From: an uncultured Pseudomonadales bacterium
GTDB lineage: Bacteria > Pseudomonadota > Gammaproteobacteria > Pseudomonadales > Pseudohongiellaceae
Direction: 5' to 3'
NCBI GenBank assembly: GCA_905478195.1
Contig: CAJQHM010000010.1
Location: forward strand, 1-64,000
Length of the DNA stretch: 64,000 bases
The notes below the pieces were generated by a model. That model was not told the DNA's origin. It did no database searches and worked only from the letters and a program-made list of their open reading frames with translations. Below are positions 1 through 64,000 of this stretch, piece by piece. A program made the position numbers and the translations under genes. Every line of letters starts with the position of its first letter. The stretch's first letter is position 1.

Positions 1-43
1 CGGAATAGACACTGGTAGGAATATTAGGATTCTGAATAGCCAT
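1..43 (-). CDS. Possible start of a gene running off the left edge
   Basis: An ATG at 41-43 on the minus strand opens a reading frame that stays open for 14 codons (MAIQNPNIPTSVYS) to the window edge. It would follow the AhpD-like gene on the same strand. No clear ribosome binding site lies before it and the product cannot be judged from so few residues. Nothing recognisable lies in 44-191. Confidence 0.3.
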   Translation of the reverse strand, partial: MAIQNPNIPTSVYS

Positions 44-191
44 AGTTGCTTATTATTATCTTTTTATTTGGGTTTGACGGAACTGTCAGCGACTGCCTAC
101 GGCGGACTACAATCTGCGGAGTTTCAGGGGAAGAAAAACATGGGTACAAATAGGGGCTAATTGGGCGAATACAGTACCTAGTTACTGATTT

Positions 192-773
192 CTAGTCGAT
201 TTCACTTCTGCCCATGGTGTAAAACTCGGTATTTGGCCGTATATCAGCCATATTGGCCATGCGGTTGGACAAGGCGAATAGAGCGGCTATGGAGCCAATA
301 TCCCAGATCTCTTCGCTGCTGAAACCGTTCTCTTGTAAAGTGGTGATGTCAGAATCCTGAATTTCGTGGGCTCGCTGTGAGACCTTCACGGCGAAATCCA
401 GCATCAGCTTCTGTTTCGCTGTGATATCAGCCTTGCGATAATTGGTTGCGACTTGATCTGCGATGAGTGGGTTTTTCTCCCGAATTCTGAGAATTGCGCC
501 GTGGGCTACGACGCAGTAGATGCATTGATTGATTCCGGATGTTGCGACCACTATCATTTCGCGCTCGGCCTTGCTTAGGCCCTCTGACTTCTCCATTAAG
601 GCATCGTGATAGCTAAAGAAGGCCCTAAACTCGTCCGGTCTGTGAGCCAGAGCAAGAAAAATATTAGGAATGAAACCAGCCTTTTCCTGCACCGCGAGAA
701 TGCGTTGACGTATATCTTCAGGTAGCTCATTTAGTTCTGGGACCTTAAATCTACTTATGGGTATATCGCTCAT
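192..773 (-). CDS. AhpD-like peroxidase-related protein (carboxymuconolactone decarboxylase fold)
   Basis: This 193-residue protein has the CxxC motif CIYC at residues 84-87, followed by His91 (CVVAHG). That arrangement is typical of the AhpD/carboxymuconolactone decarboxylase family and of its peroxidase-related branch (TIGR01926 type). In AhpD the two cysteines and the histidine support thiol-dependent peroxide reduction; a similar role is inferred here, with substrate and partner unknown. The family is all-helical and cytoplasmic, and no signal peptide is visible. It stands alone, divergent from the dehydrogenase to its right. The length is normal for the family. The ATG at 771-773 is used, with only a weak ribosome binding site. 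Confidence 0.8.
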   Translation of the reverse strand: MSDIPISRFKVPELNELPEDIRQRILAVQEKAGFIPNIFLALAHRPDEFRAFFSYHDALMEKSEGLSKAEREMIVVATSGINQCIYCVVAHGAILRIREKNPLIADQVATNYRKADITAKQKLMLDFAVKVSQRAHEIQDSDITTLQENGFSSEEIWDIGSIAALFALSNRMANMADIRPNTEFYTMGRSEID

Positions 774-964
774 AGTGTGTCTGCAGTATTCGTTTGATGT
801 GTTATGTTTTATCTGACTTGGAGATTCGAATAGTCTACTAGATGCGACGCATTTGTTCTCCGAAAAATACTGTGCTGGAAGAGTTGTTTTTCTCTGGTTT
901 CGGTTACATAACTGAGAAGCATCTCAACTAGTTAGGATTAGGTAATTTAAAGGCGGTAGCAAAG

Positions 965-1834
965 ATGGGTCACCCAGCTTTAGAGGGCAGAAATTACGTC
1001 GTAACAGGTGCCAATAGTGGAATCGGTTTCATTGCAGCGCAGCGTTTCGCCGAGTTGGGTGCAAATGTAGCTTTGCTGTGTCGCAGCGAGCAGAGAGGGA
1101 GGGAGGCGGTCGCAGACATAATTGCGGCAACGGGTAATGAAAACGTCAGCCTCTATCTGGCGGATTTCGCTTCTCTGGCGAGTGTTAGTGCGATGGCAGA
1201 TTGTCTTCTGCAAGACATGCCCGAAATCGACGTGCTATGCAACAATGCAGGAGGTGCTAACGGGGTGAGGAGCGTGACAGCGGAGGGCTTTGAAACTACG
1301 CTTGTCAGTAATCATTTAAGTGGATTTTTGCTCACTAAGAAATTGTTGCCGGCAATTTTAAAGCTTGCTGAGAAACGGCTTGCGCGGGTTGTCTTTACTA
1401 GTTCCTATGGGCACTTCAATAGCGCTTTAGACTTCGATGATATTGGCCTGAGCGAAGGCTATAGCACTTTGAAGGCCTATGGCCGTTCGAAATTGATGAA
1501 CCTGTTGACTGCTATGGAGTTGCAGAGCCGGCTTGCGGATAGCAATGTAGTTACAAGTTCTTTTCACCCAGGTACCGTTAGAACTCCTATATGGAAAAAA
1601 GGGGGCTTGTTGGCGCGGATTCTGGGCTTGCTCTTGTATCCGACTATGATCAGTCAGGAGAAGGGGGCAGACACATTTATTTGGTTGGCGAGCTCGGAAG
1701 ACTCGCCTAGTAAGAATGCAGATGGTCATTATTTTTTTAAGCGAAAGCGAGCGGAAGTCGCCAAATTCGCAACAGCAGAGGACGCAGAAAGACTATGGCA
1801 GCTTAGCGAGGAGTTAGTCGCGCCATACTGCTAA
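965..1834 (+). CDS. Short-chain dehydrogenase/reductase (retinol dehydrogenase-like)
   Basis: A 289-residue Rossmann-fold oxidoreductase. The nucleotide-binding motif TGANSGIG is at residues 14-21, NNAG at 93-96, the catalytic serine in TSS near 145-147, and the catalytic YxxxK pair at Tyr172 and Lys176. The layout and length resemble the retinol dehydrogenase / WW-domain oxidoreductase-like branch of the SDR superfamily. It should use NAD(P)H to interconvert an alcohol and a carbonyl; the real substrate cannot be read from sequence. The start at 965 is preceded by AGGCGG at suitable spacing. It is a single gene pointing towards the broken acyl-CoA synthetase, with no obvious operon partner. 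Confidence 0.85.
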   Translation: MGHPALEGRNYVVTGANSGIGFIAAQRFAELGANVALLCRSEQRGREAVADIIAATGNENVSLYLADFASLASVSAMADCLLQDMPEIDVLCNNAGGANGVRSVTAEGFETTLVSNHLSGFLLTKKLLPAILKLAEKRLARVVFTSSYGHFNSALDFDDIGLSEGYSTLKAYGRSKLMNLLTAMELQSRLADSNVVTSSFHPGTVRTPIWKKGGLLARILGLLLYPTMISQEKGADTFIWLASSEDSPSKNADGHYFFKRKRAEVAKFATAEDAERLWQLSEELVAPYC

Positions 1835-1916
1835 TCATGTGTGAGTTCAGAGTTTGCGTAGGCGTCTGCGCCAAGGGAGTGCTGCAAGAGTGGGAGATCA
1901 AGCTATCCTCAGGCCA

Positions 1917-3430
1917 TCAGTTAACCGAGCGATCTTGGCCTTCCCAATGGGGAGCGCGCAGCTCCCTCTTCAGGACTTTGCCGGGGCCCGGTTTGGGGAG
2001 AGGTTCTAACTGCACATCCACGCCCTTGGGCACTTTGTAAGTGGCAATGCGCTCGCGGCAAAATTCGATCAGCTGCTCTTTGTCGATCTCATTACCTTCC
2101 CGCGGCACCACGACTGCCCATACGGCTTCTCCCCATTTCTCATCGGGCACGCCAAAGACAGCGACCTCGAGAATGGCAGGGTGTTGATAGAGCATTTTTT
2201 CGACTTCGGTACAGTACACATTTTCGCCACCGTTAACGATCATGTCTTTGCTGCGATCTACTAAAAATACGTAACCCTCGTCATCCATGTAGCCTAAGTC
2301 GCCGGTCCAATAGGCGCCATCTTTAAGCACAGCTGCCGTCTGTTCTTTCTTGTTCCAATAGCCCTGCATCACATTTGGCCCACGCACCACAACCTCGCCA
2401 ATTTCGCCCGCTGGTAGTTCGTCTCCATTGGGGGCGAGTATGTTAATCTCATTGCCTATTGCTGGTCGGCCACAGGATCTTGCTAGCGGAGAATCGATTA
2501 ATTCCTGTTCGTTGGTGAGTATGGTACAAATTGGCGAGAGCTCGGTGGCTCCATAGACTTCAACCAGCTCTGCCGCGGGAAAGGCGGTATGGGTGCGACG
2601 AAGAACTTCTGTGGCTATAGGCGAGCCGCCATGTACAAGCAGTTTTAGGCTGTCTGTCTTGCGCGGGCGTGCATGCTGCTCTTCCGCAATGGCTGCAAGC
2701 ATAGTAGGGACCCCAAGGCTTTCTGTTATGTCGTGGGTCTGTATCAGATCGAGTGCGATCTTGGGATCGAACGCGGCCAGTGTGACCTGGGTTCCCAGTG
2801 TCCAGATATATTGGCGATCACACCATTGGAACCCGCCGCATGAAATAAGGGTGCCATCACCAGCATTAGGTCATCTTCACGCTGTGGGACGGTGGTCATA
2901 TAGTGAAAGGCGTTTGCGATCAGATTGCGGTGGCTAAGCATTACGCCTCTAGACTTACCGGTAGTGCCTCCGGTATAGAAAAGGCCGGCTAGATCCGACT
3001 CTCTGACATCGACGCCCAGTTCTCTCTCTTGCGCCGCGCTGAGCATCGCGTCATAGGCATCGGGAATCAGGATGACATGATTCACGCAGTCGGCTAGTTC
3101 GCCCGGATCTCGGTCGATTAACAAGACCTTGGTCTGCGAGTCTTCTAGCGCATATTTTAATTCGGTGACTGCATGACGCGTGTTGAGAGGAACTACTACC
3201 AGTCCAGCGGCAGGCACTCCCATATAGGTTTCAATCTAGCGCTGGCCGTTACTAGCTAGAATGGCTACTCGGTCACCCTTGTCCAAGCCCAGAGCCAATA
3301 GGCCGCCGGCTAAGAGGCGGCAGCGTCGATGCAATTCGGCAAAATCGATTGACTCGTTGCCATCGATAACAGCAGTCTTGGTCGGAGCCATTCTAGAGGC
3401 GTATCGGAGTGGATCAGCGAAGGTGTGCAT
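1917..3430 (-). pseudogene. Broken AMP-dependent acyl-CoA synthetase (nonsense codon plus frameshift)
   Basis: Three consecutive minus-strand fragments together make one acyl-CoA ligase of about 505 residues, a normal length for the family. The first (from ATG 3428-3430) ends at an in-frame TAG at 3236-3238, after ASNGQR; the reading resumes in the same frame with IETYMGVPAAG. The second holds the AMP-binding loop (YTGGTTGKSRG) and shifts frame near 2805-2812, in an ATATAT run; either a one-base deletion or a two-base insertion restores WTLGTQVTLAAF. The third carries the adenylation core (YGATE, YWTGDLGYMD) and the C-terminal lysine domain (PGPGKVLKREL). Two lesions of different kinds favour true decay over a single sequencing error. 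The ancestral enzyme would have activated a fatty or aromatic acid with ATP and CoA. Confidence 0.88.
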
Positions 3431-3486
3431 GCTTCTAGATCACCATCTCATATTACTTGGATTCAAAGTGTCAGGCGTCGCTTCGT

Positions 3487-5136
3487 TTAGTCATCTTTTA
3501 GGCCGAAGGTATACACCACATTTCCAGATGCAATAGTGACGAACTGCTTTCCATCAACAGCGTATGTCATGGGTGCGGCATGAACTCGTGCGCCCAGGGA
3601 GATATGCCACAGCTCTTCGCCAGTAGCTGCATCCAGAGCGAAGAAATAGCCGTCCGCGCTGCCCGTGAAAACGATCCCGCCTGCTGTAGTTGTAATGCCT
3701 GCCGATGAGCGGGGCATTATTGGAAATTCCCACTCAATCTGTGCGGTTGCAGGGTTGATGGCGCGAATAGAGCTGTGGAATGCGTCCATAGGTTGATTGT
3801 AGCGACCGCCACCACCGGTAAACCGCTCCCCCTCTTCGTAGTCTTCGTCGCGTTTAAAGAATTCTTGTTCGCCGTCGAAAGAGGTCACATAAAATAAACC
3901 GGTCTGCTGGCTGTAGCCGGGGGAGTACCAGTTAGTTGCGCCTACGATAGGAGGAGACACTAGAATGCCCTCGTAGGTCGGTGCCATGCCGGGAACGCGA
4001 ATGGGGCGGCCAGTAGGATCCAGCCCCTGAGCCCAGGTTTGTGATGCATAAGCATCTCCCTCCAGAAACTCACCAGTAGCGCGATCGATAGTGTAGAAGA
4101 AGGCATTGCGGTTCGCCCACATCATTACCTTGCGTGTGCTGCCCTGATATTCAATGTCTGCGAGTATGGGTACTTGGATAGAGTCGTAGTCGTGTACATC
4201 GTGAGGTGTGAATTGAAAGTGCCAGGCGATCTCGCCTGTGTCGCCATCCAGTGCCAGGGCAGAATCTGAATAAAGGTTGTCACCCAGGCGAACGTCTCCA
4301 TTCCAGTCTGGGCCAGGGTTGCCTGTGCCCCAGTAAATCAGGTTCAGATCTGGGTCATAGGAGCCGGTGATCCAGGTGGCTGCGCCGCCTGTTTTCCAGG
4401 AGTCGCCAGACCAGCTGTCGTTGCCGGGCTCACCTGGTCCTGGAATAGCATAGGTGCGCCACTCCAGTTCGCCGGTAGCAGGGTCATAGGCGTCGATGAA
4501 TCCACGGATTCCAAATTCGCCCCCGGCAATTCCGGTTACGACCTTGTCTTTGACAATTAACGGCGCCGCAGTCTTGCTGTATCCAGCCTCGTAGTCAGCC
4601 ACCTCGGTGTCCCAGAGAACATTACCCGTGCGAGCATCTATGGCAACGAGGTGAGCATCGAGGGTGCTCATGAAGAGTGTCTCACCCAATATGGCCACGC
4701 CGCGGTTGTTACGCCCGCAGCAGATGCGTAAATCATCGGGTAGCTCGTGATCATAACGCCAGTACACTCGGCCAGTGCGTGCATCTACAGCGGTCAGATT
4801 ACTGGGTGCCTCGGTAATAAACATAATGCCATCAACCACGGTTGGCACTGTTTCTGCTCGATCTATGACCGGAATCTGGTAAGACCATTTCATCTCGAGT
4901 TCGGCCACGTTGCTCTTGTCGATCTGATCGAGGCGGCTGTAGCGCTGACTGTCCAGAGTGCCGGAGTACATCATCCAGTTCTCGGGTTCATCTTCGGCGT
5001 TGATCAAGCGTTCCCAGGTAACTGGACTAAAAGCCGGCGTGATAACAGTCTGAAACTCGTCTTCCTGCGCGAGAACGGGCAGTGTCAGACCTAAGCCAAG
5101 GCATAGAGGGGCTAGCAGAGCGATGAATCGGTTCAT
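3487..5136 (-). CDS. PQQ-dependent alcohol dehydrogenase (XoxF/ExaF-like quinoprotein)
   Basis: A 549-residue periplasmic quinoprotein with a signal peptide (cleavage probable near residue 23-24, VLAQ|ED). The vicinal cysteine pair of PQQ alcohol dehydrogenases is at Cys139-Cys140 (RICCGRNN). Metal ligands fit Glu207 (GGEFG) and Asn273 (GTGNP). The catalytic base fits Asp316, and Asp318 two residues on gives the D-x-D pattern (HDYDS) seen in lanthanide-dependent members; calcium enzymes lack the second Asp. Repeated DAxTGxxxW blades of the beta-propeller are visible throughout. The ATG has AAGGAG eight bases upstream. It lies two bases after the cytochrome c gene, its likely electron acceptor. 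No haem motif is present, so it is a type I enzyme rather than a quinohaemoprotein. The substrate is an inferred primary alcohol or aldehyde. Confidence 0.92.
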   Translation of the reverse strand: MNRFIALLAPLCLGLGLTLPVLAQEDEFQTVITPAFSPVTWERLINAEDEPENWMMYSGTLDSQRYSRLDQIDKSNVAELEMKWSYQIPVIDRAETVPTVVDGIMFITEAPSNLTAVDARTGRVYWRYDHELPDDLRICCGRNNRGVAILGETLFMSTLDAHLVAIDARTGNVLWDTEVADYEAGYSKTAAPLIVKDKVVTGIAGGEFGIRGFIDAYDPATGELEWRTYAIPGPGEPGNDSWSGDSWKTGGAATWITGSYDPDLNLIYWGTGNPGPDWNGDVRLGDNLYSDSALALDGDTGEIAWHFQFTPHDVHDYDSIQVPILADIEYQGSTRKVMMWANRNAFFYTIDRATGEFLEGDAYASQTWAQGLDPTGRPIRVPGMAPTYEGILVSPPIVGATNWYSPGYSQQTGLFYVTSFDGEQEFFKRDEDYEEGERFTGGGGRYNQPMDAFHSSIRAINPATAQIEWEFPIMPRSSAGITTTAGGIVFTGSADGYFFALDAATGEELWHISLGARVHAAPMTYAVDGKQFVTIASGNVVYTFGLKDD

Positions 5137-5138
5137 GC

Positions 5139-5945
5139 TTAATTCTCCTTTCGCAGTGAAAATAGATAGGCCACGAGGTCGTCTACGTCACTGTCGGATA
5201 AAGTCTGTGTATAACTGGGCATGGTCGATTCTTCGACCCGTTCGATGGAGGCTAGTTGTCTCTTCTGATAAGACCAAAGATTTGATTCGGCATCCATTAT
5301 TCGAAGTGAAAAGCTGTCTTCATTCATGCGCAGCCCCTCTCTTGTGACGCCTTCGTTATCAGTTACGCGCATTGTCCACCAGCGCGGAGCAACCTCTTGA
5401 TGTGGGTCTAGAATATCCGTGAGTAATTCTTCCGGATTACGTCGCTCACCGACGCGAGACAGGTCTGGCCCTAGCCGGCCTCCTTCCCCGTCAATCATGT
5501 GGCAGCTATTGCAGTCACCTCTATTTCTAAACAGTCTGGATCCGGCCACCACGGAGCCGGGCAAATCGATATTCGCAGGGTCTGTGCTGAGAGAGCCTAT
5601 ATAAGCGACGAGTTGCCATACCTGAGAGTCGGGCAGATCGGCGGCTACTGGGAGCATAGCCGTCCCGGGGACCCCCGTGCGGATGATGTTGAAGACGCCT
5701 ACATCTGAGCTGGCTCGAGATAGTCTGCCTGTCAAGTCCGGAGCACCGGTTTCGTCATTGCCCTTTGCATCGAAACCGTGACAGCGTGAGCATTGCCGTT
5801 CGAAGTATTTCAAGCCTGCATTGATGTCGAAGTTCGTGTTGTAGAGATTGCCTGCGTCTTCGGCGGTGCTGGTGCCGACAGTAAAGAGTAGGCAGGAAAT
5901 AGCGACCGTCAGCAGGTATCTGATTTGTATGCTTATACTGCTCAT
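5139..5945 (-). CDS. Di-haem cytochrome c, probable electron acceptor of the PQQ dehydrogenase
   Basis: A 268-residue exported cytochrome with two CxxCH haem sites: CSRCH at residues 52-56 and CNSCH at 145-149. Candidate axial methionines are in GTAMLP and STMPSY. A hydrophobic N-terminal segment (residues 8-25) acts as signal peptide or anchor. I start at ATG 5943-5945, because GAGGAG sits five bases before it; a GTG six bases further upstream is also in frame. The gene is immediately upstream of the PQQ dehydrogenase with a two-base gap, so the two are almost certainly co-transcribed and translationally linked. Haem attachment would depend on the Ccm system, part of which is at the right end of the window. 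The two-domain layout is typical of acceptors for PQQ alcohol dehydrogenases. Confidence 0.9.
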   Translation of the reverse strand: MSSISIQIRYLLTVAISCLLFTVGTSTAEDAGNLYNTNFDINAGLKYFERQCSRCHGFDAKGNDETGAPDLTGRLSRASSDVGVFNIIRTGVPGTAMLPVAADLPDSQVWQLVAYIGSLSTDPANIDLPGSVVAGSRLFRNRGDCNSCHMIDGEGGRLGPDLSRVGERRNPEELLTDILDPHQEVAPRWWTMRVTDNEGVTREGLRMNEDSFSLRIMDAESNLWSYQKRQLASIERVEESTMPSYTQTLSDSDVDDLVAYLFSLRKEN

Positions 5946-6156
5946 GCTCACTCCTCGTTATTATTGTTTGGGTGAGACTCTCTAGTGTAACACCACGGCC
6001 TGATCAAGCAATTGCTAATACCGGTGCAGGATTTCGGCTGAAAGAATGGAAGTAGGCCTATTGAGTCGTGAGAAAATTATACAATTATATGACAAAATTG
6101 TAGTGTTCGTTAAAGAGTAAAACTATACTCGCATGAAATCAAAGCAGGCTTAGAAT

Positions 6157-6831
6157 ATGTCATCTTCACTCAGTGCTTTATTCGGTCGTTCTCCCATCCG
6201 TCCCATTCAAGAACATATGGCGATTGCCCATCATTGCGTGGAATTGCTGGGCAAGTTTCTTGAGGCAAGTTTCTTGAAGGATTGGGATGCTGCATTCGCC
6301 TTGCAGCAGGAAATTAGAAATCAGGAAAACTTGGCTGACGACCTTAAAAGCAATGTGCGCACAGGTTTGCCAAAGAGTCTCTTTCTTCCTGTGCCCAGAA
6401 CAGACCTGTTAGAACTCCTCTCTACTCAAGATAAACTCGCCAACCGTGCCAAGGATGTGGCAGGGCTTATGCTGGGCAGGCGGATGGAAATTCCAGAAAG
6501 CCTCGTTGCAGAAGTTCGTGAATACTATAACGAGAGTTTTTTGGCTTCAAAGCAGGCGCTCAAAGTAATCAATGAGTTGGATGAACTGCTGGAAACAGGG
6601 TTCCGAGGTAAAGAGGTCGAGCTGGTTGAGGGCTTAATCAATGAGCTCGATGAGCTGGAGCACCAGACTGACGTGAGTCAGGTTAAGTTGCGAGCAAAGT
6701 TGTTCGCCTTAGAGCAGTCGCTGCCTCCAGTTGATGTTATGTTTTTATACAAAATCATCGATCAAATTGGCGACCTGGCTGATATCTCAGAAAGCGTGGG
6801 CGCTCGGCTGTTATTGCTGATCGCGCGATAA
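6157..6831 (+). CDS. DUF47/PhoU-like phosphate transport accessory protein (TIGR00153 family)
   Basis: A 224-residue all-helical protein matching the DUF47 (TIGR00153) family, distant relatives of PhoU. The start resembles other members (LSALFGRSPIRPIQEH), and acidic pairs along the helices (ELDELLE, ELDELEHQ) fit the metal-binding helical bundle. Members are usually encoded directly upstream of a Pit transporter and are thought to modulate it. That is the arrangement here: the pit gene begins 33 bases downstream on the same strand. The protein should be cytoplasmic. A possible -10 (TATACT, 6124-6129) lies upstream but without a good -35, so I do not call a promoter. Confidence 0.88.
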   Translation: MSSSLSALFGRSPIRPIQEHMAIAHHCVELLGKFLEASFLKDWDAAFALQQEIRNQENLADDLKSNVRTGLPKSLFLPVPRTDLLELLSTQDKLANRAKDVAGLMLGRRMEIPESLVAEVREYYNESFLASKQALKVINELDELLETGFRGKEVELVEGLINELDELEHQTDVSQVKLRAKLFALEQSLPPVDVMFLYKIIDQIGDLADISESVGARLLLLIAR

Positions 6832-6864
6832 AAAGAATAGTTACACTACGAAGCTAGGTGGTAC

Positions 6865-8139
6865 ATGTCTGACATAATCTCTCAATACGGCACTATTTTT
6901 CTGATCATGGCCTGTGTGTTTGGCTTTTTCATGGCCTGGGGTGTGGGTGCCAATGATGTGGCTAATGCGATGGGAACATCGGTTGGCGCCAAGGCTATCA
7001 CTATCAAGCAGGCGATTCTTATCGCCATGGTGTTCGAATTCGCTGGAGCCTATTTCGCAGGCGGGGAAGTAACCTCAACCATCCGAAGCGGTATCATCGA
7101 CATCGAAAAAGCAGGGTTCGCCGATTCGCCTGAGCTGCTAGTGTATGGCATGTTGTCCTCACTGTTGGCGGCCGGGATCTGGTTGTTGATCGCTTCTCAT
7201 AATGGCTGGCCAGTTTCGACTACCCACTCGATAATCGGTGCAATCGTAGGCTTTGCCGTTGTCGGTATCTCGACAGACGCCGTGGTTTGGAGCAAGGTCT
7301 GGTCTATTGTTGCCAGCTGGGTTGTCTCGCCCATGTGCTCGGGTATCATCGCTTTCTTTATTTTCCGTAGCGTACAAAAGCTAGTGCTCGAAACTGACGA
7401 CCCGTTTACTAACGCGAAGAAGTATGTGCCCCTATATATCTTTATGGTGGGCTTTATCATCGCGATGGTTACTCTGGTGAAGGGCCTCCGCTATGTGGGG
7501 CTGAACTTTAGCTTTAGCCAGTCTTTGGGTATCGCCGTGGCAGTGGGTGTATTTGCTATGCTTTTAGGCGTGTTACTGCTGCGGGGTATTAAGGAAGTGG
7601 CTGCCGAAAACGAAGATTTTCATTTTAGTAGCGTTGAGAAAGTGTTTGGTGTTTTGATGATATTCACCGCTTGCTCCATGGCATTTGCTCACGGATCGAA
7701 TGACGTAGCAAACGCCATTGGGCCTTTGGCGGCAGTGGCCGGTGTGGTGAGGAGTGGGGGAGAGTTTTCTGAACAGTCTGGTTTACCCTTTTGGATCCTA
7801 CTCTTGGGCGGCGGCGGTATAGTTGCGGGTCTGGCTATGTGGGGTTACAAGGTTATTGCGACCATAGGTAGAAATATTACCGAGCTTACGCCTAGCCGCG
7901 GTTTTGCTGCAGAGTTGGCGGCGGCAACCACCGTCGTTGTTGCCTCCGGCACTGGCATTCCGGTATCCACCACGCACACACTTGTAGGCGCCGTGTTGGG
8001 AGTAGGGCTAGCTCGCGGTATTGGTGCGCTCAATCTCACTGTCGTTAGCAGGATATTTCTGTCTTGGGTGGTTACCCTGCCTGTAGGCGCAGGAATTTCC
8101 ATAATATTTTTCTTCCTATTCAAAGCTATTTTTTCCTAG
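6865..8139 (+). CDS. pit: Low-affinity inorganic phosphate transporter, Pit family
   Basis: A 424-residue membrane protein with about ten hydrophobic segments. It has the two Pit-family signature repeats, GANDVANAMGTS near residues 28-39 and GSNDVANAIGPL in the second half, plus the paired STTH motifs (GWPVSTTHS and GIPVSTTHT), reflecting the internal duplication of this family. Pit carriers move metal-phosphate complexes into the cell with protons; some relatives use sodium or carry sulfate, so ion preference is not certain. The ATG follows AGGTGG with good spacing. It is in an operon with the DUF47 gene. The 156 bases after its stop, up to the convergent RRM gene, hold no clear terminator. 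Confidence 0.9.
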   Translation: MSDIISQYGTIFLIMACVFGFFMAWGVGANDVANAMGTSVGAKAITIKQAILIAMVFEFAGAYFAGGEVTSTIRSGIIDIEKAGFADSPELLVYGMLSSLLAAGIWLLIASHNGWPVSTTHSIIGAIVGFAVVGISTDAVVWSKVWSIVASWVVSPMCSGIIAFFIFRSVQKLVLETDDPFTNAKKYVPLYIFMVGFIIAMVTLVKGLRYVGLNFSFSQSLGIAVAVGVFAMLLGVLLLRGIKEVAAENEDFHFSSVEKVFGVLMIFTACSMAFAHGSNDVANAIGPLAAVAGVVRSGGEFSEQSGLPFWILLLGGGGIVAGLAMWGYKVIATIGRNITELTPSRGFAAELAAATTVVVASGTGIPVSTTHTLVGAVLGVGLARGIGALNLTVVSRIFLSWVVTLPVGAGISIIFFFLFKAIFS

Positions 8140-8295
8140 TTAGCTAACGCACTAGGTTTCGGGTCCCCAAATTTTATGCTTGGCGCCGGGGAAGTTTCTG
8201 GGGAAGGGCGAGGCTGAGAGGTCTGATGCTCTTACGCATGGGGCGATCGTGGAAAAGTTGTTGTCAGCTGTACGCTAGCTGTCGCGGTGTTCTGG

Positions 8296-8559
8296 CTAGT
8301 TCTCTTTCTTAGTTTCTGCAGTAGGCTCTGCTTTCTTGACTCGGATAGTATTGCCGTCGATCTCCTTCCCATTTAGGTTCTTCGTCGCCGCTTTTGCCTC
8401 GCCTGGCTTAGGCATTTCTACGAAAGCAAAACCCTTGGAGCCGCCAGATTTCGTATCGAGCACCAAAGCGCAGGATTGCACGGCGCCAAACGACTCAAAT
8501 AGAGCTTTTACTTCTGGCTCAGTAGTCGTGCGTGCTAAGTTGCGGACCAATAACTTCAT
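8296..8559 (-). CDS. Small RRM-type RNA-binding protein
   Basis: An 87-residue protein consisting of one RNA recognition motif and a charged tail. RNP2 is LLVRNL at residues 3-8 and RNP1 is KGFAFVEM at 42-49; the aromatic positions that stack on RNA bases are only partly kept in RNP2. Similar single-RRM proteins occur in cyanobacteria and many proteobacteria, often cold-induced. A role as RNA chaperone or translation modulator is inferred, not shown. An AGGA site lies six bases before the ATG. It is 22 bases downstream of the DUF1272 gene on the same strand and probably shares its transcript. Confidence 0.87.
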   Translation of the reverse strand: MKLLVRNLARTTTEPEVKALFESFGAVQSCALVLDTKSGGSKGFAFVEMPKPGEAKAATKNLNGKEIDGNTIRVKKAEPTAETKKEN

Positions 8560-8581
8560 TTTCAGTTCCTTTATCTGCCTT

Positions 8582-8890
8582 CTATCTGTCTTCGGCTCGA
8601 GTTAATTTTGTTGCGCCTGCAAATTGTGCGATTTCCGTGGTTGAATATTGTGTGTGAACTCGTTTATCGGAGGCGGGTTGATGGCTGCGGCTCACGCTGG
8701 GTCTTCTCTCTGTTTGCGGCCTGATGGGGCGCTTGCTAAAGCCGCCACCGCAATTAGGACAGACGTTGAACAGCACGTTCTGAACGCAATGAGCGCAGAA
8801 GGTACACTCGTAGCTGCAAATACGCGACTGTGGCGATTCGGGCGGTAGGTCTTTGTCACAATACTCGCAATTCGGTCGTAATTCTAACAC
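8582..8890 (-). CDS. DUF1272 cysteine-rich small protein
   Basis: A 102-residue protein whose first 60 residues match the DUF1272 family: LELRPNC near the start, then cysteine pairs CEYC, CSYECTFCAHC and CPNCGG. The spacing suggests two zinc sites. The last 40 residues are polar and probably disordered. No function is established for the family. Translation begins at a GTG (8888-8890), since the family normally starts at this point with MLELRPNC. It lies between the RRM gene and an unknown gene, all on the same strand. Confidence 0.85.
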   Translation of the reverse strand: MLELRPNCEYCDKDLPPESPQSRICSYECTFCAHCVQNVLFNVCPNCGGGFSKRPIRPQTERRPSVSRSHQPASDKRVHTQYSTTEIAQFAGATKLTRAEDR

Positions 8891-8915
8891 GCTGTCTCGC
8901 CCTTCTGATATCGTT

Positions 8916-9554
8916 CTAAAAATCCGCTTCTTCCATCGCTGCCATGCTCATCATGAGAAAACCAGTGAACGCGGCGCTGTTTGGTGATAGCGATGAGTCA
9001 ACCTTGCTCTTCATTTCGTTAATAGTCGCGCGAAATGTTGTGTAAAATTCCCAGGAAGGCTGAGGTCTATACTGCAAGTTTAGTAGTTCGAAATGCGCTA
9101 TCGCTTTTTTTGCGGTTGTTGGCTTCACGAAAACTTCATCTTGCGGGCTATAGTAAACTGGGCAGATGCTGATCAGTGACCACTTGGCCATTTTTCCGAT
9201 CTGCATGATATTGAGAACCTTGTTGAAGCCTTTTTCTATATCGCCATGTAGCTGATCTTTTAATCCGCTAGCCAGAGCATTCTTGTGCTTTGGTTCCAGG
9301 GAGCGCGCGAAGTCACGAAACTTCGGCTTCTCGAATATTGAAACCATCGACGAGCGAGACACAAGCTTGATCATGCTCTCAATGATTTCAGGTGGGTCCC
9401 TAAAGTTTTTCTTTGCAAACATTTCATGGCTAAGCGCTATCATCCTATCCATCTTATGCTTCTTGGCAATGGCTAGCATTTCCGGGTGAGAGAAACCGCC
9501 GGGATAGCGTCTCAAAAACAACTCTTCAGCCCATTTAAGTTTTGCCAGATTCAT
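8916..9554 (-). CDS. Hypothetical protein, no recognised family
   Basis: I do not recognise this 212-residue protein. It begins with a basic, amphipathic stretch (LKWAEELFLRRYPGGF) and is rich in Lys, Met and Phe. There is no signal peptide and no clear transmembrane helix, so a soluble cytoplasmic protein is likely. It starts 17 bases after the M49 peptidase gene ends and its stop is 25 bases before the DUF1272 start, so it may be in one transcript with both. The reading frame is intact and codon use looks like that of its neighbours. Confidence 0.7.
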   Translation of the reverse strand: MNLAKLKWAEELFLRRYPGGFSHPEMLAIAKKHKMDRMIALSHEMFAKKNFRDPPEIIESMIKLVSRSSMVSIFEKPKFRDFARSLEPKHKNALASGLKDQLHGDIEKGFNKVLNIMQIGKMAKWSLISICPVYYSPQDEVFVKPTTAKKAIAHFELLNLQYRPQPSWEFYTTFRATINEMKSKVDSSLSPNSAAFTGFLMMSMAAMEEADF

Positions 9555-9571
9555 TCTAGTGCTAGCAGCTT

Positions 9572-11716
9572 TTAGTTGTCGGTAGGCAGAAATGAATAAT
9601 CTTCTGCGTACTCTAGCATCTGCGTCATGAAGTCTTTCGGATACTCAACCCGAACGTTGCTAACTACTCCATTCTCATCATCGGCTACGATGCGCGGGTT
9701 GATAAATCCGGAATAGGGGGCAACTTCTAGAGAGGCATAGCGCTCTAGCACTTCTGCATGAAGTTCCTGGTCTACCTGGGTGCCATAGTTCTCCACAAGC
9801 TCTCGCGCTGCCTCGAAATCGCCTTCGGACTTGATGCGTTGAATTTCCCGCAGCAGGCGGCCGAAGATTTCACGTAGCTTTTCGTAGTCATTCACGACGA
9901 AATAGGTTTTTCCGTCTCGTACCACGCGTTCGATAACGTTGTCTTCCAGTCCTTGCTCATAGGACCACAAGGCGACCAACTGGCGATTACGCATATGTGC
10001 TTCTTCAACCAGTTCGCCAGGTTGCAAGCGATACAGTTGCAGCATAGCCCCGCCTCGTATATAGGCGTCATATTCGGAGCGGCCAACATCCAGGCTATCC
10101 ATAACGCCTATTTCAATAAGCATCGGGTCCATAATGTAATAAAGTGCCACCAGGTCGGCGCGAGCCTCTTCTAGCGTGCTTGCATATTGCCGCAATGTTT
10201 CTCTTGTTGTGCCAACGCCAGGGTTAATCTTGCCCGATGCATGTCCGATGACCTCGTGCATATCTGTGTGCAAGTCACCGGCTTGCTCCGAGTGGGTTCG
10301 GCTACGGAGAATTTCTTCCTCTGAGTACGCGAATTCTGCCAGTGTTTTACTGGGGGAAGAATTGTATGCGCCTACTATATTGCCCAGGCTTACTGATTTC
10401 GAGCCGTGCTCGGCTCGGATCCAGCTGGAATTTGGCAGGTTGATACCAATCGGTGTGGCGGGGGAGGCGTCGCCGGATTCCATGACTACTGTGATGACCT
10501 TGCCATCTATGCCAGTAACATCTGCTTTCTTATGTTCGCTTAGAATGGGAGAGTTGTCTTCGAACCATTGAGCTCGCTCGCCGATGGCAGAAATTCTGAG
10601 CGTAGCTTCGGCATCGCGAAAAGAAACGACAGACTCGAATGAACCTCGATAGGCTAGCGGATCGTTATAGACTTCGATGAAGCCATTGATGACATCTACT
10701 GTAGAATCAATATCTTCTACCCAGGCTATGTTGTAAGCATCGAAGTCTTCAAGATCTCCGCTGCGGTAATATTTGACTAAGAGCTCAAATGTTTTCTTCT
10801 GCTTCTCATTTTCTGCGACATTTATCGCTCGTTCCAGCCAGTAGACCACTTGCTCCAATGCATCGTTGTACATGCCACCAACGCGCCATACTTGTTCGAC
10901 GATTTCGCCATCGACTTTCGTTAGTTTCGAATTCAGTCCGTGAGATACCGGAGTATCATCGTCGTTCGCCGACTTGGCTGCATAAAAGTCGATCACTTCC
11001 TGTTCGGTGACACCTTCATAGAAATTGACAGCGGAGGTTGCGATTTTGTCTACGCCATCGGCGGTGTTCACTTTCTTAGAATCTATCGTCGGGTCGAAGA
11101 TGATTGGTGTAAGTTCCGCGACCAACTCCACGAGGCTCTGTCCTTCGCGAACGGGAAAATCAGATACCTTTGCTGAGGCCAGGATGATCTCGCTAAAGTA
11201 TTCCTGATCGAACAAAGGTGTAAATTTGGCGCTGGAGTAGTGATGGTGAATGCCGTTGGCAAACCACACCTGTTTTGCATAGCTTAGGAAATTCGCAAAG
11301 CTCTCCGACTCTCTATCGCCATCATAATTTTTTAAGACTTCTTCGATGGTGCGGCGAATTCGAAGATTATGTTTGTAATTTTGGTCATACATGATGTCTC
11401 GTCCAGACAGGGCTGCCTGCGACAAGTAGTAGAGTAATTCCCTCTGCTGATTACTTAGGTCCGAAAAGCCAGGAACCTGGTAGCGTAGCATGCGAATGTC
11501 GGCGAAGCGGTCGGCTTCATATTTAAATTCCACATCGCTAGTAACCAGATTCGTCTGTGCCGCTTCGGCACTGGTTGCGGCTTCTATTAAAGCTGGCTGC
11601 GCAGTGGTCGTTGTCGGTTCGCTGACATCGCCGCAAGCGCCTAACAGAGTTAGGGAGGTAAGCAAAATCAATATACGAGAAATGATGCGTGTATCTATAG
11701 TGAAAGAAGGGGTCAT
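9572..11716 (-). CDS. Dipeptidyl-peptidase III family (M49) zinc peptidase, lipoprotein
   Basis: A 714-residue M49 peptidase. The family-specific zinc motif HExxGH is seen as HEVIGH at residues 487-492, and the second glutamate motif as EEARAD at 516-521 (EECRAD in eukaryotic DPP III). M49 enzymes release dipeptides from the N-terminus of oligopeptides. The first 28 residues form a lipoprotein signal with lipobox LGAC (Cys28), so this copy should be membrane-anchored outside the cytoplasm, unlike cytosolic eukaryotic DPP III. GAGG precedes the ATG by eight bases. It probably degrades imported peptides in the periplasm. It heads a possible operon with the hypothetical gene downstream. The 232 bases upstream (11717-11949) hold no gene that I can see. 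Confidence 0.9.
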   Translation of the reverse strand: MTPSFTIDTRIISRILILLTSLTLLGACGDVSEPTTTTAQPALIEAATSAEAAQTNLVTSDVEFKYEADRFADIRMLRYQVPGFSDLSNQQRELLYYLSQAALSGRDIMYDQNYKHNLRIRRTIEEVLKNYDGDRESESFANFLSYAKQVWFANGIHHHYSSAKFTPLFDQEYFSEIILASAKVSDFPVREGQSLVELVAELTPIIFDPTIDSKKVNTADGVDKIATSAVNFYEGVTEQEVIDFYAAKSANDDDTPVSHGLNSKLTKVDGEIVEQVWRVGGMYNDALEQVVYWLERAINVAENEKQKKTFELLVKYYRSGDLEDFDAYNIAWVEDIDSTVDVINGFIEVYNDPLAYRGSFESVVSFRDAEATLRISAIGERAQWFEDNSPILSEHKKADVTGIDGKVITVVMESGDASPATPIGINLPNSSWIRAEHGSKSVSLGNIVGAYNSSPSKTLAEFAYSEEEILRSRTHSEQAGDLHTDMHEVIGHASGKINPGVGTTRETLRQYASTLEEARADLVALYYIMDPMLIEIGVMDSLDVGRSEYDAYIRGGAMLQLYRLQPGELVEEAHMRNRQLVALWSYEQGLEDNVIERVVRDGKTYFVVNDYEKLREIFGRLLREIQRIKSEGDFEAARELVENYGTQVDQELHAEVLERYASLEVAPYSGFINPRIVADDENGVVSNVRVEYPKDFMTQMLEYAEDYSFLPTDN

Positions 11717-11949
11717 TTCGCAATCCTCAAGGGCATGGATGTTTCTAAATTATGAGTTTGATGTAGCGCATATCTGCCGCGCGCTGAAGTTGGGGGTTAG
11801 CTATATTGGGAATTCTATATCGGAAAGCGCGGCGGTGCACCCAATCCCGATAATTAAGCTTGAAGGAGATGAAGGGCGGATGCGGGGTGTAGCTAAGGAA
11901 AGAGTGAGAATCTGCGTTTAATAGAGGCGTTGCGGCTATCTAATGGATC

Positions 11950-13026
11950 TTAATCGGCAAGAACATAGCGGTCACGTCCTTCGGCCTTAGCCACATAGAG
12001 GGATTGATCAGCCTTCTCCACGAGTTGATCGAAAGAGAGGTCCTCCCTGTGTGTGGCAATACCCGCGCTAAAAGTAACAGGAGTTTTCTCCTTTACGGCG
12101 CTGCGGATACGCTCAACTAGAATCACTGCGGCATCCAGGCCTGTGGACGGCAGCACCAAAAGAAACTCTTCGCCACCGTAGCGCACGACCAGGTCTTGAT
12201 CTCTAGAGCACTCCCTCAGAATTTCGGATATCGTTACGAGCAAATCGTCGCCAGCACTGTGGCCGAACTTATCGTTGTACAGCTTAAAATTATCAATATC
12301 CAGCATTACGACACTGAAAGGATCCTTGCGACGCAATGAAGAGGGAAGCAGTGTTTCTACCAGCAAATAGAGGCGGCGACGGTTTCCTAACTCGGTTAAT
12401 GGATCTGTCAGAGGCTGATGTTCATTTTCGATTCTAAGGATTATGTTCTCAACCAGTAATCGGTTCTGGCGCGGTATCAAGGCAGACAGGATCAGGTAGG
12501 CAATGACCAGCAGCAAGCCTAGGGCGTTGAATTGAGGTTCTTGCATCCAGAACGCCTTGGTAATCAAGGGAAGCATGCTCGCGCTCATAAAGAGGAAGAT
12601 AACGGGCAGAGAGGTGCTATAGGAGAGAATGCTTCCCGATATGAGTGTCATCACGATCACGGCATAGAATAGCAGCGCGTTGAATTCAAATTCCCCATAG
12701 GGGATGAATACGGCGCTGGAGAAGCAAAGAAACGGTACGATGCTGCAGTAGAAGAAGTAGTTCTCCCAGGGCTTAATATTGCTTGCGATGATCTCTTTTC
12801 TTTTCAGTTTCTTTGCAAACTGCAGGGAAAGAAGAACTCGGGGAATATAGGCGATACCAACTGCGATAGCCTAGGGATAGGCGATGCTCGCCGTTGCGAG
12901 CTGGTTTATGATTTAGGCAAAGAAGAACACGCCAGTTGCAATGCCAAAGTAGCCTGCGTTGGTATTTGCATACAAGACGCTAATTCGCGTGAAGTCCAGT
13001 TCTGTGTGGTTATCTTTGCTGTTCAC
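11950..13026 (-). pseudogene. Membrane diguanylate cyclase (GGDEF) interrupted by two stop codons
   Basis: The C-terminal 236 codons (from GTG 12658-12660) encode two or three hydrophobic segments and a GGDEF domain with an intact active site (RYGGEEF) and a product-inhibition site RDQD five residues before it. Upstream, the same frame continues as hydrophobic membrane-protein sequence back to a GTG at 13024-13026, but is cut by TAG at 12871-12873 and TAA at 12913-12915. A full product would be about 358 residues with a multi-span N-terminal sensor. With two nonsense codons the sensor half cannot be made; the catalytic half could still be translated from the internal GTG. Such cyclases make cyclic di-GMP from GTP. 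No frameshift is needed to join the parts. Confidence 0.8.
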
Positions 13027-13067
13027 TGAGGTGCTCTGTTTTTTATTAAAACCTGTTGGCCGCCATA

Positions 13068-13562
13068 TTAAATAATATGACCAACCCATCGTCCTGCCAG
13101 CATTACGCCTGACCACAGGAGAAGTGATAGGCTTCCGATGACTTTGAGCTGTGTGGGCGTTGCAGTGGCGTCATCCCATTGAGCGATATTCTTGTAAATG
13201 CGGAAGTGAAAATATGCCATATTAAGACCGGCAAGCGCGAGCAGAACAATCTTCCACTGAAATGCAGGGTTTACCACGTGGGAAGCCGCGCGCGTAATGA
13301 ACATGCCAAGCCCCGTTACAGTGGCTATCACAAATGCTCCCCAGGTCCAGGGAACGAGTTCTTTTGATAGAGTGCTTATAGGGTATTTAACTGCCGCGAA
13401 TCCGAGCAGCCTCAAATCCACCATCAGTATGGATCCGACTACAAAGGCCGCTGCAATCACATGAATAGATTCTAGAAACGGGAACCACCAGGTTCCCCCT
13501 ATCGTCCAGGATAGTGACCAGTTCTCTACGTCGATCCACTTGGGTGAGTTTAGAAATCCCAT
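13068..13562 (-). CDS. Small integral membrane protein, DUF6644-like
   Basis: A 164-residue protein with four predicted membrane helices. Conserved features shared with the gene at 14113-14640 include a histidine in helix 1 (ESIHVIAAAFVVGS), the LRLLG motif after it, and GRW near the C-terminus. The membrane histidines could bind haem or metal, but this is inference. It is the last gene of a three-gene minus-strand cluster. Its end slightly overlaps the in-frame upstream extension of the broken diguanylate cyclase. Function unknown. Confidence 0.72.
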   Translation of the reverse strand: MGFLNSPKWIDVENWSLSWTIGGTWWFPFLESIHVIAAAFVVGSILMVDLRLLGFAAVKYPISTLSKELVPWTWGAFVIATVTGLGMFITRAASHVVNPAFQWKIVLLALAGLNMAYFHFRIYKNIAQWDDATATPTQLKVIGSLSLLLWSGVMLAGRWVGHII

Positions 13563-13617
13563 TCCTGTTACCAGTTTCTTCCCATTCGGTTTATCACGAA
13601 TTTAATTAGGTTCAATT

Positions 13618-14100
13618 TTACTGCCCTATCTCCAGGCTTCGCTCTAGATCTTCAGCATTAATATAAGTTTCAAGGCTAGCGAGCCCGGCAGCCACATTGG
13701 GTTCGGAAAATAGATTTGTTGCAGCGACCTGTCCGAGCACGGTAAAACTGGTTTGTAGAGCGAGTGCCCCTTCGTTGCTCAGAGCAAGTCGTGTTTCGTT
13801 GAAACAACGAGTGCCAAGCAGGTCAATAAGCAATTCTGCCATTTGCCGATTGGCCTGCTCGCGGGCAGATAGTGAAACATCGGCTATTTCTGCGAAAGCA
13901 GGATGTAGTGCCATCGCGGCAAACATCCATTTGACCAAGCTATGTTTGCCCTCCTCCGTGGTGGACCGTAGCAGACAATCAGAAAGCGCATCACTGTACT
14001 CGCCCGCAAAAGTAGCGGGAGAGAGCGTCAAGAGTCCCAGAATAAGAAGAGTCTGTAGTTTTAGCTGCCTTTTTAGAGTAAATTTTTTATGGTTGGGCAT
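13618..14100 (-). CDS. Exported protein of unknown function
   Basis: A 160-residue protein with a clear signal peptide (basic start, then LLILGLLTLSPATFAG; cleavage likely after AFA|G near residue 32). The mature part is helical, with two cysteines (DCLLRS and TRCFNE) that could form a disulfide in the periplasm. AGGA lies ten bases before the ATG. It sits between two related membrane proteins on the same strand, 12 and 55 bases from them, so the three are probably one operon and may form a complex. I do not recognise the family. Confidence 0.72.
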   Translation of the reverse strand: MPNHKKFTLKRQLKLQTLLILGLLTLSPATFAGEYSDALSDCLLRSTTEEGKHSLVKWMFAAMALHPAFAEIADVSLSAREQANRQMAELLIDLLGTRCFNETRLALSNEGALALQTSFTVLGQVAATNLFSEPNVAAGLASLETYINAEDLERSLEIGQ

Positions 14101-14112
14101 TTCAGCGGCTTC

Positions 14113-14640
14113 CTAAGCAGGGTAGTAGATGTATTCTAGGTAAGCGATCCAGCGTCCAGCCATGGCCACCATAAGCCAAGACATAAGAGACAAGAGTGCG
14201 ACGGCTCTCGCGCTCCAGAGGCGTTTTGAGCTTAATTCCCAATAGGCTTCCTCGCGCCGGCTCATCAGGTGAAAGAATAGAGTCAGCAGCATCGCACAGA
14301 CAAGAAAGCTCACCTTCCAGCCGAATATAGGGTTGTTGAAATACCTGAGGGGGCGGCCAAATAGAAAGAAGGCGCCTGAAACGAGATTCGATGCCAGGGC
14401 CCACCACAGCCAGGGCATTAATCTGTGGGTCATCTCAGTAATATTCTGACTAGGGACGGCTAGTCCCAGAATGCGCAGATTGAGTATCACCACGCTGCCC
14501 ATCACCACGGCGATTCCGAGGATATGCACGGTCTGAATTATGGGCGGGAACCCTGGAATCGTGCTCAGGGCCCAGAGCGCACCCGACTGCAGGAAACTAC
14601 CGTCTAGCAGGGTGCCAATGCTGGTGAAATAATCGGGCAA
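14113..14640 (-). CDS. Small integral membrane protein, DUF6644-like (paralogue of 13068-13562)
   Basis: A 175-residue protein with four or five membrane helices. It resembles the gene two places downstream: QTVHILGIAVVMGS and LRILG match the helix-1 histidine and LRLLG motif there, LMPWLWWA matches LVPWTWGA, and GRWIAY matches GRWVGH. It therefore arose by duplication or shares a family. Translation seems to start at TTG 14638-14640, with AAGG seven bases upstream. It is the first gene of the cluster, 44 bases after ilvD on the same strand. Function unknown; a respiratory or metal role is only a guess. Confidence 0.72.
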   Translation of the reverse strand: MPDYFTSIGTLLDGSFLQSGALWALSTIPGFPPIIQTVHILGIAVVMGSVVILNLRILGLAVPSQNITEMTHRLMPWLWWALASNLVSGAFFLFGRPLRYFNNPIFGWKVSFLVCAMLLTLFFHLMSRREEAYWELSSKRLWSARAVALLSLMSWLMVAMAGRWIAYLEYIYYPA

Positions 14641-14684
14641 TTTAGGACCTTTATTGTTCTTATTTTGGTCAGATGGGTTATCGG

Positions 14685-16364
14685 CTAAAGGTACTTATCC
14701 GTTACCGCGCCTTCTGAGGCTGAGGCTACTGACGCTGCGAACTTCGCCAGCACGCCGCGCGTATAGCGGGCTGCAGGCTTTTTCCATTTCGCCAGTCTTG
14801 CTGCGATTTCCTCGTCGCTAAGATCTAGTTTGACCTCGTTGGTTTCCGCGTCAATTGAGATTCTGTCGCCAGTCTCCACGATCGCAATCGGCCCGCCTTC
14901 TATAGCCTCTGGTGTCACATGGCCCACTACGAAGCCGTGACTGCCGCCAGAGAACCTGCCGTCGGTGATCAGAGCGATGTCCTCGCCCAGGCCTTTGCCC
15001 ATGATGGCGGAGGTCGGGCTCAGCATCTCGCGCATACCGGGAGCGCCCTTTGGTCCCTCGAAGCGAATGACCAGAACATCACCTTTCACCACGGTGCCGT
15101 CTAGTACGCCCGCTAGGCAATCCTCTTCGGACTCATAGACTCTAGCGCTTCCTGTAAAGCTCAGACCTTCCTTCCCGGTGATCTTTGCCACTGCACCAGT
15201 AGGTGCTAAATTTCCTTTTAATATAACAAGATGGCTGTCTTTCTTAATAGGATTGTCGAAGGGCCGAATGATGTCTTGGCCTTCAGGATAGGGGGCAACG
15301 GAGGCGAGGTTTTCTGCCATCGTCTTGCCTGTCACGGTCATACAGCTGCCATCGAGCATGCCGGCTTCTAGCATGCGCTTCATTAGAGGCTGAATACCGC
15401 CAATCTTGATGAGTTCCGACATCAGGTATTTGCCGCTCGGTTTGAGGTCCGCGAGCATTGGGGTTTTCTTGCCTATTATAGTGAAGTCATCCAGCTCTAG
15501 CTCAACTCCCATGGTATAGGCCATTGCGAGCAAATGGAGTACGGCATTGGTGGATCCGCCTAAGGCAATAACGACCTTAATGGCGTTCTCAAAGGCTGAG
15601 CGGGTCATAATATCCGAGGGTTTTATGTCGTGCTCAATAAGGTGCATGATCGCCTCGCCCGCGTTCTTGCAGTCATTGACCTTTTCCTGAGAGATTGCAT
15701 CCTGCGCTGAGCTATTGGGTAGGCTCATGCCCAGAGCTTCTATAGCAGAGGCCATGGTGTTCGCCGTATACATGCCGCCGCAGGAACCAGGGCCTGGGAT
15801 AGCCGTTTCCTCAATGTTCTTCAGTTCAATATCCGACACTTTGCCAGCGGCATGCTCGCCCACGGCCTCGAACACAGACACGATGTTGGTGTGATTTGGG
15901 CCCGGTTGTATGGTGCCCCCGTAGATGAATATCGAGGGGCGATTTAGCCTGGACATGCCCATTAACAGCCCGGGCATGTTCTTGTCGCAGCCCCCTATTG
16001 TGATGATGCCGTCGTGCCCCATACATCCGGACACGGTTTCAACAGAGTCTGCGATGACTTCGCGGGAGACCAGAGAGTACTTCATACCTTCTGTGCCCAT
16101 GGATATGCCATCTGAGATGGTTATACAGTTGTAGATGATGCCCTTGCCGCCGGCGGCGTCGGCTGCTTCGTTGACATCTTCGGCCAGTTTGTTGATATGC
16201 ATATTGCACGGCGTGACCATGCTCCAAGTTGAGGCGATACCGACCTGTGGCTTCTTGAAGTCGGCGTCTTCGAAGCCAACGGCGCGTAACATGGAACGGC
16301 TAGGGGCTTGCTCAACACCATCAACTACTAGTTTAGAATATTTTCTTAAGTCTTTGTTATTCAT
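14685..16364 (-). CDS. ilvD: Dihydroxy-acid dehydratase
   Basis: IlvD converts 2,3-dihydroxy-isovalerate (or 3-methylvalerate) to the 2-keto acid in valine, isoleucine and leucine synthesis. The 559-residue protein keeps the three cluster cysteines in TPCNMH (Cys53), GGCDKN (Cys126) and GSCGGM (Cys195), as in [2Fe-2S]-type members, and the C-terminal motifs SGGSHG and TPEA. I start at ATG 16362-16364 ([14 protein letters not shown]), where homologous proteins begin; the frame is open 29 codons further upstream but that part has no family resemblance. The enzyme is cytoplasmic and oxygen-sensitive in many bacteria. No other ilv or leu gene is nearby. Confidence 0.95.
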
Positions 16365-16966
16365 CAATATACCAACTACATTTATCTTTGATTTATTAGG
16401 CTTGCTGCGCCGGTTGTGAGCGCAATGGCTGAGCAATTTAATGCTCTGCAAGGCTCAAGAGGCGGCTAATATACACCAGCAGGGAGATCATCGCATTCTC
16501 CTTTGCTGGCCACAGTCTCTAATCTATAGCGACTTGTACAGAAAAGGGCAATCTCAGCGGTTTGGGCAGCAAGCACAACAATCGACAGCGGGTCGGAGCA
16601 TGTTTTTTTCGGCACAAACGAAGCGCAAGTACGCTAGCCTCTTGCCAGCCGAGGCTTGCAGGGGTCATGGTTGTGCCAGGCGCAAAGCTGTCAGGAGGTT
16701 GTAGCTTCGTCAATTCTAGATGTGCGACGTTCGCTGGCTCACTGTTAATATTTATTAATATTAGAAAATAGATATATGTTATATAACAATAGGTTATTAA
16801 GTTTATATAATTATTTACATTAAATAATTACCATCTACTATTTGTCGATGGTTACGTCCGAAAACGGCCAGTAATTATTGCGAGATAGAGTATGCTAGCG
16901 GCTATTGATAAGCGGTTCTGCCTCGGCAGGCCATGAGTTCTCAGTGGAGCTTCAGTCGGTATCGTA
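16365..16966. other. Intergenic region between ilvD and the alkA-like gene
   Basis: About 600 bases between divergent genes, so promoters for both must be here. The part from about 16740 to 16860 is strikingly AT-rich (many TTATAT and TTAATA runs). Open frames exist on both strands over 16441-16713, but their translations look like random overlap and lack a ribosome site. I see no RNA gene or repeat. Confidence 0.5.
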
Positions 16967-18448
16967 ATGACAGCCTTGCCTGACAATGATCAATATGAAA
17001 ATGCGCGCCAGAGTCGCGATCCTCGCTTCGATGGGCGTTTCTTCGTGGCTGTGCTGACCACAGGCATCTACTGTCGCCCTGTGTGTCCGGTTCGCATTCC
17101 CAAGAGAGAGAATGTGCAGCTGTATCGCAGCGCCGCAGGCGCCGCCGAGGCTGGCTTTCGGCCTTGCCTGCGCTGCCGCCCGGAGTCTTCGCCAGGCACG
17201 CCTGCGTGGATCGGCGCTCCCTACAAGGTGTCAAAGGCCCTGCATCTGATTGCGCGGGGTAATCTGGACGGCAGCTCGGTAGAAGCCTTGGCAGGGCAGT
17301 TATCAATAGGTTCCCGGCAGCTGAGCAGGCTGTTTCAGCAGCATGTTGGAGCCTCTCCGGTCGCCGTTGCGCAGACGCAGAGGCTGCACTTTGCGAAAAA
17401 GCTTCTTGATGAAACGAACTTGCCTCTGGCCCAGGTCTGCTTCGCTGCCGGATTTGGCAGCCTGCGTCGCTTCAACGCGGTATTTCAGTCAACCTATGCA
17501 AGAACTCCGAAGCAATTGCGCAAGGGCAGGCAGGGTTCAAAGCAGTTACAGGGTGAGAGTATTCAAGTTCGATTAGCCTATCGTCCCCCCTTGGACTGGC
17601 CATCGATGCTGGCGTATCTGGACTACCGCAAGATTCCCGGTGTGGAATATATCGATTTGCAGCGCAATGCCTACGCTCGAACAATAGCCATAGGCGAAAG
17701 CGTGGGTGATATCTGCGTCGTGTTCTCGGAGAAGGAGCACGCGGCGATTCTGCATATAAACTTTCCTGATACGCGCTATCTCTATCACATCGTTGAAAAG
17801 GTTCGTCTACTGTTCGATTTGAAGGCGGACAGCGAAGAGATAGAGCGTTTCCTAAGCTGCGACCCCTTGTTGAAAAAAATCATTGAAAAAAACCCGGGCA
17901 CGCGTGTTACCGGTTGCTGGGATGGCCTGGAAGTAACGGTAAGAGCGATTTTGGGGCAGCAAGTAACCGTGAAGGCAGCGACGACTCTGGCGGGCAGGGT
18001 GGCCGAGAGGCATGGCGAGAGTTATAGCTGTTCGTCTGCGCAGTTAAACCGCATCTTTCCCTCGGCTAAGACGCTTGGCCATGCAGACCTGGATGGGCTG
18101 GGTATCGTGGGGCAGCGAATAGCAGCAATCAAAGCTATGGCTGTAAAGGTTGAACACAAAGAGATAGATTTTACTGGCGCGGAGGAAACAGACGAATTCG
18201 TAGCGCGAGTCTGTGAGATAAAAGGAATCGGCGATTGGACGGCGCACTATATAGCATTGCGTGTATTGAGTGACCCAGATGCCTTTCCTTATTCCGATCT
18301 CATTCTGCGCCGCGCCGCTGCCAGCAATCAGGAGACACTCTCGCCAAAGGCTTTGTTAAGCAGGGCTGAGATCTGGCGCCCTTGGCGCGCTTATGCTGTG
18401 ATCCTCCTGTGGAAGCACTATCAACAAACTATGCGTAAAACTAAATAA
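16967..18448 (+). CDS. alkA: Ada-AlkA fusion: methyl-sensing regulator and 3-methyladenine DNA glycosylase
   Basis: A 493-residue fusion. Residues 1-75 are the Ada zinc domain, with Cys36, Cys40, Cys67 and Cys70 (CRPVC and PCLRC); Cys36 corresponds to the Ada cysteine that accepts methyl from DNA phosphotriesters. Residues about 85-175 are an AraC-type helix-turn-helix. Residues about 195-300 are the AlkA N-terminal domain, and about 310-490 the HhH-GPD glycosylase with the hairpin KGIGDW and the catalytic aspartate near residue 444 (YSDLIL). It should remove alkylated bases and also sense alkylation, regulating this operon. The ogt gene follows after 46 bases. Such fusions are known in many proteobacteria and actinobacteria. 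The ATG has a poor ribosome site. Confidence 0.92.
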   Translation: MTALPDNDQYENARQSRDPRFDGRFFVAVLTTGIYCRPVCPVRIPKRENVQLYRSAAGAAEAGFRPCLRCRPESSPGTPAWIGAPYKVSKALHLIARGNLDGSSVEALAGQLSIGSRQLSRLFQQHVGASPVAVAQTQRLHFAKKLLDETNLPLAQVCFAAGFGSLRRFNAVFQSTYARTPKQLRKGRQGSKQLQGESIQVRLAYRPPLDWPSMLAYLDYRKIPGVEYIDLQRNAYARTIAIGESVGDICVVFSEKEHAAILHINFPDTRYLYHIVEKVRLLFDLKADSEEIERFLSCDPLLKKIIEKNPGTRVTGCWDGLEVTVRAILGQQVTVKAATTLAGRVAERHGESYSCSSAQLNRIFPSAKTLGHADLDGLGIVGQRIAAIKAMAVKVEHKEIDFTGAEETDEFVARVCEIKGIGDWTAHYIALRVLSDPDAFPYSDLILRRAAASNQETLSPKALLSRAEIWRPWRAYAVILLWKHYQQTMRKTK

Positions 18449-18494
18449 CACCTGGGGAAAATTCACCCTAGCTTGTAATTAGAAGGTAATTAAC

Positions 18495-18995
18495 ATGGCC
18501 ACATACTACCACTATCACAATACCCCGATTGGCGAGCTGCTATTGGCAGGCGATGGCGAGCTACTTGCTCTATTGGGTTTTCCCAGTGGAAAAATGCAGC
18601 GACGCCATGATGTCGATTGGGCGCTCGATGCCAGCCCGTTCAAAGAAGTCTGCCGGCAGTTGGATAGTTATTTTGCTGGAGAGCTTGTGCAGTTTGATCT
18701 GCCACTTCAGCCTGTTGGCACGTCCTTTCAGGAATCGGTCTGGCGGGCGTTGAGGGAGATTCCCTATGGTGAAACCTGGAGTTATGGTCAGCTAGCGGCT
18801 CATATAGGCAAGCCGAAGGCGTCGAGAGCGGTGGGAGCTGCAAATGGAGTGAACCCAATTCCGGTAATTATTCCCTGTCACCGAGTCATCGGTAGTTCGG
18901 GCAAGCTAACTGGATTCGGCGGCGGCATCGAGACCAAGCAATTTCTATTAGGGCTGGAGAAGGAGAGGGCGGGGCCAGGCTTCAACTTTTCCTAG
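18495..18995 (+). CDS. ogt: Methylated-DNA-protein cysteine methyltransferase
   Basis: A 166-residue suicide enzyme that takes the methyl group from O6-methylguanine in DNA. The acceptor Cys128 is in the IPCHRVIG motif; the DNA-binding helix (GETWSYGQLA), the arginine finger (KASRAVGAANGVNP) and the final FGGG are present. There is no Ada zinc domain, so this is an Ogt-type protein. AAGG lies before the ATG. It follows the Ada-AlkA fusion in the same direction and together they form a two-gene alkylation-repair operon. Confidence 0.94.
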   Translation: MATYYHYHNTPIGELLLAGDGELLALLGFPSGKMQRRHDVDWALDASPFKEVCRQLDSYFAGELVQFDLPLQPVGTSFQESVWRALREIPYGETWSYGQLAAHIGKPKASRAVGAANGVNPIPVIIPCHRVIGSSGKLTGFGGGIETKQFLLGLEKERAGPGFNFS

Positions 18996-19117
18996 GCCGG
19001 TTAGTGGCATGCCGAGGAACTTTAGACACGAGCTCATGTCTAGATTGTTAGGTGCTCTACTTATTAGGCACAACAGATAACTGGTTTCGCAGGTGCAGAC
19101 AAAATAAGAGCGAGTAG

Positions 19118-20038
19118 ATGAGCTTTGCCGATGACACAACCCTGGGCAAGCTTTCCCGAGCTGACCTCAGTGCTATTAGCAATGATAAGACTCTCCTGGT
19201 TCGGTCATCGCAAAAAGTTAGCAGCTCTCGAAGTCTGCAGCTCAGTTTCGCGATCTCTGCATCGTTTCATTTCGCTTTGGCGGCAACGCTCTTCTTGTTT
19301 GTGGCAGGCGAGATTGATGTTGTTGAAGAGGCGCAGCCCACTGTATTGCGGATAGACTTTGTTTCATCCAACCCCTTGCTTGGTCAGGAAGAGGAAGCTT
19401 CCGTCCCCGAGCCTGCGCAAGCAGACTCTCTGGATCAAAGTGTTTCCATGCCGGCTCTTGTGTCTGAGGCGCCGCCGCCAGGTTCGGAGTTGGATCGTCC
19501 GATTGTTGCCGAAACAGAAATAGTAGCGCCATCATTGCCTTCTGAAATAATTGCACTGCCCTCGGCGGAATCGGTACAGCGTGTATTGAGCAATGTTCAA
19601 CTTTCTGAGACTTCTCAGTTCTACAGCTACAAATGCAATAAGCTGGAGCGGGAGAAGGCGTTTTCACGATGCGCTCCACTTGATGATCGTGACTACGCAG
19701 AAATTTCCAGCAATCCTGTGAGAGAATTTTATAGCCCGCCCGTTGAAGTCAGTCGTTCGCGTAAGACTGTTACGACCCTGGCGCGTCACAGTGAAAGCGT
19801 CGCTGGCCAGCTTGCACTCAACAACCTTACTTCGGGGCTCTCGACTTATGTAATGGAAGAAACAGAGCAGGGTATAGAAACGTATTCGAATACAACCAGT
19901 CGTAGCGCTGCGCATATGAGCGCGATGATAGATAAGAGTGCGGCTGGAGAAATGGCACGACGAATTTTGACTCCCTGGGTGCAACAACAATCCGCGGTAT
20001 TGCAAGCTCGAAAAGCAAGCGATAGAGTCGTCGATTAG
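19118..20038 (+). CDS. Hypothetical protein with TonB-like N-terminal membrane anchor
   Basis: A 306-residue protein I do not recognise. Residues about 42-65 form a single hydrophobic segment preceded by a polar, Ser-rich stretch and followed by a Pro/Glu/Ala-rich linker (residues about 90-165), as in TonB and TolA-like proteins; the residues VLRIDFV just after the membrane segment also recall TonB-type starts. The C-terminal half has two cysteines (YKCNKLE and SRCAPL) that may form a periplasmic disulfide. There is no TonB C-terminal domain that I can see and no exbB/exbD nearby. It follows ogt by about 120 bases and may be separately transcribed. Confidence 0.65.
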   Translation: MSFADDTTLGKLSRADLSAISNDKTLLVRSSQKVSSSRSLQLSFAISASFHFALAATLFLFVAGEIDVVEEAQPTVLRIDFVSSNPLLGQEEEASVPEPAQADSLDQSVSMPALVSEAPPPGSELDRPIVAETEIVAPSLPSEIIALPSAESVQRVLSNVQLSETSQFYSYKCNKLEREKAFSRCAPLDDRDYAEISSNPVREFYSPPVEVSRSRKTVTTLARHSESVAGQLALNNLTSGLSTYVMEETEQGIETYSNTTSRSAAHMSAMIDKSAAGEMARRILTPWVQQQSAVLQARKASDRVVD

Positions 20039-20187
20039 TTTGGGAGCAGAATCAAGAACTTCAAGGCATTCATTATGGCGCCAGATGAATTCACAAAGTG
20101 TCTGTCGCTGGCTGCGGACCTTCTGATTCTCAGTATCGAATTTTAGAGTATCTTTATGGCGTCCTTAGGCGGACTTGGATACCTAAA

Positions 20188-20553
20188 TTATGGCCGTGAG
20201 GATCTCCCGGGAGGGTTGTATAATGCCAGTTCTTTTTCTAGGTATTCAATGAAGTCTTTTATTCTCCTCAGGGCTAAGGCCTGACACTTAAATTGCGTGT
20301 TTGCTAGTGCTGCATAGATAGATAGTGCAGATAATACCGATATATCCCGTATGCAGTTCTTCGTATTGACAGCATCGCTTATTGTGGCCGCTCGTCGCTC
20401 CTGTTTCTCTCGCGCTTTTGGCAGTTTTGTAGCCAGTTTGTAGCGATCTGCTAAACTGTTGACGTGGTCTGTCCGCGTTACTCCTTCAGCTCCTCTTATG
20501 CTCTCGTTGCATATATATTTGTGACGCCGACTACTTTGTTCTATGGAAATTTG
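20188..20553 (-). pseudogene. Possible protein remnant: long open frame without a start codon
   Basis: In the 516-base gap before the MATE gene, one minus-strand frame is open for over 120 codons, ending at TAA 20188-20190. Its translation looks protein-like (for example LADRYKLATKLPKAREKQE, then a hydrophobic SALSIYAALA stretch and FIEYLEKELALY), yet it has no ATG, GTG or TTG in this stretch. It may be the decayed end of a lost gene, or chance. No family is recognised. Nothing else is visible in 20039-20554. Confidence 0.25.
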
Positions 20554-20554
20554 A

Positions 20555-21958
20555 ATGCTATTAAAAAAATTAGAAAGCGGATGGGGACTTTTTAAACAGG
20601 CGATGGCTGGCGATGGCGGTATTGACTATACACAGGGCTCTATCGGTCGTGTGACGCTGCTGTTGGCTATACCAATGATTCTAGAGATGGCGATGGAGTC
20701 GGTTTTTGCTGTCGTAGATATTTTCTTTGTCGCTGGTTTGGGAACCGCTGCCGTGGCGACCGTGGGTTTAACTGAGGCTATGATTACACTGCTGTATGCC
20801 GTGGCTATAGGGCTGAGTATGGCTACCACGGCTTTGATCGCCAGACGTATTGGTGAGAAAGAGCCGGCGGCAGCTTCGCTCGCAGCAGGACAGGCGATCT
20901 GGGTCGGCCTCATTATTTCAGTGCTGGTGGGTCTGGTTGGAATTTTCTTTGCGCGAAACATTCTGCTGCTGATGGGTGCCGACGAGGTGGTGCTGGAAAC
21001 AGGAGAGACCTATACGAGAATTATGTTTGGCAGCAGTTTTACGATTGTCTTCCTGTTTTTGATTAACGCGATATTTCGTGGGGCGGGGGATGCGAGTCTT
21101 GCTATGCGCGCGCTTACTCTGGCGAATTGTATCAATATAGTACTCGACCCGTGTTTGATCTACGGTTACGGCCCGTTTCCCGAATTGGGATTTAATGGGG
21201 CGGCGATTGCCACCAACATCGGCCGAGGTATTGGTGTGCTATACGGGCTCTACTATCTCTGTGGGGATGGTGGAAGAATTCGATTGCATATCACCAATCT
21301 GCGACTTCAGCTAGACGTGGTTTTTTCTATCATCCGAATCTCTATTGGGGGTGTTTCCCAGTTCCTGGTATCCACCGCCAGTTGGATATTTCTGATGCAG
21401 ATAGTCTCGGGTTTCGGCAGTGAGGCGGTTGCCGGCTATACGATTGCGGTGCGTATCGTCATGTTTAGCATTCTACCTGCCTGGGGCTTGAGTAATGCGG
21501 CAGCCACCTTAGTTGGTCAGAATCTGGGTGCGGGCTTACCGGTGCGCGCAGAGGAATCTGTCTGGCAGATCGTAAAATACAATGCTGTGTATATGGGGTT
21601 TGCGTCACTAGTGATGCTTCTGTTTACTCGATCAATAGTTAGCCTGTTTACGGAGGAGCCTGTCGTCATCGACTATGCGGTGCAGTGTCTTACTATATTT
21701 GCGGCTGCATTTATTGCATGGGGTGCAGGGATGGCAATTATTCAGGCCTTCAATGGTGCTGGGGATACGATGACGCCGACCTGGATTAATATATTCTGCT
21801 TCTGGGTCGTGCAGGTGCCTCTGGCCTATTTTCTGGCGCTGATTTTGGAGTTTGGGCCTGTGGGTGTTTTCTGGGCGGTGTTTGCGTCGGATATCCTCAC
21901 TGGTATAGTAAGCTACCTTGCGTTTAGGCGCGGGAAATGGAAAGACAGAGTAGTTTAG
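20555..21958 (+). CDS. MATE family multidrug/Na+ efflux transporter
   Basis: A 467-residue membrane protein with twelve hydrophobic segments in two repeats of six, the MATE (NorM/DinF) pattern. Family features include AIPMILEMAMESVF at the first helix, GLGTAAVATVGLTEA, the GAGD turns (FRGAGDAS and FNGAGDTM, one in each half) and the related QNLGAG. It would export cationic drugs or metabolites using a sodium or proton gradient. Substrates cannot be deduced. The short cytoplasmic N-terminus of about 35 residues before helix 1 is slightly longer than usual. It is followed after 39 bases by the xdhC-like gene, possibly in one transcript. Confidence 0.92.
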   Translation: MLLKKLESGWGLFKQAMAGDGGIDYTQGSIGRVTLLLAIPMILEMAMESVFAVVDIFFVAGLGTAAVATVGLTEAMITLLYAVAIGLSMATTALIARRIGEKEPAAASLAAGQAIWVGLIISVLVGLVGIFFARNILLLMGADEVVLETGETYTRIMFGSSFTIVFLFLINAIFRGAGDASLAMRALTLANCINIVLDPCLIYGYGPFPELGFNGAAIATNIGRGIGVLYGLYYLCGDGGRIRLHITNLRLQLDVVFSIIRISIGGVSQFLVSTASWIFLMQIVSGFGSEAVAGYTIAVRIVMFSILPAWGLSNAAATLVGQNLGAGLPVRAEESVWQIVKYNAVYMGFASLVMLLFTRSIVSLFTEEPVVIDYAVQCLTIFAAAFIAWGAGMAIIQAFNGAGDTMTPTWINIFCFWVVQVPLAYFLALILEFGPVGVFWAVFASDILTGIVSYLAFRRGKWKDRVV

Positions 21959-21997
21959 CGTTTCCAGCCCATTGATCCTTTATTAAGAATTGAGTGT

Positions 21998-22966
21998 ATG
22001 CAGAGCAGTCAGCAACAGATAATTTCTCACGTTCAGCAATGGTTACATAGCGGCAGAGCAGTGTGGTTATGTACGATAATGAAAACTTGGGGGTCTTCCC
22101 CCCGTCCTATTGGTGCCATGATGGCTTGCACCATGGATGGTGAGTTGGTGGGCTCGATTTCGGGCGGATGTATCGAAGAAGACTTCTTGGAGCAGCTCCG
22201 GGACGGCAGTCTAAAGACGCAATACGACGGCGAGTCAAAGCCCTTTCTTGTAAAGTACGGAGTGACAGCTGAAGAGCAGGCGCGGCTTAAACTTCCCTGC
22301 GGTGGACAGTTACATGTTCTTCTGGAGTACATAGATAGCACCAAAGTGAATATCGACGTTTTTCAAAGATTGGCAGTGGATTTAGAAAATCACAATCGAG
22401 TGAGTCGTATTGTCGACCTGAATAACGGCGTGATTTCGGCTGCGGCAGAAAGTAGCGAGGATGCGGTTGTGATCGAAGGCTCGCGGATGACCCATAGCCT
22501 TAGTCCAATGTACCGTTTGCTAATTTTAGGTGCGGGAGATGTGGCGAAATTTGTAGCCGAGATGGCGATAGCTCTCGAATACGATGTAACTCTCTGTGAT
22601 CCGCGGCCGAATTATTTGGATAATTGGCATGTGCCGGGTGTTGAGACTACTGCGCAACTACCTGATGATGTCGTGCGCGAGCGATTTAGCAACCCCTATA
22701 GCGGTATTATAGCGTTGGCTCATGACCCAAGAGTGGATGATATGGCATTGATGGAAGCATTGAAGACGAATGCTTTTTATATTGGCGCGATGGGTTCGAT
22801 AAAAACTTCGGCGGCAAGACGCGAAAGGTTGCCCGAGTTAGGTTTAAATGACAAAGAAATTTCTCGTCTGCACGCGCCAATAGGCTTTCAAATTAACAGT
22901 AAGACCCCGGCCGAGATCGCGATCGCAGTCATGGCTGAGGTTACCGCGGTAAGATATCAAAATTAG
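21998..22966 (+). CDS. XdhC/CoxF family protein
   Basis: A 322-residue protein with the N-terminal XdhC/CoxI domain (TWGSSPRPIGAMM, GSISGGCIEE) and a C-terminal Rossmann-like domain (LLILGAGDVAKFV, then AMGSIKTSAARRERL). In XdhC proteins of known function the first part handles molybdenum cofactor delivery and sulfuration for xanthine dehydrogenase-type enzymes. No molybdoenzyme genes lie in the window; a MobA-like nucleotidyltransferase at 37.4 kb may be a functional partner. The stop is followed by a strong two-way terminator. Confidence 0.87.
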   Translation: MQSSQQQIISHVQQWLHSGRAVWLCTIMKTWGSSPRPIGAMMACTMDGELVGSISGGCIEEDFLEQLRDGSLKTQYDGESKPFLVKYGVTAEEQARLKLPCGGQLHVLLEYIDSTKVNIDVFQRLAVDLENHNRVSRIVDLNNGVISAAAESSEDAVVIEGSRMTHSLSPMYRLLILGAGDVAKFVAEMAIALEYDVTLCDPRPNYLDNWHVPGVETTAQLPDDVVRERFSNPYSGIIALAHDPRVDDMALMEALKTNAFYIGAMGSIKTSAARRERLPELGLNDKEISRLHAPIGFQINSKTPAEIAIAVMAEVTAVRYQN

Positions 22967-23006
22967 GCCGTCGGTATTTACATTCCGGTGAAGTAAAAAG
23001 AGTCGA

Positions 23007-23034
23007 AAAAAAGGTAGCTGCAGCTACCTTTTTT
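23007..23034. terminator. Bidirectional rho-independent terminator
   Basis: A perfect inverted repeat of 14 bp per arm: AAAAAAGGTAGCTG on the left and its complement on the right (CAGCTACCTTTTTT). The core GGTAGC/GCTACC can form a hairpin, flanked by A-tract and T-tract, so it can stop transcription both from the xdhC-like gene (plus strand) and from the convergent secreted-protein gene ending at 23077. Confidence 0.88.
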
Positions 23035-23076
23035 CTTGCTTCTATGTTTTCCCTGTTTTATCTCTGAGTCGTCTCG

Positions 23077-24105
23077 CTACTGTTCTATAGCGCGCTCAAT
23101 ACCTTCTCTTTCCATAGCCTCTAGTCTCCTAGCGCCGGCGAGTATGCCGATGATGCCGTAGTTTCCTTCGTGGCAGGCATATTCGTATACGGGCTCATCT
23201 ATGCGTGAGAGAGGGTAGGCGCCTGACCACTGTGCGCTATACACAGTAGGGTCATCTACGGTAAAGCCGTAGATAATTTTGTTGTTCGCGCCGCGCTTGA
23301 AAGTTTCTATAACGGTTAGGTTCTCAGTAGGTGCTCCGCGATAAGTGATCCAGGGATTGTAATTCTTGGTCTCTACCACTAGCGTGTCGCCTTCCCAGCG
23401 CCCAATAGAATCACCCATCCACTTCTGGTGCACTTCACCGGCTGGGTTTCTTTCGTCGGCGATCTTGATGATTCTTGCGTCGTGAGCCATTTCGACGATG
23501 ATATTTACATACCCGGGTGACTGCACGATCTGCATATGGCTGTTATACATTACCGGGGTCATAACCGGCCCCGATGAGTTGCCGAAGGCTACCAGGCAGC
23601 GCTCTCCCAGACCGCGTCCTTCCGGGCCTGCATTTCTATCAGGTCGATTCGCACGTAACTCCTGCATTCTTTCTCTGAATCCCGCTACTCGCTCGGGTAT
23701 GCGGCCATTCGGTGGATCGATGATGGCCGATGTGCGAAATTCGCCGTCTATAGTAGGCAGGAACATGCCGCGATCTGTCCAGAATAGGTCGTAGTTACCC
23801 ACCGGGGGCAGGGCTTCGAGTGCGGGAGCGGGGCGATTGGGGTCTAAGGGCTCGTTGTCTTCTTCTACCGCTTGCTGAGCCTGTTTTTCCAAAAGCATGG
23901 CTTCCTCTTCGGTATAGGCTTGCTTTGTGCCTAATTCGCTAGGTCGCTCGAAGGGCATTACTGTGGCGTTCTTCCAGTTCCCTTGCAGATCGGGTACGCC
24001 CCATTCGGTATAGGGTGTCTGAAATTCTTGCCCAAAACTAGCGCTAGCCAGGCTGAGCGTAAGGCTGGCTGAAAGAACAGATACTAAAGAAAGTCGCGGT
24101 TTCAT
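23077..24105 (-). CDS. Secreted protein of unknown function
   Basis: A 342-residue exported protein. I start at ATG 24103-24105 (MKPRLSLVSVL), because GGAGA lies upstream at good spacing and a signal peptide follows directly, with cleavage likely after SFG near residue 26. The mature protein opens with TPYTEWGVPDLQGNW and has conserved-looking patches rich in Trp, Asp and Pro (GRWEGDTLVVETKNY, NSHMQIVQSPGYV). Proteins of this type are abundant in marine and soil Proteobacteria without an assigned role; a beta-rich periplasmic domain is probable. It ends at the shared bidirectional terminator. Confidence 0.78.
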   Translation of the reverse strand: MKPRLSLVSVLSASLTLSLASASFGQEFQTPYTEWGVPDLQGNWKNATVMPFERPSELGTKQAYTEEEAMLLEKQAQQAVEEDNEPLDPNRPAPALEALPPVGNYDLFWTDRGMFLPTIDGEFRTSAIIDPPNGRIPERVAGFRERMQELRANRPDRNAGPEGRGLGERCLVAFGNSSGPVMTPVMYNSHMQIVQSPGYVNIIVEMAHDARIIKIADERNPAGEVHQKWMGDSIGRWEGDTLVVETKNYNPWITYRGAPTENLTVIETFKRGANNKIIYGFTVDDPTVYSAQWSGAYPLSRIDEPVYEYACHEGNYGIIGILAGARRLEAMEREGIERAIEQ

Positions 24106-24297
24106 ACCTTGTCTCCATATCAAGTAACATATTAACTATGCTAATTAATATATTGTTATATATAGATAAAAAAATTATTTATGATTTCACTATCAGTAAT
24201 TATAAAACAGCTTCACAGCCCTGTGCGTCATGAATTGTGACAGCATCTGCGAGCAGTCTCCAGCCTCTAACAAGCTGTGAACATTAGCAAGCTCTGC

Positions 24298-25749
24298 CTA
24301 GGACGCCGCCTTAGCCAAGCCAGTCCAGGGGGCGGCCATTTCTAGAGCAGCGGCCAGTCTCAGTAATACTGCGTCATTACCCCAGGCGGCAGTAAACATG
24401 GCGCCGATCGGCAGGTTCTCTGCTGTTATCGCCATAGGGACAGACATGGATGGCTGGCCGGTACCGTTGGCGAGAGCGGTAATTCCGCTATAGGACTTGA
24501 ATCTGCCACCGTAGCTTGCCAAATCTTCGCTATTCATATCCAGCCAGCCCAGTTTTGCAGGAACCTTGTTCAATACCGGTTGAATAATGACGTCATATTG
24601 CTGATGAAAGTCTCGCATCTGCCGTTCTGCAGCAAGCAGGCTTTCTCTGGCCTGCAGATAATCGACGGCGCTAACCGCGGCTCCGCGTGAGGCCATGGCC
24701 AGAGTCGAGGTCTCGAGAGGGCAGTCCTTCAATTCTAGTTGTAAAGTCTCTGCGCGCTTTGCCACAGACTTATAGATGAAGGTATTAATCAGGCGCGACA
24801 TGGATTTGCCGGCAATGGCATGATCAACCGGATGCGCAGCTTCTTCTACGTGGTGTCCCAGAGACTCGCAGAGTCTTGCTGCCAGTTGCACCGCCAGCAG
24901 GCACTCTTCGTCGATAGTTTCGCCGGTAGGGTGCTCATACTGCACAGCAATACGCAGTTTCTCTCCGTCAGAGTGACCTTCTGCCAGGGTATCAAAGAAG
25001 GAATCTGGGCTGCCTGGCAAAGGATATAAATGAGGGCTATGTAATTTGACGACGTCGAGGAACGCGGCACTATCGCGCACACTGCGGCTGACCACGTGTC
25101 CCACGCTCATGCCTTCCCAGGACTCGGCATGTGTATTCTCGATTGCCGTTAGGCCGCGACTGGGCTTAAGGCCAAACAGGCCACAGCAAGAGGCGGGAAT
25201 ACGTATTGACCCACCTCCGTCACTGGCGTGTGCTACAGGGACTATACCAGCCGCCACCGCAGCCACCGCGCCGCCGCTGGAGCCCCCGGTGGAATAGCGT
25301 AGATTCCAGGGGTTGCGACAGGGTCCATTGGCTGCTGACTCGGTAGTAAGCGTCAGTCCAAATTCCGGTGTGTTGGTTTTTCCGATTATGGGCAGGCCAG
25401 CTTCAACATACTTTGCAACGATGTTGGAATGCTTGTTCGAGATATAATTCTCAAAGAGGCTGCTGCCATAACTCGTCCCCAGGCCTTTAACCTCGGTGAG
25501 GTCTTTAATTAAGAACGGAAGCCCGGCGACCCTGCTTTTCTCAAATAGGGCAGGGTGCTCATCTAATTCCCTAGCCTGCACTAGAGCATGCTCGAAGTTC
25601 TCAATCACGATAGCGTTTATGCTGGGGTTGATCTCGATAGAGCGACTAATCGATGCTTCCGTCAGTTCTGCGCTGGTAAAATCTTTTTTTCGGATTCCTT
25701 CAGCGGCAGCAATGGCGTCGAGTTTTTTGTAGTCGAAATAATCAAGCAT
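24298..25749 (-). CDS. Amidase signature family enzyme
   Basis: A 483-residue hydrolase with the Ser-cisSer-Lys triad of the amidase signature family: Lys82 (FLIKDL), the Ser157/Ser158 pair in GGSSGG, and the nucleophile Ser181 in [10 protein letters not shown]. These enzymes cleave amide bonds; the substrate is not predictable. It could also be annotated as a GatA relative, but no gatC or gatB is near and the C-terminal half ([14 protein letters not shown]) is typical of stand-alone amidases. There is no signal peptide. It is 20 bases downstream of pilU on the same strand. Left of it, 24106-24297 holds no gene. Confidence 0.9.
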
Positions 25750-25769
25750 GGTTAAATAGGGTGTCCAGT

Positions 25770-26920
25770 TTAAAAGAATTTATCGTTTTCGTCGTCCGCC
25801 TGTACAAGCGACAAACCGCCTATGTCTTCATTATCGTCGATATCGGTCTGGTCGGCGCCCTTGCCTTCGGATAACTGAATACGCAGCCGCAAGTTGTTCT
25901 TGGAGTCGGCATTCTTCAAGGCTTCTTCATAGCTGATCTTGCCGCTCTTAAAGAGATCGTAGAGCGCCGAGTCGAAAGTCTTCATACCTTGCTGTTCGCT
26001 CTTCTCCATAACTTCCTTAAGCTCCATGACCTCGCCTTGCTTGATAAGGTCGCAGACTCGTGGCGTGCCTAGCAATATCTCGAAGGCTGCAGCACGCTTG
26101 CCGTCGGGGGTGGGAATTAGGCGTTGTGATACGAAGCCCTGCAGGTTCAGAGATAGATCCAGGAAGAGTTGCTTGTGTCGCTCTTCTGGAAAGAAGTTAA
26201 TGATGCGGTCCAAAGCCTGGTTTGCATTATTTGCGTGTAGTGTAGAAAGACAAAGGTGACCTGTCTCAGCGAATGATAATGCGTGCTCCATAGTCTCTCG
26301 GCTGCGAATCTCACCGATAAGAATTACATCCGGCGCCTGTCTGAGCGTATTCTGCAGTGCTTCTTCATAGCTATTCGTATCAACGCCAACTTCACGTTGA
26401 TTAATAATTGATTTTTGGTGTGGGTGAATAAATTCGACAGGGCCTTCGATTGTTATTATGTGGCCATCGCTATTTTTGTTGCGGTGATCAATCAGGGCTG
26501 CCAATGATGTAGATTTTCCCGAGCCGGTGCCGCCGACAAATAGAACAATACCGTTTTTCTGCATGATCAGGTCGTTCAGGATCGGCGGTAGACCTAAAGA
26601 GGCGGCGCTGGGGATTTCAGTTTTAATATTACGCGCTACAATTGCTATCTCACCACGCTGCTGGAAAATATTCACTCGAAAACGGCCTATATCCGGATCC
26701 GATATTGCCATGTTCATTTCCGGGCTTTTTTCAAATTGCTCTATCTGTTCCGCGTTCATTATCTGGTAGGCGATCTTCTTAACCATGCCTTCAGGCAACT
26801 TTTTTCGACCAGTGGCGACAGCTTACCGAATGCTTTCATGCTAGGCGGTGCACCTGTAGTTAGAAACAAGTCCGAGCCTTCTTTTTCAATCATCATTTTG
26901 AGTAAGTCGTTGAAACCCAT
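25770..26920 (-). pseudogene. pilU: Twitching motility ATPase PilU, frameshifted near the N-terminus
   Basis: The reading frame from 25770 to 26798 encodes most of a PilT/PilU retraction ATPase: Walker A GGTGSGKSTSL, the Asp and His boxes (ILIGEIRSRETM, CLSTLHANNA) and an acidic C-terminal tail seen in PilU rather than PilT. The true start is ATG 26918-26920 with AGGA upstream; it reads MGFNDLLKMMIEKEGSDLF and GAPPSMKAFGKLSP, exactly the family's N-terminus, but runs to a stop at 26759-26761. The frames meet at a run of six A (26800-26805); a seventh A would restore a PilU of about 383 residues. So either the gene is inactivated by a one-base deletion, or it is a sequencing error or slippage-prone site. 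PilU assists PilT in type IV pilus retraction. No other pilus gene is present. Confidence 0.85.
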
Positions 26921-26975
26921 AATCGTATTCCTGCTATTGAGCCTGTTTTATTCTGTGAATCTTGGTGTTGGATTA

Positions 26976-27989
26976 TTAGAATCTGCCTTGGGTGTACCAG
27001 CCTACATCACTGGCCGTATCGTCTACTTTTGCAGCAACATCCAGTACCAGCGCGAACAAGGCCATGCGCACCAGAACGCCGTTGTCGGTCTGACGGAAAA
27101 TGGCGAGGCTGGGATGTTGGTTGAGATCATTGTCTAGTTCGTTCGCTTCCTCTCGTGAGTCTCGAGGTAGCGGATGCATTATTACCGTATTGGGTTGGCA
27201 GTAACGGGTATAGATGGATTGATTTAATCTAAATCGGCCTCGATAGATATCAGCTTCAAGTTTAGTGGTAAAACGTTCTTCCTGTATGCGAGTGAGATAG
27301 ACCGTGTCTATGTCATTCAGGCCAGCCTCCATATCTTCGGTCTCGATAACCTTATGCCCAGCAATCTTTAACTCGGAGACGATCTGCGCGGGCATCTTAA
27401 GTTCGGCAGGGGAGATCAGCTTGAAGGTTATATTGTTATACAGTGACAATACTTGTGAGAGGGAGTGGACAGTTCGTCCATGCTTCAGATCCCCGATCAT
27501 GGCTATATGCATGCCATCTATTTGACGATTATTGGACAGAAGTTCCTTCTTGATGGTGTAGAGGTCTAATAGAGCCTGAGACGGATGTTCGTTCGGGCCG
27601 TCGCCCCCATTAATTACAGGAACCCTGCTAGCCTTGGCAAACTCGCTAACCGAGCCGACTTGCGGATGTCGCATGACAATAACATCGCTATATCCGCTAA
27701 TGACTCTTGCCGTATCATAAAGAGATTCGCCTTTGGAAATCGAGGAGGTTTTTACATCGGTTGTTTCTCGCACCTGCCCACCCAGGAGGTTGAAGGAGCA
27801 ACCAAAGCTAACTCGAGTTCGCGTGCTAGGCTCAAAGAACATATTGCCTAAGATTGCACCCTGTAGGGCTTTTGTAATCTTCTCTCTTCGGGCATAGGGG
27901 ATCATGGTATCGGCTACTTCGAAGATTCGATCCACATCAGACCGTTCGAACTGCTTTACGCTGAGTATATGTGCGCCTCGAAAATCCAT
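26976..27989 (-). CDS. pyrB: Aspartate carbamoyltransferase catalytic subunit
   Basis: PyrB joins carbamoyl phosphate and aspartate in the second step of pyrimidine synthesis. The 337-residue protein carries the carbamoyl-phosphate motif FFEPSTRTRVSF, the GGDGPNEHPSQ segment and the HPLPR motif near the C-terminus. It is somewhat longer than the E. coli chain, mainly through a C-terminal extension of about 25 residues. No pyrI, pyrR or pyrC-like gene follows; pyrC is 20 kb away. It is followed on the same strand by pilU. The carbamoyl-phosphate and domain-linker features separate it from the related argF in this window. Confidence 0.95.
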   Translation of the reverse strand: MDFRGAHILSVKQFERSDVDRIFEVADTMIPYARREKITKALQGAILGNMFFEPSTRTRVSFGCSFNLLGGQVRETTDVKTSSISKGESLYDTARVISGYSDVIVMRHPQVGSVSEFAKASRVPVINGGDGPNEHPSQALLDLYTIKKELLSNNRQIDGMHIAMIGDLKHGRTVHSLSQVLSLYNNITFKLISPAELKMPAQIVSELKIAGHKVIETEDMEAGLNDIDTVYLTRIQEERFTTKLEADIYRGRFRLNQSIYTRYCQPNTVIMHPLPRDSREEANELDNDLNQHPSLAIFRQTDNGVLVRMALFALVLDVAAKVDDTASDVGWYTQGRF

Positions 27990-28287
27990 GCTTGCTGAGC
28001 TCTATTGTTGTTTCTATGTATGTTTAGCGACTGGTCAAAATTGCGCGGAGATACCGCAATTTGATCTGCTGTAGGTATCTAAGCCCCCTGCAATCAAAAT
28101 TACCAGTCAAACGATAGGGATACTACTACAGATGGGCGTTTAGAAGGAATTGCTAAGTAGATATTGCCAATCCGGCAGTGCGCTGAATTATTGCCATACG
28201 CAGTGGGCAGAAGTCGCTATAATCATGCCTAATCAGGTAGCGCGTGTGGCGGCAGCGTCTAGGCCCAAATAAGAATAGAGTAGCGAG
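27990..28287. promoter_or_regulatory. Divergent pyrB-sbcB intergenic region with a TATAAT box
   Basis: This region separates two divergent genes. A perfect -10 hexamer TATAAT lies at 28218-28223 on the plus strand, about 65 bases before the sbcB start; no good -35 sits at the usual distance. I see no attenuator-like hairpin or T-run before pyrB. Confidence 0.45.
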
Positions 28288-29724
28288 ATGTCAGGAAATT
28301 CAATCTATTGGTATGACTTCGAAACTTTTGGGAGAGACCCACGCCGAACGCGTGCCTCCCAGTTTGCGGGAATTCGAACGGATGAGGACTTGAACATCAT
28401 TTCCGAACCTTTAGTATTCTACTGTAAGCCCGCTGATGACTTCTTGCCAGATCCTATGGCTTGTCTGATAACGGGGATCTCTCCGCAGAAGGCATTGCAG
28501 GAAGGTGTTTGTGAATCTGAGTTTATTCAGCGAATTGAGAGAGAATTCTCTCAGCCAGGTACCTGTGTTGCAGGGTACAACAGCATCCGTTTTGACGATG
28601 AGTTGACGAGACAGCTGCTGTATAGAAATTTCTACGATCCCTACGAGCGGGAATGGAAGAATGGAAATTCTCGCTGGGATATTATCGATATGCTGCGGCT
28701 CTGTGCAGCGACCCGCTCAGAGGGCATTGTGTGGCCGCAGCGGGAAGATGGCAGCACCAGTTTCAGACTGGAACAGCTAACCGCGGCCAATGGGATCGAG
28801 CATGCCGATGCTCACGACGCGCTTTCCGATGTAATTGCCACCATAGAGATGGCAAAACTAGTGCGGCAGCAACAACCCAAGCTATATGAGTATGTCTATA
28901 AGCTGCGTAACAAGAGGGCTGTGCAATCTGAAATAGACATGATGACTAGGAAGCCGGTGCTGCATGTTTCCATGATGTATCCGGCTGTTCAAGGTTGTCT
29001 TGCGCTAGTCATGCCTATCTGCCCACATCCAACCAATAACAATGGAATCATCGTTTATGATCTGCGCGTCGATCCGGATAGCTGGGCTGAGTTAACAGTT
29101 GCTGAGATACGAGAGAGAATCTTTACCGCCCGTGAAGATATGGCCCAGGGAGTGGAGCGTATTCCGCTTAAGACGTTACATATAAACAAGTGTCCAGTGA
29201 TTGCCTCTCCAGCGGTCTTGCCGGCTGAGCGTGCAGAAGAATTCGGTGTGGATCTGGATAAATGCCGCACGCACTGGAGTATGCTGCAGAATAATCAGGG
29301 CCTTGTTGACAAGGTCGCGGAGGTATTCACAGAGGAGGTGGGGCGAGGGGAGCTGGATCCGGACTACATGATTTACAGTGGCGGTTTTTTCTCAGAGTCT
29401 GATAAGAGTTTGATGGCGATGATTCGCTCCACCTCTGCAAAAGATCTGGCGCGATTAGACCTGCCATTCCGAGATACGCGTTTGGCTACCATGTTACAGC
29501 GATACAGGGCGCGTAATTTCAAGGACACGCTAAACGACTTGGAACTGGCCGAATGGAACAAGTTCAGACAGGAGCGATTGTCCTCCCCTGATGCGCTTGC
29601 CGCGTTTGAGGAAGGCTATGCGCAGGCTAGAGAAAGAGCGGATGGTCAGAATGAGGCGTTATTTATGAAGCTCGACGAGTACGTGGCTGCGGTCACTGAT
29701 TTCGAAGAAAAGGCTGGGAGCTAG
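28288..29724 (+). CDS. sbcB: Exodeoxyribonuclease I
   Basis: SbcB degrades single-stranded DNA 3' to 5' and acts in recombination and mismatch repair. The 478-residue protein starts with the DEDDh exonuclease ExoI motif WYDFETFGRDPRR (Asp and Glu metal ligands), followed by GYNSIRFDDE, and DAHDALSDV with the HxxxxD pair near residue 180. The C-terminal half has the SH3-like and helical ExoI domains, with patterns such as PLKTLHINKCP. Length matches the E. coli enzyme. It stands alone between pyrB and an acyltransferase. Confidence 0.95.
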   Translation: MSGNSIYWYDFETFGRDPRRTRASQFAGIRTDEDLNIISEPLVFYCKPADDFLPDPMACLITGISPQKALQEGVCESEFIQRIEREFSQPGTCVAGYNSIRFDDELTRQLLYRNFYDPYEREWKNGNSRWDIIDMLRLCAATRSEGIVWPQREDGSTSFRLEQLTAANGIEHADAHDALSDVIATIEMAKLVRQQQPKLYEYVYKLRNKRAVQSEIDMMTRKPVLHVSMMYPAVQGCLALVMPICPHPTNNNGIIVYDLRVDPDSWAELTVAEIRERIFTAREDMAQGVERIPLKTLHINKCPVIASPAVLPAERAEEFGVDLDKCRTHWSMLQNNQGLVDKVAEVFTEEVGRGELDPDYMIYSGGFFSESDKSLMAMIRSTSAKDLARLDLPFRDTRLATMLQRYRARNFKDTLNDLELAEWNKFRQERLSSPDALAAFEEGYAQARERADGQNEALFMKLDEYVAAVTDFEEKAGS

Positions 29725-29835
29725 GCGCCGTTTGAGCAGGTGCAATGGGGCTCCAAAGCGGATAGAATCCGACACCGAAAGTCGGCCTGCATAGGCTGCC
29801 AAGAATCCATAAGCTGTTGATAAAAAAGAATAAAA

Positions 29836-30987
29836 ATGGATAAATTTAAATCGATACGACCCTATCACGATGATGAGATTCGCCCTGTCTTAGATCGACT
29901 GATTACCGACCCAGAATTTCTTTCCAGTATAGCCAGTTTCTATGCGCCAAGATTGTCACGCCTTTTTCCCGGCGTGATGCGGCTGCTTGCCAGAAACAGG
30001 CTTAAGGGCCAGGTTGCATCTGTACATGATGTGGCCAGCATGCAAGATGTTATAGCTGGCTACATGTACAAGATGATCGAAGACACTACTACAAGCTTGA
30101 CCCACTCGGGCTTAGAGAACCTGGATAGTGAGAGGAGCTATCTTTTTATTAGCAATCATCGTGATATCACGATGGATCCTGCCTTTGTTAATTACATGTT
30201 GTATCACGCAGGAAATCAGACAGTACAGATAGCGACCGGCGATAATTTGCTTAAGAAGCCTTTTGTATCGGACTTAATGCGACTGAATAAGAGTTTCATT
30301 GTGCGCAGATCGCTAAAAGGAAGAGAGCTATTGCAGGGCCTAACTCTGCTCTCAGAATATATGCAGTATTGTATCGAGCAACACAGTCATGTTTGGATAG
30401 CTCAGCGCGAAGGTCGAGCCAAAAACGGAGTCGATAAGACCGAAGCCGCACTTCTTAAAATGCTAGCCATGTATCAACGCAAGAAACCGTTGAGCGAAAG
30501 CTTGGGAAAACTGCATATAGTGCCGGTTTCAATATCTTACGAGTATGATGCCTGTGATGTGCTTAAGGCAGAAGAACTCTATCAGATCGAAACTACGGGT
30601 GCGTTTACCAAGACTGAAAAAAGTGACATCGAGAGTATAGTTGCTGGCATGATCGGTTATAAAGGAGCTGTGCACGTAGCCTTTGGGACCGAGATTCAGT
30701 ACGAGAGTGACGACCCAGATGTCATAGCAGCGAGTATCGACAAACAAATACTGGCTAACTATAAACTACGTGATAGTAATTTCATCGCTTTGGAAATACT
30801 TAAAGATGAAGGGTTGTTACCAGAGGGCGTTGCAGAGCTCGATATTGCAATTCCAGTAATAGCAGAGCAGTCTCGGGAAGTGTTTATGAATAGGTACAAG
30901 CAAGTGGACTCGAGGCTGCACCGTCACTATTTGCTAAGTTATGCAAATCCAGTGATTAGTTACTACCGAATGCAGTCTCTAGCGTAG
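29836..30987 (+). CDS. Acyltransferase of the PlsC/PlsB type, unknown acceptor
   Basis: A 383-residue protein with a glycerolipid acyltransferase core. The catalytic block reads SNHRDITMDPAF; most members have His-x4-Asp, while here the aspartates sit two and six residues after His, giving His-Arg-Asp and His-x5-Asp. The later motif WIAQREGRAKNG corresponds to the EGxR substrate-binding block. There is no signal peptide and no strong membrane helix, suggesting a peripheral enzyme of the inner membrane making or remodelling phospholipids. Such proteins with HRDI motifs are frequent in marine Gammaproteobacteria and Bacteroidetes. Its last nine bases overlap the end of the convergent DUF349 gene. 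Confidence 0.82.
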   Translation: MDKFKSIRPYHDDEIRPVLDRLITDPEFLSSIASFYAPRLSRLFPGVMRLLARNRLKGQVASVHDVASMQDVIAGYMYKMIEDTTTSLTHSGLENLDSERSYLFISNHRDITMDPAFVNYMLYHAGNQTVQIATGDNLLKKPFVSDLMRLNKSFIVRRSLKGRELLQGLTLLSEYMQYCIEQHSHVWIAQREGRAKNGVDKTEAALLKMLAMYQRKKPLSESLGKLHIVPVSISYEYDACDVLKAEELYQIETTGAFTKTEKSDIESIVAGMIGYKGAVHVAFGTEIQYESDDPDVIAASIDKQILANYKLRDSNFIALEILKDEGLLPEGVAELDIAIPVIAEQSREVFMNRYKQVDSRLHRHYLLSYANPVISYYRMQSLA

Positions 30988-33513
30988 TTTTTGTAAAACC
31001 TGGCCTAGACGATCTTTGAACTGTTCTCGCGCAGCATCACTTATGGGGCCCATTGCGTAGGATCGAAATTCAGTTGTCATCGCGTATTTCAGATTTTGTT
31101 TTGGATCCGGCTTTGCCTGACCAAATCCGCTTTTTAGCTGTTCTAACTGGTACTTCATCCGCAGTGCTTTATCTTCAGCAGGGGAGTCTACGTTTGCTCG
31201 AATCTCTGCCTGTATGCACAGTTCTCTAAACTCATCTTCGCATTTTTGGCATAGCTGCATTAGCTCAGTTTTGGACGCAGCGGAAACTACGGAGTTTAGT
31301 CGATTCAGCAGCACTTCATCGGCTTCAGCATTTCCGCTCTTACCGATTTCGCTCCAGCTATCTTTGTCGAAAGCCTGCTGCAGAACAGTAAATTTTTCTG
31401 CATCGCCCTCGTTAAACAGAGAGTTCTCAAGCGCTTTCAAGCGCTCTGTCTTGTCTAGAAGTAGCTGTTGTGTTGCCTGTTGACGTTTGTCTGGCAGAGC
31501 CCTAAACCTGGAATCAATCAGCCGCTTGCTGGAATTAAACAGCTCTAGTAAGCGCTTGCGTTGTGATTTGATGCGCGGGTCAAGCGAGTTCGAAAATTCT
31601 TGAGCCAGGTCTTGGTAGGCTGCTTTAGACTCGCGAAATTCAGCATCGCTTTTCTTGGAAATTTTCTCTAGCTCACTGAGAATCTGATTAAGGCGGGCTT
31701 CGACTTTCTTCAGGTCTTGCTTGAACCCGTTGCCAGCCTGACTGCGTTTGCTAAAGATTGTATCGCAGGCTGCTCTAAAGTCTTGCCAATACTTGTTGTC
31801 TTCTCTGTAGGTGGTGGGGCCTATCGTCTTCCATTCTTGCTGTAGGCGCTTGGCTTCATCCATAGCCAGCTTGTTATCTTCCTGTGTTGTCAGCTCCTGC
31901 GCCTTCTTGATCAGCTCCTGCTTTTGTTTGGCGCTATTCGAAACCTCGTTCTTGCGAAGCTTGCGCAGTTCGTTAACAGTTGCATAGTATCTTTTCTGTA
32001 ATGCCTTAATCTTTCTCTGTTCTATTGGGGCGTGTAGCTTCCAGTTCTTATCTGCTTCGTTGAGAAGTTTGTTCAGTCCAGAAAGATCGAGTTCAGCTTC
32101 TGAATCTTTTAATCGAGCATGTTCTGCTTCGAGTGTGTCGCAAATTTCTCTGCGTCTGAACAGGTTGTCATTCATCAACTGTTTTCTTTGCTTGAAGTGC
32201 TCCTTGCAGGGTTCGTAAGCTTCATCCGAAACTTTCTTGAATTCTTTCCAAAGCTGTTCATTCTGGTTGGAATGACCTAGGGCCTTCCATTCCTGATGCA
32301 TCTTGCTAATGCTCTTGGATCGGTCGGACGCATGCATCTTTGATTCTAAAAGATGCTGCATCTGAACTATCAATTCTTTCTTCTTCTCAGTAGCGGCGAA
32401 GACCTTCCAGTTGCGAAGTTCGGTTACTTTTTCTTTGTGTGTGTTAGCTGTCTTCTGTAGCTCTGCTCGTATTTGATTCTGTGTGTTGCTTATGTTTCCC
32501 TGTATTTTGTCCCAGCACCTGCCCGCATTTTCTGAATTTCCTGAATCGAGTGCTTCCGCGAGGGAAATAAACAATTCTTCAGTTTTCGCTTTCAGCTCAT
32601 TCTGGTATTCATCATTTTTAACAATTTTGCTCGCTATGTCGGCTTGTAAGGTTGCTATATTTCCCCGTAGTTTTAGCTCGGCATCTGTCAGCCTGGCTTG
32701 CAGTTTTCTTAACTGTGAGCGGATTTCAAACAGCCGGGTGGTGTTTTTGTAACTTACCATAGAAGCCTCTTTCTCTATGGCGTCGAATTCAATCTTGGGT
32801 TCAACAGGAGGGGGCTCAGGCTCTTTGCTCTTGATCGGTTTGGGTTTTGCCTCTACCTCTTTCGGGGTGGTTGTGGCTGGAGCTTTGCCACTGGCTGCGG
32901 CCGCAGTGGCTGGCTTTTCTTCGCTCTCGCTAGTCGATTCCTGTTCGAGTCGACTGGCGATGGTCTTGGTAACCGTTTTATCTTTACCGACGACTTTGTT
33001 GTGTATCTCCTTAAGAAGTTGCTTGTCATCTATGAGGAGGGCTGCAGATTTTCGCACATGTACGCTAGCGGCGAATAAGCACAAGTCTGCAAGATCTTCG
33101 TTCTGCTTTACAGCTGCAACCGCCAGAGAGCCAGTGTTTTTTATTTTTGTAATTAGCGCGACTTGCTTGATGTCGGCACCTGGAAGCCTTGCTAATCTTC
33201 CGCTTCTCTCTTCCTCGCTGTACGCGGAATCCACTGTGCCGGCGATGATACGACAACTCTGCTGCTGGGCAGCTTCTTTTGCCTTGCCGCCTGCCGCCCC
33301 TAGCTTAGCAAGTGCTTCCAGGTCAACTATTCGTGAGATAGCTGAGCTACGGACTTTCTCAAAGTCGTCTTCAAGCGCCACTTTAAGGAGAAAATAGGCT
33401 GTACTCGACTCATTGGAATCCAGTTTTTCTAAGGTCGATAGCCTTTGCTCACAATCTTGGTTGAGCCAGGTGTCGTCTATAAGTGAGGGTGCTGAGATTG
33501 AAGCAGTTGTCAT
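30979..33513 (-). CDS. Large DUF349 coiled-coil protein
   Basis: An 844-residue, highly charged protein that is largely helical. Several copies of the DUF349 repeat are visible in the second half; each has a Trp-containing segment such as QEWKALGHSNQNEQLWKEF, QQEWKTIGPTTYRE and KYWQDFRAACD. The first 150 residues contain HEAT-like helices and are followed by a Lys/Glu/Pro-rich linker. DUF349 proteins have no agreed biochemical role; some are linked to nucleoid, RNA or envelope functions in different species. There is no signal peptide. It is convergent with the acyltransferase and divergent from dinG. Low-complexity composition creates long shadow frames on the other strand, which I do not count as genes. 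Confidence 0.88.
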   Translation of the reverse strand: MTTASISAPSLIDDTWLNQDCEQRLSTLEKLDSNESSTAYFLLKVALEDDFEKVRSSAISRIVDLEALAKLGAAGGKAKEAAQQQSCRIIAGTVDSAYSEEERSGRLARLPGADIKQVALITKIKNTGSLAVAAVKQNEDLADLCLFAASVHVRKSAALLIDDKQLLKEIHNKVVGKDKTVTKTIASRLEQESTSESEEKPATAAAASGKAPATTTPKEVEAKPKPIKSKEPEPPPVEPKIEFDAIEKEASMVSYKNTTRLFEIRSQLRKLQARLTDAELKLRGNIATLQADIASKIVKNDEYQNELKAKTEELFISLAEALDSGNSENAGRCWDKIQGNISNTQNQIRAELQKTANTHKEKVTELRNWKVFAATEKKKELIVQMQHLLESKMHASDRSKSISKMHQEWKALGHSNQNEQLWKEFKKVSDEAYEPCKEHFKQRKQLMNDNLFRRREICDTLEAEHARLKDSEAELDLSGLNKLLNEADKNWKLHAPIEQRKIKALQKRYYATVNELRKLRKNEVSNSAKQKQELIKKAQELTTQEDNKLAMDEAKRLQQEWKTIGPTTYREDNKYWQDFRAACDTIFSKRSQAGNGFKQDLKKVEARLNQILSELEKISKKSDAEFRESKAAYQDLAQEFSNSLDPRIKSQRKRLLELFNSSKRLIDSRFRALPDKRQQATQQLLLDKTERLKALENSLFNEGDAEKFTVLQQAFDKDSWSEIGKSGNAEADEVLLNRLNSVVSAASKTELMQLCQKCEDEFRELCIQAEIRANVDSPAEDKALRMKYQLEQLKSGFGQAKPDPKQNLKYAMTTEFRSYAMGPISDAAREQFKDRLGQVLQKLR

Positions 33514-33692
33514 GTACTACGAACCGAAGGATTTGATTGTGTGATTGAGGACTTCCATTGCTTTATGCGCTGAAATTGAAAGTAATAATACTGAGACTCA
33601 AGTGTAGCAGATGTTGTTTCATTCAAAACAGAAAAGAATTAGAGGGATCAGACGATTTCCGATAATTTCTCTGGTAAGCAGTCCACAGATGC

Positions 33693-33698
33693 TATAAT
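33693..33698 (+). promoter_or_regulatory. TATAAT box upstream of dinG
   Basis: A perfect -10 hexamer about 50 bases before the dinG start. The region 17 bases further upstream reads TCTGGT, a poor -35. No LexA operator (CTG-N10-CAG) is found around it; the nearest CTG and CAG are 12 bases apart. Confidence 0.35.
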
Positions 33699-33747
33699 TC
33701 ATCCACTATTTAGCAGTATTTGAACTGCACTCTGAGGGTTGATGTGG

Positions 33748-35871
33748 ATGTTGGCGGATGATGTAAAAGACAGTATTCAATCCGCCTATCGCCAATTGCT
33801 AGAGTCCCGCGAACTCACTCCGCGCTATGGTCAGCGTCTTATGATTGCCGAGATTGCGAAGACCTTGTCCAGCCTTGCCGACGAGGACTCCTCACCCCCG
33901 ATCTGCGTGGTCGAAGCCGGGACGGGTACCGGGAAAACGCTGGCCTACGTCTTAGCTGTAATATCCCTGGCTAAGGCTTTGGATCTCAAGGTGGTGATAG
34001 CTACGGCTACGGTAGCGCTTCAAGAACAGGTTGTGCACAAGGATCTGCCAGAGATATTAGCAGGCTCCGATCTCAGCTTTAGCTACTCCTTAGCCAAGGG
34101 GAGAGGGCGGTATCTGTGCCTGGCGAAATTGGATATGCTGCTTAGAGGTAATGACAGCATGCAGGCGATGATGGACCTGTATGGCGAAGAACTGGATGAT
34201 CCAGCTGGCGGAGACCAGGCCCTCTACGAAAAAATGCTAGATCAGCTCAGCATGGGCAACTGGAAAGGCGATAGGGATGACTGGGAAAGCTCTATCAGTG
34301 ATGATGATTGGAGGCCGGTTACCGTAGATAACGCCCAATGTATGGGGCCCAAGTGCAGCCACTTCAGAAATTGCTGTTTCTATCAGGCCCGTGATTCCAT
34401 GGATAAGGCAGACTGTATCGTGAGTAATCACGATTTGGTGTTGTCTGATTTGGCGCTGGGGGGTGGCATAATCCTTCCTGAGCCTGAAAAATGTATCTAT
34501 ATCTTCGATGAGGCTCACCATCTTCCACATAAGAGCAATAATCATTTCTCAGCATTTACTCGCCTCAAGGCTACTAGCAGTTGGTTGGAGCGTACTGAAA
34601 CTATAACCCTTCGCCTACAGAAGGACGATTTTATCGATGGAACGACGCAAAAATCCTTGCACAAATTACTCCTGAACATACGAGAGCAGCTTGATCACGC
34701 CTGGTTAGTGTTGGTGCAAATCCTTGAGTCTCTGAATCAAGCCGACAGCTATGACAACCGTATCCAACATGCTTTCGAGTTGGGGGTTGTGCCAGAACAG
34801 GTGCAATCTCTTGCTGCAAATTTAGCAAACCTATTTGCTCGCCTAGCCGCCGCGTTTCAGAGTACAGCCGATGATCTTAAAGAAGCTATGGAGGATGGGG
34901 GTGATGTAAAACGAAGACAGCTCGCTGAGCAGTGGTTTCCTCTCATAGGTTCGCAACAGAAACGCGCGGAATCGAACTTGGGACTCTGGTTGAGTTATGC
35001 CGCCGTGGATCCGCAGGGGAAGGCGCCATTGGCGAGATGGCTTAGTTACACGGCGAACGAGAATTTCACCGACATCGGCTTGTCATCCAGTCCAGTTTTA
35101 GCTGCCGATAATCTTCAGCAGAGACTTTGGGACAACTGTGCCGGGGCGGTACTAACTTCCGCTACGCTTTCCTCTCTCGGCAATTTCGACATGCTGAAGA
35201 TGCGCGCTGGTCTGCCGGAACATACACATTATTTAAGTATTCTCAGCCCTTTCGACTTTGCGAATTCTGCAAGTTTGGTCATTCCTAAGATGCACTGCGA
35301 TCCGTCTGACTCGGAAAAACACACCGATTTCATCGTCAAAGCGATTCCACGGCTGGTGGATGAAACGGGGGCGTCGCTGATGTTATTTTCCAGTCGCAGG
35401 CAAATGCAAGATGTTATGCAATTGCTGCCCCCGGCTTGGCGCGACTTAGTCTTGTGTCAGGATGATTTTCAGAAGTCCCAACTTGTGAAATATCATCGAC
35501 AACGAATAGATAAAGGAGAAGGGAGTATTATTTTCGGCCTTGCTAGTTTTGCCGAGGGGGTCGATCTGCCAGGCAAATATTGCACCCATGTGCTTATTGC
35601 CAAGATCCCATTTGCGGTGCCGAATGATCCCATCGAACTGACTCTTTCGGAGTGGATAGAACAGCAGGGATTAAATTCTTTTATGACCTTAGCTGTGCCC
35701 GACGCAGCCTTCCGCCTCGTACAGGCAAGCGGAAGATTACTCCGTAGTGAGTCAGATAGTGGAACAATAACTTTGTTCGATGAACGCATAGTGAGTCGGC
35801 GCTACGGGAAGACAATATTGGAATCTATGCCGCCCTACAGGCGTGAGATATTTACCGAAGAGGCGGGGTAG
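33748..35871 (+). CDS. dinG: ATP-dependent DNA helicase DinG (XPD-like, Fe-S)
   Basis: A 707-residue superfamily 2 helicase. Walker A is in VEAGTGTGKTLAY, the DEAH box in YIFDEAHHL, and the four cluster cysteines fit one in GRGRYLC and three in CMGPKCSHFRNCC, as in XPD-type [4Fe-4S] helicases. Later motifs include SATLSSLG, FSSRRQMQDV, FGLASFAEGVDLPG and QASGRLLRS. DinG unwinds DNA 5' to 3' and resolves R-loops and replication-transcription conflicts. I start at ATG 33748 (MLADDVKDSIQ), where GAGGG is nine bases upstream; other ATGs three and six bases before lie too near it. It stands alone. Confidence 0.92.
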   Translation: MLADDVKDSIQSAYRQLLESRELTPRYGQRLMIAEIAKTLSSLADEDSSPPICVVEAGTGTGKTLAYVLAVISLAKALDLKVVIATATVALQEQVVHKDLPEILAGSDLSFSYSLAKGRGRYLCLAKLDMLLRGNDSMQAMMDLYGEELDDPAGGDQALYEKMLDQLSMGNWKGDRDDWESSISDDDWRPVTVDNAQCMGPKCSHFRNCCFYQARDSMDKADCIVSNHDLVLSDLALGGGIILPEPEKCIYIFDEAHHLPHKSNNHFSAFTRLKATSSWLERTETITLRLQKDDFIDGTTQKSLHKLLLNIREQLDHAWLVLVQILESLNQADSYDNRIQHAFELGVVPEQVQSLAANLANLFARLAAAFQSTADDLKEAMEDGGDVKRRQLAEQWFPLIGSQQKRAESNLGLWLSYAAVDPQGKAPLARWLSYTANENFTDIGLSSSPVLAADNLQQRLWDNCAGAVLTSATLSSLGNFDMLKMRAGLPEHTHYLSILSPFDFANSASLVIPKMHCDPSDSEKHTDFIVKAIPRLVDETGASLMLFSSRRQMQDVMQLLPPAWRDLVLCQDDFQKSQLVKYHRQRIDKGEGSIIFGLASFAEGVDLPGKYCTHVLIAKIPFAVPNDPIELTLSEWIEQQGLNSFMTLAVPDAAFRLVQASGRLLRSESDSGTITLFDERIVSRRYGKTILESMPPYRREIFTEEAG

Positions 35872-35904
35872 CAGTTGGGTGTTGACGGCAGGCTTTTGTA
35901 ACGG

Positions 35905-36096
35905 CTAAGTCTTACGTTTAGTCTTGGGGTGGTTGATAAGATAGCCCGCGACGCCGCCTATAAGTACGCCGGATATAGTGGCTACAAGGACGCTATCCAT
36001 GATCGCGCCTAGCCCAAAGCCCAAAATCAATCCGCTGCTCATGCTGAGCGCATAGGTGCCTTGCATTGAGTTCTTCTTCGCTTTCTTCTTCGACAT
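35905..36096 (-). CDS. Small membrane protein with glycine-rich helices
   Basis: A 63-residue protein: a lysine-rich start, two glycine-rich hydrophobic helices (SSGLILGFGLGAIMDS and ISGVLIGGVAGYLIN) and a basic tail. The Gly-zipper-like pattern is common in small inner-membrane proteins. It lies between dinG and the cyclophilin gene and is translated like its right-hand neighbours. I do not recognise a family with assigned function. Confidence 0.62.
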   Translation of the reverse strand: MSKKKAKKNSMQGTYALSMSSGLILGFGLGAIMDSVLVATISGVLIGGVAGYLINHPKTKRKT

Positions 36097-36126
36097 GTCA
36101 GCTCCACAATAGCTGGGGTTGTCTGC

Positions 36127-36990
36127 CTAGTTTGCCTGACGCACGGAGTAAATCAAGGTGCTGAGGCTAGAGAATTGATCCGGATCAATTGCCGTACTGC
36201 CTATAGTGTCCATCACCGACTGACCTTCGATGACTTGTCCTATTACGGTGTATTTTCCCGTAAGTTGGGGGGCATCGGCAAGGCTGATAAAGAACTCGGG
36301 TCCATTGCTGTCGGGGCCCGAGTTGGCGAGCGCTACTGTGCCCCTGAGGATAGCTCGGCTGGGTAGTGATGAGTCATAGCGGTAGCCCTGACTCTCGTAT
36401 ACAGATTTCACCGTTAGGTCTTGTAGCTCTTCCAGTGTCTGATATTGCCTGGATAATGCCGTGTCAACGTCTGCGATATTTCTTCGGGAGTACAGTGGTT
36501 CCAGAATTTCGGAATGAAAATCCTGTTTCGACTCGATATTGAGTTGGTCAGCGAAGCTGCCGTCGGGATTGATGGCCTGAATCTGATCCAAGCCCAGGGC
36601 ATCTGCGTTTATTTCATCTGGTAGAAGCTCTACCTGCAGCCCTAGGGGATTCTTCGCCTGGCTGCCCGCCTGAATGACGAAGCCGGGCACGACGCGATGA
36701 AAGCGCATGCCGTTGTAGTAGTAACGCGCTTGAACTGGCTGGCCTGTGTCCGGATTGGTAAAGTCTTTCTCGCCTTGTGCAAGGGCGATGAAATTTTGCA
36801 CATTGTTAGGTGCTTCATTAGGGAACAGTTCTATATAAATCTCGCCCCGAGAGGTGCTGATGAGCACCAGTGGGTTCTGCGGATCTTCCATGGCGAGTAA
36901 CGCCGAGGAAGTATCGGCGAGCGCGGTGTTTAGCAAGCCGGATAGCAGGGCGATTAGGGGAAGCAGGCTGTGTCTGTAGGGCTGATGCAT
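36127..36990 (-). CDS. Exported peptidyl-prolyl cis-trans isomerase, cyclophilin type
   Basis: A 287-residue cyclophilin with a signal peptide (LLPLIALLSGLLNTALA). Catalytic features are FHRVVPGFVIQAG and, later, ALANSGPDSNGPEFFISL. Between them is an insertion of about 80 residues, larger than the usual loop in PpiA/PpiB. It should speed proline isomerisation in periplasmic protein folding. I start at ATG 36988-36990, where the signal peptide begins; the frame extends 18 codons further but that part overlaps the DUF5062 stop. The two genes are eight bases apart on the same strand. Confidence 0.88.
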   Translation of the reverse strand: MHQPYRHSLLPLIALLSGLLNTALADTSSALLAMEDPQNPLVLISTSRGEIYIELFPNEAPNNVQNFIALAQGEKDFTNPDTGQPVQARYYYNGMRFHRVVPGFVIQAGSQAKNPLGLQVELLPDEINADALGLDQIQAINPDGSFADQLNIESKQDFHSEILEPLYSRRNIADVDTALSRQYQTLEELQDLTVKSVYESQGYRYDSSLPSRAILRGTVALANSGPDSNGPEFFISLADAPQLTGKYTVIGQVIEGQSVMDTIGSTAIDPDQFSSLSTLIYSVRQAN

Positions 36991-36998
36991 GAATAGAC

Positions 36999-37259
36999 TT
37001 ACTGTAACAAGTGATGATCGGCTGGAAGATTTTTCGAGATCCAAATTGCCAACTTGTGGCGCATGTTTACTGCGTTCTCATCTTTCGTCGCCAGAGCCTG
37101 TATCACCCCATCCTTGACCAGTAATAGATAAATCGCGCGCACTTTTATATCGACGTGATCGGTATTTTCAAACTTTCCCGCGCCCCGGGCCTCGAAGTAG
37201 CGTGTGCCAACTCGAATGGCCTCTTTTAAAAGTTCGCCTTCGTTCTTAATTTTTTTCAT
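36999..37259 (-). CDS. DUF5062 family small protein
   Basis: An 86-residue protein that matches the DUF5062 family of Gammaproteobacteria: MKKIKNEGELLKEAIRVG at the start, LLVKDGVI in the middle and HKLAIWISKNLPADH near the end. It is a small, probably helical cytoplasmic protein of unknown role. The start at ATG 37257-37259 is chosen since the family begins MKKIKNE and AGG lies six bases before. An upstream ATG at 37269-37271 adds four residues. It likely shares a transcript with the cyclophilin gene. Confidence 0.8.
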   Translation of the reverse strand: MKKIKNEGELLKEAIRVGTRYFEARGAGKFENTDHVDIKVRAIYLLLVKDGVIQALATKDENAVNMRHKLAIWISKNLPADHHLLQ

Positions 37260-37370
37260 GTTTGCCTGCACTATTTGACGCGAGGATTGTAGGGTGAAAG
37301 CGACTCCCCATGCAATACAAGGTGCAGGGGGCGTGCCTACAGTATTCGATGCAGCAGTAGTGACTTCCGC

Positions 37371-37949
37371 CTAACTGTCTTGGTAACGAGCAAGCTCCTC
37401 GGGTGTGTCTATATCTTGTAGCACGCCAGGGTCATCAACTGACAGTTCACAAACAGCATTTCGGTGCAGTGTGGTGAGCTTTCGCCCCCCAGCATCTCCC
37501 TCGAGCCTCCCTAGCTCATCAAAGTAGGCGCTGCCGAAGGCGACTGGATTGCCCATTTTTGAGTCTAGCACCGGTATGACGATGCTGTCCTCATCGATTT
37601 GCTCGGCTATCTGTCTATAGGTTGAAGTTTCGATGAAGGGCATGTCCCCAAGGCAGACCAGGCATGCGCGCCAATCGCCTATGTGCTGGGCAGCGAAAGC
37701 GAGTGTCGCTCCCATGCCTTGCTCTGCATCTTCAAAGGCCAGAAATGAGGTTCCGGGTGCTAGGGGCAATAGCTGCGGAATCAGCTCCGGACGCGTGATT
37801 ACTAAACGCTGGGGAAAGACTTCAGCGATTCGCTCTAGTGTCTGTTGCACCACGGTTTTCCCATTGTGCAATTGGGCGAGCAATTTGCTGTCGCCGAAGC
37901 GCTTGCTATATCCTGCAGCCAAGACGATGGCGCCGATAGGTTTTGTCAT
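37371..37949 (-). CDS. MobA-like NTP transferase (MocA-type)
   Basis: A 192-residue nucleotidyltransferase with the signature LAAGYSKRFGDSKLL at the N-terminus, the metal-binding LGDMPF, and GNPVAFG. It matches the MobA/MocA family that transfers CMP or GMP onto molybdopterin cofactor, and the closely related sugar-nucleotide branch. MocA is the best guess since the molybdenum-linked xdhC-like gene is present at 22 kb, but no molybdoenzyme is seen. It lies 43 bases downstream of a small hypothetical gene. Confidence 0.78.
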   Translation of the reverse strand: MTKPIGAIVLAAGYSKRFGDSKLLAQLHNGKTVVQQTLERIAEVFPQRLVITRPELIPQLLPLAPGTSFLAFEDAEQGMGATLAFAAQHIGDWRACLVCLGDMPFIETSTYRQIAEQIDEDSIVIPVLDSKMGNPVAFGSAYFDELGRLEGDAGGRKLTTLHRNAVCELSVDDPGVLQDIDTPEELARYQDS

Positions 37950-37991
37950 GTCGCGTCTGTCAGCATATCTGCCTTTGCCAAGAAAGGAAGA

Positions 37992-38330
37992 TTAATGCAG
38001 AACCTTTGTGGACTTGCGGGTGGGTTCAACCTCTTGTTGAGATATCTCCACAACGAAACTCTCACGCTTTTTGCCATGAGATTGTTGGGTAGTAGCCGCA
38101 TCTTTCTCTGCGGCAGGGGCGCCGCCGCTTGCTTGAGCTTCAGAGTCGGAGCGCGCGGATGATAGAGAGTCCGCAGCTTCTTGCGCCTCTAATTGAGCCT
38201 TTATCTGATCGCTCAGATGACGGCGCAGTCTATTGACCACGCTAGTCATTACTTCGATGGTCTGACTCAGCTGATCCAGGGTGACGAGTGTGCGCTCTGG
38301 GTCGTCGTCAGCGTACTTCTTATCCTTCAT
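37992..38330 (-). CDS. Hypothetical 112-residue protein
   Basis: An unrecognised protein. The first 50 residues are predicted helical (LDQLSQTIEVMTSVVNRLRRHLSDQIKAQ) and could form a coiled coil; the rest is Ala/Ser/Glu-rich and probably disordered. No cysteine, no signal peptide. GGAG lies eight bases before the ATG, which supports translation. It is between nrdB and the MobA-like gene on the same strand. Confidence 0.55.
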   Translation of the reverse strand: MKDKKYADDDPERTLVTLDQLSQTIEVMTSVVNRLRRHLSDQIKAQLEAQEAADSLSSARSDSEAQASGGAPAAEKDAATTQQSHGKKRESFVVEISQQEVEPTRKSTKVLH

Positions 38331-38389
38331 TCATTTGCTCCAGTTGGCGCCAAGCTCTTCGAGGCGTTACTTAACCTTGATGCGAGAGT

Positions 38390-39673
38390 TTAATCCCAGG
38401 TCAGGGCGCCGCCCGTTTGATATTCGATAACTCGCGTCTCGAAAAAATTCTTCTCCTTGCGCAGGTCCATAATTTCAGACATCCAAGGGAATGGGTTCTG
38501 AACACCTTCGAATTGCTCTGGCAAACCGATTTGGATAAGCCGTCGATTCGCTATGAATTGTAGATACTCTTCCATCATAGCCGCGTTCATGCCGAGCACA
38601 CCGCGTGGCATAGTATCCCGAGCGTATTCGATCTCCAGATGCGTGGCTTGAAGAATCATCTGAGTAGCTTTTTCTTTCATCTCATCGGTCCACAGATTTG
38701 GATTTTCTAGCTTGATTTGATTGATCATGTCGATACCAAAATTCAAATGCATGGACTCGTCGCGAAGAATATATTGAAACTGTTCAGAGGTGCCGGTCAT
38801 TTTATTGCGTCTACCCATGGATAAGATTTGAGTAAAGCCACAGTAGAAAAATATTCCTTCTAGACAGCAGTAAAACGCGATCAAGTTCATAAGAAGTGCT
38901 TGATCGTTTTCAGTTGTGCCGGTGTTGAAATTGGGGTCACTCAATTCCTGTGTGTACTTAAGCCCCCAAGAGGCCTTCTTAGCTACAGAAGGTACTTCGT
39001 GATACATATTGAAAATCTCGCCCTCATCCATGGAGAGTGATTCGATACAATACTGGTAGGCGTGAGTATGAATCGCTTCCTCGAATGCCTGGCGTAAGAT
39101 GTATTGTCGACATTCAGGATTAGTGATCAATCTGTAAACAGCCAAGACAAGATTGTTGGCAACGAGTGAGTCTGCAGTAGAGAAGAAACCAAGGTTCCGT
39201 TTGACGATAAGCCGCTCGTCATCGGTTAAGCCATTGGGGTCTTTCCACAGACCGATGTCCGCCGTCATATTAACCTCTTGAGGCATCCAGTGGTTGGCAC
39301 AGCCATCGAGGTACTTCTGCCAGGCCCAATCGTACTTGAAGGGAACTAACTGGTTTAAGTCGGCGCGACAATTAATCATACGCTTATCGTCAACAGCTAC
39401 TCGATTAGCAGAACCTTCCAGTTCTTCGAGTCCGGCATCGACATCTAGCTCTTCCAAACCTTCGATAGCCTGTTGCAAAATGTCAGAATTTTGCTTTTCT
39501 TCCGAGACCTCAAGATTTGATTTAAAGTTAGCGACTTGCTCGCGTGCGCTAGCGACAGGAGCGGGGGGCTCAACAACGGCAGCAACCGCTTCAGTAGTGG
39601 CAGGTTCTTGGTTGTTGGCTTTAACTAATGGTATAGCCTCATCTTCCCGTTCGAATTCATCCCATGACAGCAT
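38390..39673 (-). CDS. nrdB: Class Ia ribonucleotide reductase, beta (radical) subunit
   Basis: NrdB holds the di-iron centre and tyrosyl radical used by NrdA. The 427-residue protein has the iron ligands in [20 protein letters not shown] and [11 protein letters not shown]; the Tyr of HTHAY matches the radical tyrosine of class Ia enzymes. The C-terminal [10 protein letters not shown] fits the tail that docks onto NrdA. The N-terminal 90 residues form a low-complexity acidic extension absent from the E. coli enzyme (376 residues). GAGGAA precedes the ATG. It follows nrdA on the same strand with a gap of about 140 bases. Confidence 0.95.
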
Positions 39674-39812
39674 AGTTATTCCTCAATCTCATTTCTTGCT
39701 TAATCTATTAATATTGGTTGTTAGTTCTATTCATTCACACCAGCGAGTCAGCAGCTGAAATGCCTGGCATAGGTCGTTACCCTAATGGCGGTTTGACCTA
39801 TGCGTGCAGGTG

Positions 39813-42665
39813 CTACTGGCAGGCTTCGCAATCTGGATCATCCAGAGAACAAGCCTGTGGTACTGGCGCTGCTTCGCCGCTAGACACCTTATTAAGACTA
39901 TTGTCGGCCACTGTAGATTTCTCAGTGGTTGTCGCTGCAAGAGCGCGCAAGTAATAAGTAGTCTTCAAGCCTCTGAGCCAAGCCATACGGTAAGTGACAT
40001 CTAGCTTCTTGCCGCTAGCGCCAGCTACATACAGGTTGAGTGACTGAGCCTGGTCTATCCATTTCTGGCGTCGGCTCGCCGCATCAACCAGCCAGCGTGG
40101 CTCAACTTCGAAAGCGGTGGCATAGATGTGCTTGATTTCATCAGGAACTCTGTCGATCTTTTGCACACTGCCTTCGTAATATTTAAGATCGTTTACCATC
40201 ACGCTGTCCCAAAGATTTGCTTTCTTCAGGTCGCGTACGAGGAATGGGTTCACTACGGTGAATTCGCCAGACAGATTCGACTTAACATATAAGTTTTGAT
40301 AGGTCGGCTCGATGGACTGGGACACGCCGCTGATGTTTGCGATCGTGGCCGTAGGTGCAATCGCTAGAACGTTCGAGTTGCGCATACCGGTCTGCTGGAT
40401 GCGTGCTCTGAGGCTTTCCCAATCGAGACGCTGATCCATATTCACTTCTAGGTATTTTTCGCCACGTTCTTCTTGTAGAAGCTTCAGGGAATCGATAGGA
40501 AATTTGCCCTGATCCCAAAGCGAGCCCTCATAAGATTCGTAACGGCCTCGTTCTTCGGCTAGATCGCTAGACGCCTGAATGGCATGGTAGCTAATCATTT
40601 CCATGGATATGTCAGCGAACTCCACTGCCTGTTCTGAAGAGTAAGGAATGCGCTGCATATAAAGGGCATCCTGAAAGCCCATGATGCCCATACCGATTGG
40701 TCTATGCTTAAGGTTTGAATTCTTCGCCTGGGGTACAGAGTAGTAGTTGATGTCGATTACATTATCGAGCATTCGAACCGCTGTCTTAATAGTAGACTTT
40801 AATTTCTCTTGATTCAGGCCTGACTCGGTGACGTGGTTCAGCATATTCACGGAGCCCAGGTTGCAGACAGCAATCTCGTCTTTGTTTGTGTTCAGAGTGA
40901 TCTCTGTGCACAGGTTCGAAGAGTGGATTGCACCTATGTGCTGCTGCGGTGAGCGCACATTACAAGTGTCTTTAAAGGTAATCCAGGGATGTCCGGTTTC
41001 GAACAGCATGGAAATCATCTTGCGCCATAGATCGCTTGCTTTGATAGTCTTGTAGACTTCGATCTCGCCAGCCATCGCCTTACGCTCATATTCTTCATAA
41101 GCGGCTTCGAAAGCCCTGCCGCTAAGGTCGTGTAATTCAGGCACATTGTTAGGAGAGAATAGCGTCCAATCCTGGTCGTTGAACACACGCTTCATGAATA
41201 GATCGGGAATCCAATTGGCTGTATTCATATCGTGCGCTCGGCGTCTTTCATCGCCGGTGTTCTTGCGCAGTTCCAGGAATTCCTCGATGTCCAGGTGCCA
41301 AGTCTCTAAATAGGCACACACGGCCCCTTTGCGCTTGCCGCCTTGATTCACGGCTACTGCTGTGTCGTTGACTACCTTAAGAAAAGGGACGATTCCTTGC
41401 GACTTGCCGTTGGTACCCTTGATGTGAGCGCCTAGTGCACGTACCGGAGTCCAGTCGTTGCCGAGACCGCCAGCCCATTTGGACAGCATGGCATTATCTC
41501 TGATGGCTGAGTAAATACCGTGTAGATCATCTGGTACTGTAGTCAGAAAGCAAGACGATAACTGCGGGCGTAGTGTGCCTGAGTTAAAAAGTTGTGGCGT
41601 CGAAACCATATAATCGAAGCTAGAGAGCAGATTATAGAATTCGATTGCGCGCTCTTCACGGTTCTCTTCGTTGCTGGCGAGCCCCATTGCTACTCGCATA
41701 AAGAACACCTGAGGTAGTTCGAAGCGTATGTCATTGCTGTGAATGAAGTAGCGGTCGTAGAGTGTCTGCAGGCCAAGATAGGTAAATTGTTGATCACGAT
41801 CCGCCTGAAGAGCTTCGCCAAGAATGCCTAAGTCGTATTCCAGCAGGTGAGGTGAGATCAGGCCGAGTTCGACGCCTTTCTCTATATAGGGCTTAAGTGT
41901 TGCCGCATAGCGATAGTGCATCTCTGACTGGGTCGCGGCTTCTGCAATGCCTAGAAAGCCAAGCGCCTCTGCACGGATGGTGTCCATAAGCAGTCTGGCG
42001 GTAACGTAAGAATAATTTGGATCTTTCTCCACCATGGTGCGAGCGGTCATCACCAAGGAAGTGCGCACGTCTCCCATCTTTACGCCGGGATATAGATTCT
42101 TTAGTGTTTCTTGGTAGATGTCGTCAGCGGAAACGTCTTCCAGGCCTTCGCAGGCTTCCCGGATGACTACCTGCAGGCGTTGCGTGTCGAGGGGGCCTTG
42201 GTCGCCATTATCCAGAGTCACATTGATGGCGTTCAGGTCGGGCTTTTGCTCTTCGATCTTCTGCTCTCGGATTCGCGCATGATCTGCACGGTAAATAACA
42301 TAGCTTCTTGCGATCTTGTGTTCGCCTGTACGCATCAACGCCAGTTCTACTTGATCTTGAATGTCTTCTATATGAATCGTGCCGCCAGAGGGCATGCGAC
42401 GGCGAAAGATATCGGTAATTTGGCGCCCTAGCTGCTGCACCGATTCATGGATGCGTGACGATGCAGCTGCATTTCCGCCTTCAACCGCCAAGTAAGCCTT
42501 GGTGATGGCGACGGAAATCTTGGATTCGTCATAGCTCACTACGGCGCCGTTACGTTTGATTACACGCAATTGTCCGGGCGCAGTTGCTGAAATAGTTGCT
42601 GATTCGTTGCTAGCGGGGGTGGCGGGGGAGGCAGGGTCTACTGCTGTCTGTACATCTGTCTGCAT
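39813..42665 (-). CDS. nrdA: Class Ia ribonucleotide reductase, alpha (catalytic) subunit
   Basis: NrdA reduces ribonucleoside diphosphates to deoxy forms. The 950-residue protein begins with a low-complexity 30-residue segment, then an ATP-cone allosteric domain (VIKRNGAVVSYDESKI), then the catalytic barrel with the redox cysteines (QLSSCFLTTV and the CNLGSVNM strand), the thiyl-radical cysteine in SNLCTEI and a C-terminal redox pair in DCEACQ. It is longer than the E. coli enzyme (761 residues) through the N-terminal segment and loops. GGAG lies seven bases before the ATG. Two NrdR-like boxes stand upstream, as expected for NrdR control. Co-transcribed with nrdB. Confidence 0.95.
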   Translation of the reverse strand: MQTDVQTAVDPASPATPASNESATISATAPGQLRVIKRNGAVVSYDESKISVAITKAYLAVEGGNAAASSRIHESVQQLGRQITDIFRRRMPSGGTIHIEDIQDQVELALMRTGEHKIARSYVIYRADHARIREQKIEEQKPDLNAINVTLDNGDQGPLDTQRLQVVIREACEGLEDVSADDIYQETLKNLYPGVKMGDVRTSLVMTARTMVEKDPNYSYVTARLLMDTIRAEALGFLGIAEAATQSEMHYRYAATLKPYIEKGVELGLISPHLLEYDLGILGEALQADRDQQFTYLGLQTLYDRYFIHSNDIRFELPQVFFMRVAMGLASNEENREERAIEFYNLLSSFDYMVSTPQLFNSGTLRPQLSSCFLTTVPDDLHGIYSAIRDNAMLSKWAGGLGNDWTPVRALGAHIKGTNGKSQGIVPFLKVVNDTAVAVNQGGKRKGAVCAYLETWHLDIEEFLELRKNTGDERRRAHDMNTANWIPDLFMKRVFNDQDWTLFSPNNVPELHDLSGRAFEAAYEEYERKAMAGEIEVYKTIKASDLWRKMISMLFETGHPWITFKDTCNVRSPQQHIGAIHSSNLCTEITLNTNKDEIAVCNLGSVNMLNHVTESGLNQEKLKSTIKTAVRMLDNVIDINYYSVPQAKNSNLKHRPIGMGIMGFQDALYMQRIPYSSEQAVEFADISMEMISYHAIQASSDLAEERGRYESYEGSLWDQGKFPIDSLKLLQEERGEKYLEVNMDQRLDWESLRARIQQTGMRNSNVLAIAPTATIANISGVSQSIEPTYQNLYVKSNLSGEFTVVNPFLVRDLKKANLWDSVMVNDLKYYEGSVQKIDRVPDEIKHIYATAFEVEPRWLVDAASRRQKWIDQAQSLNLYVAGASGKKLDVTYRMAWLRGLKTTYYLRALAATTTEKSTVADNSLNKVSSGEAAPVPQACSLDDPDCEACQ

Positions 42666-42889
42666 TATGTGCTCCGAATTTGTGGCTACTGCTTAGTATT
42701 CTTAATGGACTGTCTTGTTATTAGTGGCTCAAACTAGCTCAGTGCTCTGGGCAACTACTCGCTAAAGGCAACTATCCGTCGGTCTAAATCTCGCTACTGC
42801 TATTTTTGCAGCTTACGAGACACCGTCTGGCCAGATTTGGCAGCGAAATCGGTATAAACTGATCTCGTGGCCGAAAATCGGTAAGCCGT

Positions 42890-42905
42890 ATACTATATAT
42901 TGTGT
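42890..42905 (-). promoter_or_regulatory. NrdR box 1 upstream of nrdA
   Basis: The 16-base ATACTATATATTGTGT matches the NrdR operator consensus ACACwATATATwGTGT at 15 of 16 positions. It lies about 225 bases before the nrdA start. On the minus strand it overlaps a possible promoter (TTGCCG, 17 bases, GTATAC). NrdR represses ribonucleotide reductase genes when deoxynucleotides are plentiful. Confidence 0.72.
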
Positions 42906-43102
42906 TTCTGCGGCAAGACTTTAACTGTTTTTTTGATTTTTATTGGGAACCCAAAAAACAAGTCCAAAATAAGGGCCAAAATGTCCTTATTGATCAAGCG
43001 CTTTCTTATTATTGAACGGTGTGGCATTCGTAACCACCCGGCTTTGCAATAATTTTTATTAGTATCTCTGAGAGATGCAAGCCCTTGACTTACGCTTAAC
43101 TA

Positions 43103-43118
43103 ATACAATATATAGACA
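43103..43118 (-). promoter_or_regulatory. NrdR box 2 upstream of nrdA
   Basis: A second box-like element, ATACAATATATAGACA, matching the core (C-A-ATATAT-A-G) but not the last three positions of the consensus. It is 213 bases from box 1, far more than the usual spacing of about three helical turns. A minus-strand promoter (TTGTGC then CTATAT 18 bases on) could overlap it. Confidence 0.5.
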
Positions 43119-43333
43119 AGCTATAAATCGAAGGCACAAGATAATGCGCTTGGCGTGGGAATGCAAGGGATTTCTCTGTGAGTAATATGTGGGTAAATTG
43201 TGAGTAGGCTGTTGTTGTAACTGGGAAAAGTCAGAGTTGAGCCAGAGTGGCTCACAGCTTCGCAGAGTGTTGCAAAATTGGGCAGACGATGAGCCAAAAG
43301 TCGTGCAAAATCAGGTGATTGTCACATTATAGT

Positions 43334-43355
43334 GCACCACTACATATAGTGGTGC
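43334..43355 (-). terminator. Hairpin downstream of argF
   Basis: A perfect nine-base inverted repeat, GCACCACTA and TAGTGGTGC, around the loop CATA, 25 bases after the argF stop. No run of T follows on either strand, so termination would not be of the classical rho-independent type; it may instead stabilise the argF mRNA end. Confidence 0.45.
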
Positions 43356-43379
43356 GTGATTTCCTCCAAAACCGCCAAA

Positions 43380-44276
43380 TTAGGGGGTGAGCAGGAACTC
43401 GATTAGTGCTTTTTGCGAGTGCATGCGGTTCTCGGCCTCATCCCACACAACACTATCGGCGGCATCCAGAACCGAGGCGCTTACTTCTTCGCCTCTGTGT
43501 GCTGGTAGGCAGTGCATAAACAGGGCATCTGATTGCGCCAGAGACATCAGCTCCTCATTTACCTGATAGCCTGCGAAGCTGGTAATACGCTGATTCTGTT
43601 CCTCTTCCTGGCCCATGGAGGCCCATACGTCGGTAACCACCAGATCTGCATCTTGTACGGCCGACTTGGGATTTCGACTGAGTTGGACGCGGCTTTTATG
43701 CGTGTTGAGCAGATCGGCGTTAGGCTCGAATCCTTCTGGAGCGGCAATCTTTAGCTGGAAATCGAATTTATCCGCCGCATTAATGTAGGAGTGGCACATA
43801 TTGTTGCCATCGCCGACCCAGGCTACGGTTTTGCCACTGATACTGCCTCGGTGCTCGACGAAGGTCTGTACATCGGCGAGCAATTGGCAGGGGTGGAAAT
43901 CATCGGTAAGTGCGTTGATGACGGGTACAGACGAATAGGCGGCAAATCGCTGCAGTTTTTCATGCGCAAAAGTCCGTATTGCCACGCAATCAACCATGCC
44001 GGCTAAAACACGGGCACTATCTTCTATTGGTTCGCCTCTGCCAAGCTGAGAGTCGGCATTCGCAAGAAACACGGTGGAACCGTCTAGTTGGTTCATGGCG
44101 ACTTCGAATGCGAGCCTAGTTCGGGTAGAGGATTTCTCAAAAATTAGCCCCAGAGTCTTACGCGGCTGCGCAACGGCCAGCCCCGGGTTCTTCTTCAATT
44201 CTTCAGCTCTTCGAATAATATGATTCAATTCGTTGCTACTGAGGTCCTGAAGGGTAAGAAAATGTTTTACACTCAT
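43380..44276 (-). CDS. argF: Ornithine carbamoyltransferase, anabolic
   Basis: ArgF makes citrulline from ornithine and carbamoyl phosphate in arginine synthesis. The 298-residue protein has the carbamoyl-phosphate loop [12 protein letters not shown], the segment [10 protein letters not shown], and the HCLPAHRG motif; these separate it from pyrB (FEPSTRTR, HPLPR). I start at ATG 44274-44276 ([12 protein letters not shown]), as in other family members; a TTG eight codons upstream is also in frame. A rho-independent terminator and an Arg-rich short frame lie in the leader. argG is in the window too but 4.4 kb away on the other strand. Confidence 0.95.
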
Positions 44277-44313
44277 TATCGCAATCTGCTCTTTGTTCAA
44301 TGGAAAGGCTGAG

Positions 44314-44442
44314 CTATGCCGACTCTATAGAGTCAGGACAAGGCGCTAGGCTAAAATTAATACCGCATGTAGTTTGGACATAAACCTGAGTTAAATGCAG
44401 AAATAAAAAAGGCAGCTCCCGCCGCCTCGTCAATGTGCTCAT
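44314..44442 (-). CDS. Candidate argF leader peptide with three consecutive arginine codons
   Basis: A 42-codon frame on the argF strand starts at ATG 44440-44442 and ends at TAG 44314-44316. It reads [19 protein letters not shown] and on. The three arginine codons (AGG CGG CGG, 44419-44427) coincide with the left arm of the terminator hairpin, so a ribosome stalled there for lack of charged Arg-tRNA would hide that arm and allow readthrough into argF. No strong ribosome site precedes the ATG and the promoter is unsure. The role is inference. Confidence 0.3.
44405..44426 (-). terminator. Rho-independent terminator in the argF leader
   Basis: On the minus strand: GGCGGC, loop GGGA, GCTGCC (one G-U pair), then six T. 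It lies about 130 bases upstream of argF and points towards it. No minus-strand gene exists for more than 2 kb to the right, so it does not end a neighbour's transcript; an attenuator role is the simplest reading. Confidence 0.62.
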
Positions 44443-44501
44443 TTTAACCACAACTGTAGAGCGGAGCAATCGCCGCAAGATAAGGAGTCGAAAAGCTCGG
44501 A

Positions 44502-46040
44502 ATGAACGCTATTGAGCTCAAACTGTTTTCCAGCCGCGTCTCGGCCATATGCGATGAGATGGGTACCGTACTGCGGCGCACGGCGTTCTCGCCTAATATT
44601 AAGGACCGCCTCGACTTCTCCTGCGCCTTGTTCTCAAGCGATGGCAAGCTCTTCGCTCAGGCTGCCCACATACCGGTGCACCTGGGGAGTATGGCTTTCG
44701 CCATGGGTTCGATAACCGAAAACCGAGTTTGGCAGGAAGGCGACATGCTGGTTTTGAATGACCCCTATCTGGGAGGCACTCATCTGCCAGATGTCACTCT
44801 CGTGGCACCCGTGTTCACCGATCAGGGGACGCGCTTGATTGGGTTTGTTGCAAATAGGGCGCACCACGCAAATATTGGCTGCGACACGCCAGGCTCAATG
44901 CCGATATCTTCGCGTCTGGATGAAGAGGGGCTAATCATTCCGCCGACTCTGTTGTACGAAGCCGGGCAAGTGCAGAAACAGGCACTTTCCTTGCTGGGGT
45001 TGGAAGAAGAAAAGCTGAGCGGGGATTTTGCAGCACAAGCCGGTGCCAACACCTTGGGTGTGCGTAGGCTGCAAACCCTAGTACAGGCGACAGGCCTTGA
45101 GCGCTATGCACGAGGCATGAAGGAGCTTAATGACTACGCGGATCGCATCACGGCTGACAGCATAAGGGGTTTGGAAGAAGGGGAATATTGCTTCGAAGAT
45201 TTTCTCGATGATGATGGCTGCGGGCAAGAGAATGTGAGGCTGGCGCTTACGCTGCGTATCAAGGCTGACTCTCTTGAATTGGATTTTAGCGAGAGCTCAG
45301 AGCAGGTAAGCGGCAATCTTAACTGCCCGGAGTCGGTAGTGGCCGCTGCCGCATTCTACTGCATACGCTGCCTATTGCCTGGAGACCCTCCAGCCTGTGA
45401 AGGTTTGTTCAGGCGCATTCATCTGCAGACTAAATTAGGCTCGATAGTGAATGCTATGCGACCGGCGGCTGTCGCGGCGGGCAATGTTGAAACTTCCAGC
45501 CGTCTGGTCGATCTCGTCTTTGGCGCGTTGGCTCAGGCACTTCCGCTAAGGATATCGGCGGCCAGTCAGGGCACGATGAATAACGTCGCTATGGGCCGTA
45601 TCGACAATGAGTCCGGTGAGCGCTGGGATTATTATGAGACTCTGGCGGGAGGAATTGGTGCTGGGCCACACACGCAAGGCCGGGATGCCGTGCATAGCCA
45701 TATGACAAATACGCTGAACACCCCGGTTGAAAGTCTGGAAATGCACTATCCCTTGCGTGTCCACCGCTATGCGATTCGAAGAGGCAGTGGCGGCAAGGGT
45801 AAGCACTCAGGCGGCGCAGGGATTGTGCGTGAATATGAATTCCTGGAGCAGGCACAATTGAGTCTGCTTAGTGAGCGGCGCCTGCGTTTGCCCTGGGGCC
45901 TGCAGGGCGGCGGGCCGGGCAAAAGCGGCAGGAACTCATTGAATGGTGTGGCTCTGCCCGGCAAATGTTCTGTGTCGGTAGAAAAGGGAGACAGACTGTT
46001 AATAGAAACCCCAGGCGGCGGCGCGTGGGGGGAGTGTTAG
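44502..46040 (+). CDS. Hydantoinase B / oxoprolinase family protein (HyuB)
   Basis: A 512-residue protein matching the HyuB/HydB domain found in N-methylhydantoinases, 5-oxoprolinase and acetone/acetophenone carboxylases. Characteristic parts are AICDEMGTVLRRTAFSPNIK near the start, VHLGSMAFAM, LNDPYLGGTHLPDV, and the C-terminal YPLRVHRYAIRRGSGG and LLSERRLRLPWGLQGG. These proteins normally work with an ATP-binding HyuA partner; none is adjacent here, so its partner lies elsewhere or has been lost. The reaction is probably ATP-dependent ring opening or carboxylation; the substrate is unknown. The upstream AAGGAG is rather far (about 14 bases) from the ATG. Confidence 0.87.
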   Translation: MNAIELKLFSSRVSAICDEMGTVLRRTAFSPNIKDRLDFSCALFSSDGKLFAQAAHIPVHLGSMAFAMGSITENRVWQEGDMLVLNDPYLGGTHLPDVTLVAPVFTDQGTRLIGFVANRAHHANIGCDTPGSMPISSRLDEEGLIIPPTLLYEAGQVQKQALSLLGLEEEKLSGDFAAQAGANTLGVRRLQTLVQATGLERYARGMKELNDYADRITADSIRGLEEGEYCFEDFLDDDGCGQENVRLALTLRIKADSLELDFSESSEQVSGNLNCPESVVAAAAFYCIRCLLPGDPPACEGLFRRIHLQTKLGSIVNAMRPAAVAAGNVETSSRLVDLVFGALAQALPLRISAASQGTMNNVAMGRIDNESGERWDYYETLAGGIGAGPHTQGRDAVHSHMTNTLNTPVESLEMHYPLRVHRYAIRRGSGGKGKHSGGAGIVREYEFLEQAQLSLLSERRLRLPWGLQGGGPGKSGRNSLNGVALPGKCSVSVEKGDRLLIETPGGGAWGEC

Positions 46041-46236
46041 CGACTTGAATTTTCCTGATTGATCGCCATTCATTACATGACTGGACGGGGTAAGCCCCTG
46101 TCGATATTTCGGTATGGATGTAGGTGGCGTTGCTGACAAATCACTAGTGGCGTTGTAAACTCCGGCGCTCGCCATAAGACATATCAAACCCGGTCGCTAT
46201 GGCAACCAAATCCATTAGGCTAGCGAGGCAGTATAA

Positions 46237-46557
46237 ATGAGCATTGAAGAAACCATTAAAGAGCAAATCGATTCAAATAGCATTTTGCTCTATATGAAGG
46301 GAAATCCGGAGCAACCGCAGTGTGGCTTTTCTGCACAGGCAACGCAGATGCTAATGTCCTGCGGCAAGCGATTTGCCTACGTCGATATTCTGGCGAATCC
46401 TGATGTACGTTCCACGCTGCCCTCAATATCTAATTGGCCAACGTTCCCGCAACTATTCGTGAAGGGCGAACTTGTTGGCGGCTGCGATATCATTACGGAA
46501 ATGCATGAGAAAGGTGAGCTTCAGGCCCTGGTCGATACTGTAGAGGTCGAAGCGTAG
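46237..46557 (+). CDS. grxD: Monothiol glutaredoxin, CGFS type
   Basis: A 106-residue glutaredoxin with active-site CGFS (QCGFSAQA) and the usual WPTFPQLFVKGELVGGCDI segment that binds glutathione. CGFS glutaredoxins hold a [2Fe-2S] cluster as dimers and pass it to iron-sulfur proteins; with IlvD, DinG, Nth and the Rsx proteins there are many clients in this window. GAGGCAG precedes the ATG. Single gene. Confidence 0.95.
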   Translation: MSIEETIKEQIDSNSILLYMKGNPEQPQCGFSAQATQMLMSCGKRFAYVDILANPDVRSTLPSISNWPTFPQLFVKGELVGGCDIITEMHEKGELQALVDTVEVEA

Positions 46558-46624
46558 TAGCGATGTCTACGTTGGCGCGTTGGCTTTATGCTTGAAAGTT
46601 CTCGCAGGATTAGGGCTCAAAGCC

Positions 46625-47284
46625 TTAACTGTTTCGAGTTCCACCAAGAGGCCAGCCGCCAAGCGCCTGCCAAGTATTTACGATCTTACAGTATAACTCT
46701 GCAGTTTTTTGGGCATCATACCGGGCCGAGTGTGCCTCGTCGTTATTGAAGTCTATCTCCGCCGTCTCGCAGGCTCTTGCTAACACCGTTTGGCCGTAAG
46801 CCAAACCGCTTAATGTGGCGGTATCGAAGCAGGAGAACGGATGAAATGGATTTCTTTTTAGGTTGTGCCTCTCGCTAGAAGCATTGATGAACCCTAGGTC
46901 GAAATGTGCATTGTGTCCGACTAAGATCGCTCGCTTACAATGGTTCGCTTTAATTGCATCACGAACCATGCCGAACATTGTCTGCATAACCTCTCTCTCT
47001 GGCCGCGCCACGCGCAGTGGGTGAAAGGGATCGATGCCAGTAAACTTCAGCGCAGCCTCTTCGAGTTTTAGCCCTTCGAAAGGGATGATGCGATGAAAAT
47101 AGGTCTGTTCGATTCCCAGAATACCATTGTCATCCATGCCCAGTATCACTGCGGATATTTCTAACATGGCATCGGTCTGGGAATTAAATCCTCCGGTCTC
47201 GATATCGACAACCACAGGGAGGAAGGTGCGAAACCGGTTCGCGAGCAAATAGTTGGATTCTTCTTGAGAGTCGAAATCGCTCAT
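46625..47284 (-). CDS. rnt: Ribonuclease T
   Basis: A 219-residue DEDDh exonuclease that trims the 3' ends of tRNA and other stable RNA. The first motif is VVDIETGGFN (Asp, Glu), the second LVGHNAHFDLGF and the third HSARYDAQKTAELY (His and Asp). Length is normal for RNase T. Its ATG overlaps the pyrC stop by one base (TAATG), so translation is coupled to pyrC. Confidence 0.95.
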   Translation of the reverse strand: MSDFDSQEESNYLLANRFRTFLPVVVDIETGGFNSQTDAMLEISAVILGMDDNGILGIEQTYFHRIIPFEGLKLEEAALKFTGIDPFHPLRVARPEREVMQTMFGMVRDAIKANHCKRAILVGHNAHFDLGFINASSERHNLKRNPFHPFSCFDTATLSGLAYGQTVLARACETAEIDFNNDEAHSARYDAQKTAELYCKIVNTWQALGGWPLGGTRNS

Positions 47285-48330
47285 TAAGTAGTCTCTTCGA
47301 TAGACCAGGAGACGGTTTCGCCTGCTCGCATGGGAATCACAGTGCTGTCGCCAAAGATATATTCGGCGGGCACACTGAGGGGGTTCTTGCTAAGAGTTAT
47401 CTTTGCAGAATTACGTGGAATTTTGTAAAAGTCTGCGCCAAAAAAACTGGCAAAGCCTTCAAGTTTGTCGAGCGCGTTCGCAGCCTCGAAAATCTCTGCA
47501 TAGAACTCAAGCGCCGCATGGGCAGAATAGATGCCCGCGCAACCGCAGGAGGTTTCCTTGGTTTCGATGGCGTGAGGTGCCGAATCCGTGCCGAGGAAAA
47601 ACTTAGGGCTTCCGCTAGTCGCCGCTTCGATTAGCGCGCTGCGATGGCTACTTCTTTTCAGAATAGGCAAGCAGTAATAATGTGGTTTGACCCCGCCGGC
47701 TAATAGATCGTTACGGTCCAGCAATAAATGATGTGGGGTGAGAGTGGCGGCGATGTTGTCGCCCTGGCTATTGACGAAATCCACGGCCTCTTTCGTGGTA
47801 ATGTGCTCGAGCACGATCTTCAGCTTGGGAAATTTCTGCGTTAGCGGGCTTAGAACGTTGTCTATAAAGACACGTTCTCTATCGAAGATATCGATATGAT
47901 CGTCTGTTACCTCACCATGAATAAGAAGAGGGAGCCCAAGTTCAGCCATCTTCTCGATAGCCGGGTAGACGCATTCGAGTTCCGCTACACCACTTTCTGA
48001 ATTTGTCGTTGCCCCTGCAGGGTAGAACTTGATAGCGTGCACGCACTGCTCGTCATAGGCACGCTGCACTTCTTCTGCGTCTAGTTTGTCTGTTAAATAG
48101 AGGGTCATCAGTGGCTCGAAACTGCGGCCTTTGGGTATATGAGAGATGATCCTCTGCCTATAGGCCAGAGCTTGCTCGACAGTAGTCACCGGGGGTTTCA
48201 GGTTTGGCATGACTATGGCTCTGGCAAAGGTGCGAGAGCTATGGGGGACAGTGGTAGAGAGTGTTTCACCGTCTCGCAGATGCAAGTGCCAGTCATCGGG
48301 CTGGGTAAGTCTGAGAGTTTTGGAGCTCAT
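47284..48330 (-). CDS. pyrC: Dihydroorotase, E. coli (class II) type
   Basis: PyrC closes carbamoyl aspartate to dihydroorotate. The 348-residue protein has [10 protein letters not shown] with the HxH zinc ligands, the carboxylated lysine in KFYPAGAT, and later [12 protein letters not shown] and [15 protein letters not shown] with the catalytic Asp. It is of the short class II type, not the longer multifunctional form. pyrC and rnt form a two-gene unit, a usual arrangement in Pseudomonas relatives. Confidence 0.95.
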
Positions 48331-48662
48331 TGCAGTGCTTCTATTGATTCCGAGGTCTGGTGGCTGCGCTATTGTAACGGAATAAGGCTTCCAGCTGAAT
48401 TGCCCATTTGTATTGATTTAGCGCGCTCTGCCACAAAAAATTCGATTGCCACCATGGGTAGTGATCAGAAGCGTCGGTTGGTGCTAGAATACGCGTCCTT
48501 TTTCGTGCCAAGGCTTGTAAACTCTGCGTTTGGCACATTTACACACTTTTCGACTTTTTGAGCGGTTTTTCAATGCTCTATCAGTTGAGTGATAGCAGTT
48601 AGTTGATAGCAGTTGAGTTGCTCTGGGTTTAACCAGAGTATGGTTGGCTTAGGAGCTGGGTT
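48331..48662. promoter_or_regulatory. Divergent pyrC-argG region with repeats and a hairpin
   Basis: It contains a TAGAAT -10-like element at 48485-48490, a direct repeat GATAGCAGTT at 48591-48600 and 48605-48614, CAGTTGAG twice (48582 and 48610), and a perfect six-base hairpin CTCTGG-GTTTAA-CCAGAG at 48621-48638, just before argG. There is no clear ArgR box. No gene is seen. Confidence 0.45.
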
Positions 48663-49874
48663 ATGTCAGATATAAACAAGGTGGTTTTAGCTTACTCGGG
48701 GGGGCTCGATACCTCGGTTATAGCGAAATGGTTAACGCAAACTTACGGATGTGAGGTCGTAACCTTTACTGCCGATATCGGTCAGGGAGAAGAGGTAGAG
48801 CCGGCGAGAACGAAAGCTGAGGCGATGGGTATCAAAGAGATTTACATCGAAGATCTGCGCGAGGAATTCGTACGTGACTACGTTAATCCGATGTTTCGTG
48901 CCAACGCCATTTACGAGGGTGAATACCTGTTAGGGACATCTATTGCGCGGCCACTGATAGCGAAACGTCTCGTGGAGATTGCAGCGGAAACGGGTGCGGA
49001 TGCGATCTCTCATGGCGCTACGGGCAAGGGTAATGACCAGGTCAGGTTTGAACTAGGTGCCTATGCCTTGAGCCCCGGCATCAAAGTTATAGCGCCATGG
49101 CGCGACTGGGATCTCAACTCTAGAGATAAATTATTGGCGTATTGTGCTGCGAATGACATTCCAGTGGAGAAGAAGCGCGGCACCAAGTCTCCGTACTCTA
49201 TGGATGCGAATCTATTGCATATCTCCTATGAGGGTGATGTGTTGGAAGACCCGGGCGCGGAGCCCGAAGACGCTATGTGGCTCTGGTCTGTGTCACCCGA
49301 GAAAGCACCGGACGTAGCTACTTATATTGAACTGGAATATGAGCGCGGTGACATTGTTGCTATCGATGGTGAAAAGATGTCGCCTGCCAAGGTTCTGGAG
49401 CAGCTTAACCGTGTAGCTGGAGCGAACGGAATCGGTAGGGCAGATATCGTAGAAAATCGCTATGTTGGCATGAAGTCGCGCGGCTGCTATGAGACACCTG
49501 GGGGTACTGTCATGCTCAAGGCACATAGAGCTATTGAGTCATTGACACTGGATCGTGAACTGGCTCATCTGAAAGATGACTTAATGCCTCGCTATGCCAC
49601 TCTGGTCTATAACGGTTATTGGTTTGCCCCGGAACGCTATGCGCTGCAGGCGATGATCGATGAGTCGCAGAAATTTGTTAACGGCAGGGTTCGTTTGAAA
49701 CTTTACAAGGGCAATGTAATCGTAGTCGGCAGGGATTCTGAGAATTCACTGTTTGATGAGGATATCGCGACGTTCGAGGACGATGCCGGTGCTTATAATC
49801 AGGGTGATGCGGAAGGCTTTATTAAACTAAATGCACTGCGACTCAGAATAGCGGCACTGAAAGGGCGCCTGTAG
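48663..49874 (+). CDS. argG: Argininosuccinate synthase
   Basis: ArgG joins citrulline and aspartate with ATP, the step after argF. The 403-residue protein has the N-type ATP loop AYSGGLDTS at the start, the [13 protein letters not shown] citrulline-binding block, and [16 protein letters not shown]. Length and pattern match the bacterial enzyme of Pseudomonas type. A leader with repeats and a hairpin precedes it. It converges on nth. Confidence 0.97.
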
Positions 49875-49892
49875 CGGTTAAGGCTTTTTTTT
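49867..49892 (+). terminator. Probable argG terminator
   Basis: GCCT and AGGC pair around a ten-base loop, followed by eight T. The stem is short and begins inside the last argG codons. The T-run overlaps the stop codon of the convergent nth gene. Confidence 0.4.
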
Positions 49893-50526
49893 ACTCATAG
49901 ACCTTCTTGCGAAATTCGCAAAGGTCTTCAATTACGCAGGCTCCGCAACGGGGCTTGCGCGCCAGGCAGATATATCTGCCCTGCAGAATCAGCCAGTGAT
50001 GAGCGTCGAGTAGAAATTCCTCGGGGACGAGCTTTATAAGACGGCGTTCTACTTCCAATACGTTCTTTCCAGGGGCGATGCCGGTGCGATTCGATACCCT
50101 GAATATATGCGTATCCACTGCCATGGCTATTTGACGGAAAGCGGTATTCAAAACTACGTTAGCGGTCTTCCTTCCTACGCCGGGCAAGGCTTCGAGAAGC
50201 TCGCGCTGATCCGGCACTACAGAATCATGCTGCTCGATTAGCATTTCGCAGGTCTTGATGACGTTCACTGCTTTGGTGTTAAACAGGCCTATTGTCTTAA
50301 TGAACTTCTTTAATCCGGGCACACCCAGCGCAAATATTTGTTCGGGTGTGTTCGCAACTGCGTAGAGTTTTTCGGTAGCCTTGTTGACGCTTACGTCGGT
50401 CGCCTGGGCGGAGAGAATTACCGATATGAGCAGTTCGAAGGTGCTGTTGTATTTCAATTCCGTTCTTGGCTTCGGGTTTTCATTTCTGAGACGCGTAAAT
50501 ATCTGCGTTCTTTTTTCTTTATTCAT
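49891..50526 (-). CDS. nth: Endonuclease III
   Basis: A 211-residue base-excision glycosylase/AP lyase for oxidised pyrimidines. The helix-hairpin-helix (LEALPGVGRKTANVVLN) with the catalytic lysine, the catalytic aspartate in AVDTHIFRV, and the C-x6-C-x2-C-x5-C [4Fe-4S] loop (CLARKPRCGACVIEDLC) are all intact. It is the last gene of the rsx operon, 24 bases after rsxE, the same position as in E. coli and Pseudomonas. Confidence 0.96.
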   Translation of the reverse strand: MNKEKRTQIFTRLRNENPKPRTELKYNSTFELLISVILSAQATDVSVNKATEKLYAVANTPEQIFALGVPGLKKFIKTIGLFNTKAVNVIKTCEMLIEQHDSVVPDQRELLEALPGVGRKTANVVLNTAFRQIAMAVDTHIFRVSNRTGIAPGKNVLEVERRLIKLVPEEFLLDAHHWLILQGRYICLARKPRCGACVIEDLCEFRKKVYE

Positions 50527-50550
50527 TCTGTGTGCTTTTCCGGGTTTTGC

Positions 50551-51282
50551 TCAGTCTTTCGCATCGTTTCTAATCAGGCGACCGGTAACTCTAGCGCGTT
50601 TCGCCGGTAATACAGCATCTCGCTCATCGGCAGTCTTGTCGCCTGTTGAATTACGAATTTTGTTAGTCAACGCAATTAATAGGCCCAGTGCTATAAAAGC
50701 GCCTGCCTGTGTGATGGCGAATCGAAAGTAGTTAGCGTCAGATTGGCCCCTGCCAACAAGGGAGAGCTCGCCATTCGCTGGGAGTAATAGATGCCAATTC
50801 GCAAGAACTGTCCCGTTTATAAGCAGTTCTCTACAGCCGGAAAAAAGGAGCAATGCAGTCAGAAAGCCTAGGCCGGTTTTTAAGCCATCGAGCAGTGCTT
50901 CGGTCCACTTGGACTTAGATGATACTAATTCCATTCGAATCAAGATAGATATGTTGCAGCATATTAGCGGAATATAGATACCCAAGTTTACGAACAGCGG
51001 GTAGAAATACAGCGCGGCAATAGTTTCCGTCAGTGTAGTGAAGCTGGCCAGAATTAGCATGAACCAAACTAGTCGCCATTTGTGGGAGAACTGGCTCGCC
51101 AGCAATGAGGTGGTGACGCAAGACAAGATGCATACGAGCAGGGTTGCGATGCCTAGGCCTATCCCATAGACCAGGCTGCTGGAAGCGGCGAGCACGGGGC
51201 TTAGCCCAAGCAGTTGCACGAGCACGGGATTGTTTGACCACACCAGCCCCGGTTTTCCTGCCTGTAGTTCAAGTTTGCTCAT
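50551..51282 (-). CDS. rsxE: Rsx/Rnf complex subunit RsxE, divergent, cluster cysteines lost
   Basis: A 243-residue, six-helix membrane protein that aligns with RsxE (WSNNPVLVQLLGLSP; IYIPLICCNISILIR). The two cysteines that in RsxE/NqrD hold half of an intramembrane [2Fe-2S] cluster are replaced: LGLCP becomes LGLSP (Ser28), and TNC becomes CNI (Ile111). Two other cysteines, 108 and 109, sit just before the second position but in different register. The ATG overlaps the rsxD stop by four bases, leaving no room for rsxG, which normally lies between. The C-terminal 30 residues are charged. Confidence 0.88.
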   Translation of the reverse strand: MSKLELQAGKPGLVWSNNPVLVQLLGLSPVLAASSSLVYGIGLGIATLLVCILSCVTTSLLASQFSHKWRLVWFMLILASFTTLTETIAALYFYPLFVNLGIYIPLICCNISILIRMELVSSKSKWTEALLDGLKTGLGFLTALLLFSGCRELLINGTVLANWHLLLPANGELSLVGRGQSDANYFRFAITQAGAFIALGLLIALTNKIRNSTGDKTADERDAVLPAKRARVTGRLIRNDAKD

Positions 51283-52442
51283 GGCTTTGTCGACTCGTGG
51301 TTGGTTTCTGTTAGCTTGGTGGCACGTAATAAGCCCTGTCCAAAGATTCGTGGCCTACAGAATTGATCCAGAGCTGGAGCGCAGAAGTTGCCGAACAGTA
51401 CGGCGAACGCTATCGAGTCGAGATAGCTGCCCCACACCCTGATTGAGTAAATGGACAGGCCAATGATTATGCCGTAGACGACCTTGCCTGGTCGTGTGGT
51501 AGCGGCACTTACAGGATCCGTGGCAATGAAAAATGCGCCGATCATGGTGGCACTGCCGAATAGATGAAGATAGGGCGTGCCATAGATCGACGCGCTGCCG
51601 GGTGCATAGAACAGCGCGGAGACAATGAGGACCGTAGCGATGATGGTCAACGGAATATGCCAGCTTATTATTCTTTTATAGAGCAACAACAGCCCGCCGA
51701 ACAGGTAGCCGATGTTGATGACTTCCCAGGCTGTTTCGGATTCGCGGGAGAATAGGGATGCCCCGGAGTCCCGCGCCGCGAGCAGGGCGCTCTGTCCGGC
51801 CATCTTGAATTCGATTAGAGGAGTTGCCATGGCTAGACCATCGGTAAATGCCTTTATATCGAAATCGCTAGACGCAGCGAATGGAAAGCTGAGTAATAGC
51901 GCCTGTTTAAAACCACGCCAGCTTAGCGGGCTTAGAATTTCTTGTTCGGCACTGGCTATAGGTATACCCAGGTTGTCGACAGAGAGGACTCCCTCTACGA
52001 CCTCGTTGGGGAGGTGCCAGCTAGTCATCTGAAGAGGGAAAGCCAGGAGCAGCATCGCGTAGCCGCACATCGCCGGATTAAATGGATTCTGCCCCAGACC
52101 TCCGTACAGGTGTTTGGCAACGACGATCGCAAAAATTATACCTAGCGCAACCAGCCACCATGGTGCACCGGGTGGGATTCCTATGGCAAATAATGCAGCA
52201 CAGACGAGAGCGCTTCGGTCAGCCAGGTGCAGCGCGATTTTCTTGCCTCGCAGGCCTAGCATTGCGGTCTCTGCCGCCAGAGCAAAGAAACCGGCAATTA
52301 GGATGTTAAGCAGAATCCCATAGCCAAAGAACCAAAGTGAGGCGCAGATGCCCGGCAGCAGGGCGAGCAATAGCGTTTGCATAAGTTGCGCAATATTCTT
52401 GCCGCTATGTTGAAAAGGGGCTTTAGTATCCATGCTGCTCAT
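51279..52442 (-). CDS. rsxD: Rsx/Rnf complex subunit RsxD
   Basis: A 387-residue membrane protein of the NqrB/RnfD family with about nine or ten helices. Matches include AKHLYGGLGQNPFNPAM, GATMIGAFF-like SATMIGAFFIATDPVSAATT, and RVWGSYLDSIAFAVLFGN. A flavinylation-like site is DGLAMATPL; the threonine is kept, but the Ser/Gly before it in typical sites is changed. It would bind riboflavin and FMN in the membrane part of the complex. It begins one base before the end of rsxC and overlaps rsxE. Confidence 0.9.
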   Translation of the reverse strand: MSSMDTKAPFQHSGKNIAQLMQTLLLALLPGICASLWFFGYGILLNILIAGFFALAAETAMLGLRGKKIALHLADRSALVCAALFAIGIPPGAPWWLVALGIIFAIVVAKHLYGGLGQNPFNPAMCGYAMLLLAFPLQMTSWHLPNEVVEGVLSVDNLGIPIASAEQEILSPLSWRGFKQALLLSFPFAASSDFDIKAFTDGLAMATPLIEFKMAGQSALLAARDSGASLFSRESETAWEVINIGYLFGGLLLLYKRIISWHIPLTIIATVLIVSALFYAPGSASIYGTPYLHLFGSATMIGAFFIATDPVSAATTRPGKVVYGIIIGLSIYSIRVWGSYLDSIAFAVLFGNFCAPALDQFCRPRIFGQGLLRATKLTETNHESTKP

Positions 52443-54107
52443 CTATTTAGATTTGTCCTGCACTGAGGCGGCTTTCTTGCTCTCATCTCTGCGTGCCTTG
52501 ACCCGTGCCACGGCTGCCGCGATTTCTCTACTGGCTTTCTCTTTCGAGAAAAATTCCTGCTCGTTGCCATTGTTGCTCGCAGACACTTCTGACTCTGCTG
52601 CCGGCTTCTTTGCTGGCACGGCTTTTGTTCTTGTTGGAGCCTGGTCTTTCTCTTTTTTTATTCGAGACTGGTGGTATTGAAAGCGTTGCTGCCAAACCTT
52701 GCTGCGCTCATGGTTAGTTAGGCGGGTTTCTATTGCTGCCTTGCTGTCCTTATATATACTAACTAATGGTATATGGCTTGGGCACACGTAGTCACAGGCG
52801 CCGCATTCGATGCAATCCATAAGGCCATGTTCCAGTAACTGGCTGTTGTTTGCGGTCTTGCTGAAAGCTAACAGTTGCTGTGGAAGCAATCGCACAGGGC
52901 AAGCATCTGCGCAGAAGCCGCAGCGTATGCACGCCTGTATCTCGGTGGGAGGTGCGAGCTCGTCAGAGCCTGCAGCGATTAGGCAGTTTGTGGTCTTGCT
53001 CACAGCGGCATTGTCGCTGGGCAGTTGCAGGCCCATGAGTGATCCGCCCAATAGTGTCTTATGTCTGAGGCTTTTATCGATTCCACAGATTTCGAACAGA
53101 AACTCAACAGAACAGCCGATCAGAGCCTCGAAGTTTTTCGGAGTCTTCAAGGCCTGGCCGCTCAGTGTAGTGATTCGGCTGATACAGGGTCTTCCCAGGA
53201 CAAGAGCTTGAAAAACGGCATAGCTAGTGCCGACATTATGTACTAGCACTCCATGCTGCGCAGGATGTTGGCCGGACGGTATTTCAATGCCCGATACAGA
53301 TTGGATGAGTTGCTTCTCGGAGCCCGCCGGGTACTTACTCGGTACGAGTAGGAGTTCACAATTACCGGTGATGTTAGTCTGAGCTTCTATAGCCTGTTCA
53401 AGAGCCTGTATCGCATTTGGCTTGCTTGATTCAATAGCGATTATGCAGCGGCGGGCAGAGCTCGCTCGTTGCAGGATCTCGGCGCCGGTGACGACTCCCT
53501 CTGCACGCTCCCTGATCAGCGCCTCATCAGCGCTTATATAAGGCTCACACTCGGCGGCATTGATGATGAGTAGATCGAGAGCTTGATGCGCTGCCGAGTC
53601 AATTTTGTCCGCCGCAGGAAATCCCGCTCCGCCCATTCCTACTATTCCGGCACGACGAATTGCCGTGACTAGCTCCTCGCTAGCGAGCTGTCTGTAGTCA
53701 ACAGCAGGCTCGAGCGGAAGCGACGTATCGAGACCGTCTGTTTTGAGGACTATGCAAACTTGTTTCTGCTGGGAGTGATCGGCAACATAAGCTTCTTCAA
53801 TCGCGCTGACTATTCCCGACGTGGGGGCGTGGACGGGAATAGAGGTGCGCCCTTGTGCGCTCAGCTGAAGCTGTGCCAGCTTCTGATACTTGTGTACATG
53901 ATCCCCCGCCGCTATGTCTAAGGCAATTGTTCCACTTTCGGTCGCTCCAACAGGTATCTTTAATTGTGGCGGTATAGGCATAGGCATGATGCGCGAGCGC
54001 AGGCTGTGCTCTTTGTATGATGGGGGCTTGATGCCGCCGGCAGTGCGTCTGCTGCTCAGTGATGTCCCGACTCCTAGCATCGATTGAATTCTCTGCAATG
54101 GGCTCAT
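52443..54107 (-). CDS. rsxC: Rsx/Rnf complex subunit RsxC
   Basis: A 554-residue soluble subunit that takes electrons from NADH. It has the NADH/FMN region ([16 protein letters not shown] and [13 protein letters not shown]), a SLBB-type domain ([10 protein letters not shown]), and two ferredoxin clusters ([12 protein letters not shown] and [12 protein letters not shown]). The C-terminal 110 residues are a Lys/Ala/Glu-rich tail, shorter than the repeat tail of E. coli RsxC. All redox motifs are intact, in contrast to RsxA and RsxE. It overlaps rsxB by four bases. Confidence 0.93.
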
Positions 54108-54679
54108 GGTCTTGCACCTTGGATGTCGTGAATCTTTGAGAATATAACGGGTGCATCTTCGCAGTGCTTAAGCATGTCGATGCAGTCAACAGGGCAGGGT
54201 TCTACGCAGAGGTCGCAGCCGGTGCATTCGGCTTCGATTACCGTGTGCATTAACTTAGGCCCACCAAGGATCGCGTCAACGGGGCAGGCTTGTATGCACT
54301 TAGTGCAGCCTATGCATTCGTCCTCTCGAATCACGGCGACACTGAACTCTTTAAACTGGCCGTGGGATGGATCGAGTTCCAGTACAGGTTCATTGAGTAG
54401 CTCGGCGAGCTCCAGAATCGTTTCGTGACCGCCGGGTGGGCACCTGTTACTCGCCTCACCCTCGCTTATTGCCCGAGCATAGGGGAGGCAGCCGGGGTGG
54501 CCGCACTGACCACATTGAGTTTGCGGCAGGATGCGATTGATCTGCTTAACCAGGGATTTTTGTGCGGTCAGCTGATAACACAGGTACTTGTAGATTTTGA
54601 GCAGCAGTAAAGAAGTCGCAAGAATCAGACCGCCGCTAAGGGAGAGTTGCACCAGCCAAAATGTGTTGAGGGGAAGCAT
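54104..54679 (-). CDS. rsxB: Rsx/Rnf complex subunit RsxB
   Basis: A 191-residue ferredoxin-like subunit with an N-terminal membrane helix ([16 protein letters not shown]), a DUF4-Fe-S domain ([16 protein letters not shown] with a later Cys) and two [4Fe-4S] motifs ([12 protein letters not shown] and [12 protein letters not shown]). It is intact. In known complexes it relays electrons between RsxC and the membrane subunits. Confidence 0.93.
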
Positions 54680-54683
54680 CGAT

Positions 54684-55277
54684 TTAGGTCAGTCCTGCAA
54701 ACCCGAGCAGGCTGATTGTAACCAGTCCAGCGGTGATTAGGGCAATAGCACTGCCTCGAAATGGAGCGGGGACATCGGCCGACTCTAGGCGCAGGCGTAC
54801 GGCGGCGAATCCCACTATCATCAAGGAATAACCTAATGCAGCGCCAAAGTTCTGCGCGATATTCTCGCTAAAATCTAGAATGCTATTGCTACTGAGCAGG
54901 GTGGCGCCAAGTACCGCACTATTTCCGCCAGTCAGGAAGAGCAGCAGGCCCTGCTGCCTTGCAGTGATAGGAAGTCTGGCTGAAATTATTCTTAGCAGTG
55001 TGGTCGTGAGCAGTGCGCTAGAGCCTACAAAGATTACTAGCCGTAGAAACTCGATATGCAAAGGAATTAATACGAAGCGATAGAAGAAAAGGTTTGTTAT
55101 CGAGGCGGCGAACAATACGACGAAATTAAACAGGGCGAATTCTATGGCCTGGGGTAATCGTTTTGTGGAGTAAAAAAGTGAGGAAACGCCTAAAAGCTGA
55201 ATCAATATCAGGTTGTTGACCAGTGCGGCGGCAATGATAATGCTGAGATAGTTAGTCACGAAGCGATGCTTCTCCAA
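54684..55277 (-). CDS. rsxA: Rsx/Rnf complex subunit RsxA, divergent, without any cysteine
   Basis: A 197-residue six-helix membrane protein aligning with RsxA over its full length: [24 protein letters not shown], and the well-conserved [19 protein letters not shown]. The two cluster cysteines of RsxA/NqrE are replaced by serine: LGLCP corresponds to LGVSS (Ser32) and TTNC to GGNS (Ser120). The whole protein has no cysteine. The intramembrane [2Fe-2S] cluster therefore cannot form as known. First gene of the operon. Confidence 0.88.
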
Positions 55278-55416
55278 CGGTTGCTATAAGGCACTCTTGC
55301 GCAGCTTCGGAGCTCAGATAGTTAGCAAGATAGTCACGAATTCTATCATGACGGCAGCAGCAGAGCAGCTGCGTCAAAGAGAGGATTCGCGCCTCTGCGT
55401 TTCTCGCTGAAGGATT

Positions 55417-56931
55417 TTATTCGTCGAATAAATCAGCTGAATGTGCGGCGGGTATTTGATAGCGCGCGAGGATGGCCGCCTCGCTTGCAGCAGCCTGCTC
55501 ATGGTTAATTACCAGTTGATAGCCATTTTTGTTTTCCATCACTACATTGTCGTTCTCGTTATCTCTGATCAAGTTAGCGAAATGATCAAAGTCTCTAACC
55601 GGCTCCCCGTTAACGTATTCCACAATCCAGTTGCGCCAATCGTGGTAGCCGAGATTAACGTCGGCGGCCATGACCTGAAGCGCGACGACTAACTGTCGAC
55701 GCTCGGGAGAGCTCCATTCGTTGCGCGCCTGGAGAAGACTCACCGGTGCGGTGCGACTCCAGTCGTTGCCCCAGCGTTTGATAAGATTCATGTTGAGGGG
55801 GACGAACAAGATGCCTCCGTAGATATAATATTCAGGAATCTTATCGAACTGTTCTCCGGTGACTAGGCTGTAGCTATCGAGAGCTTCACGCGCATCGAGC
55901 ATGGTGGTCTGAACCTGGCCGTGACGAGCATAGGTTATGGCAACAGATTCACCGACATGGTGCAAGTCAATGGCGTGTTTGTAGTCGGTGAGTATATCGT
56001 CTGACAGACGGATACTGCCGTCCTCTGCAATATCGAAGTCATCGATCTGTAGAATGACGTCATTCTCTTCCAATATACCTTGTGCCGGCGCGTCGTCGAA
56101 GACCTTGATAACCAGTACACCGTTCTGATCATCACTCAAGCCATAGGCTTTCTTGGCGGCAGGGCTGTCGAGGGTCTGCGTGCGGAAGCCCAGATCGGGA
56201 AAGCCGTCATAGACACCATCTTCGCTATCGGCGAGTACGTGGCGGATCATGCTGGGAGGTACAAAGTAGCCAAGATTTTCAGCCCGCCCACCGCTGTTTG
56301 CCTGCATGACAACGCCAACTATTTGTTGGTCGACTATGACGGGGCCGCCGCTATTACCGGGGTTAATCGCGGCATCAATCTGGCCAGCGAGGAGATAGCC
56401 GCCGGCGTGGGCATAGACTTGCTGTTCTACCCGGGAAAGTATGCCTTTGGTTATGCTCAGCGACTTGCCGCCTATTGGATAGCCGTACACAGACACTTCC
56501 TGCAGGGGCGCGGGTAAATCACCGATGCTAAGTGCCTTCAGGTCGCTAAAGAAGCCAGGTTCGTCAACGGTGATAAGAGCTAAATCGGCCTCATGGGATA
56601 TAAAGGTAACTCGTGCAAGATAGCGGCGGGGATCATTGTGCTTCTGCGCCTGCACGTAACTGGCGTTTGCCACTACGTGTGCATTAGTCAGTATCTGATT
56701 TCCCGATATGACAGAGCCAGAACCGCTGCTCTGTCTTGGTGTAAGCAATCGCCAGGGAGTGAAGTAGTCAGGAGCGGATTGCGTGGTGTAGATCTTAATT
56801 ACGGAGTCTTCGATCGCTCTGATATCACTGTTCTGTGCCTGGGCGATACTAGCACCGGTGAAAATAAACAGGGACAGGGACAGTAATATCATGCGCGATG
56901 GTTTGCCGAGAAGACTGTTAGGGAAACGCAT
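55417..56931 (-). CDS. Trypsin-like serine protease with PDZ domain (DegP/HtrA-like)
   Basis: A 504-residue exported protease. After a signal peptide (ending near SIAQA) comes a chymotrypsin fold with His in TNAHVV, Asp in EADLALI and Ser in GNSGGPV, and then a PDZ-like domain (VFDDAPAQGILEENDVILQID). The C-terminal 180 residues resemble the second half of Deg-type plant/bacterial proteases (DEG7/DEG9-like). It should degrade or refold damaged periplasmic proteins. I start at ATG 56929-56931, since AGAGG lies upstream and the signal peptide follows; the frame runs 23 codons further without support. Gap of about 140 bases from rsxA, same strand. Confidence 0.88.
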   Translation of the reverse strand: MRFPNSLLGKPSRMILLSLSLFIFTGASIAQAQNSDIRAIEDSVIKIYTTQSAPDYFTPWRLLTPRQSSGSGSVISGNQILTNAHVVANASYVQAQKHNDPRRYLARVTFISHEADLALITVDEPGFFSDLKALSIGDLPAPLQEVSVYGYPIGGKSLSITKGILSRVEQQVYAHAGGYLLAGQIDAAINPGNSGGPVIVDQQIVGVVMQANSGGRAENLGYFVPPSMIRHVLADSEDGVYDGFPDLGFRTQTLDSPAAKKAYGLSDDQNGVLVIKVFDDAPAQGILEENDVILQIDDFDIAEDGSIRLSDDILTDYKHAIDLHHVGESVAITYARHGQVQTTMLDAREALDSYSLVTGEQFDKIPEYYIYGGILFVPLNMNLIKRWGNDWSRTAPVSLLQARNEWSSPERRQLVVALQVMAADVNLGYHDWRNWIVEYVNGEPVRDFDHFANLIRDNENDNVVMENKNGYQLVINHEQAAASEAAILARYQIPAAHSADLFDE

Positions 56932-57109
56932 AGCAATAACCTCTGGTTCGGAATTAGGGCCGCCACTGGGGCGAGAAGCAGCAGGGCGGCAAGCAATCAA
57001 GTGATGAAGCTTAATATGTTAGCGATGACAGTGCCAGTAGCCTGATTTCGGCTAGACACTGCTAAGACCTGAGCGCTAGGAGAGCCCGTGCAGGCAAGAC
57101 CAGATCAGA

Positions 57110-59164
57110 TCAGGTAATGCGCATTCCCGGCTGTGCGCCAGTATGGGGTTCCAGCAACCAGATTTCCTTGCCACCTGGGCCCGCCGCGAGAATCATGCCT
57201 TCGGACAGGCCAAATTTCATCTTGCGCGGCTTGAGGTTAGCTACGACAACGGTCAGCATGCCGACCAGTTTCGCAGGCTCGTAGGCTGACTTGATGCCGG
57301 AAAATACGGTTCTGCTAATTTCTTGTCCGAGTTTGTCTGGACCCAAATTAAGGACTAATTTAAGTAATTTGTCCGCGCCCTCGACATGTTCGGCGCTAGT
57401 AATTTCCGCGATGCGCAGATCAACTTTTGCAAAATCATCAAAGTCGATCTCGCCTTCGAAACCGGTGGTGTTCTCAGCTGCCGGCGCGGGGCTCGCTGCT
57501 TTGACTTGTGCGAGTTCTTCAAATTCTTTCTGTGTAGCATCTACCATGGCCTGCACCTTGTCTGTTTCAACTCGTGTCATCAGAGGTTTGAATTTGTTGA
57601 TCTTGTGTCCGACCAGCAGCCGGTCGAGGTCATCCCAACGCAGAGGGTCGATTGCGAGGAATTGCTCGGCGCTTGTGGCCATGGCTGGCAATACCGGTTT
57701 TAGGTAGCACATGAGTAGGCGAAAGGCATTGATACCACTGCTGCAAATCGCTTGGAGCTCGGGAGACTGTTTGTCAGCCTTTGCAATTACCCACGGTTCT
57801 TTGTCGTTAATATATTGATTTGCCTTGTCCGCGAGGGCCATGATGAGGCGAATCGCCTTGCTGTATTCTCGAGACTCATAGAGGTCGCCTATCTCGTCTT
57901 TGAAGGATTGGATCTCAGCGAGTAATTCGGGATTGTCCGGCTGTTCTGCCAGATAGCCATCGAAGCCCTTGCCAATAAATCCGGCGCAGCGGCTGGCGAT
58001 GTTGACTACTTTACCGACGAGATCAGAATTTACTCGCTGTGCAAAGTCTTCCAGGTTCAAATCCAGATCGTCAATGCCGTTGGAAAGTTTCGCGGCGAGG
58101 AAGTAGCGCAGGTATTCCGGGTTCAGATGATCGAGATAGGTGCGCGCGTTGATGAATGTGCCGCGGGACTTGGACATCTTTGTGCCATCCACGGTTAGAA
58201 AGCCATGCACATGCACAGCAGTCGGGGTGCGATAACCAGCGCTGGTAAGCATCGCAGGCCAGAACAGTGTGTGAAAGTTTATAATATCTTTGCCAATAAA
58301 GTGATACAGCTCGGTGTCCCTGTCTTTCTGCCAGTAGTCATCGAACTCATAGTCGCTGCGATCACAAAGATTTTGAAAGCTAGCCATGTAGCCAATGGGT
58401 GCGTCCAGCCATACGTAGAAATACTTTCCCGGTGCACCCGGGATTTCGAAACCGAAATAGGGTGCGTCGCGGCTGATATCCCACTCTTGTAATTCCGTAT
58501 CCAGCCATTCACGAAGTTTGTTCGCAACAGCGTCTTGCAGGGTGCCGCTGCGAGTCCAATCGGAGAGCATGTCTCGAAACTCTGGCAGTGCAAAGAAGAA
58601 GTGTTCGGACTCTTTCTCTATCGGTGTTGCGCCAGAGATTGAGGAGCGGGGGTCGATCAGTTCGGCGGGGCTATAGGTAGAGCCGCAGGCTTCGCAGTTA
58701 TCTCCGTATTGATTCACTGTCTTACACTTGGGGCAGGTACCGGTGATGTACCTATCAGCGAGGAACAGCTTTTTCTCGGGATCGAACAGCTGCGTAATAT
58801 TCCTTCTATTTATATGTCCATTCTTATCCAGAACTGTATAGATGTGCTCTGACAGTAATTTGTTTTCGGTCGAGTGAGTAGAATGGAAATTGTCAAAATG
58901 AATGAGGAAGTCAGCAAAATCTTTCTGATGCTCGCGGCTTATGTTGTCAATCAACTGCTCCGGGGATATGCCTTGCTGTTCGGCGCTCAACATGATCGCA
59001 GTGCCGTGAGCATCATCTGCACAGACGTAGACGCAGTCGTTGCCTCTGAGATTCTGTAGGCGAACCCAAATATCGGTTTGAATAGCTTCCATGAGGTGAC
59101 CAAGATGAATGCCTCCATTTGCATAGGGCAAAGCACTCGTAACCAATATTTTTCGTTGACTCAC
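57110..59164 (-). CDS. metG: Methionyl-tRNA synthetase
   Basis: A 684-residue class I synthetase charging tRNA-Met. The HIGH motif is HLGH at residues 20-23, the zinc knuckle is CPKC and CEAC at about 146-161, and KMSKS is in TKMSKSRG. The C-terminal 110 residues are the tRNA-binding dimerisation domain ([23 protein letters not shown]). A GTG start at 59162-59164 is used, with AGG eight bases before. It is followed by the protease and the rsx operon. The gene order metG, then rsx, is known in Pseudomonas relatives. Confidence 0.96.
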
Positions 59165-59275
59165 GTTAACTACCTGCTGGTTTCTATCGTTCTCGATTTA
59201 TATTCATTGATAGGGTAGTGGCGATTCTGACACCAGTTCCTACCTTACTCTATCTGCTAGTCTTCTGCGTTCCTA

Positions 59276-59440
59276 TTAGACTTCGATCATTTCGAAGTCT
59301 TCTTTACCCACGCCGCACTCGGGACACATCCAGTCGTCGGGTATATCATCCCAACTGGTGCCTGCGGGAATGCCATCTTCAGGTAAGCCTAGAGCCTCCT
59401 CATAAATGAAACTACATACCAAACACTGCCATTTTCTCAC
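59276..59440 (-). CDS. Rubredoxin
   Basis: A 54-residue protein beginning at GTG 59438-59440, with AGGAGG seven bases upstream. The four iron-binding cysteines are Cys6 and Cys9 (CLVC) and Cys39 and Cys42 (CPEC), with the conserved W4 and [15 protein letters not shown] between them. It is a single-Fe electron carrier; in many marine bacteria rubredoxin serves alkane hydroxylase or oxidative-stress pathways. It lies 111 bases upstream of metG on the same strand. The standard length is 52-55 residues, so it is complete. Confidence 0.95.
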
Positions 59441-59802
59441 CGATGTTCCTCCTGGGTAGTGGATCTAGTTTTTGCTCTCAGGCCTAGAATTATTCATTTT
59501 ACTGTCAGCTGTTGAATAGGCTGTAGGCGCTCTTCACAGAGTCGATCCTGCGGCCGTGGATCGATTGACGAGAGTCATGTCGATAGGCGCCGCATAATAC
59601 TGCAAACGTTCATTTTTTTCAGCCTGTTTTTGTGCTTGGGGAGAAGCTTGTACACAGTAATTGCAGTGAGGTGAACACTAAATAAGAGATGATTCTAGGC
59701 TGAATAGGCTCTATCATTCGCGTTCTCTTAATCTTATGGGTACGAAGTTAATCATGAGTGAGAATTCGAAGCCACGCGTAAAAATAATTCTGGATATACA
59801 CT
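59441..59802. other. Intergenic region between rubredoxin and dcd
   Basis: About 360 bases between divergent genes. I see no RNA gene, repeat or clear promoter, apart from AT-rich stretches in front of both genes. Confidence 0.5.
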
Positions 59803-60372
59803 ATGAGCATTAAGTCCGACCGCTGGATCAGGGAAATGTCGACCGAGCTGGGAATGATTGAGCCTTTCGTTGCCGATCAGGTTCGTTATATAGATGGAGA
59901 AAAAGTCATTTCATTCGGCACATCGAGTTATGGTTATGACGTGCGCTGTGCGAGTGAGTTCAAAATATTCACTAATGTGCACACGACCAGTGTGGTAGAT
60001 CCGAAGAACTTCGATGAGAGCAGTTTCGTGTCCATTGATGAGCCTTATTGCGTTATTCCGCCCAACTCCTTCGCGCTAGCGCGCACTATCGAATATTTTC
60101 GAATCCCCAAAGATGTGCTGACAGTTTGCCTGGGTAAGTCTACCTACGCGCGCTGCGGTATTATTGTTAATGTGACCCCTCTGGAGCCAGAGTGGGAAGG
60201 GCATGTCACGCTTGAATTCTCCAATACAACGCCATTGCCGGCCAAGATTTACGCGAATGAAGGCGTAGCGCAGATGCTGTTCTATCAATCGGACGAGCAA
60301 TGTGAAATGACTTACAAGCAGCGCGGTGGAAAGTATATGGGCCAGACTGGGGTGACCCCGCCAAAGGCCTAA
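59803..60372 (+). CDS. dcd: dCTP deaminase
   Basis: A 189-residue trimeric enzyme turning dCTP into dUTP, the source of dTTP in many Gammaproteobacteria. Motifs include [20 protein letters not shown] (catalytic arginine region), and [18 protein letters not shown] with the catalytic glutamate, then EGVAQMLF. It is full length and lies in the usual neighbourhood of metG. It supplies thymidylate along with nrdAB. Confidence 0.95.
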
Positions 60373-60866
60373 TTGCCGCTAGCGACGCCGACTCTAGAAG
60401 CCGCCGTAGATCCCGCAGGTAATACCCGCAAAGGCAAGCTGCGCCAAATTTCCCGCCTCGGCACGATGTTTTTCTGGCACATTTCTACTCTCGCGCCTTA
60501 ATGAGTCAAATTTCTGGCGCTTTAAGCCTTTGTAGCGCAATAGCTGCTTTTTGCTGTTTAGCCCCGCAAGCCTCGTAATACCTACCCCAGCAAAAAAAAA
60601 TAACAAAATTCAACACCTTGGAACAAATATTGCTCTATTTAGTATAGCGGTCCGTCTTTGATCAGTATGGACAGCGGTGCTTATGCAGAAAAGTTTGCTT
60701 TGGGAAAGCTTTGCATAGGTGGTTTTGGAGGCAAGGAGAAAATCTGACCGACGGTGTCCTGTAATTCGTTGCACCTTATTTATCTAATTGAGTAGATCGT
60801 CAGAATTGATATTTAGTTTAGAAAGTAAAATTAAATGGAATTGCAGAAGTAAAATAAAAAAATGGG
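60373..60866. other. Intergenic region between dcd and fliA
   Basis: About 490 bases without a supported gene. A minus-strand frame of 70 codons (60394-60606) has no ribosome site or family resemblance. A two-part hairpin is present at 60682-60717 (TATGCA ... GCTTT-GGG-AAAGC ... TGCATA), which may be a regulatory structure in the fliA leader; no T-run follows. Confidence 0.45.
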
Positions 60867-61625
60867 ATGGTAGTCATGACTTCGGCAACTGAAGCTAAAG
60901 TTTACGAACAGGTTTTACCTAATGGTGAAGCGACAGATGAGAATTTAACGGCGGTTGTAGAGCGTTACGCGCCGCTGGTAAAGCGCATCGCGCATCATCT
61001 GTTGCTAAGAATGCCAGCTAGCGTTCAGATCGACGATTTGATTCAGTCGGGCATGATTGGCCTTCTCGAGGCGGCGAAGAAATACGATGTCTCTAAAGGC
61101 GCCAGCTTCGAAACCTATGCTGGCATTAGAATTCGTGGCTCAATGTTAGATGAGGTGAGAAAGGGAGACTGGGCCCCCAGGTCTGTGCATCGTAAATCGC
61201 GTAAAGTCGCCGAGGCAATAAAGGCAATCGAAGCCAGAACGGGCAAAGATGCGAAGGATCAAGATATCGCCACTGAGCTTGAAATCGACCTGAATGCCTA
61301 TTACGCGATCTTACAAGATGCCAGTGGTAGCCGATTGTTCAGTTTCGATGACATCATGGAGGGTGATGATTCCGCCATCGAGTTAGCAGCCGGAGAACTC
61401 CCGGGCCCCTGCGACGGCTTACAACGCTCTACTTTCAAGGCGCACCTGTCCAGAGCCATAGATGGTCTGCCAGACAGAGAAAAGCTGGTGCTAGCTCTGT
61501 ATTATGACGAAGAGCTCAATCTGAAAGAGATCGGTGAAGTCATTGGCGTTAGTGAGTCTCGAGTAAGTCAGATTCACAGTCAGGCGGCTATGCGCCTGAG
61601 GTCACGACTCTCCGATTGGCGCTAG
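60867..61625 (+). CDS. fliA: RNA polymerase sigma-28 factor (flagellar)
   Basis: A 252-residue sigma factor of the FliA/WhiG type. Region 2 reads VKRIAHHLLLRMPASVQIDDLIQ and SFETYAGIRIRGSMLDEVRKGDW, with the typical APRSVHRK in region 3; region 4 has LNLKEIGEVIGVSESRVSQIHSQA. It directs transcription of late flagellar, chemotaxis or similar genes. No flagellar gene, FlgM or chemotaxis gene lies in the window. A second ATG at 60876 fits the ribosome site GGGATGG slightly better; I keep the first as upper limit. ccmA follows after 117 bases. Confidence 0.9.
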   Translation: MVVMTSATEAKVYEQVLPNGEATDENLTAVVERYAPLVKRIAHHLLLRMPASVQIDDLIQSGMIGLLEAAKKYDVSKGASFETYAGIRIRGSMLDEVRKGDWAPRSVHRKSRKVAEAIKAIEARTGKDAKDQDIATELEIDLNAYYAILQDASGSRLFSFDDIMEGDDSAIELAAGELPGPCDGLQRSTFKAHLSRAIDGLPDREKLVLALYYDEELNLKEIGEVIGVSESRVSQIHSQAAMRLRSRLSDWR

Positions 61626-61704
61626 ACTCAGTCGTTACAAATCGGCATTCCTAATTCTGCGTCACTACTACTGTATAAGGGCAGAAATGGCCCATCTTCT
61701 CCGT

Positions 61705-61710
61705 TATAAT
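61705..61710 (+). promoter_or_regulatory. TATAAT box before ccmA
   Basis: A perfect -10 hexamer, 33 bases before the ccmA start. No good -35 at the expected spacing. It suggests that ccmA has its own promoter rather than depending only on fliA transcription. Confidence 0.4.
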
Positions 61711-61742
61711 CCCCGACCCACATAGCGGGAACACTCGAGTTC

Positions 61743-62399
61743 ATGTCATCTGTAGCTTCGAACAACTCTTTAGACGCCAGTAGCGACGGGATTATGCTCT
61801 CCGCGCGCCAGCTTTTTTGCGAGCGTGATGATCGTGTTTTGTTCCAGAATCTGGATTTCGACCTAGCCGAAGGTCAGGTACTGCAAGTTCAGGGCAGCAA
61901 CGGCAGCGGTAAAACTACGCTGCTGCGTATACTCTGCGGGCTGAACGACAGCTATGCCGGCTCGATTAGGTGGTACGGCCAGGAAATCGAAGAGCAGGCG
62001 GCTGCATTTTTCGCCTCATTGCTCTATATAGGCCATAGGGTGGGTGTCAGCAAGGTGCTTACTCCCATTGAGAATCTTCGCTGGAGTTGCAGCCTCAAGC
62101 AGGCGGTGAATGACGATCAGATCATGAGCGCTCTCAAGGAAGTGGGTCTGCGTGGTTTCGAAGAATCGCCCTGTTACACCTTGTCCGCAGGGCAGCAACA
62201 AAGAGTATCGCTTGCGCGCTTGCTTATCAGCCCAGCGAAATTATGGGTATTAGATGAGCCGTTCACCACTCTCGATACGAAAGGGGTAGCTCAACTGGAG
62301 AGTATTTTGCAGGATCAGGCGCAGGCGGGGGGGGCGGTTATGGTCACAACACACCATCAACTGACGATTCCAGAGCTAAGCCTGTTGAGTCTGGGTTGA
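61743..62399 (+). CDS. ccmA: Haem exporter ATPase CcmA (cytochrome c maturation)
   Basis: A 218-residue ABC ATPase. Walker A is GSNGSGKTTLL, the signature LSAGQQQRVSLARL and Walker B LWVLDEPF, with the switch His in TTHHQ. CcmA drives release of haem from CcmC/CcmE in the CcmABCD complex. The extended N-terminus of about 20 residues before the first strand is slightly long. It is followed by ccmB with a one-base gap. Confidence 0.93.
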   Translation: MSSVASNNSLDASSDGIMLSARQLFCERDDRVLFQNLDFDLAEGQVLQVQGSNGSGKTTLLRILCGLNDSYAGSIRWYGQEIEEQAAAFFASLLYIGHRVGVSKVLTPIENLRWSCSLKQAVNDDQIMSALKEVGLRGFEESPCYTLSAGQQQRVSLARLLISPAKLWVLDEPFTTLDTKGVAQLESILQDQAQAGGAVMVTTHHQLTIPELSLLSLG

Positions 62400-62400
62400 G

Positions 62401-63099
62401 ATGGAAGCTATGAGCGAAAAGCAGACAACGACTTCGGCCGCCTTTCTCGCCACCCTAAAGCGTGACTTGCTGATTGCCTTTAAGAAGAAGAACGACATAG
62501 TCAATCCGTTCATGTTCTTTATCATCGTCGTCTCCCTTTTCCCTATAGGCATTAGTCCGGAAAGCGACAGGCTAACTGAGATTGCGGCAGGCGTGATCTG
62601 GATATCGGTGCTTCTGGCATCTATGCTCTCGATGGATAATCTATACCGGGCAGACTTTGAGGATGGCTCCCTGGAGCAGCTGTTGCTCAGTCCGCATCCA
62701 CTATTCTTTCTGGTATTGGCGAAGAATATTAGTCACTGGCTTGTCAGCGGCCTGCCGGTGGTGTTGGTCTCTCCGCTGTTGGCCTATATGTTAGCGCTGC
62801 CGGAAGAGGCCTACCTGATTCTGGTGCTGAGCTTGCTATTGGGCACGCCAATAATGAGTCTTATTGGCTCAATTGCCGTCGCCTTAACTGTGGGGCTTGG
62901 CAGTAGGGGGCTAATACTTGCGGTTATCACCCTGCCCATGAGCGTGCCCGTTTTGATCTTCGGCACTCTGGCAGTTCAATCGACTTTGAACAGTCAGTCA
63001 CCGCTGGGTTACCTGAGTCTCATGCTAGTCATGCTCTCTGTTTCGGTCAGTCTGGCCCCATTAGCGTCGGCTGCAGCGCTAAAGATCAGTGTGAATTAG
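62401..63099 (+). CDS. ccmB: Haem exporter permease CcmB
   Basis: A 232-residue membrane protein with six helices. Family features are LKRDLLIAFKKKNDIVNPFMFF near the N-terminus, LYRADFEDGSLEQLLLSP and LAKNISHWLVSGLP. The start may be ATG 62410 (MSEKQ), three codons in. It works with CcmA. After it, 135 bases separate it from ccmC, a wider gap than in most species. Confidence 0.93.
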   Translation: MEAMSEKQTTTSAAFLATLKRDLLIAFKKKNDIVNPFMFFIIVVSLFPIGISPESDRLTEIAAGVIWISVLLASMLSMDNLYRADFEDGSLEQLLLSPHPLFFLVLAKNISHWLVSGLPVVLVSPLLAYMLALPEEAYLILVLSLLLGTPIMSLIGSIAVALTVGLGSRGLILAVITLPMSVPVLIFGTLAVQSTLNSQSPLGYLSLMLVMLSVSVSLAPLASAAALKISVN

Positions 63100-63234
63100 C
63101 CCAAAGCAGCGAAGATTGGTCCAATAACGGTATTACCGCGTAATTACAATGAGTTACAATACGTAACACGGTGGGTTTGAGGCGGCGTGATATATTTGCC
63201 TTGCTGTTTGATCTGCTAAGAGATAAGAGGATAG

Positions 63235-63987
63235 TTGTTCGTCATGTGGTTATGGTTTTCCAAACTCGGTTCCCCTAAATGGTTCTATGAACTAAGCGGG
63301 AAATGGCTGCCCTGGTTGATAGCTGCTATGGTGGTTTTCATGACAGTCGGCCTGGTTTGGGGGCTGCTGTTTCTGCCGCCCGACTATCAACAGGGTTTTA
63401 CCTCAAGAATTTTAATCGTACACGTTGCTGTGGCGGGAACGTCTCTGGCTTTTTTTCCGCTGTTGTTGGTCTCCGGCACTATTACGCTGGTCTGGCGCAT
63501 GAAGTTAGCGGATATGGTAGCGAAGAACGCAGCCATATTGGGCGCCTGGTTTTCATTCATTACCCTGGCAACTGGATCTCTGTGGGGTAGCGTAATGTGG
63601 GGAACCTGGTGGGAATGGACCGACAGCAGGTTGGTATCTATGCTGTTTCAGCTGTTTCTTTTGCTGGGCGTAATTTCTCTTCGCTCGGCGCTAGAGGATT
63701 CGGAGACAGCGGCCAAGGCTTGTGCGCTACTGTCTATAGTGGGATGTATCAATGTAGTGATAATCAAATATTCCGTAGAGTGGTGGAATACGCTGCATCA
63801 GGTTTCCAGTCCGGTTTCCATGGATACCCAGAGTCCGAACGGTCCAGAGTTTTGGATAGCGACACTGATAATGATTGTTGCGGTCTATCTGTTTCTGTCT
63901 GTCAGTCTGATTTTATCTACGCGCAATGAAATTCTCGAAAGAGAGCGCAAGTCACAGTGGGTCCAAGACCTTGTGTCAAAGAGTTAG
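63235..63987 (+). CDS. ccmC: Haem-handling protein CcmC, with altered WWD motif
   Basis: A 250-residue six-helix protein that delivers haem to CcmE. The haem-ligand histidines are kept: His63 in IVHVAV and His188 in EWWNTLHQ. The WWD signature is unusual: most CcmC proteins read WGTWWxWDxR, while here it is WGTWWEWTDSR (residues 122-132), with an extra Thr before the Asp. The usual HVPAA after the first His is HVAVA. AAGAGG lies upstream; either TTG 63235 or ATG 63244 may be the start. ccmD, ccmE and the rest are expected beyond the window. Confidence 0.9.
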   Translation: MFVMWLWFSKLGSPKWFYELSGKWLPWLIAAMVVFMTVGLVWGLLFLPPDYQQGFTSRILIVHVAVAGTSLAFFPLLLVSGTITLVWRMKLADMVAKNAAILGAWFSFITLATGSLWGSVMWGTWWEWTDSRLVSMLFQLFLLLGVISLRSALEDSETAAKACALLSIVGCINVVIIKYSVEWWNTLHQVSSPVSMDTQSPNGPEFWIATLIMIVAVYLFLSVSLILSTRNEILERERKSQWVQDLVSKS

Positions 63988-64000
63988 CCTTTAGGTCTGC

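Follow-up and report, generated by a model that had tools for sequence, protein, structure and literature searches.

The analysed window, a stretch of 64,000 nucleotides from an uncultured Pseudomonadales bacterium, carries on its minus strand a gene for a PQQ-type alcohol dehydrogenase and, directly upstream, a gene for a two-haem c-type cytochrome (Table 1). The two genes are separated by 2 bases. The dehydrogenase scored 578.2 bits against TIGR03075 (PQQ-dependent dehydrogenase, methanol/ethanol family), which exceeds the curated cut-off of 480.05 and places the assignment to this family far above chance. Its N-terminus resembles a signal peptide when judged by eye, and the chain of 549 residues contains no CxxCH motif. 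The cytochrome frame starts either with the GTG at 5951 or with the in-frame ATG at 5945, the latter agreeing with the end given in the initial annotation. It scored 100 bits against TIGR02603 (cut-off 68) and has exactly two CxxCH motifs. A promoter and terminator scan returned no more signals than were found in shuffled sequences.

Table 1. Positions of the two genes and of their haem-binding and active-site residues in the window.
Feature	Position	Strand	Basis
PQQ-type alcohol dehydrogenase, 549 aa	3487..5136	minus	TIGR03075, PF01011
Asp316 (catalytic)-Tyr317-Asp318 (+2 Asp of lanthanide-type enzymes)	4183..4191	minus	sequence and alignment
Asn273, metal ligand position	4318..4320	minus	sequence and alignment
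Glu207, metal ligand position	4516..4518	minus	sequence and alignment
Cys139-Cys140, adjacent cysteine pair	4717..4722	minus	sequence; each Cys kept in 77 of 80 loci (best 80 of 114)
Two-haem c-type cytochrome, about 270 aa, proposed electron acceptor	5139..5951	minus	PF13442 and PF00034, TIGR02603
Haem motif 2, CNSCH	5499..5513	minus	sequence
Haem motif 1, CSRCH	5778..5792	minus	sequence

An acyl-CoA ligase gene directly follows the dehydrogenase in some relatives only, mainly the nearest ones, and therefore no substrate was concluded from the gene neighbours. In the window, this ligase gene (1920-3436, minus strand) is broken in the assembly by a frame change near 2807 and appears as two listed open reading frames, 1917-2702 and 2744-3223, whereas it is a single frame in the near-identical relatives L057 and L058.

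The AF2 model of the dehydrogenase (pLDDT 87.6, 36 aligned rows) was compared with solved structures. The top match was PedH (6zcw; Z 50.2, rmsd 2.0, 506 aligned residues, 40% identity), closely followed by the type II enzymes 1kv9 (Z 48.8) and 1yiq (Z 48.6). Since PedH and the type II enzymes score nearly alike, the fold does not decide on the metal. The enzyme also has the adjacent cysteine pair that we take to be typical of PQQ alcohol dehydrogenases. Among the paralogues of the same genome (L001-L020), the pair was seen in only 3 of the 18 rows covering this stretch, namely in the window enzyme, L005 and L006.

The conservation of the metal site was followed in relatives from one scan of GTDB-species contigs, which found 114 loci, and the best 80 of these were analysed. 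Most of the 80 come from uncultured Pseudomonadales or other Gammaproteobacteria at 77-99% identity, some of them labelled Pseudohongiella, OM182 or SAR86. The next group is mostly acidobacterial, at 50-54% identity apart from a single case of 73%, and a locus labelled Gammaproteobacteria, L126, has a dehydrogenase of 53% identity. Asn273, Asp316, Asp318, Trp255 and Arg343 were invariant in all of the best 80 of 114 loci, and the position of Glu207 was occupied by Glu in 74 and by Asp in 6 of them. The initial annotation had proposed a lanthanide-type metal site in which Asp318, at +2 from the catalytic Asp316, is joined by Glu207 and Asn273. All four residues are in place, and with Asp318 in 80/80 loci the proposal is upheld at the level of the motif, with a qualification that comes from the glucose dehydrogenase Gcd of E. 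coli. In the alignment, Asp316-Tyr317-Asp318 falls on WDFD of PedH and WDYD of XoxF5, as opposed to WDYA of MxaF and WDYT or WDFT of two type II enzymes. The +2 residue is thus Asp in PedH and XoxF5, Ala in MxaF and Thr in 1yiq and 1kv9, the last three of which we take to be calcium enzymes. As a control against over-reading, Gcd was included; its HHDLWDMD has Asp-x-Asp at the same place, and therefore the motif is no proof of lanthanide use. By its motif, Asp at +2 plus Glu and Asn as ligands, the dehydrogenase may be called lanthanide-type, the +2 Asp being suggestive. The motif itself goes back to the contrast between Ser in PedE and Asp in PedH (PMC5487730).

A PQQ enzyme that is not lanthanide-specific and works with calcium (or magnesium) might have the same residues if the +2 Asp were ancestral or structural, as is maybe the case in membrane glucose dehydrogenases. 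Such a reading draws on the Asp-x-Asp of Gcd and on paralogues of the same genome that have the +2 Asp and lack the Glu and Asn ligands. For m-GDH, which has Asp-x-Asp too, a facultative lanthanide dependence is predicted, and Ca, Mg, Zn and Sr can be taken (PMC11996626). However, in the methanol/ethanol branch, of which the window enzyme is a member, Ala or Thr stands at +2 in the three references labelled as calcium enzymes, and Asp in those labelled as lanthanide enzymes. The window enzyme combines all four residues, Glu, Asn, Asp and Asp, and the Asn and both Asp are present in 80/80 loci of the best 80 of 114. We regard an enzyme without preference for lanthanides as unlikely, and lanthanide binding, which we infer from the site, as the better reading.

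The host genome, G000, comprises 141 contigs with a total of 2.97 Mb and is 95.67% complete. TIGR03075 matched it at 40 places, five of them above the cut-off. When pieces were merged and L013 and L017, which have an identical stretch, were counted once, 24 quinoprotein genes covered the active-site stretch; fragments on C24, C29 and C46, where the site is uncovered or a matching frame is missing, fall outside this number. Plain Asp-x-Asp was present in 18 of the 24 genes, and eight of these 18 also keep the Glu and Asn ligands. In three genes (two on C47, one on C92; nearest own paralogue L015), the catalytic Asp is changed to Asn and the +2 Asp is kept, and three genes (on C40, C22 and C29) have inserts in the stretch that make their alignment less sure. 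A calcium-type residue (Ala, Ser or Thr) at +2 was found in none of the 24 genes.

The window had been noted to contain no PQQ synthesis gene, and for pqqE, pqqC and true pqqB this extends to the whole assembly. A search that covered pqqE, pqqC and pqqB, with pqqA and pqqD outside it, did not find pqqE, pqqC or a true pqqB in G000, so these three marks of a PQQ prototroph were not seen in this 95.67% complete assembly. Since the assembly has this completeness and consists of 141 contigs, the operon could have been missed in G000 taken alone. Two matches to pqqB (69 and 48 bits, cut-off 245) lie at contig ends and are 23-28% identical to the PqqB of the genus; they were classified as PqqB-like and not as PqqB. 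These pieces, L206 3-467 on C41 and L205 1495-2088 on C109, look like two halves, with a signal-like N-terminus.

For pqqE and pqqC, the search covered 58 genomes. PqqE was above the cut-off in 15 of them and in 10 of the 37 genomes of the same genus, G000 included, whereas pqqC was found in 16 of the 58 and 11 of the 37, the set being the pqqE genomes and G015. When only the 21 same-genus genomes that are at least 90% complete were considered, pqqC was present in 5 and absent in 16. G024, which is a single contig and 98% complete, is among the same-genus genomes without pqqC. An orthologue of the dehydrogenase, with at least 78% identity, was seen in 31 of the 37 genomes, in G013 only partially. 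It occurs in 8 of the 11 genomes with pqqC and in 23 of the 26 without, and therefore the enzyme is retained without PQQ synthesis. The six genomes without an orthologue include four that are less than 70% complete, and for each of the six the scoring covered only 24 candidates out of 33-79.

Where present, the pqq cluster is patchily distributed in the genus and has the order pqqB-D-E-C (L153 3675-10799, L154 2930-10297, L155 9414-16392). Genes for an MFS transporter and an S9 peptidase stand ahead of it, as seen in the Pfam run on L153. The outer flanks of the operon differ in each of the four genomes compared, as if it had been moved around.

Many Gram-negative PQQ users import the cofactor with PqqU, and PQQ biosynthesis genes are reported for only 23% of the PqqU producers (PMC12124388). 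With E. coli PqqU, the best match in G000 reached 47 bits at 29% identity over 249 residues. The PqqU residue set of PMC12124388, Y/F/W99, R304 and R365, was present in none of the three G000 matches examined, out of 16 first-look candidates, with alignments that are unsure at such low identity. A gene for a TonB-receptor-like protein that weakly matches PqqU lies directly behind pqqC in G025 and G015 (L192 4540-6630, L193 6119-8233), and G000 has a 65% identical orthologue of it (C125:42341-44416), which is a candidate for PQQ or metal uptake. As a PQQ importer this gene was set aside: it lacks the PqqU residues and has no pqq gene beside it in the stretches from G033, G026, G035 and G031. 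Taken together, the gene content suggests that the host likely scavenges PQQ from outside, with no PqqU-type importer recognised among the three matches examined. A contrasting case are the marine TMED127 methylotrophs, for which PQQ biosynthesis and methanol oxidation genes are described in one island (PMC12542740).

The missing pqqE, pqqC and true pqqB would also be expected of an enzyme without PQQ, an "empty" quinoprotein as named in NCBIfam TIGR04528 for Acidobacteria, which would bind another quinone or none. Indeed, the dehydrogenase matched TIGR04528 ("acido-empty-quinoprotein group A") with 514.6 bits, and among the best 80 of 114 loci the nearest relatives beyond the gammaproteobacterial group are mostly acidobacterial. 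However, the TIGR04528 score is below the cut-off of 650 for this family, whereas that for TIGR03075 is above its own. The enzyme keeps Cys139 and Cys140 (each in 77/80 loci of the best 80 of 114), Trp255, Arg343 and the metal site, and orthologues are also found in 8 of the 11 same-genus genomes that have pqqC. Moreover, users of PQQ without the synthesis genes are common, as the figure of 23% for PqqU producers indicates (PMC12124388). An enzyme devoid of PQQ is improbable on these grounds, and we prefer a PQQ enzyme that is supplied with its cofactor from the surroundings.

The initial annotation had paired the dehydrogenase with a cytochrome of two CxxCH sites. Both motifs were confirmed, and 76 of the best 80 of 114 loci have a homologue that either adjoins the dehydrogenase on its upstream side or is fused to it. 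In 75 of the 80, from Gammaproteobacteria and Acidobacteria, the homologous cytochrome gene immediately precedes the dehydrogenase gene on the same strand; six of the 75 were counted by their coordinates, as the script had classed them as "other" where the dehydrogenase frame extends backwards across the cytochrome. A cytochrome match of any sort was obtained for 77 of the 80, with two CxxCH motifs in 74 of the 77 (73 adjacent ones and L126). Of the other matches, L134 has a divergent one-haem cytochrome on the other strand, L136 an adjacent cytochrome with one CxxCH, and in L097 the cytochrome is cut at the contig end. No cytochrome match was found for L130, L132 and L133 among the best 80 of 114 loci.

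L126 is a natural fusion in which the cytochrome and the dehydrogenase share one reading frame of 824 codons. Its haem motifs are at residues 74 and 164, both N-terminal of the dehydrogenase part, and the joining segment has, by eye, no hydrophobic signal-like stretch. An AF2 model of the fusion had a pLDDT of 77.2 and a pTM of 0.65, with an unreliable placing of the two halves. Because the pairing is adjacent across two phyla and fused once, we propose a direct electron transfer between the two proteins, for which this gene arrangement argues.

Within the host genome, paralogous dehydrogenases are also accompanied by two-haem cytochromes, upstream on C132 and C26 and downstream on C22. These cytochromes have 270-282 residues and are 34, 35 and 26% identical, respectively, to the window cytochrome. 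The C83 paralogue has no adjoining cytochrome, and the chain of the C84 paralogue itself contains one CxxCH. An unannotated cytochrome-dehydrogenase frame with a single-haem N-terminal extension was observed on a Sinorhizobium fredii plasmid (L146 4341-6524), and its protein is in the same tree clade as the window enzyme. The 73% identical dehydrogenase in the Acidobacteriota MAG OFTM150 (L106) is found with its cytochrome and reflects either a recent transfer or wrong binning.

A maximum-likelihood tree was calculated with 41 rows, in which the references lack most described PQQ alcohol dehydrogenase types, ExaF itself among them, and own_L006, own_L011, Gcd and Ketogulonicigenium form long branches. 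The window enzyme and its orthologues are inside a clade of 25 rows with a support of 100/99. The other members of this clade are the acidobacterial proteins, the own paralogues L003 and L004, the Sinorhizobium fredii protein and L126; none of the characterised enzymes of the small reference set belongs to it, and PedH, the XoxF/MxaF and the type II references are all outside. A grouping with calcium-only enzymes, the result that had been named beforehand as speaking against a lanthanide enzyme, was not obtained. When the group of the window enzyme was constrained to join the PedH group (PedH and three PedH-like plasmid sequences), 93 log-likelihood units were lost (p-AU 1.62e-8), and the constraint with XoxF/MxaF cost 87 units (p-AU 3.57e-9), both tests being run with the tree already seen. 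Membership in the PedH clade was rejected by this test, and membership in XoxF by the test and by the two CxxCH motifs of the partner. The enzyme was also rejected as a type II quinohaemoprotein alcohol dehydrogenase, since these carry a haem c domain within the dehydrogenase chain and the window enzyme has no CxxCH. That the enzyme is merely a divergent PedH/ExaF or XoxF, as the best sequence and structure match to PedH and the common +2 Asp might suggest, is very improbable given the rejected joint clades (tested after the tree was seen) and the two haem motifs of the partner cytochrome. We conclude that the enzyme, lanthanide-type as judged by its motif, is neither XoxF nor PedH and belongs to a clade rich in Acidobacteria.

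In our preferred reading, which we hold to be likely, the two genes encode a periplasmic electron-transfer module, consisting of a PQQ-containing, lanthanide-type dehydrogenase that passes electrons to the two-haem cytochrome, with PQQ coming from outside. The dehydrogenase would bind PQQ and most likely a light lanthanide ion via Glu207, Asn273, Asp316 and the extra Asp318, and Asp316 would serve as the base abstracting the proton of the alcohol (or aldehyde). The two electrons on PQQ would then be transferred singly to the neighbouring cytochrome, which would stand in for the single-haem carriers of the XoxG/PedF type and pass them on towards a terminal oxidase. The bacterium itself is probably no PQQ maker and would take PQQ, like the lanthanide, from its surroundings.

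On a broader scale, we lean towards the view that a widespread marine lineage bases its periplasmic alcohol oxidation on lanthanide-type PQQ enzymes with most members making no PQQ. It would hence rely on its environment for two scarce cofactors, obtaining PQQ from neighbours and rare earths from seawater, and use a distinct two-haem module that is shared with Acidobacteria and was fused at least once. The scope of this two-cofactor reading is one genome for the all-Asp repertoire and 37 genomes for the pqq gap. A PQQ scavenging habit of the host is probable. If these views hold, PQQ would connect its makers and its users in the sea as a shared resource, and the electron acceptor of a large lanthanide-type dehydrogenase branch, for which our reference set has no characterised enzyme, could be tested directly, with L126 offering both parts in one chain.

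The dehydrogenase is of a known enzyme class and falls in a clade for which our reference set contains no characterised member; the module is not a new kind of system. PedH of Pseudomonas putida, which is lanthanide-dependent (PDB 6zcv/6zcw), shares with the window enzyme the fold, the cysteine pair and the Glu/Asn/Asp/Asp set. The two are, however, in separate clades, the partner described here has two haems, and pqqE, pqqC and a true pqqB were not found in the host genome. PedF and XoxG are single-haem carriers. XoxF, which works with XoxG/XoxJ, has the +2 Asp and the metal ligands in common with the window enzyme and differs from it in its clade and in the two-haem partner; an XoxJ-like gene of a Sagittula plasmid gave no match in G000 in a search that had no positive control. 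The type II quinohaemoprotein alcohol dehydrogenases (1kv9, 1yiq) resemble the module in their fold and in that a dehydrogenase and a haem carrier belong together. Their haem is C-terminal, whereas our module carries its haems on a protein of their own or, in the L126 fusion, ahead of the dehydrogenase part, and the +2 residue is Thr in type II and Asp here.

A likeness in gene number is found in fifteen Pseudomonadales UBA9145 and three Acidobacteria genomes, for which unusually many lanthanide-type PQQ dehydrogenases, up to 70 per genome, are reported (Voutsinos et al. 2025, PMC11996626). These repertoires share the motif, and each genome has, like our host, a large number of such genes. The order of its relatives, the motif and the gene number suggest that the host itself belongs to UBA9145. 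The main text of that paper does not mention a cytochrome, an operon, an auxotroph or "PQQ biosynthesis", and among the titles and abstract beginnings of the open-access literature no description of the two-gene module was found. Large lanthanide-type repertoires are thus already published (PMC11996626), and what is added here is the cytochrome partner and the gap in PQQ synthesis.
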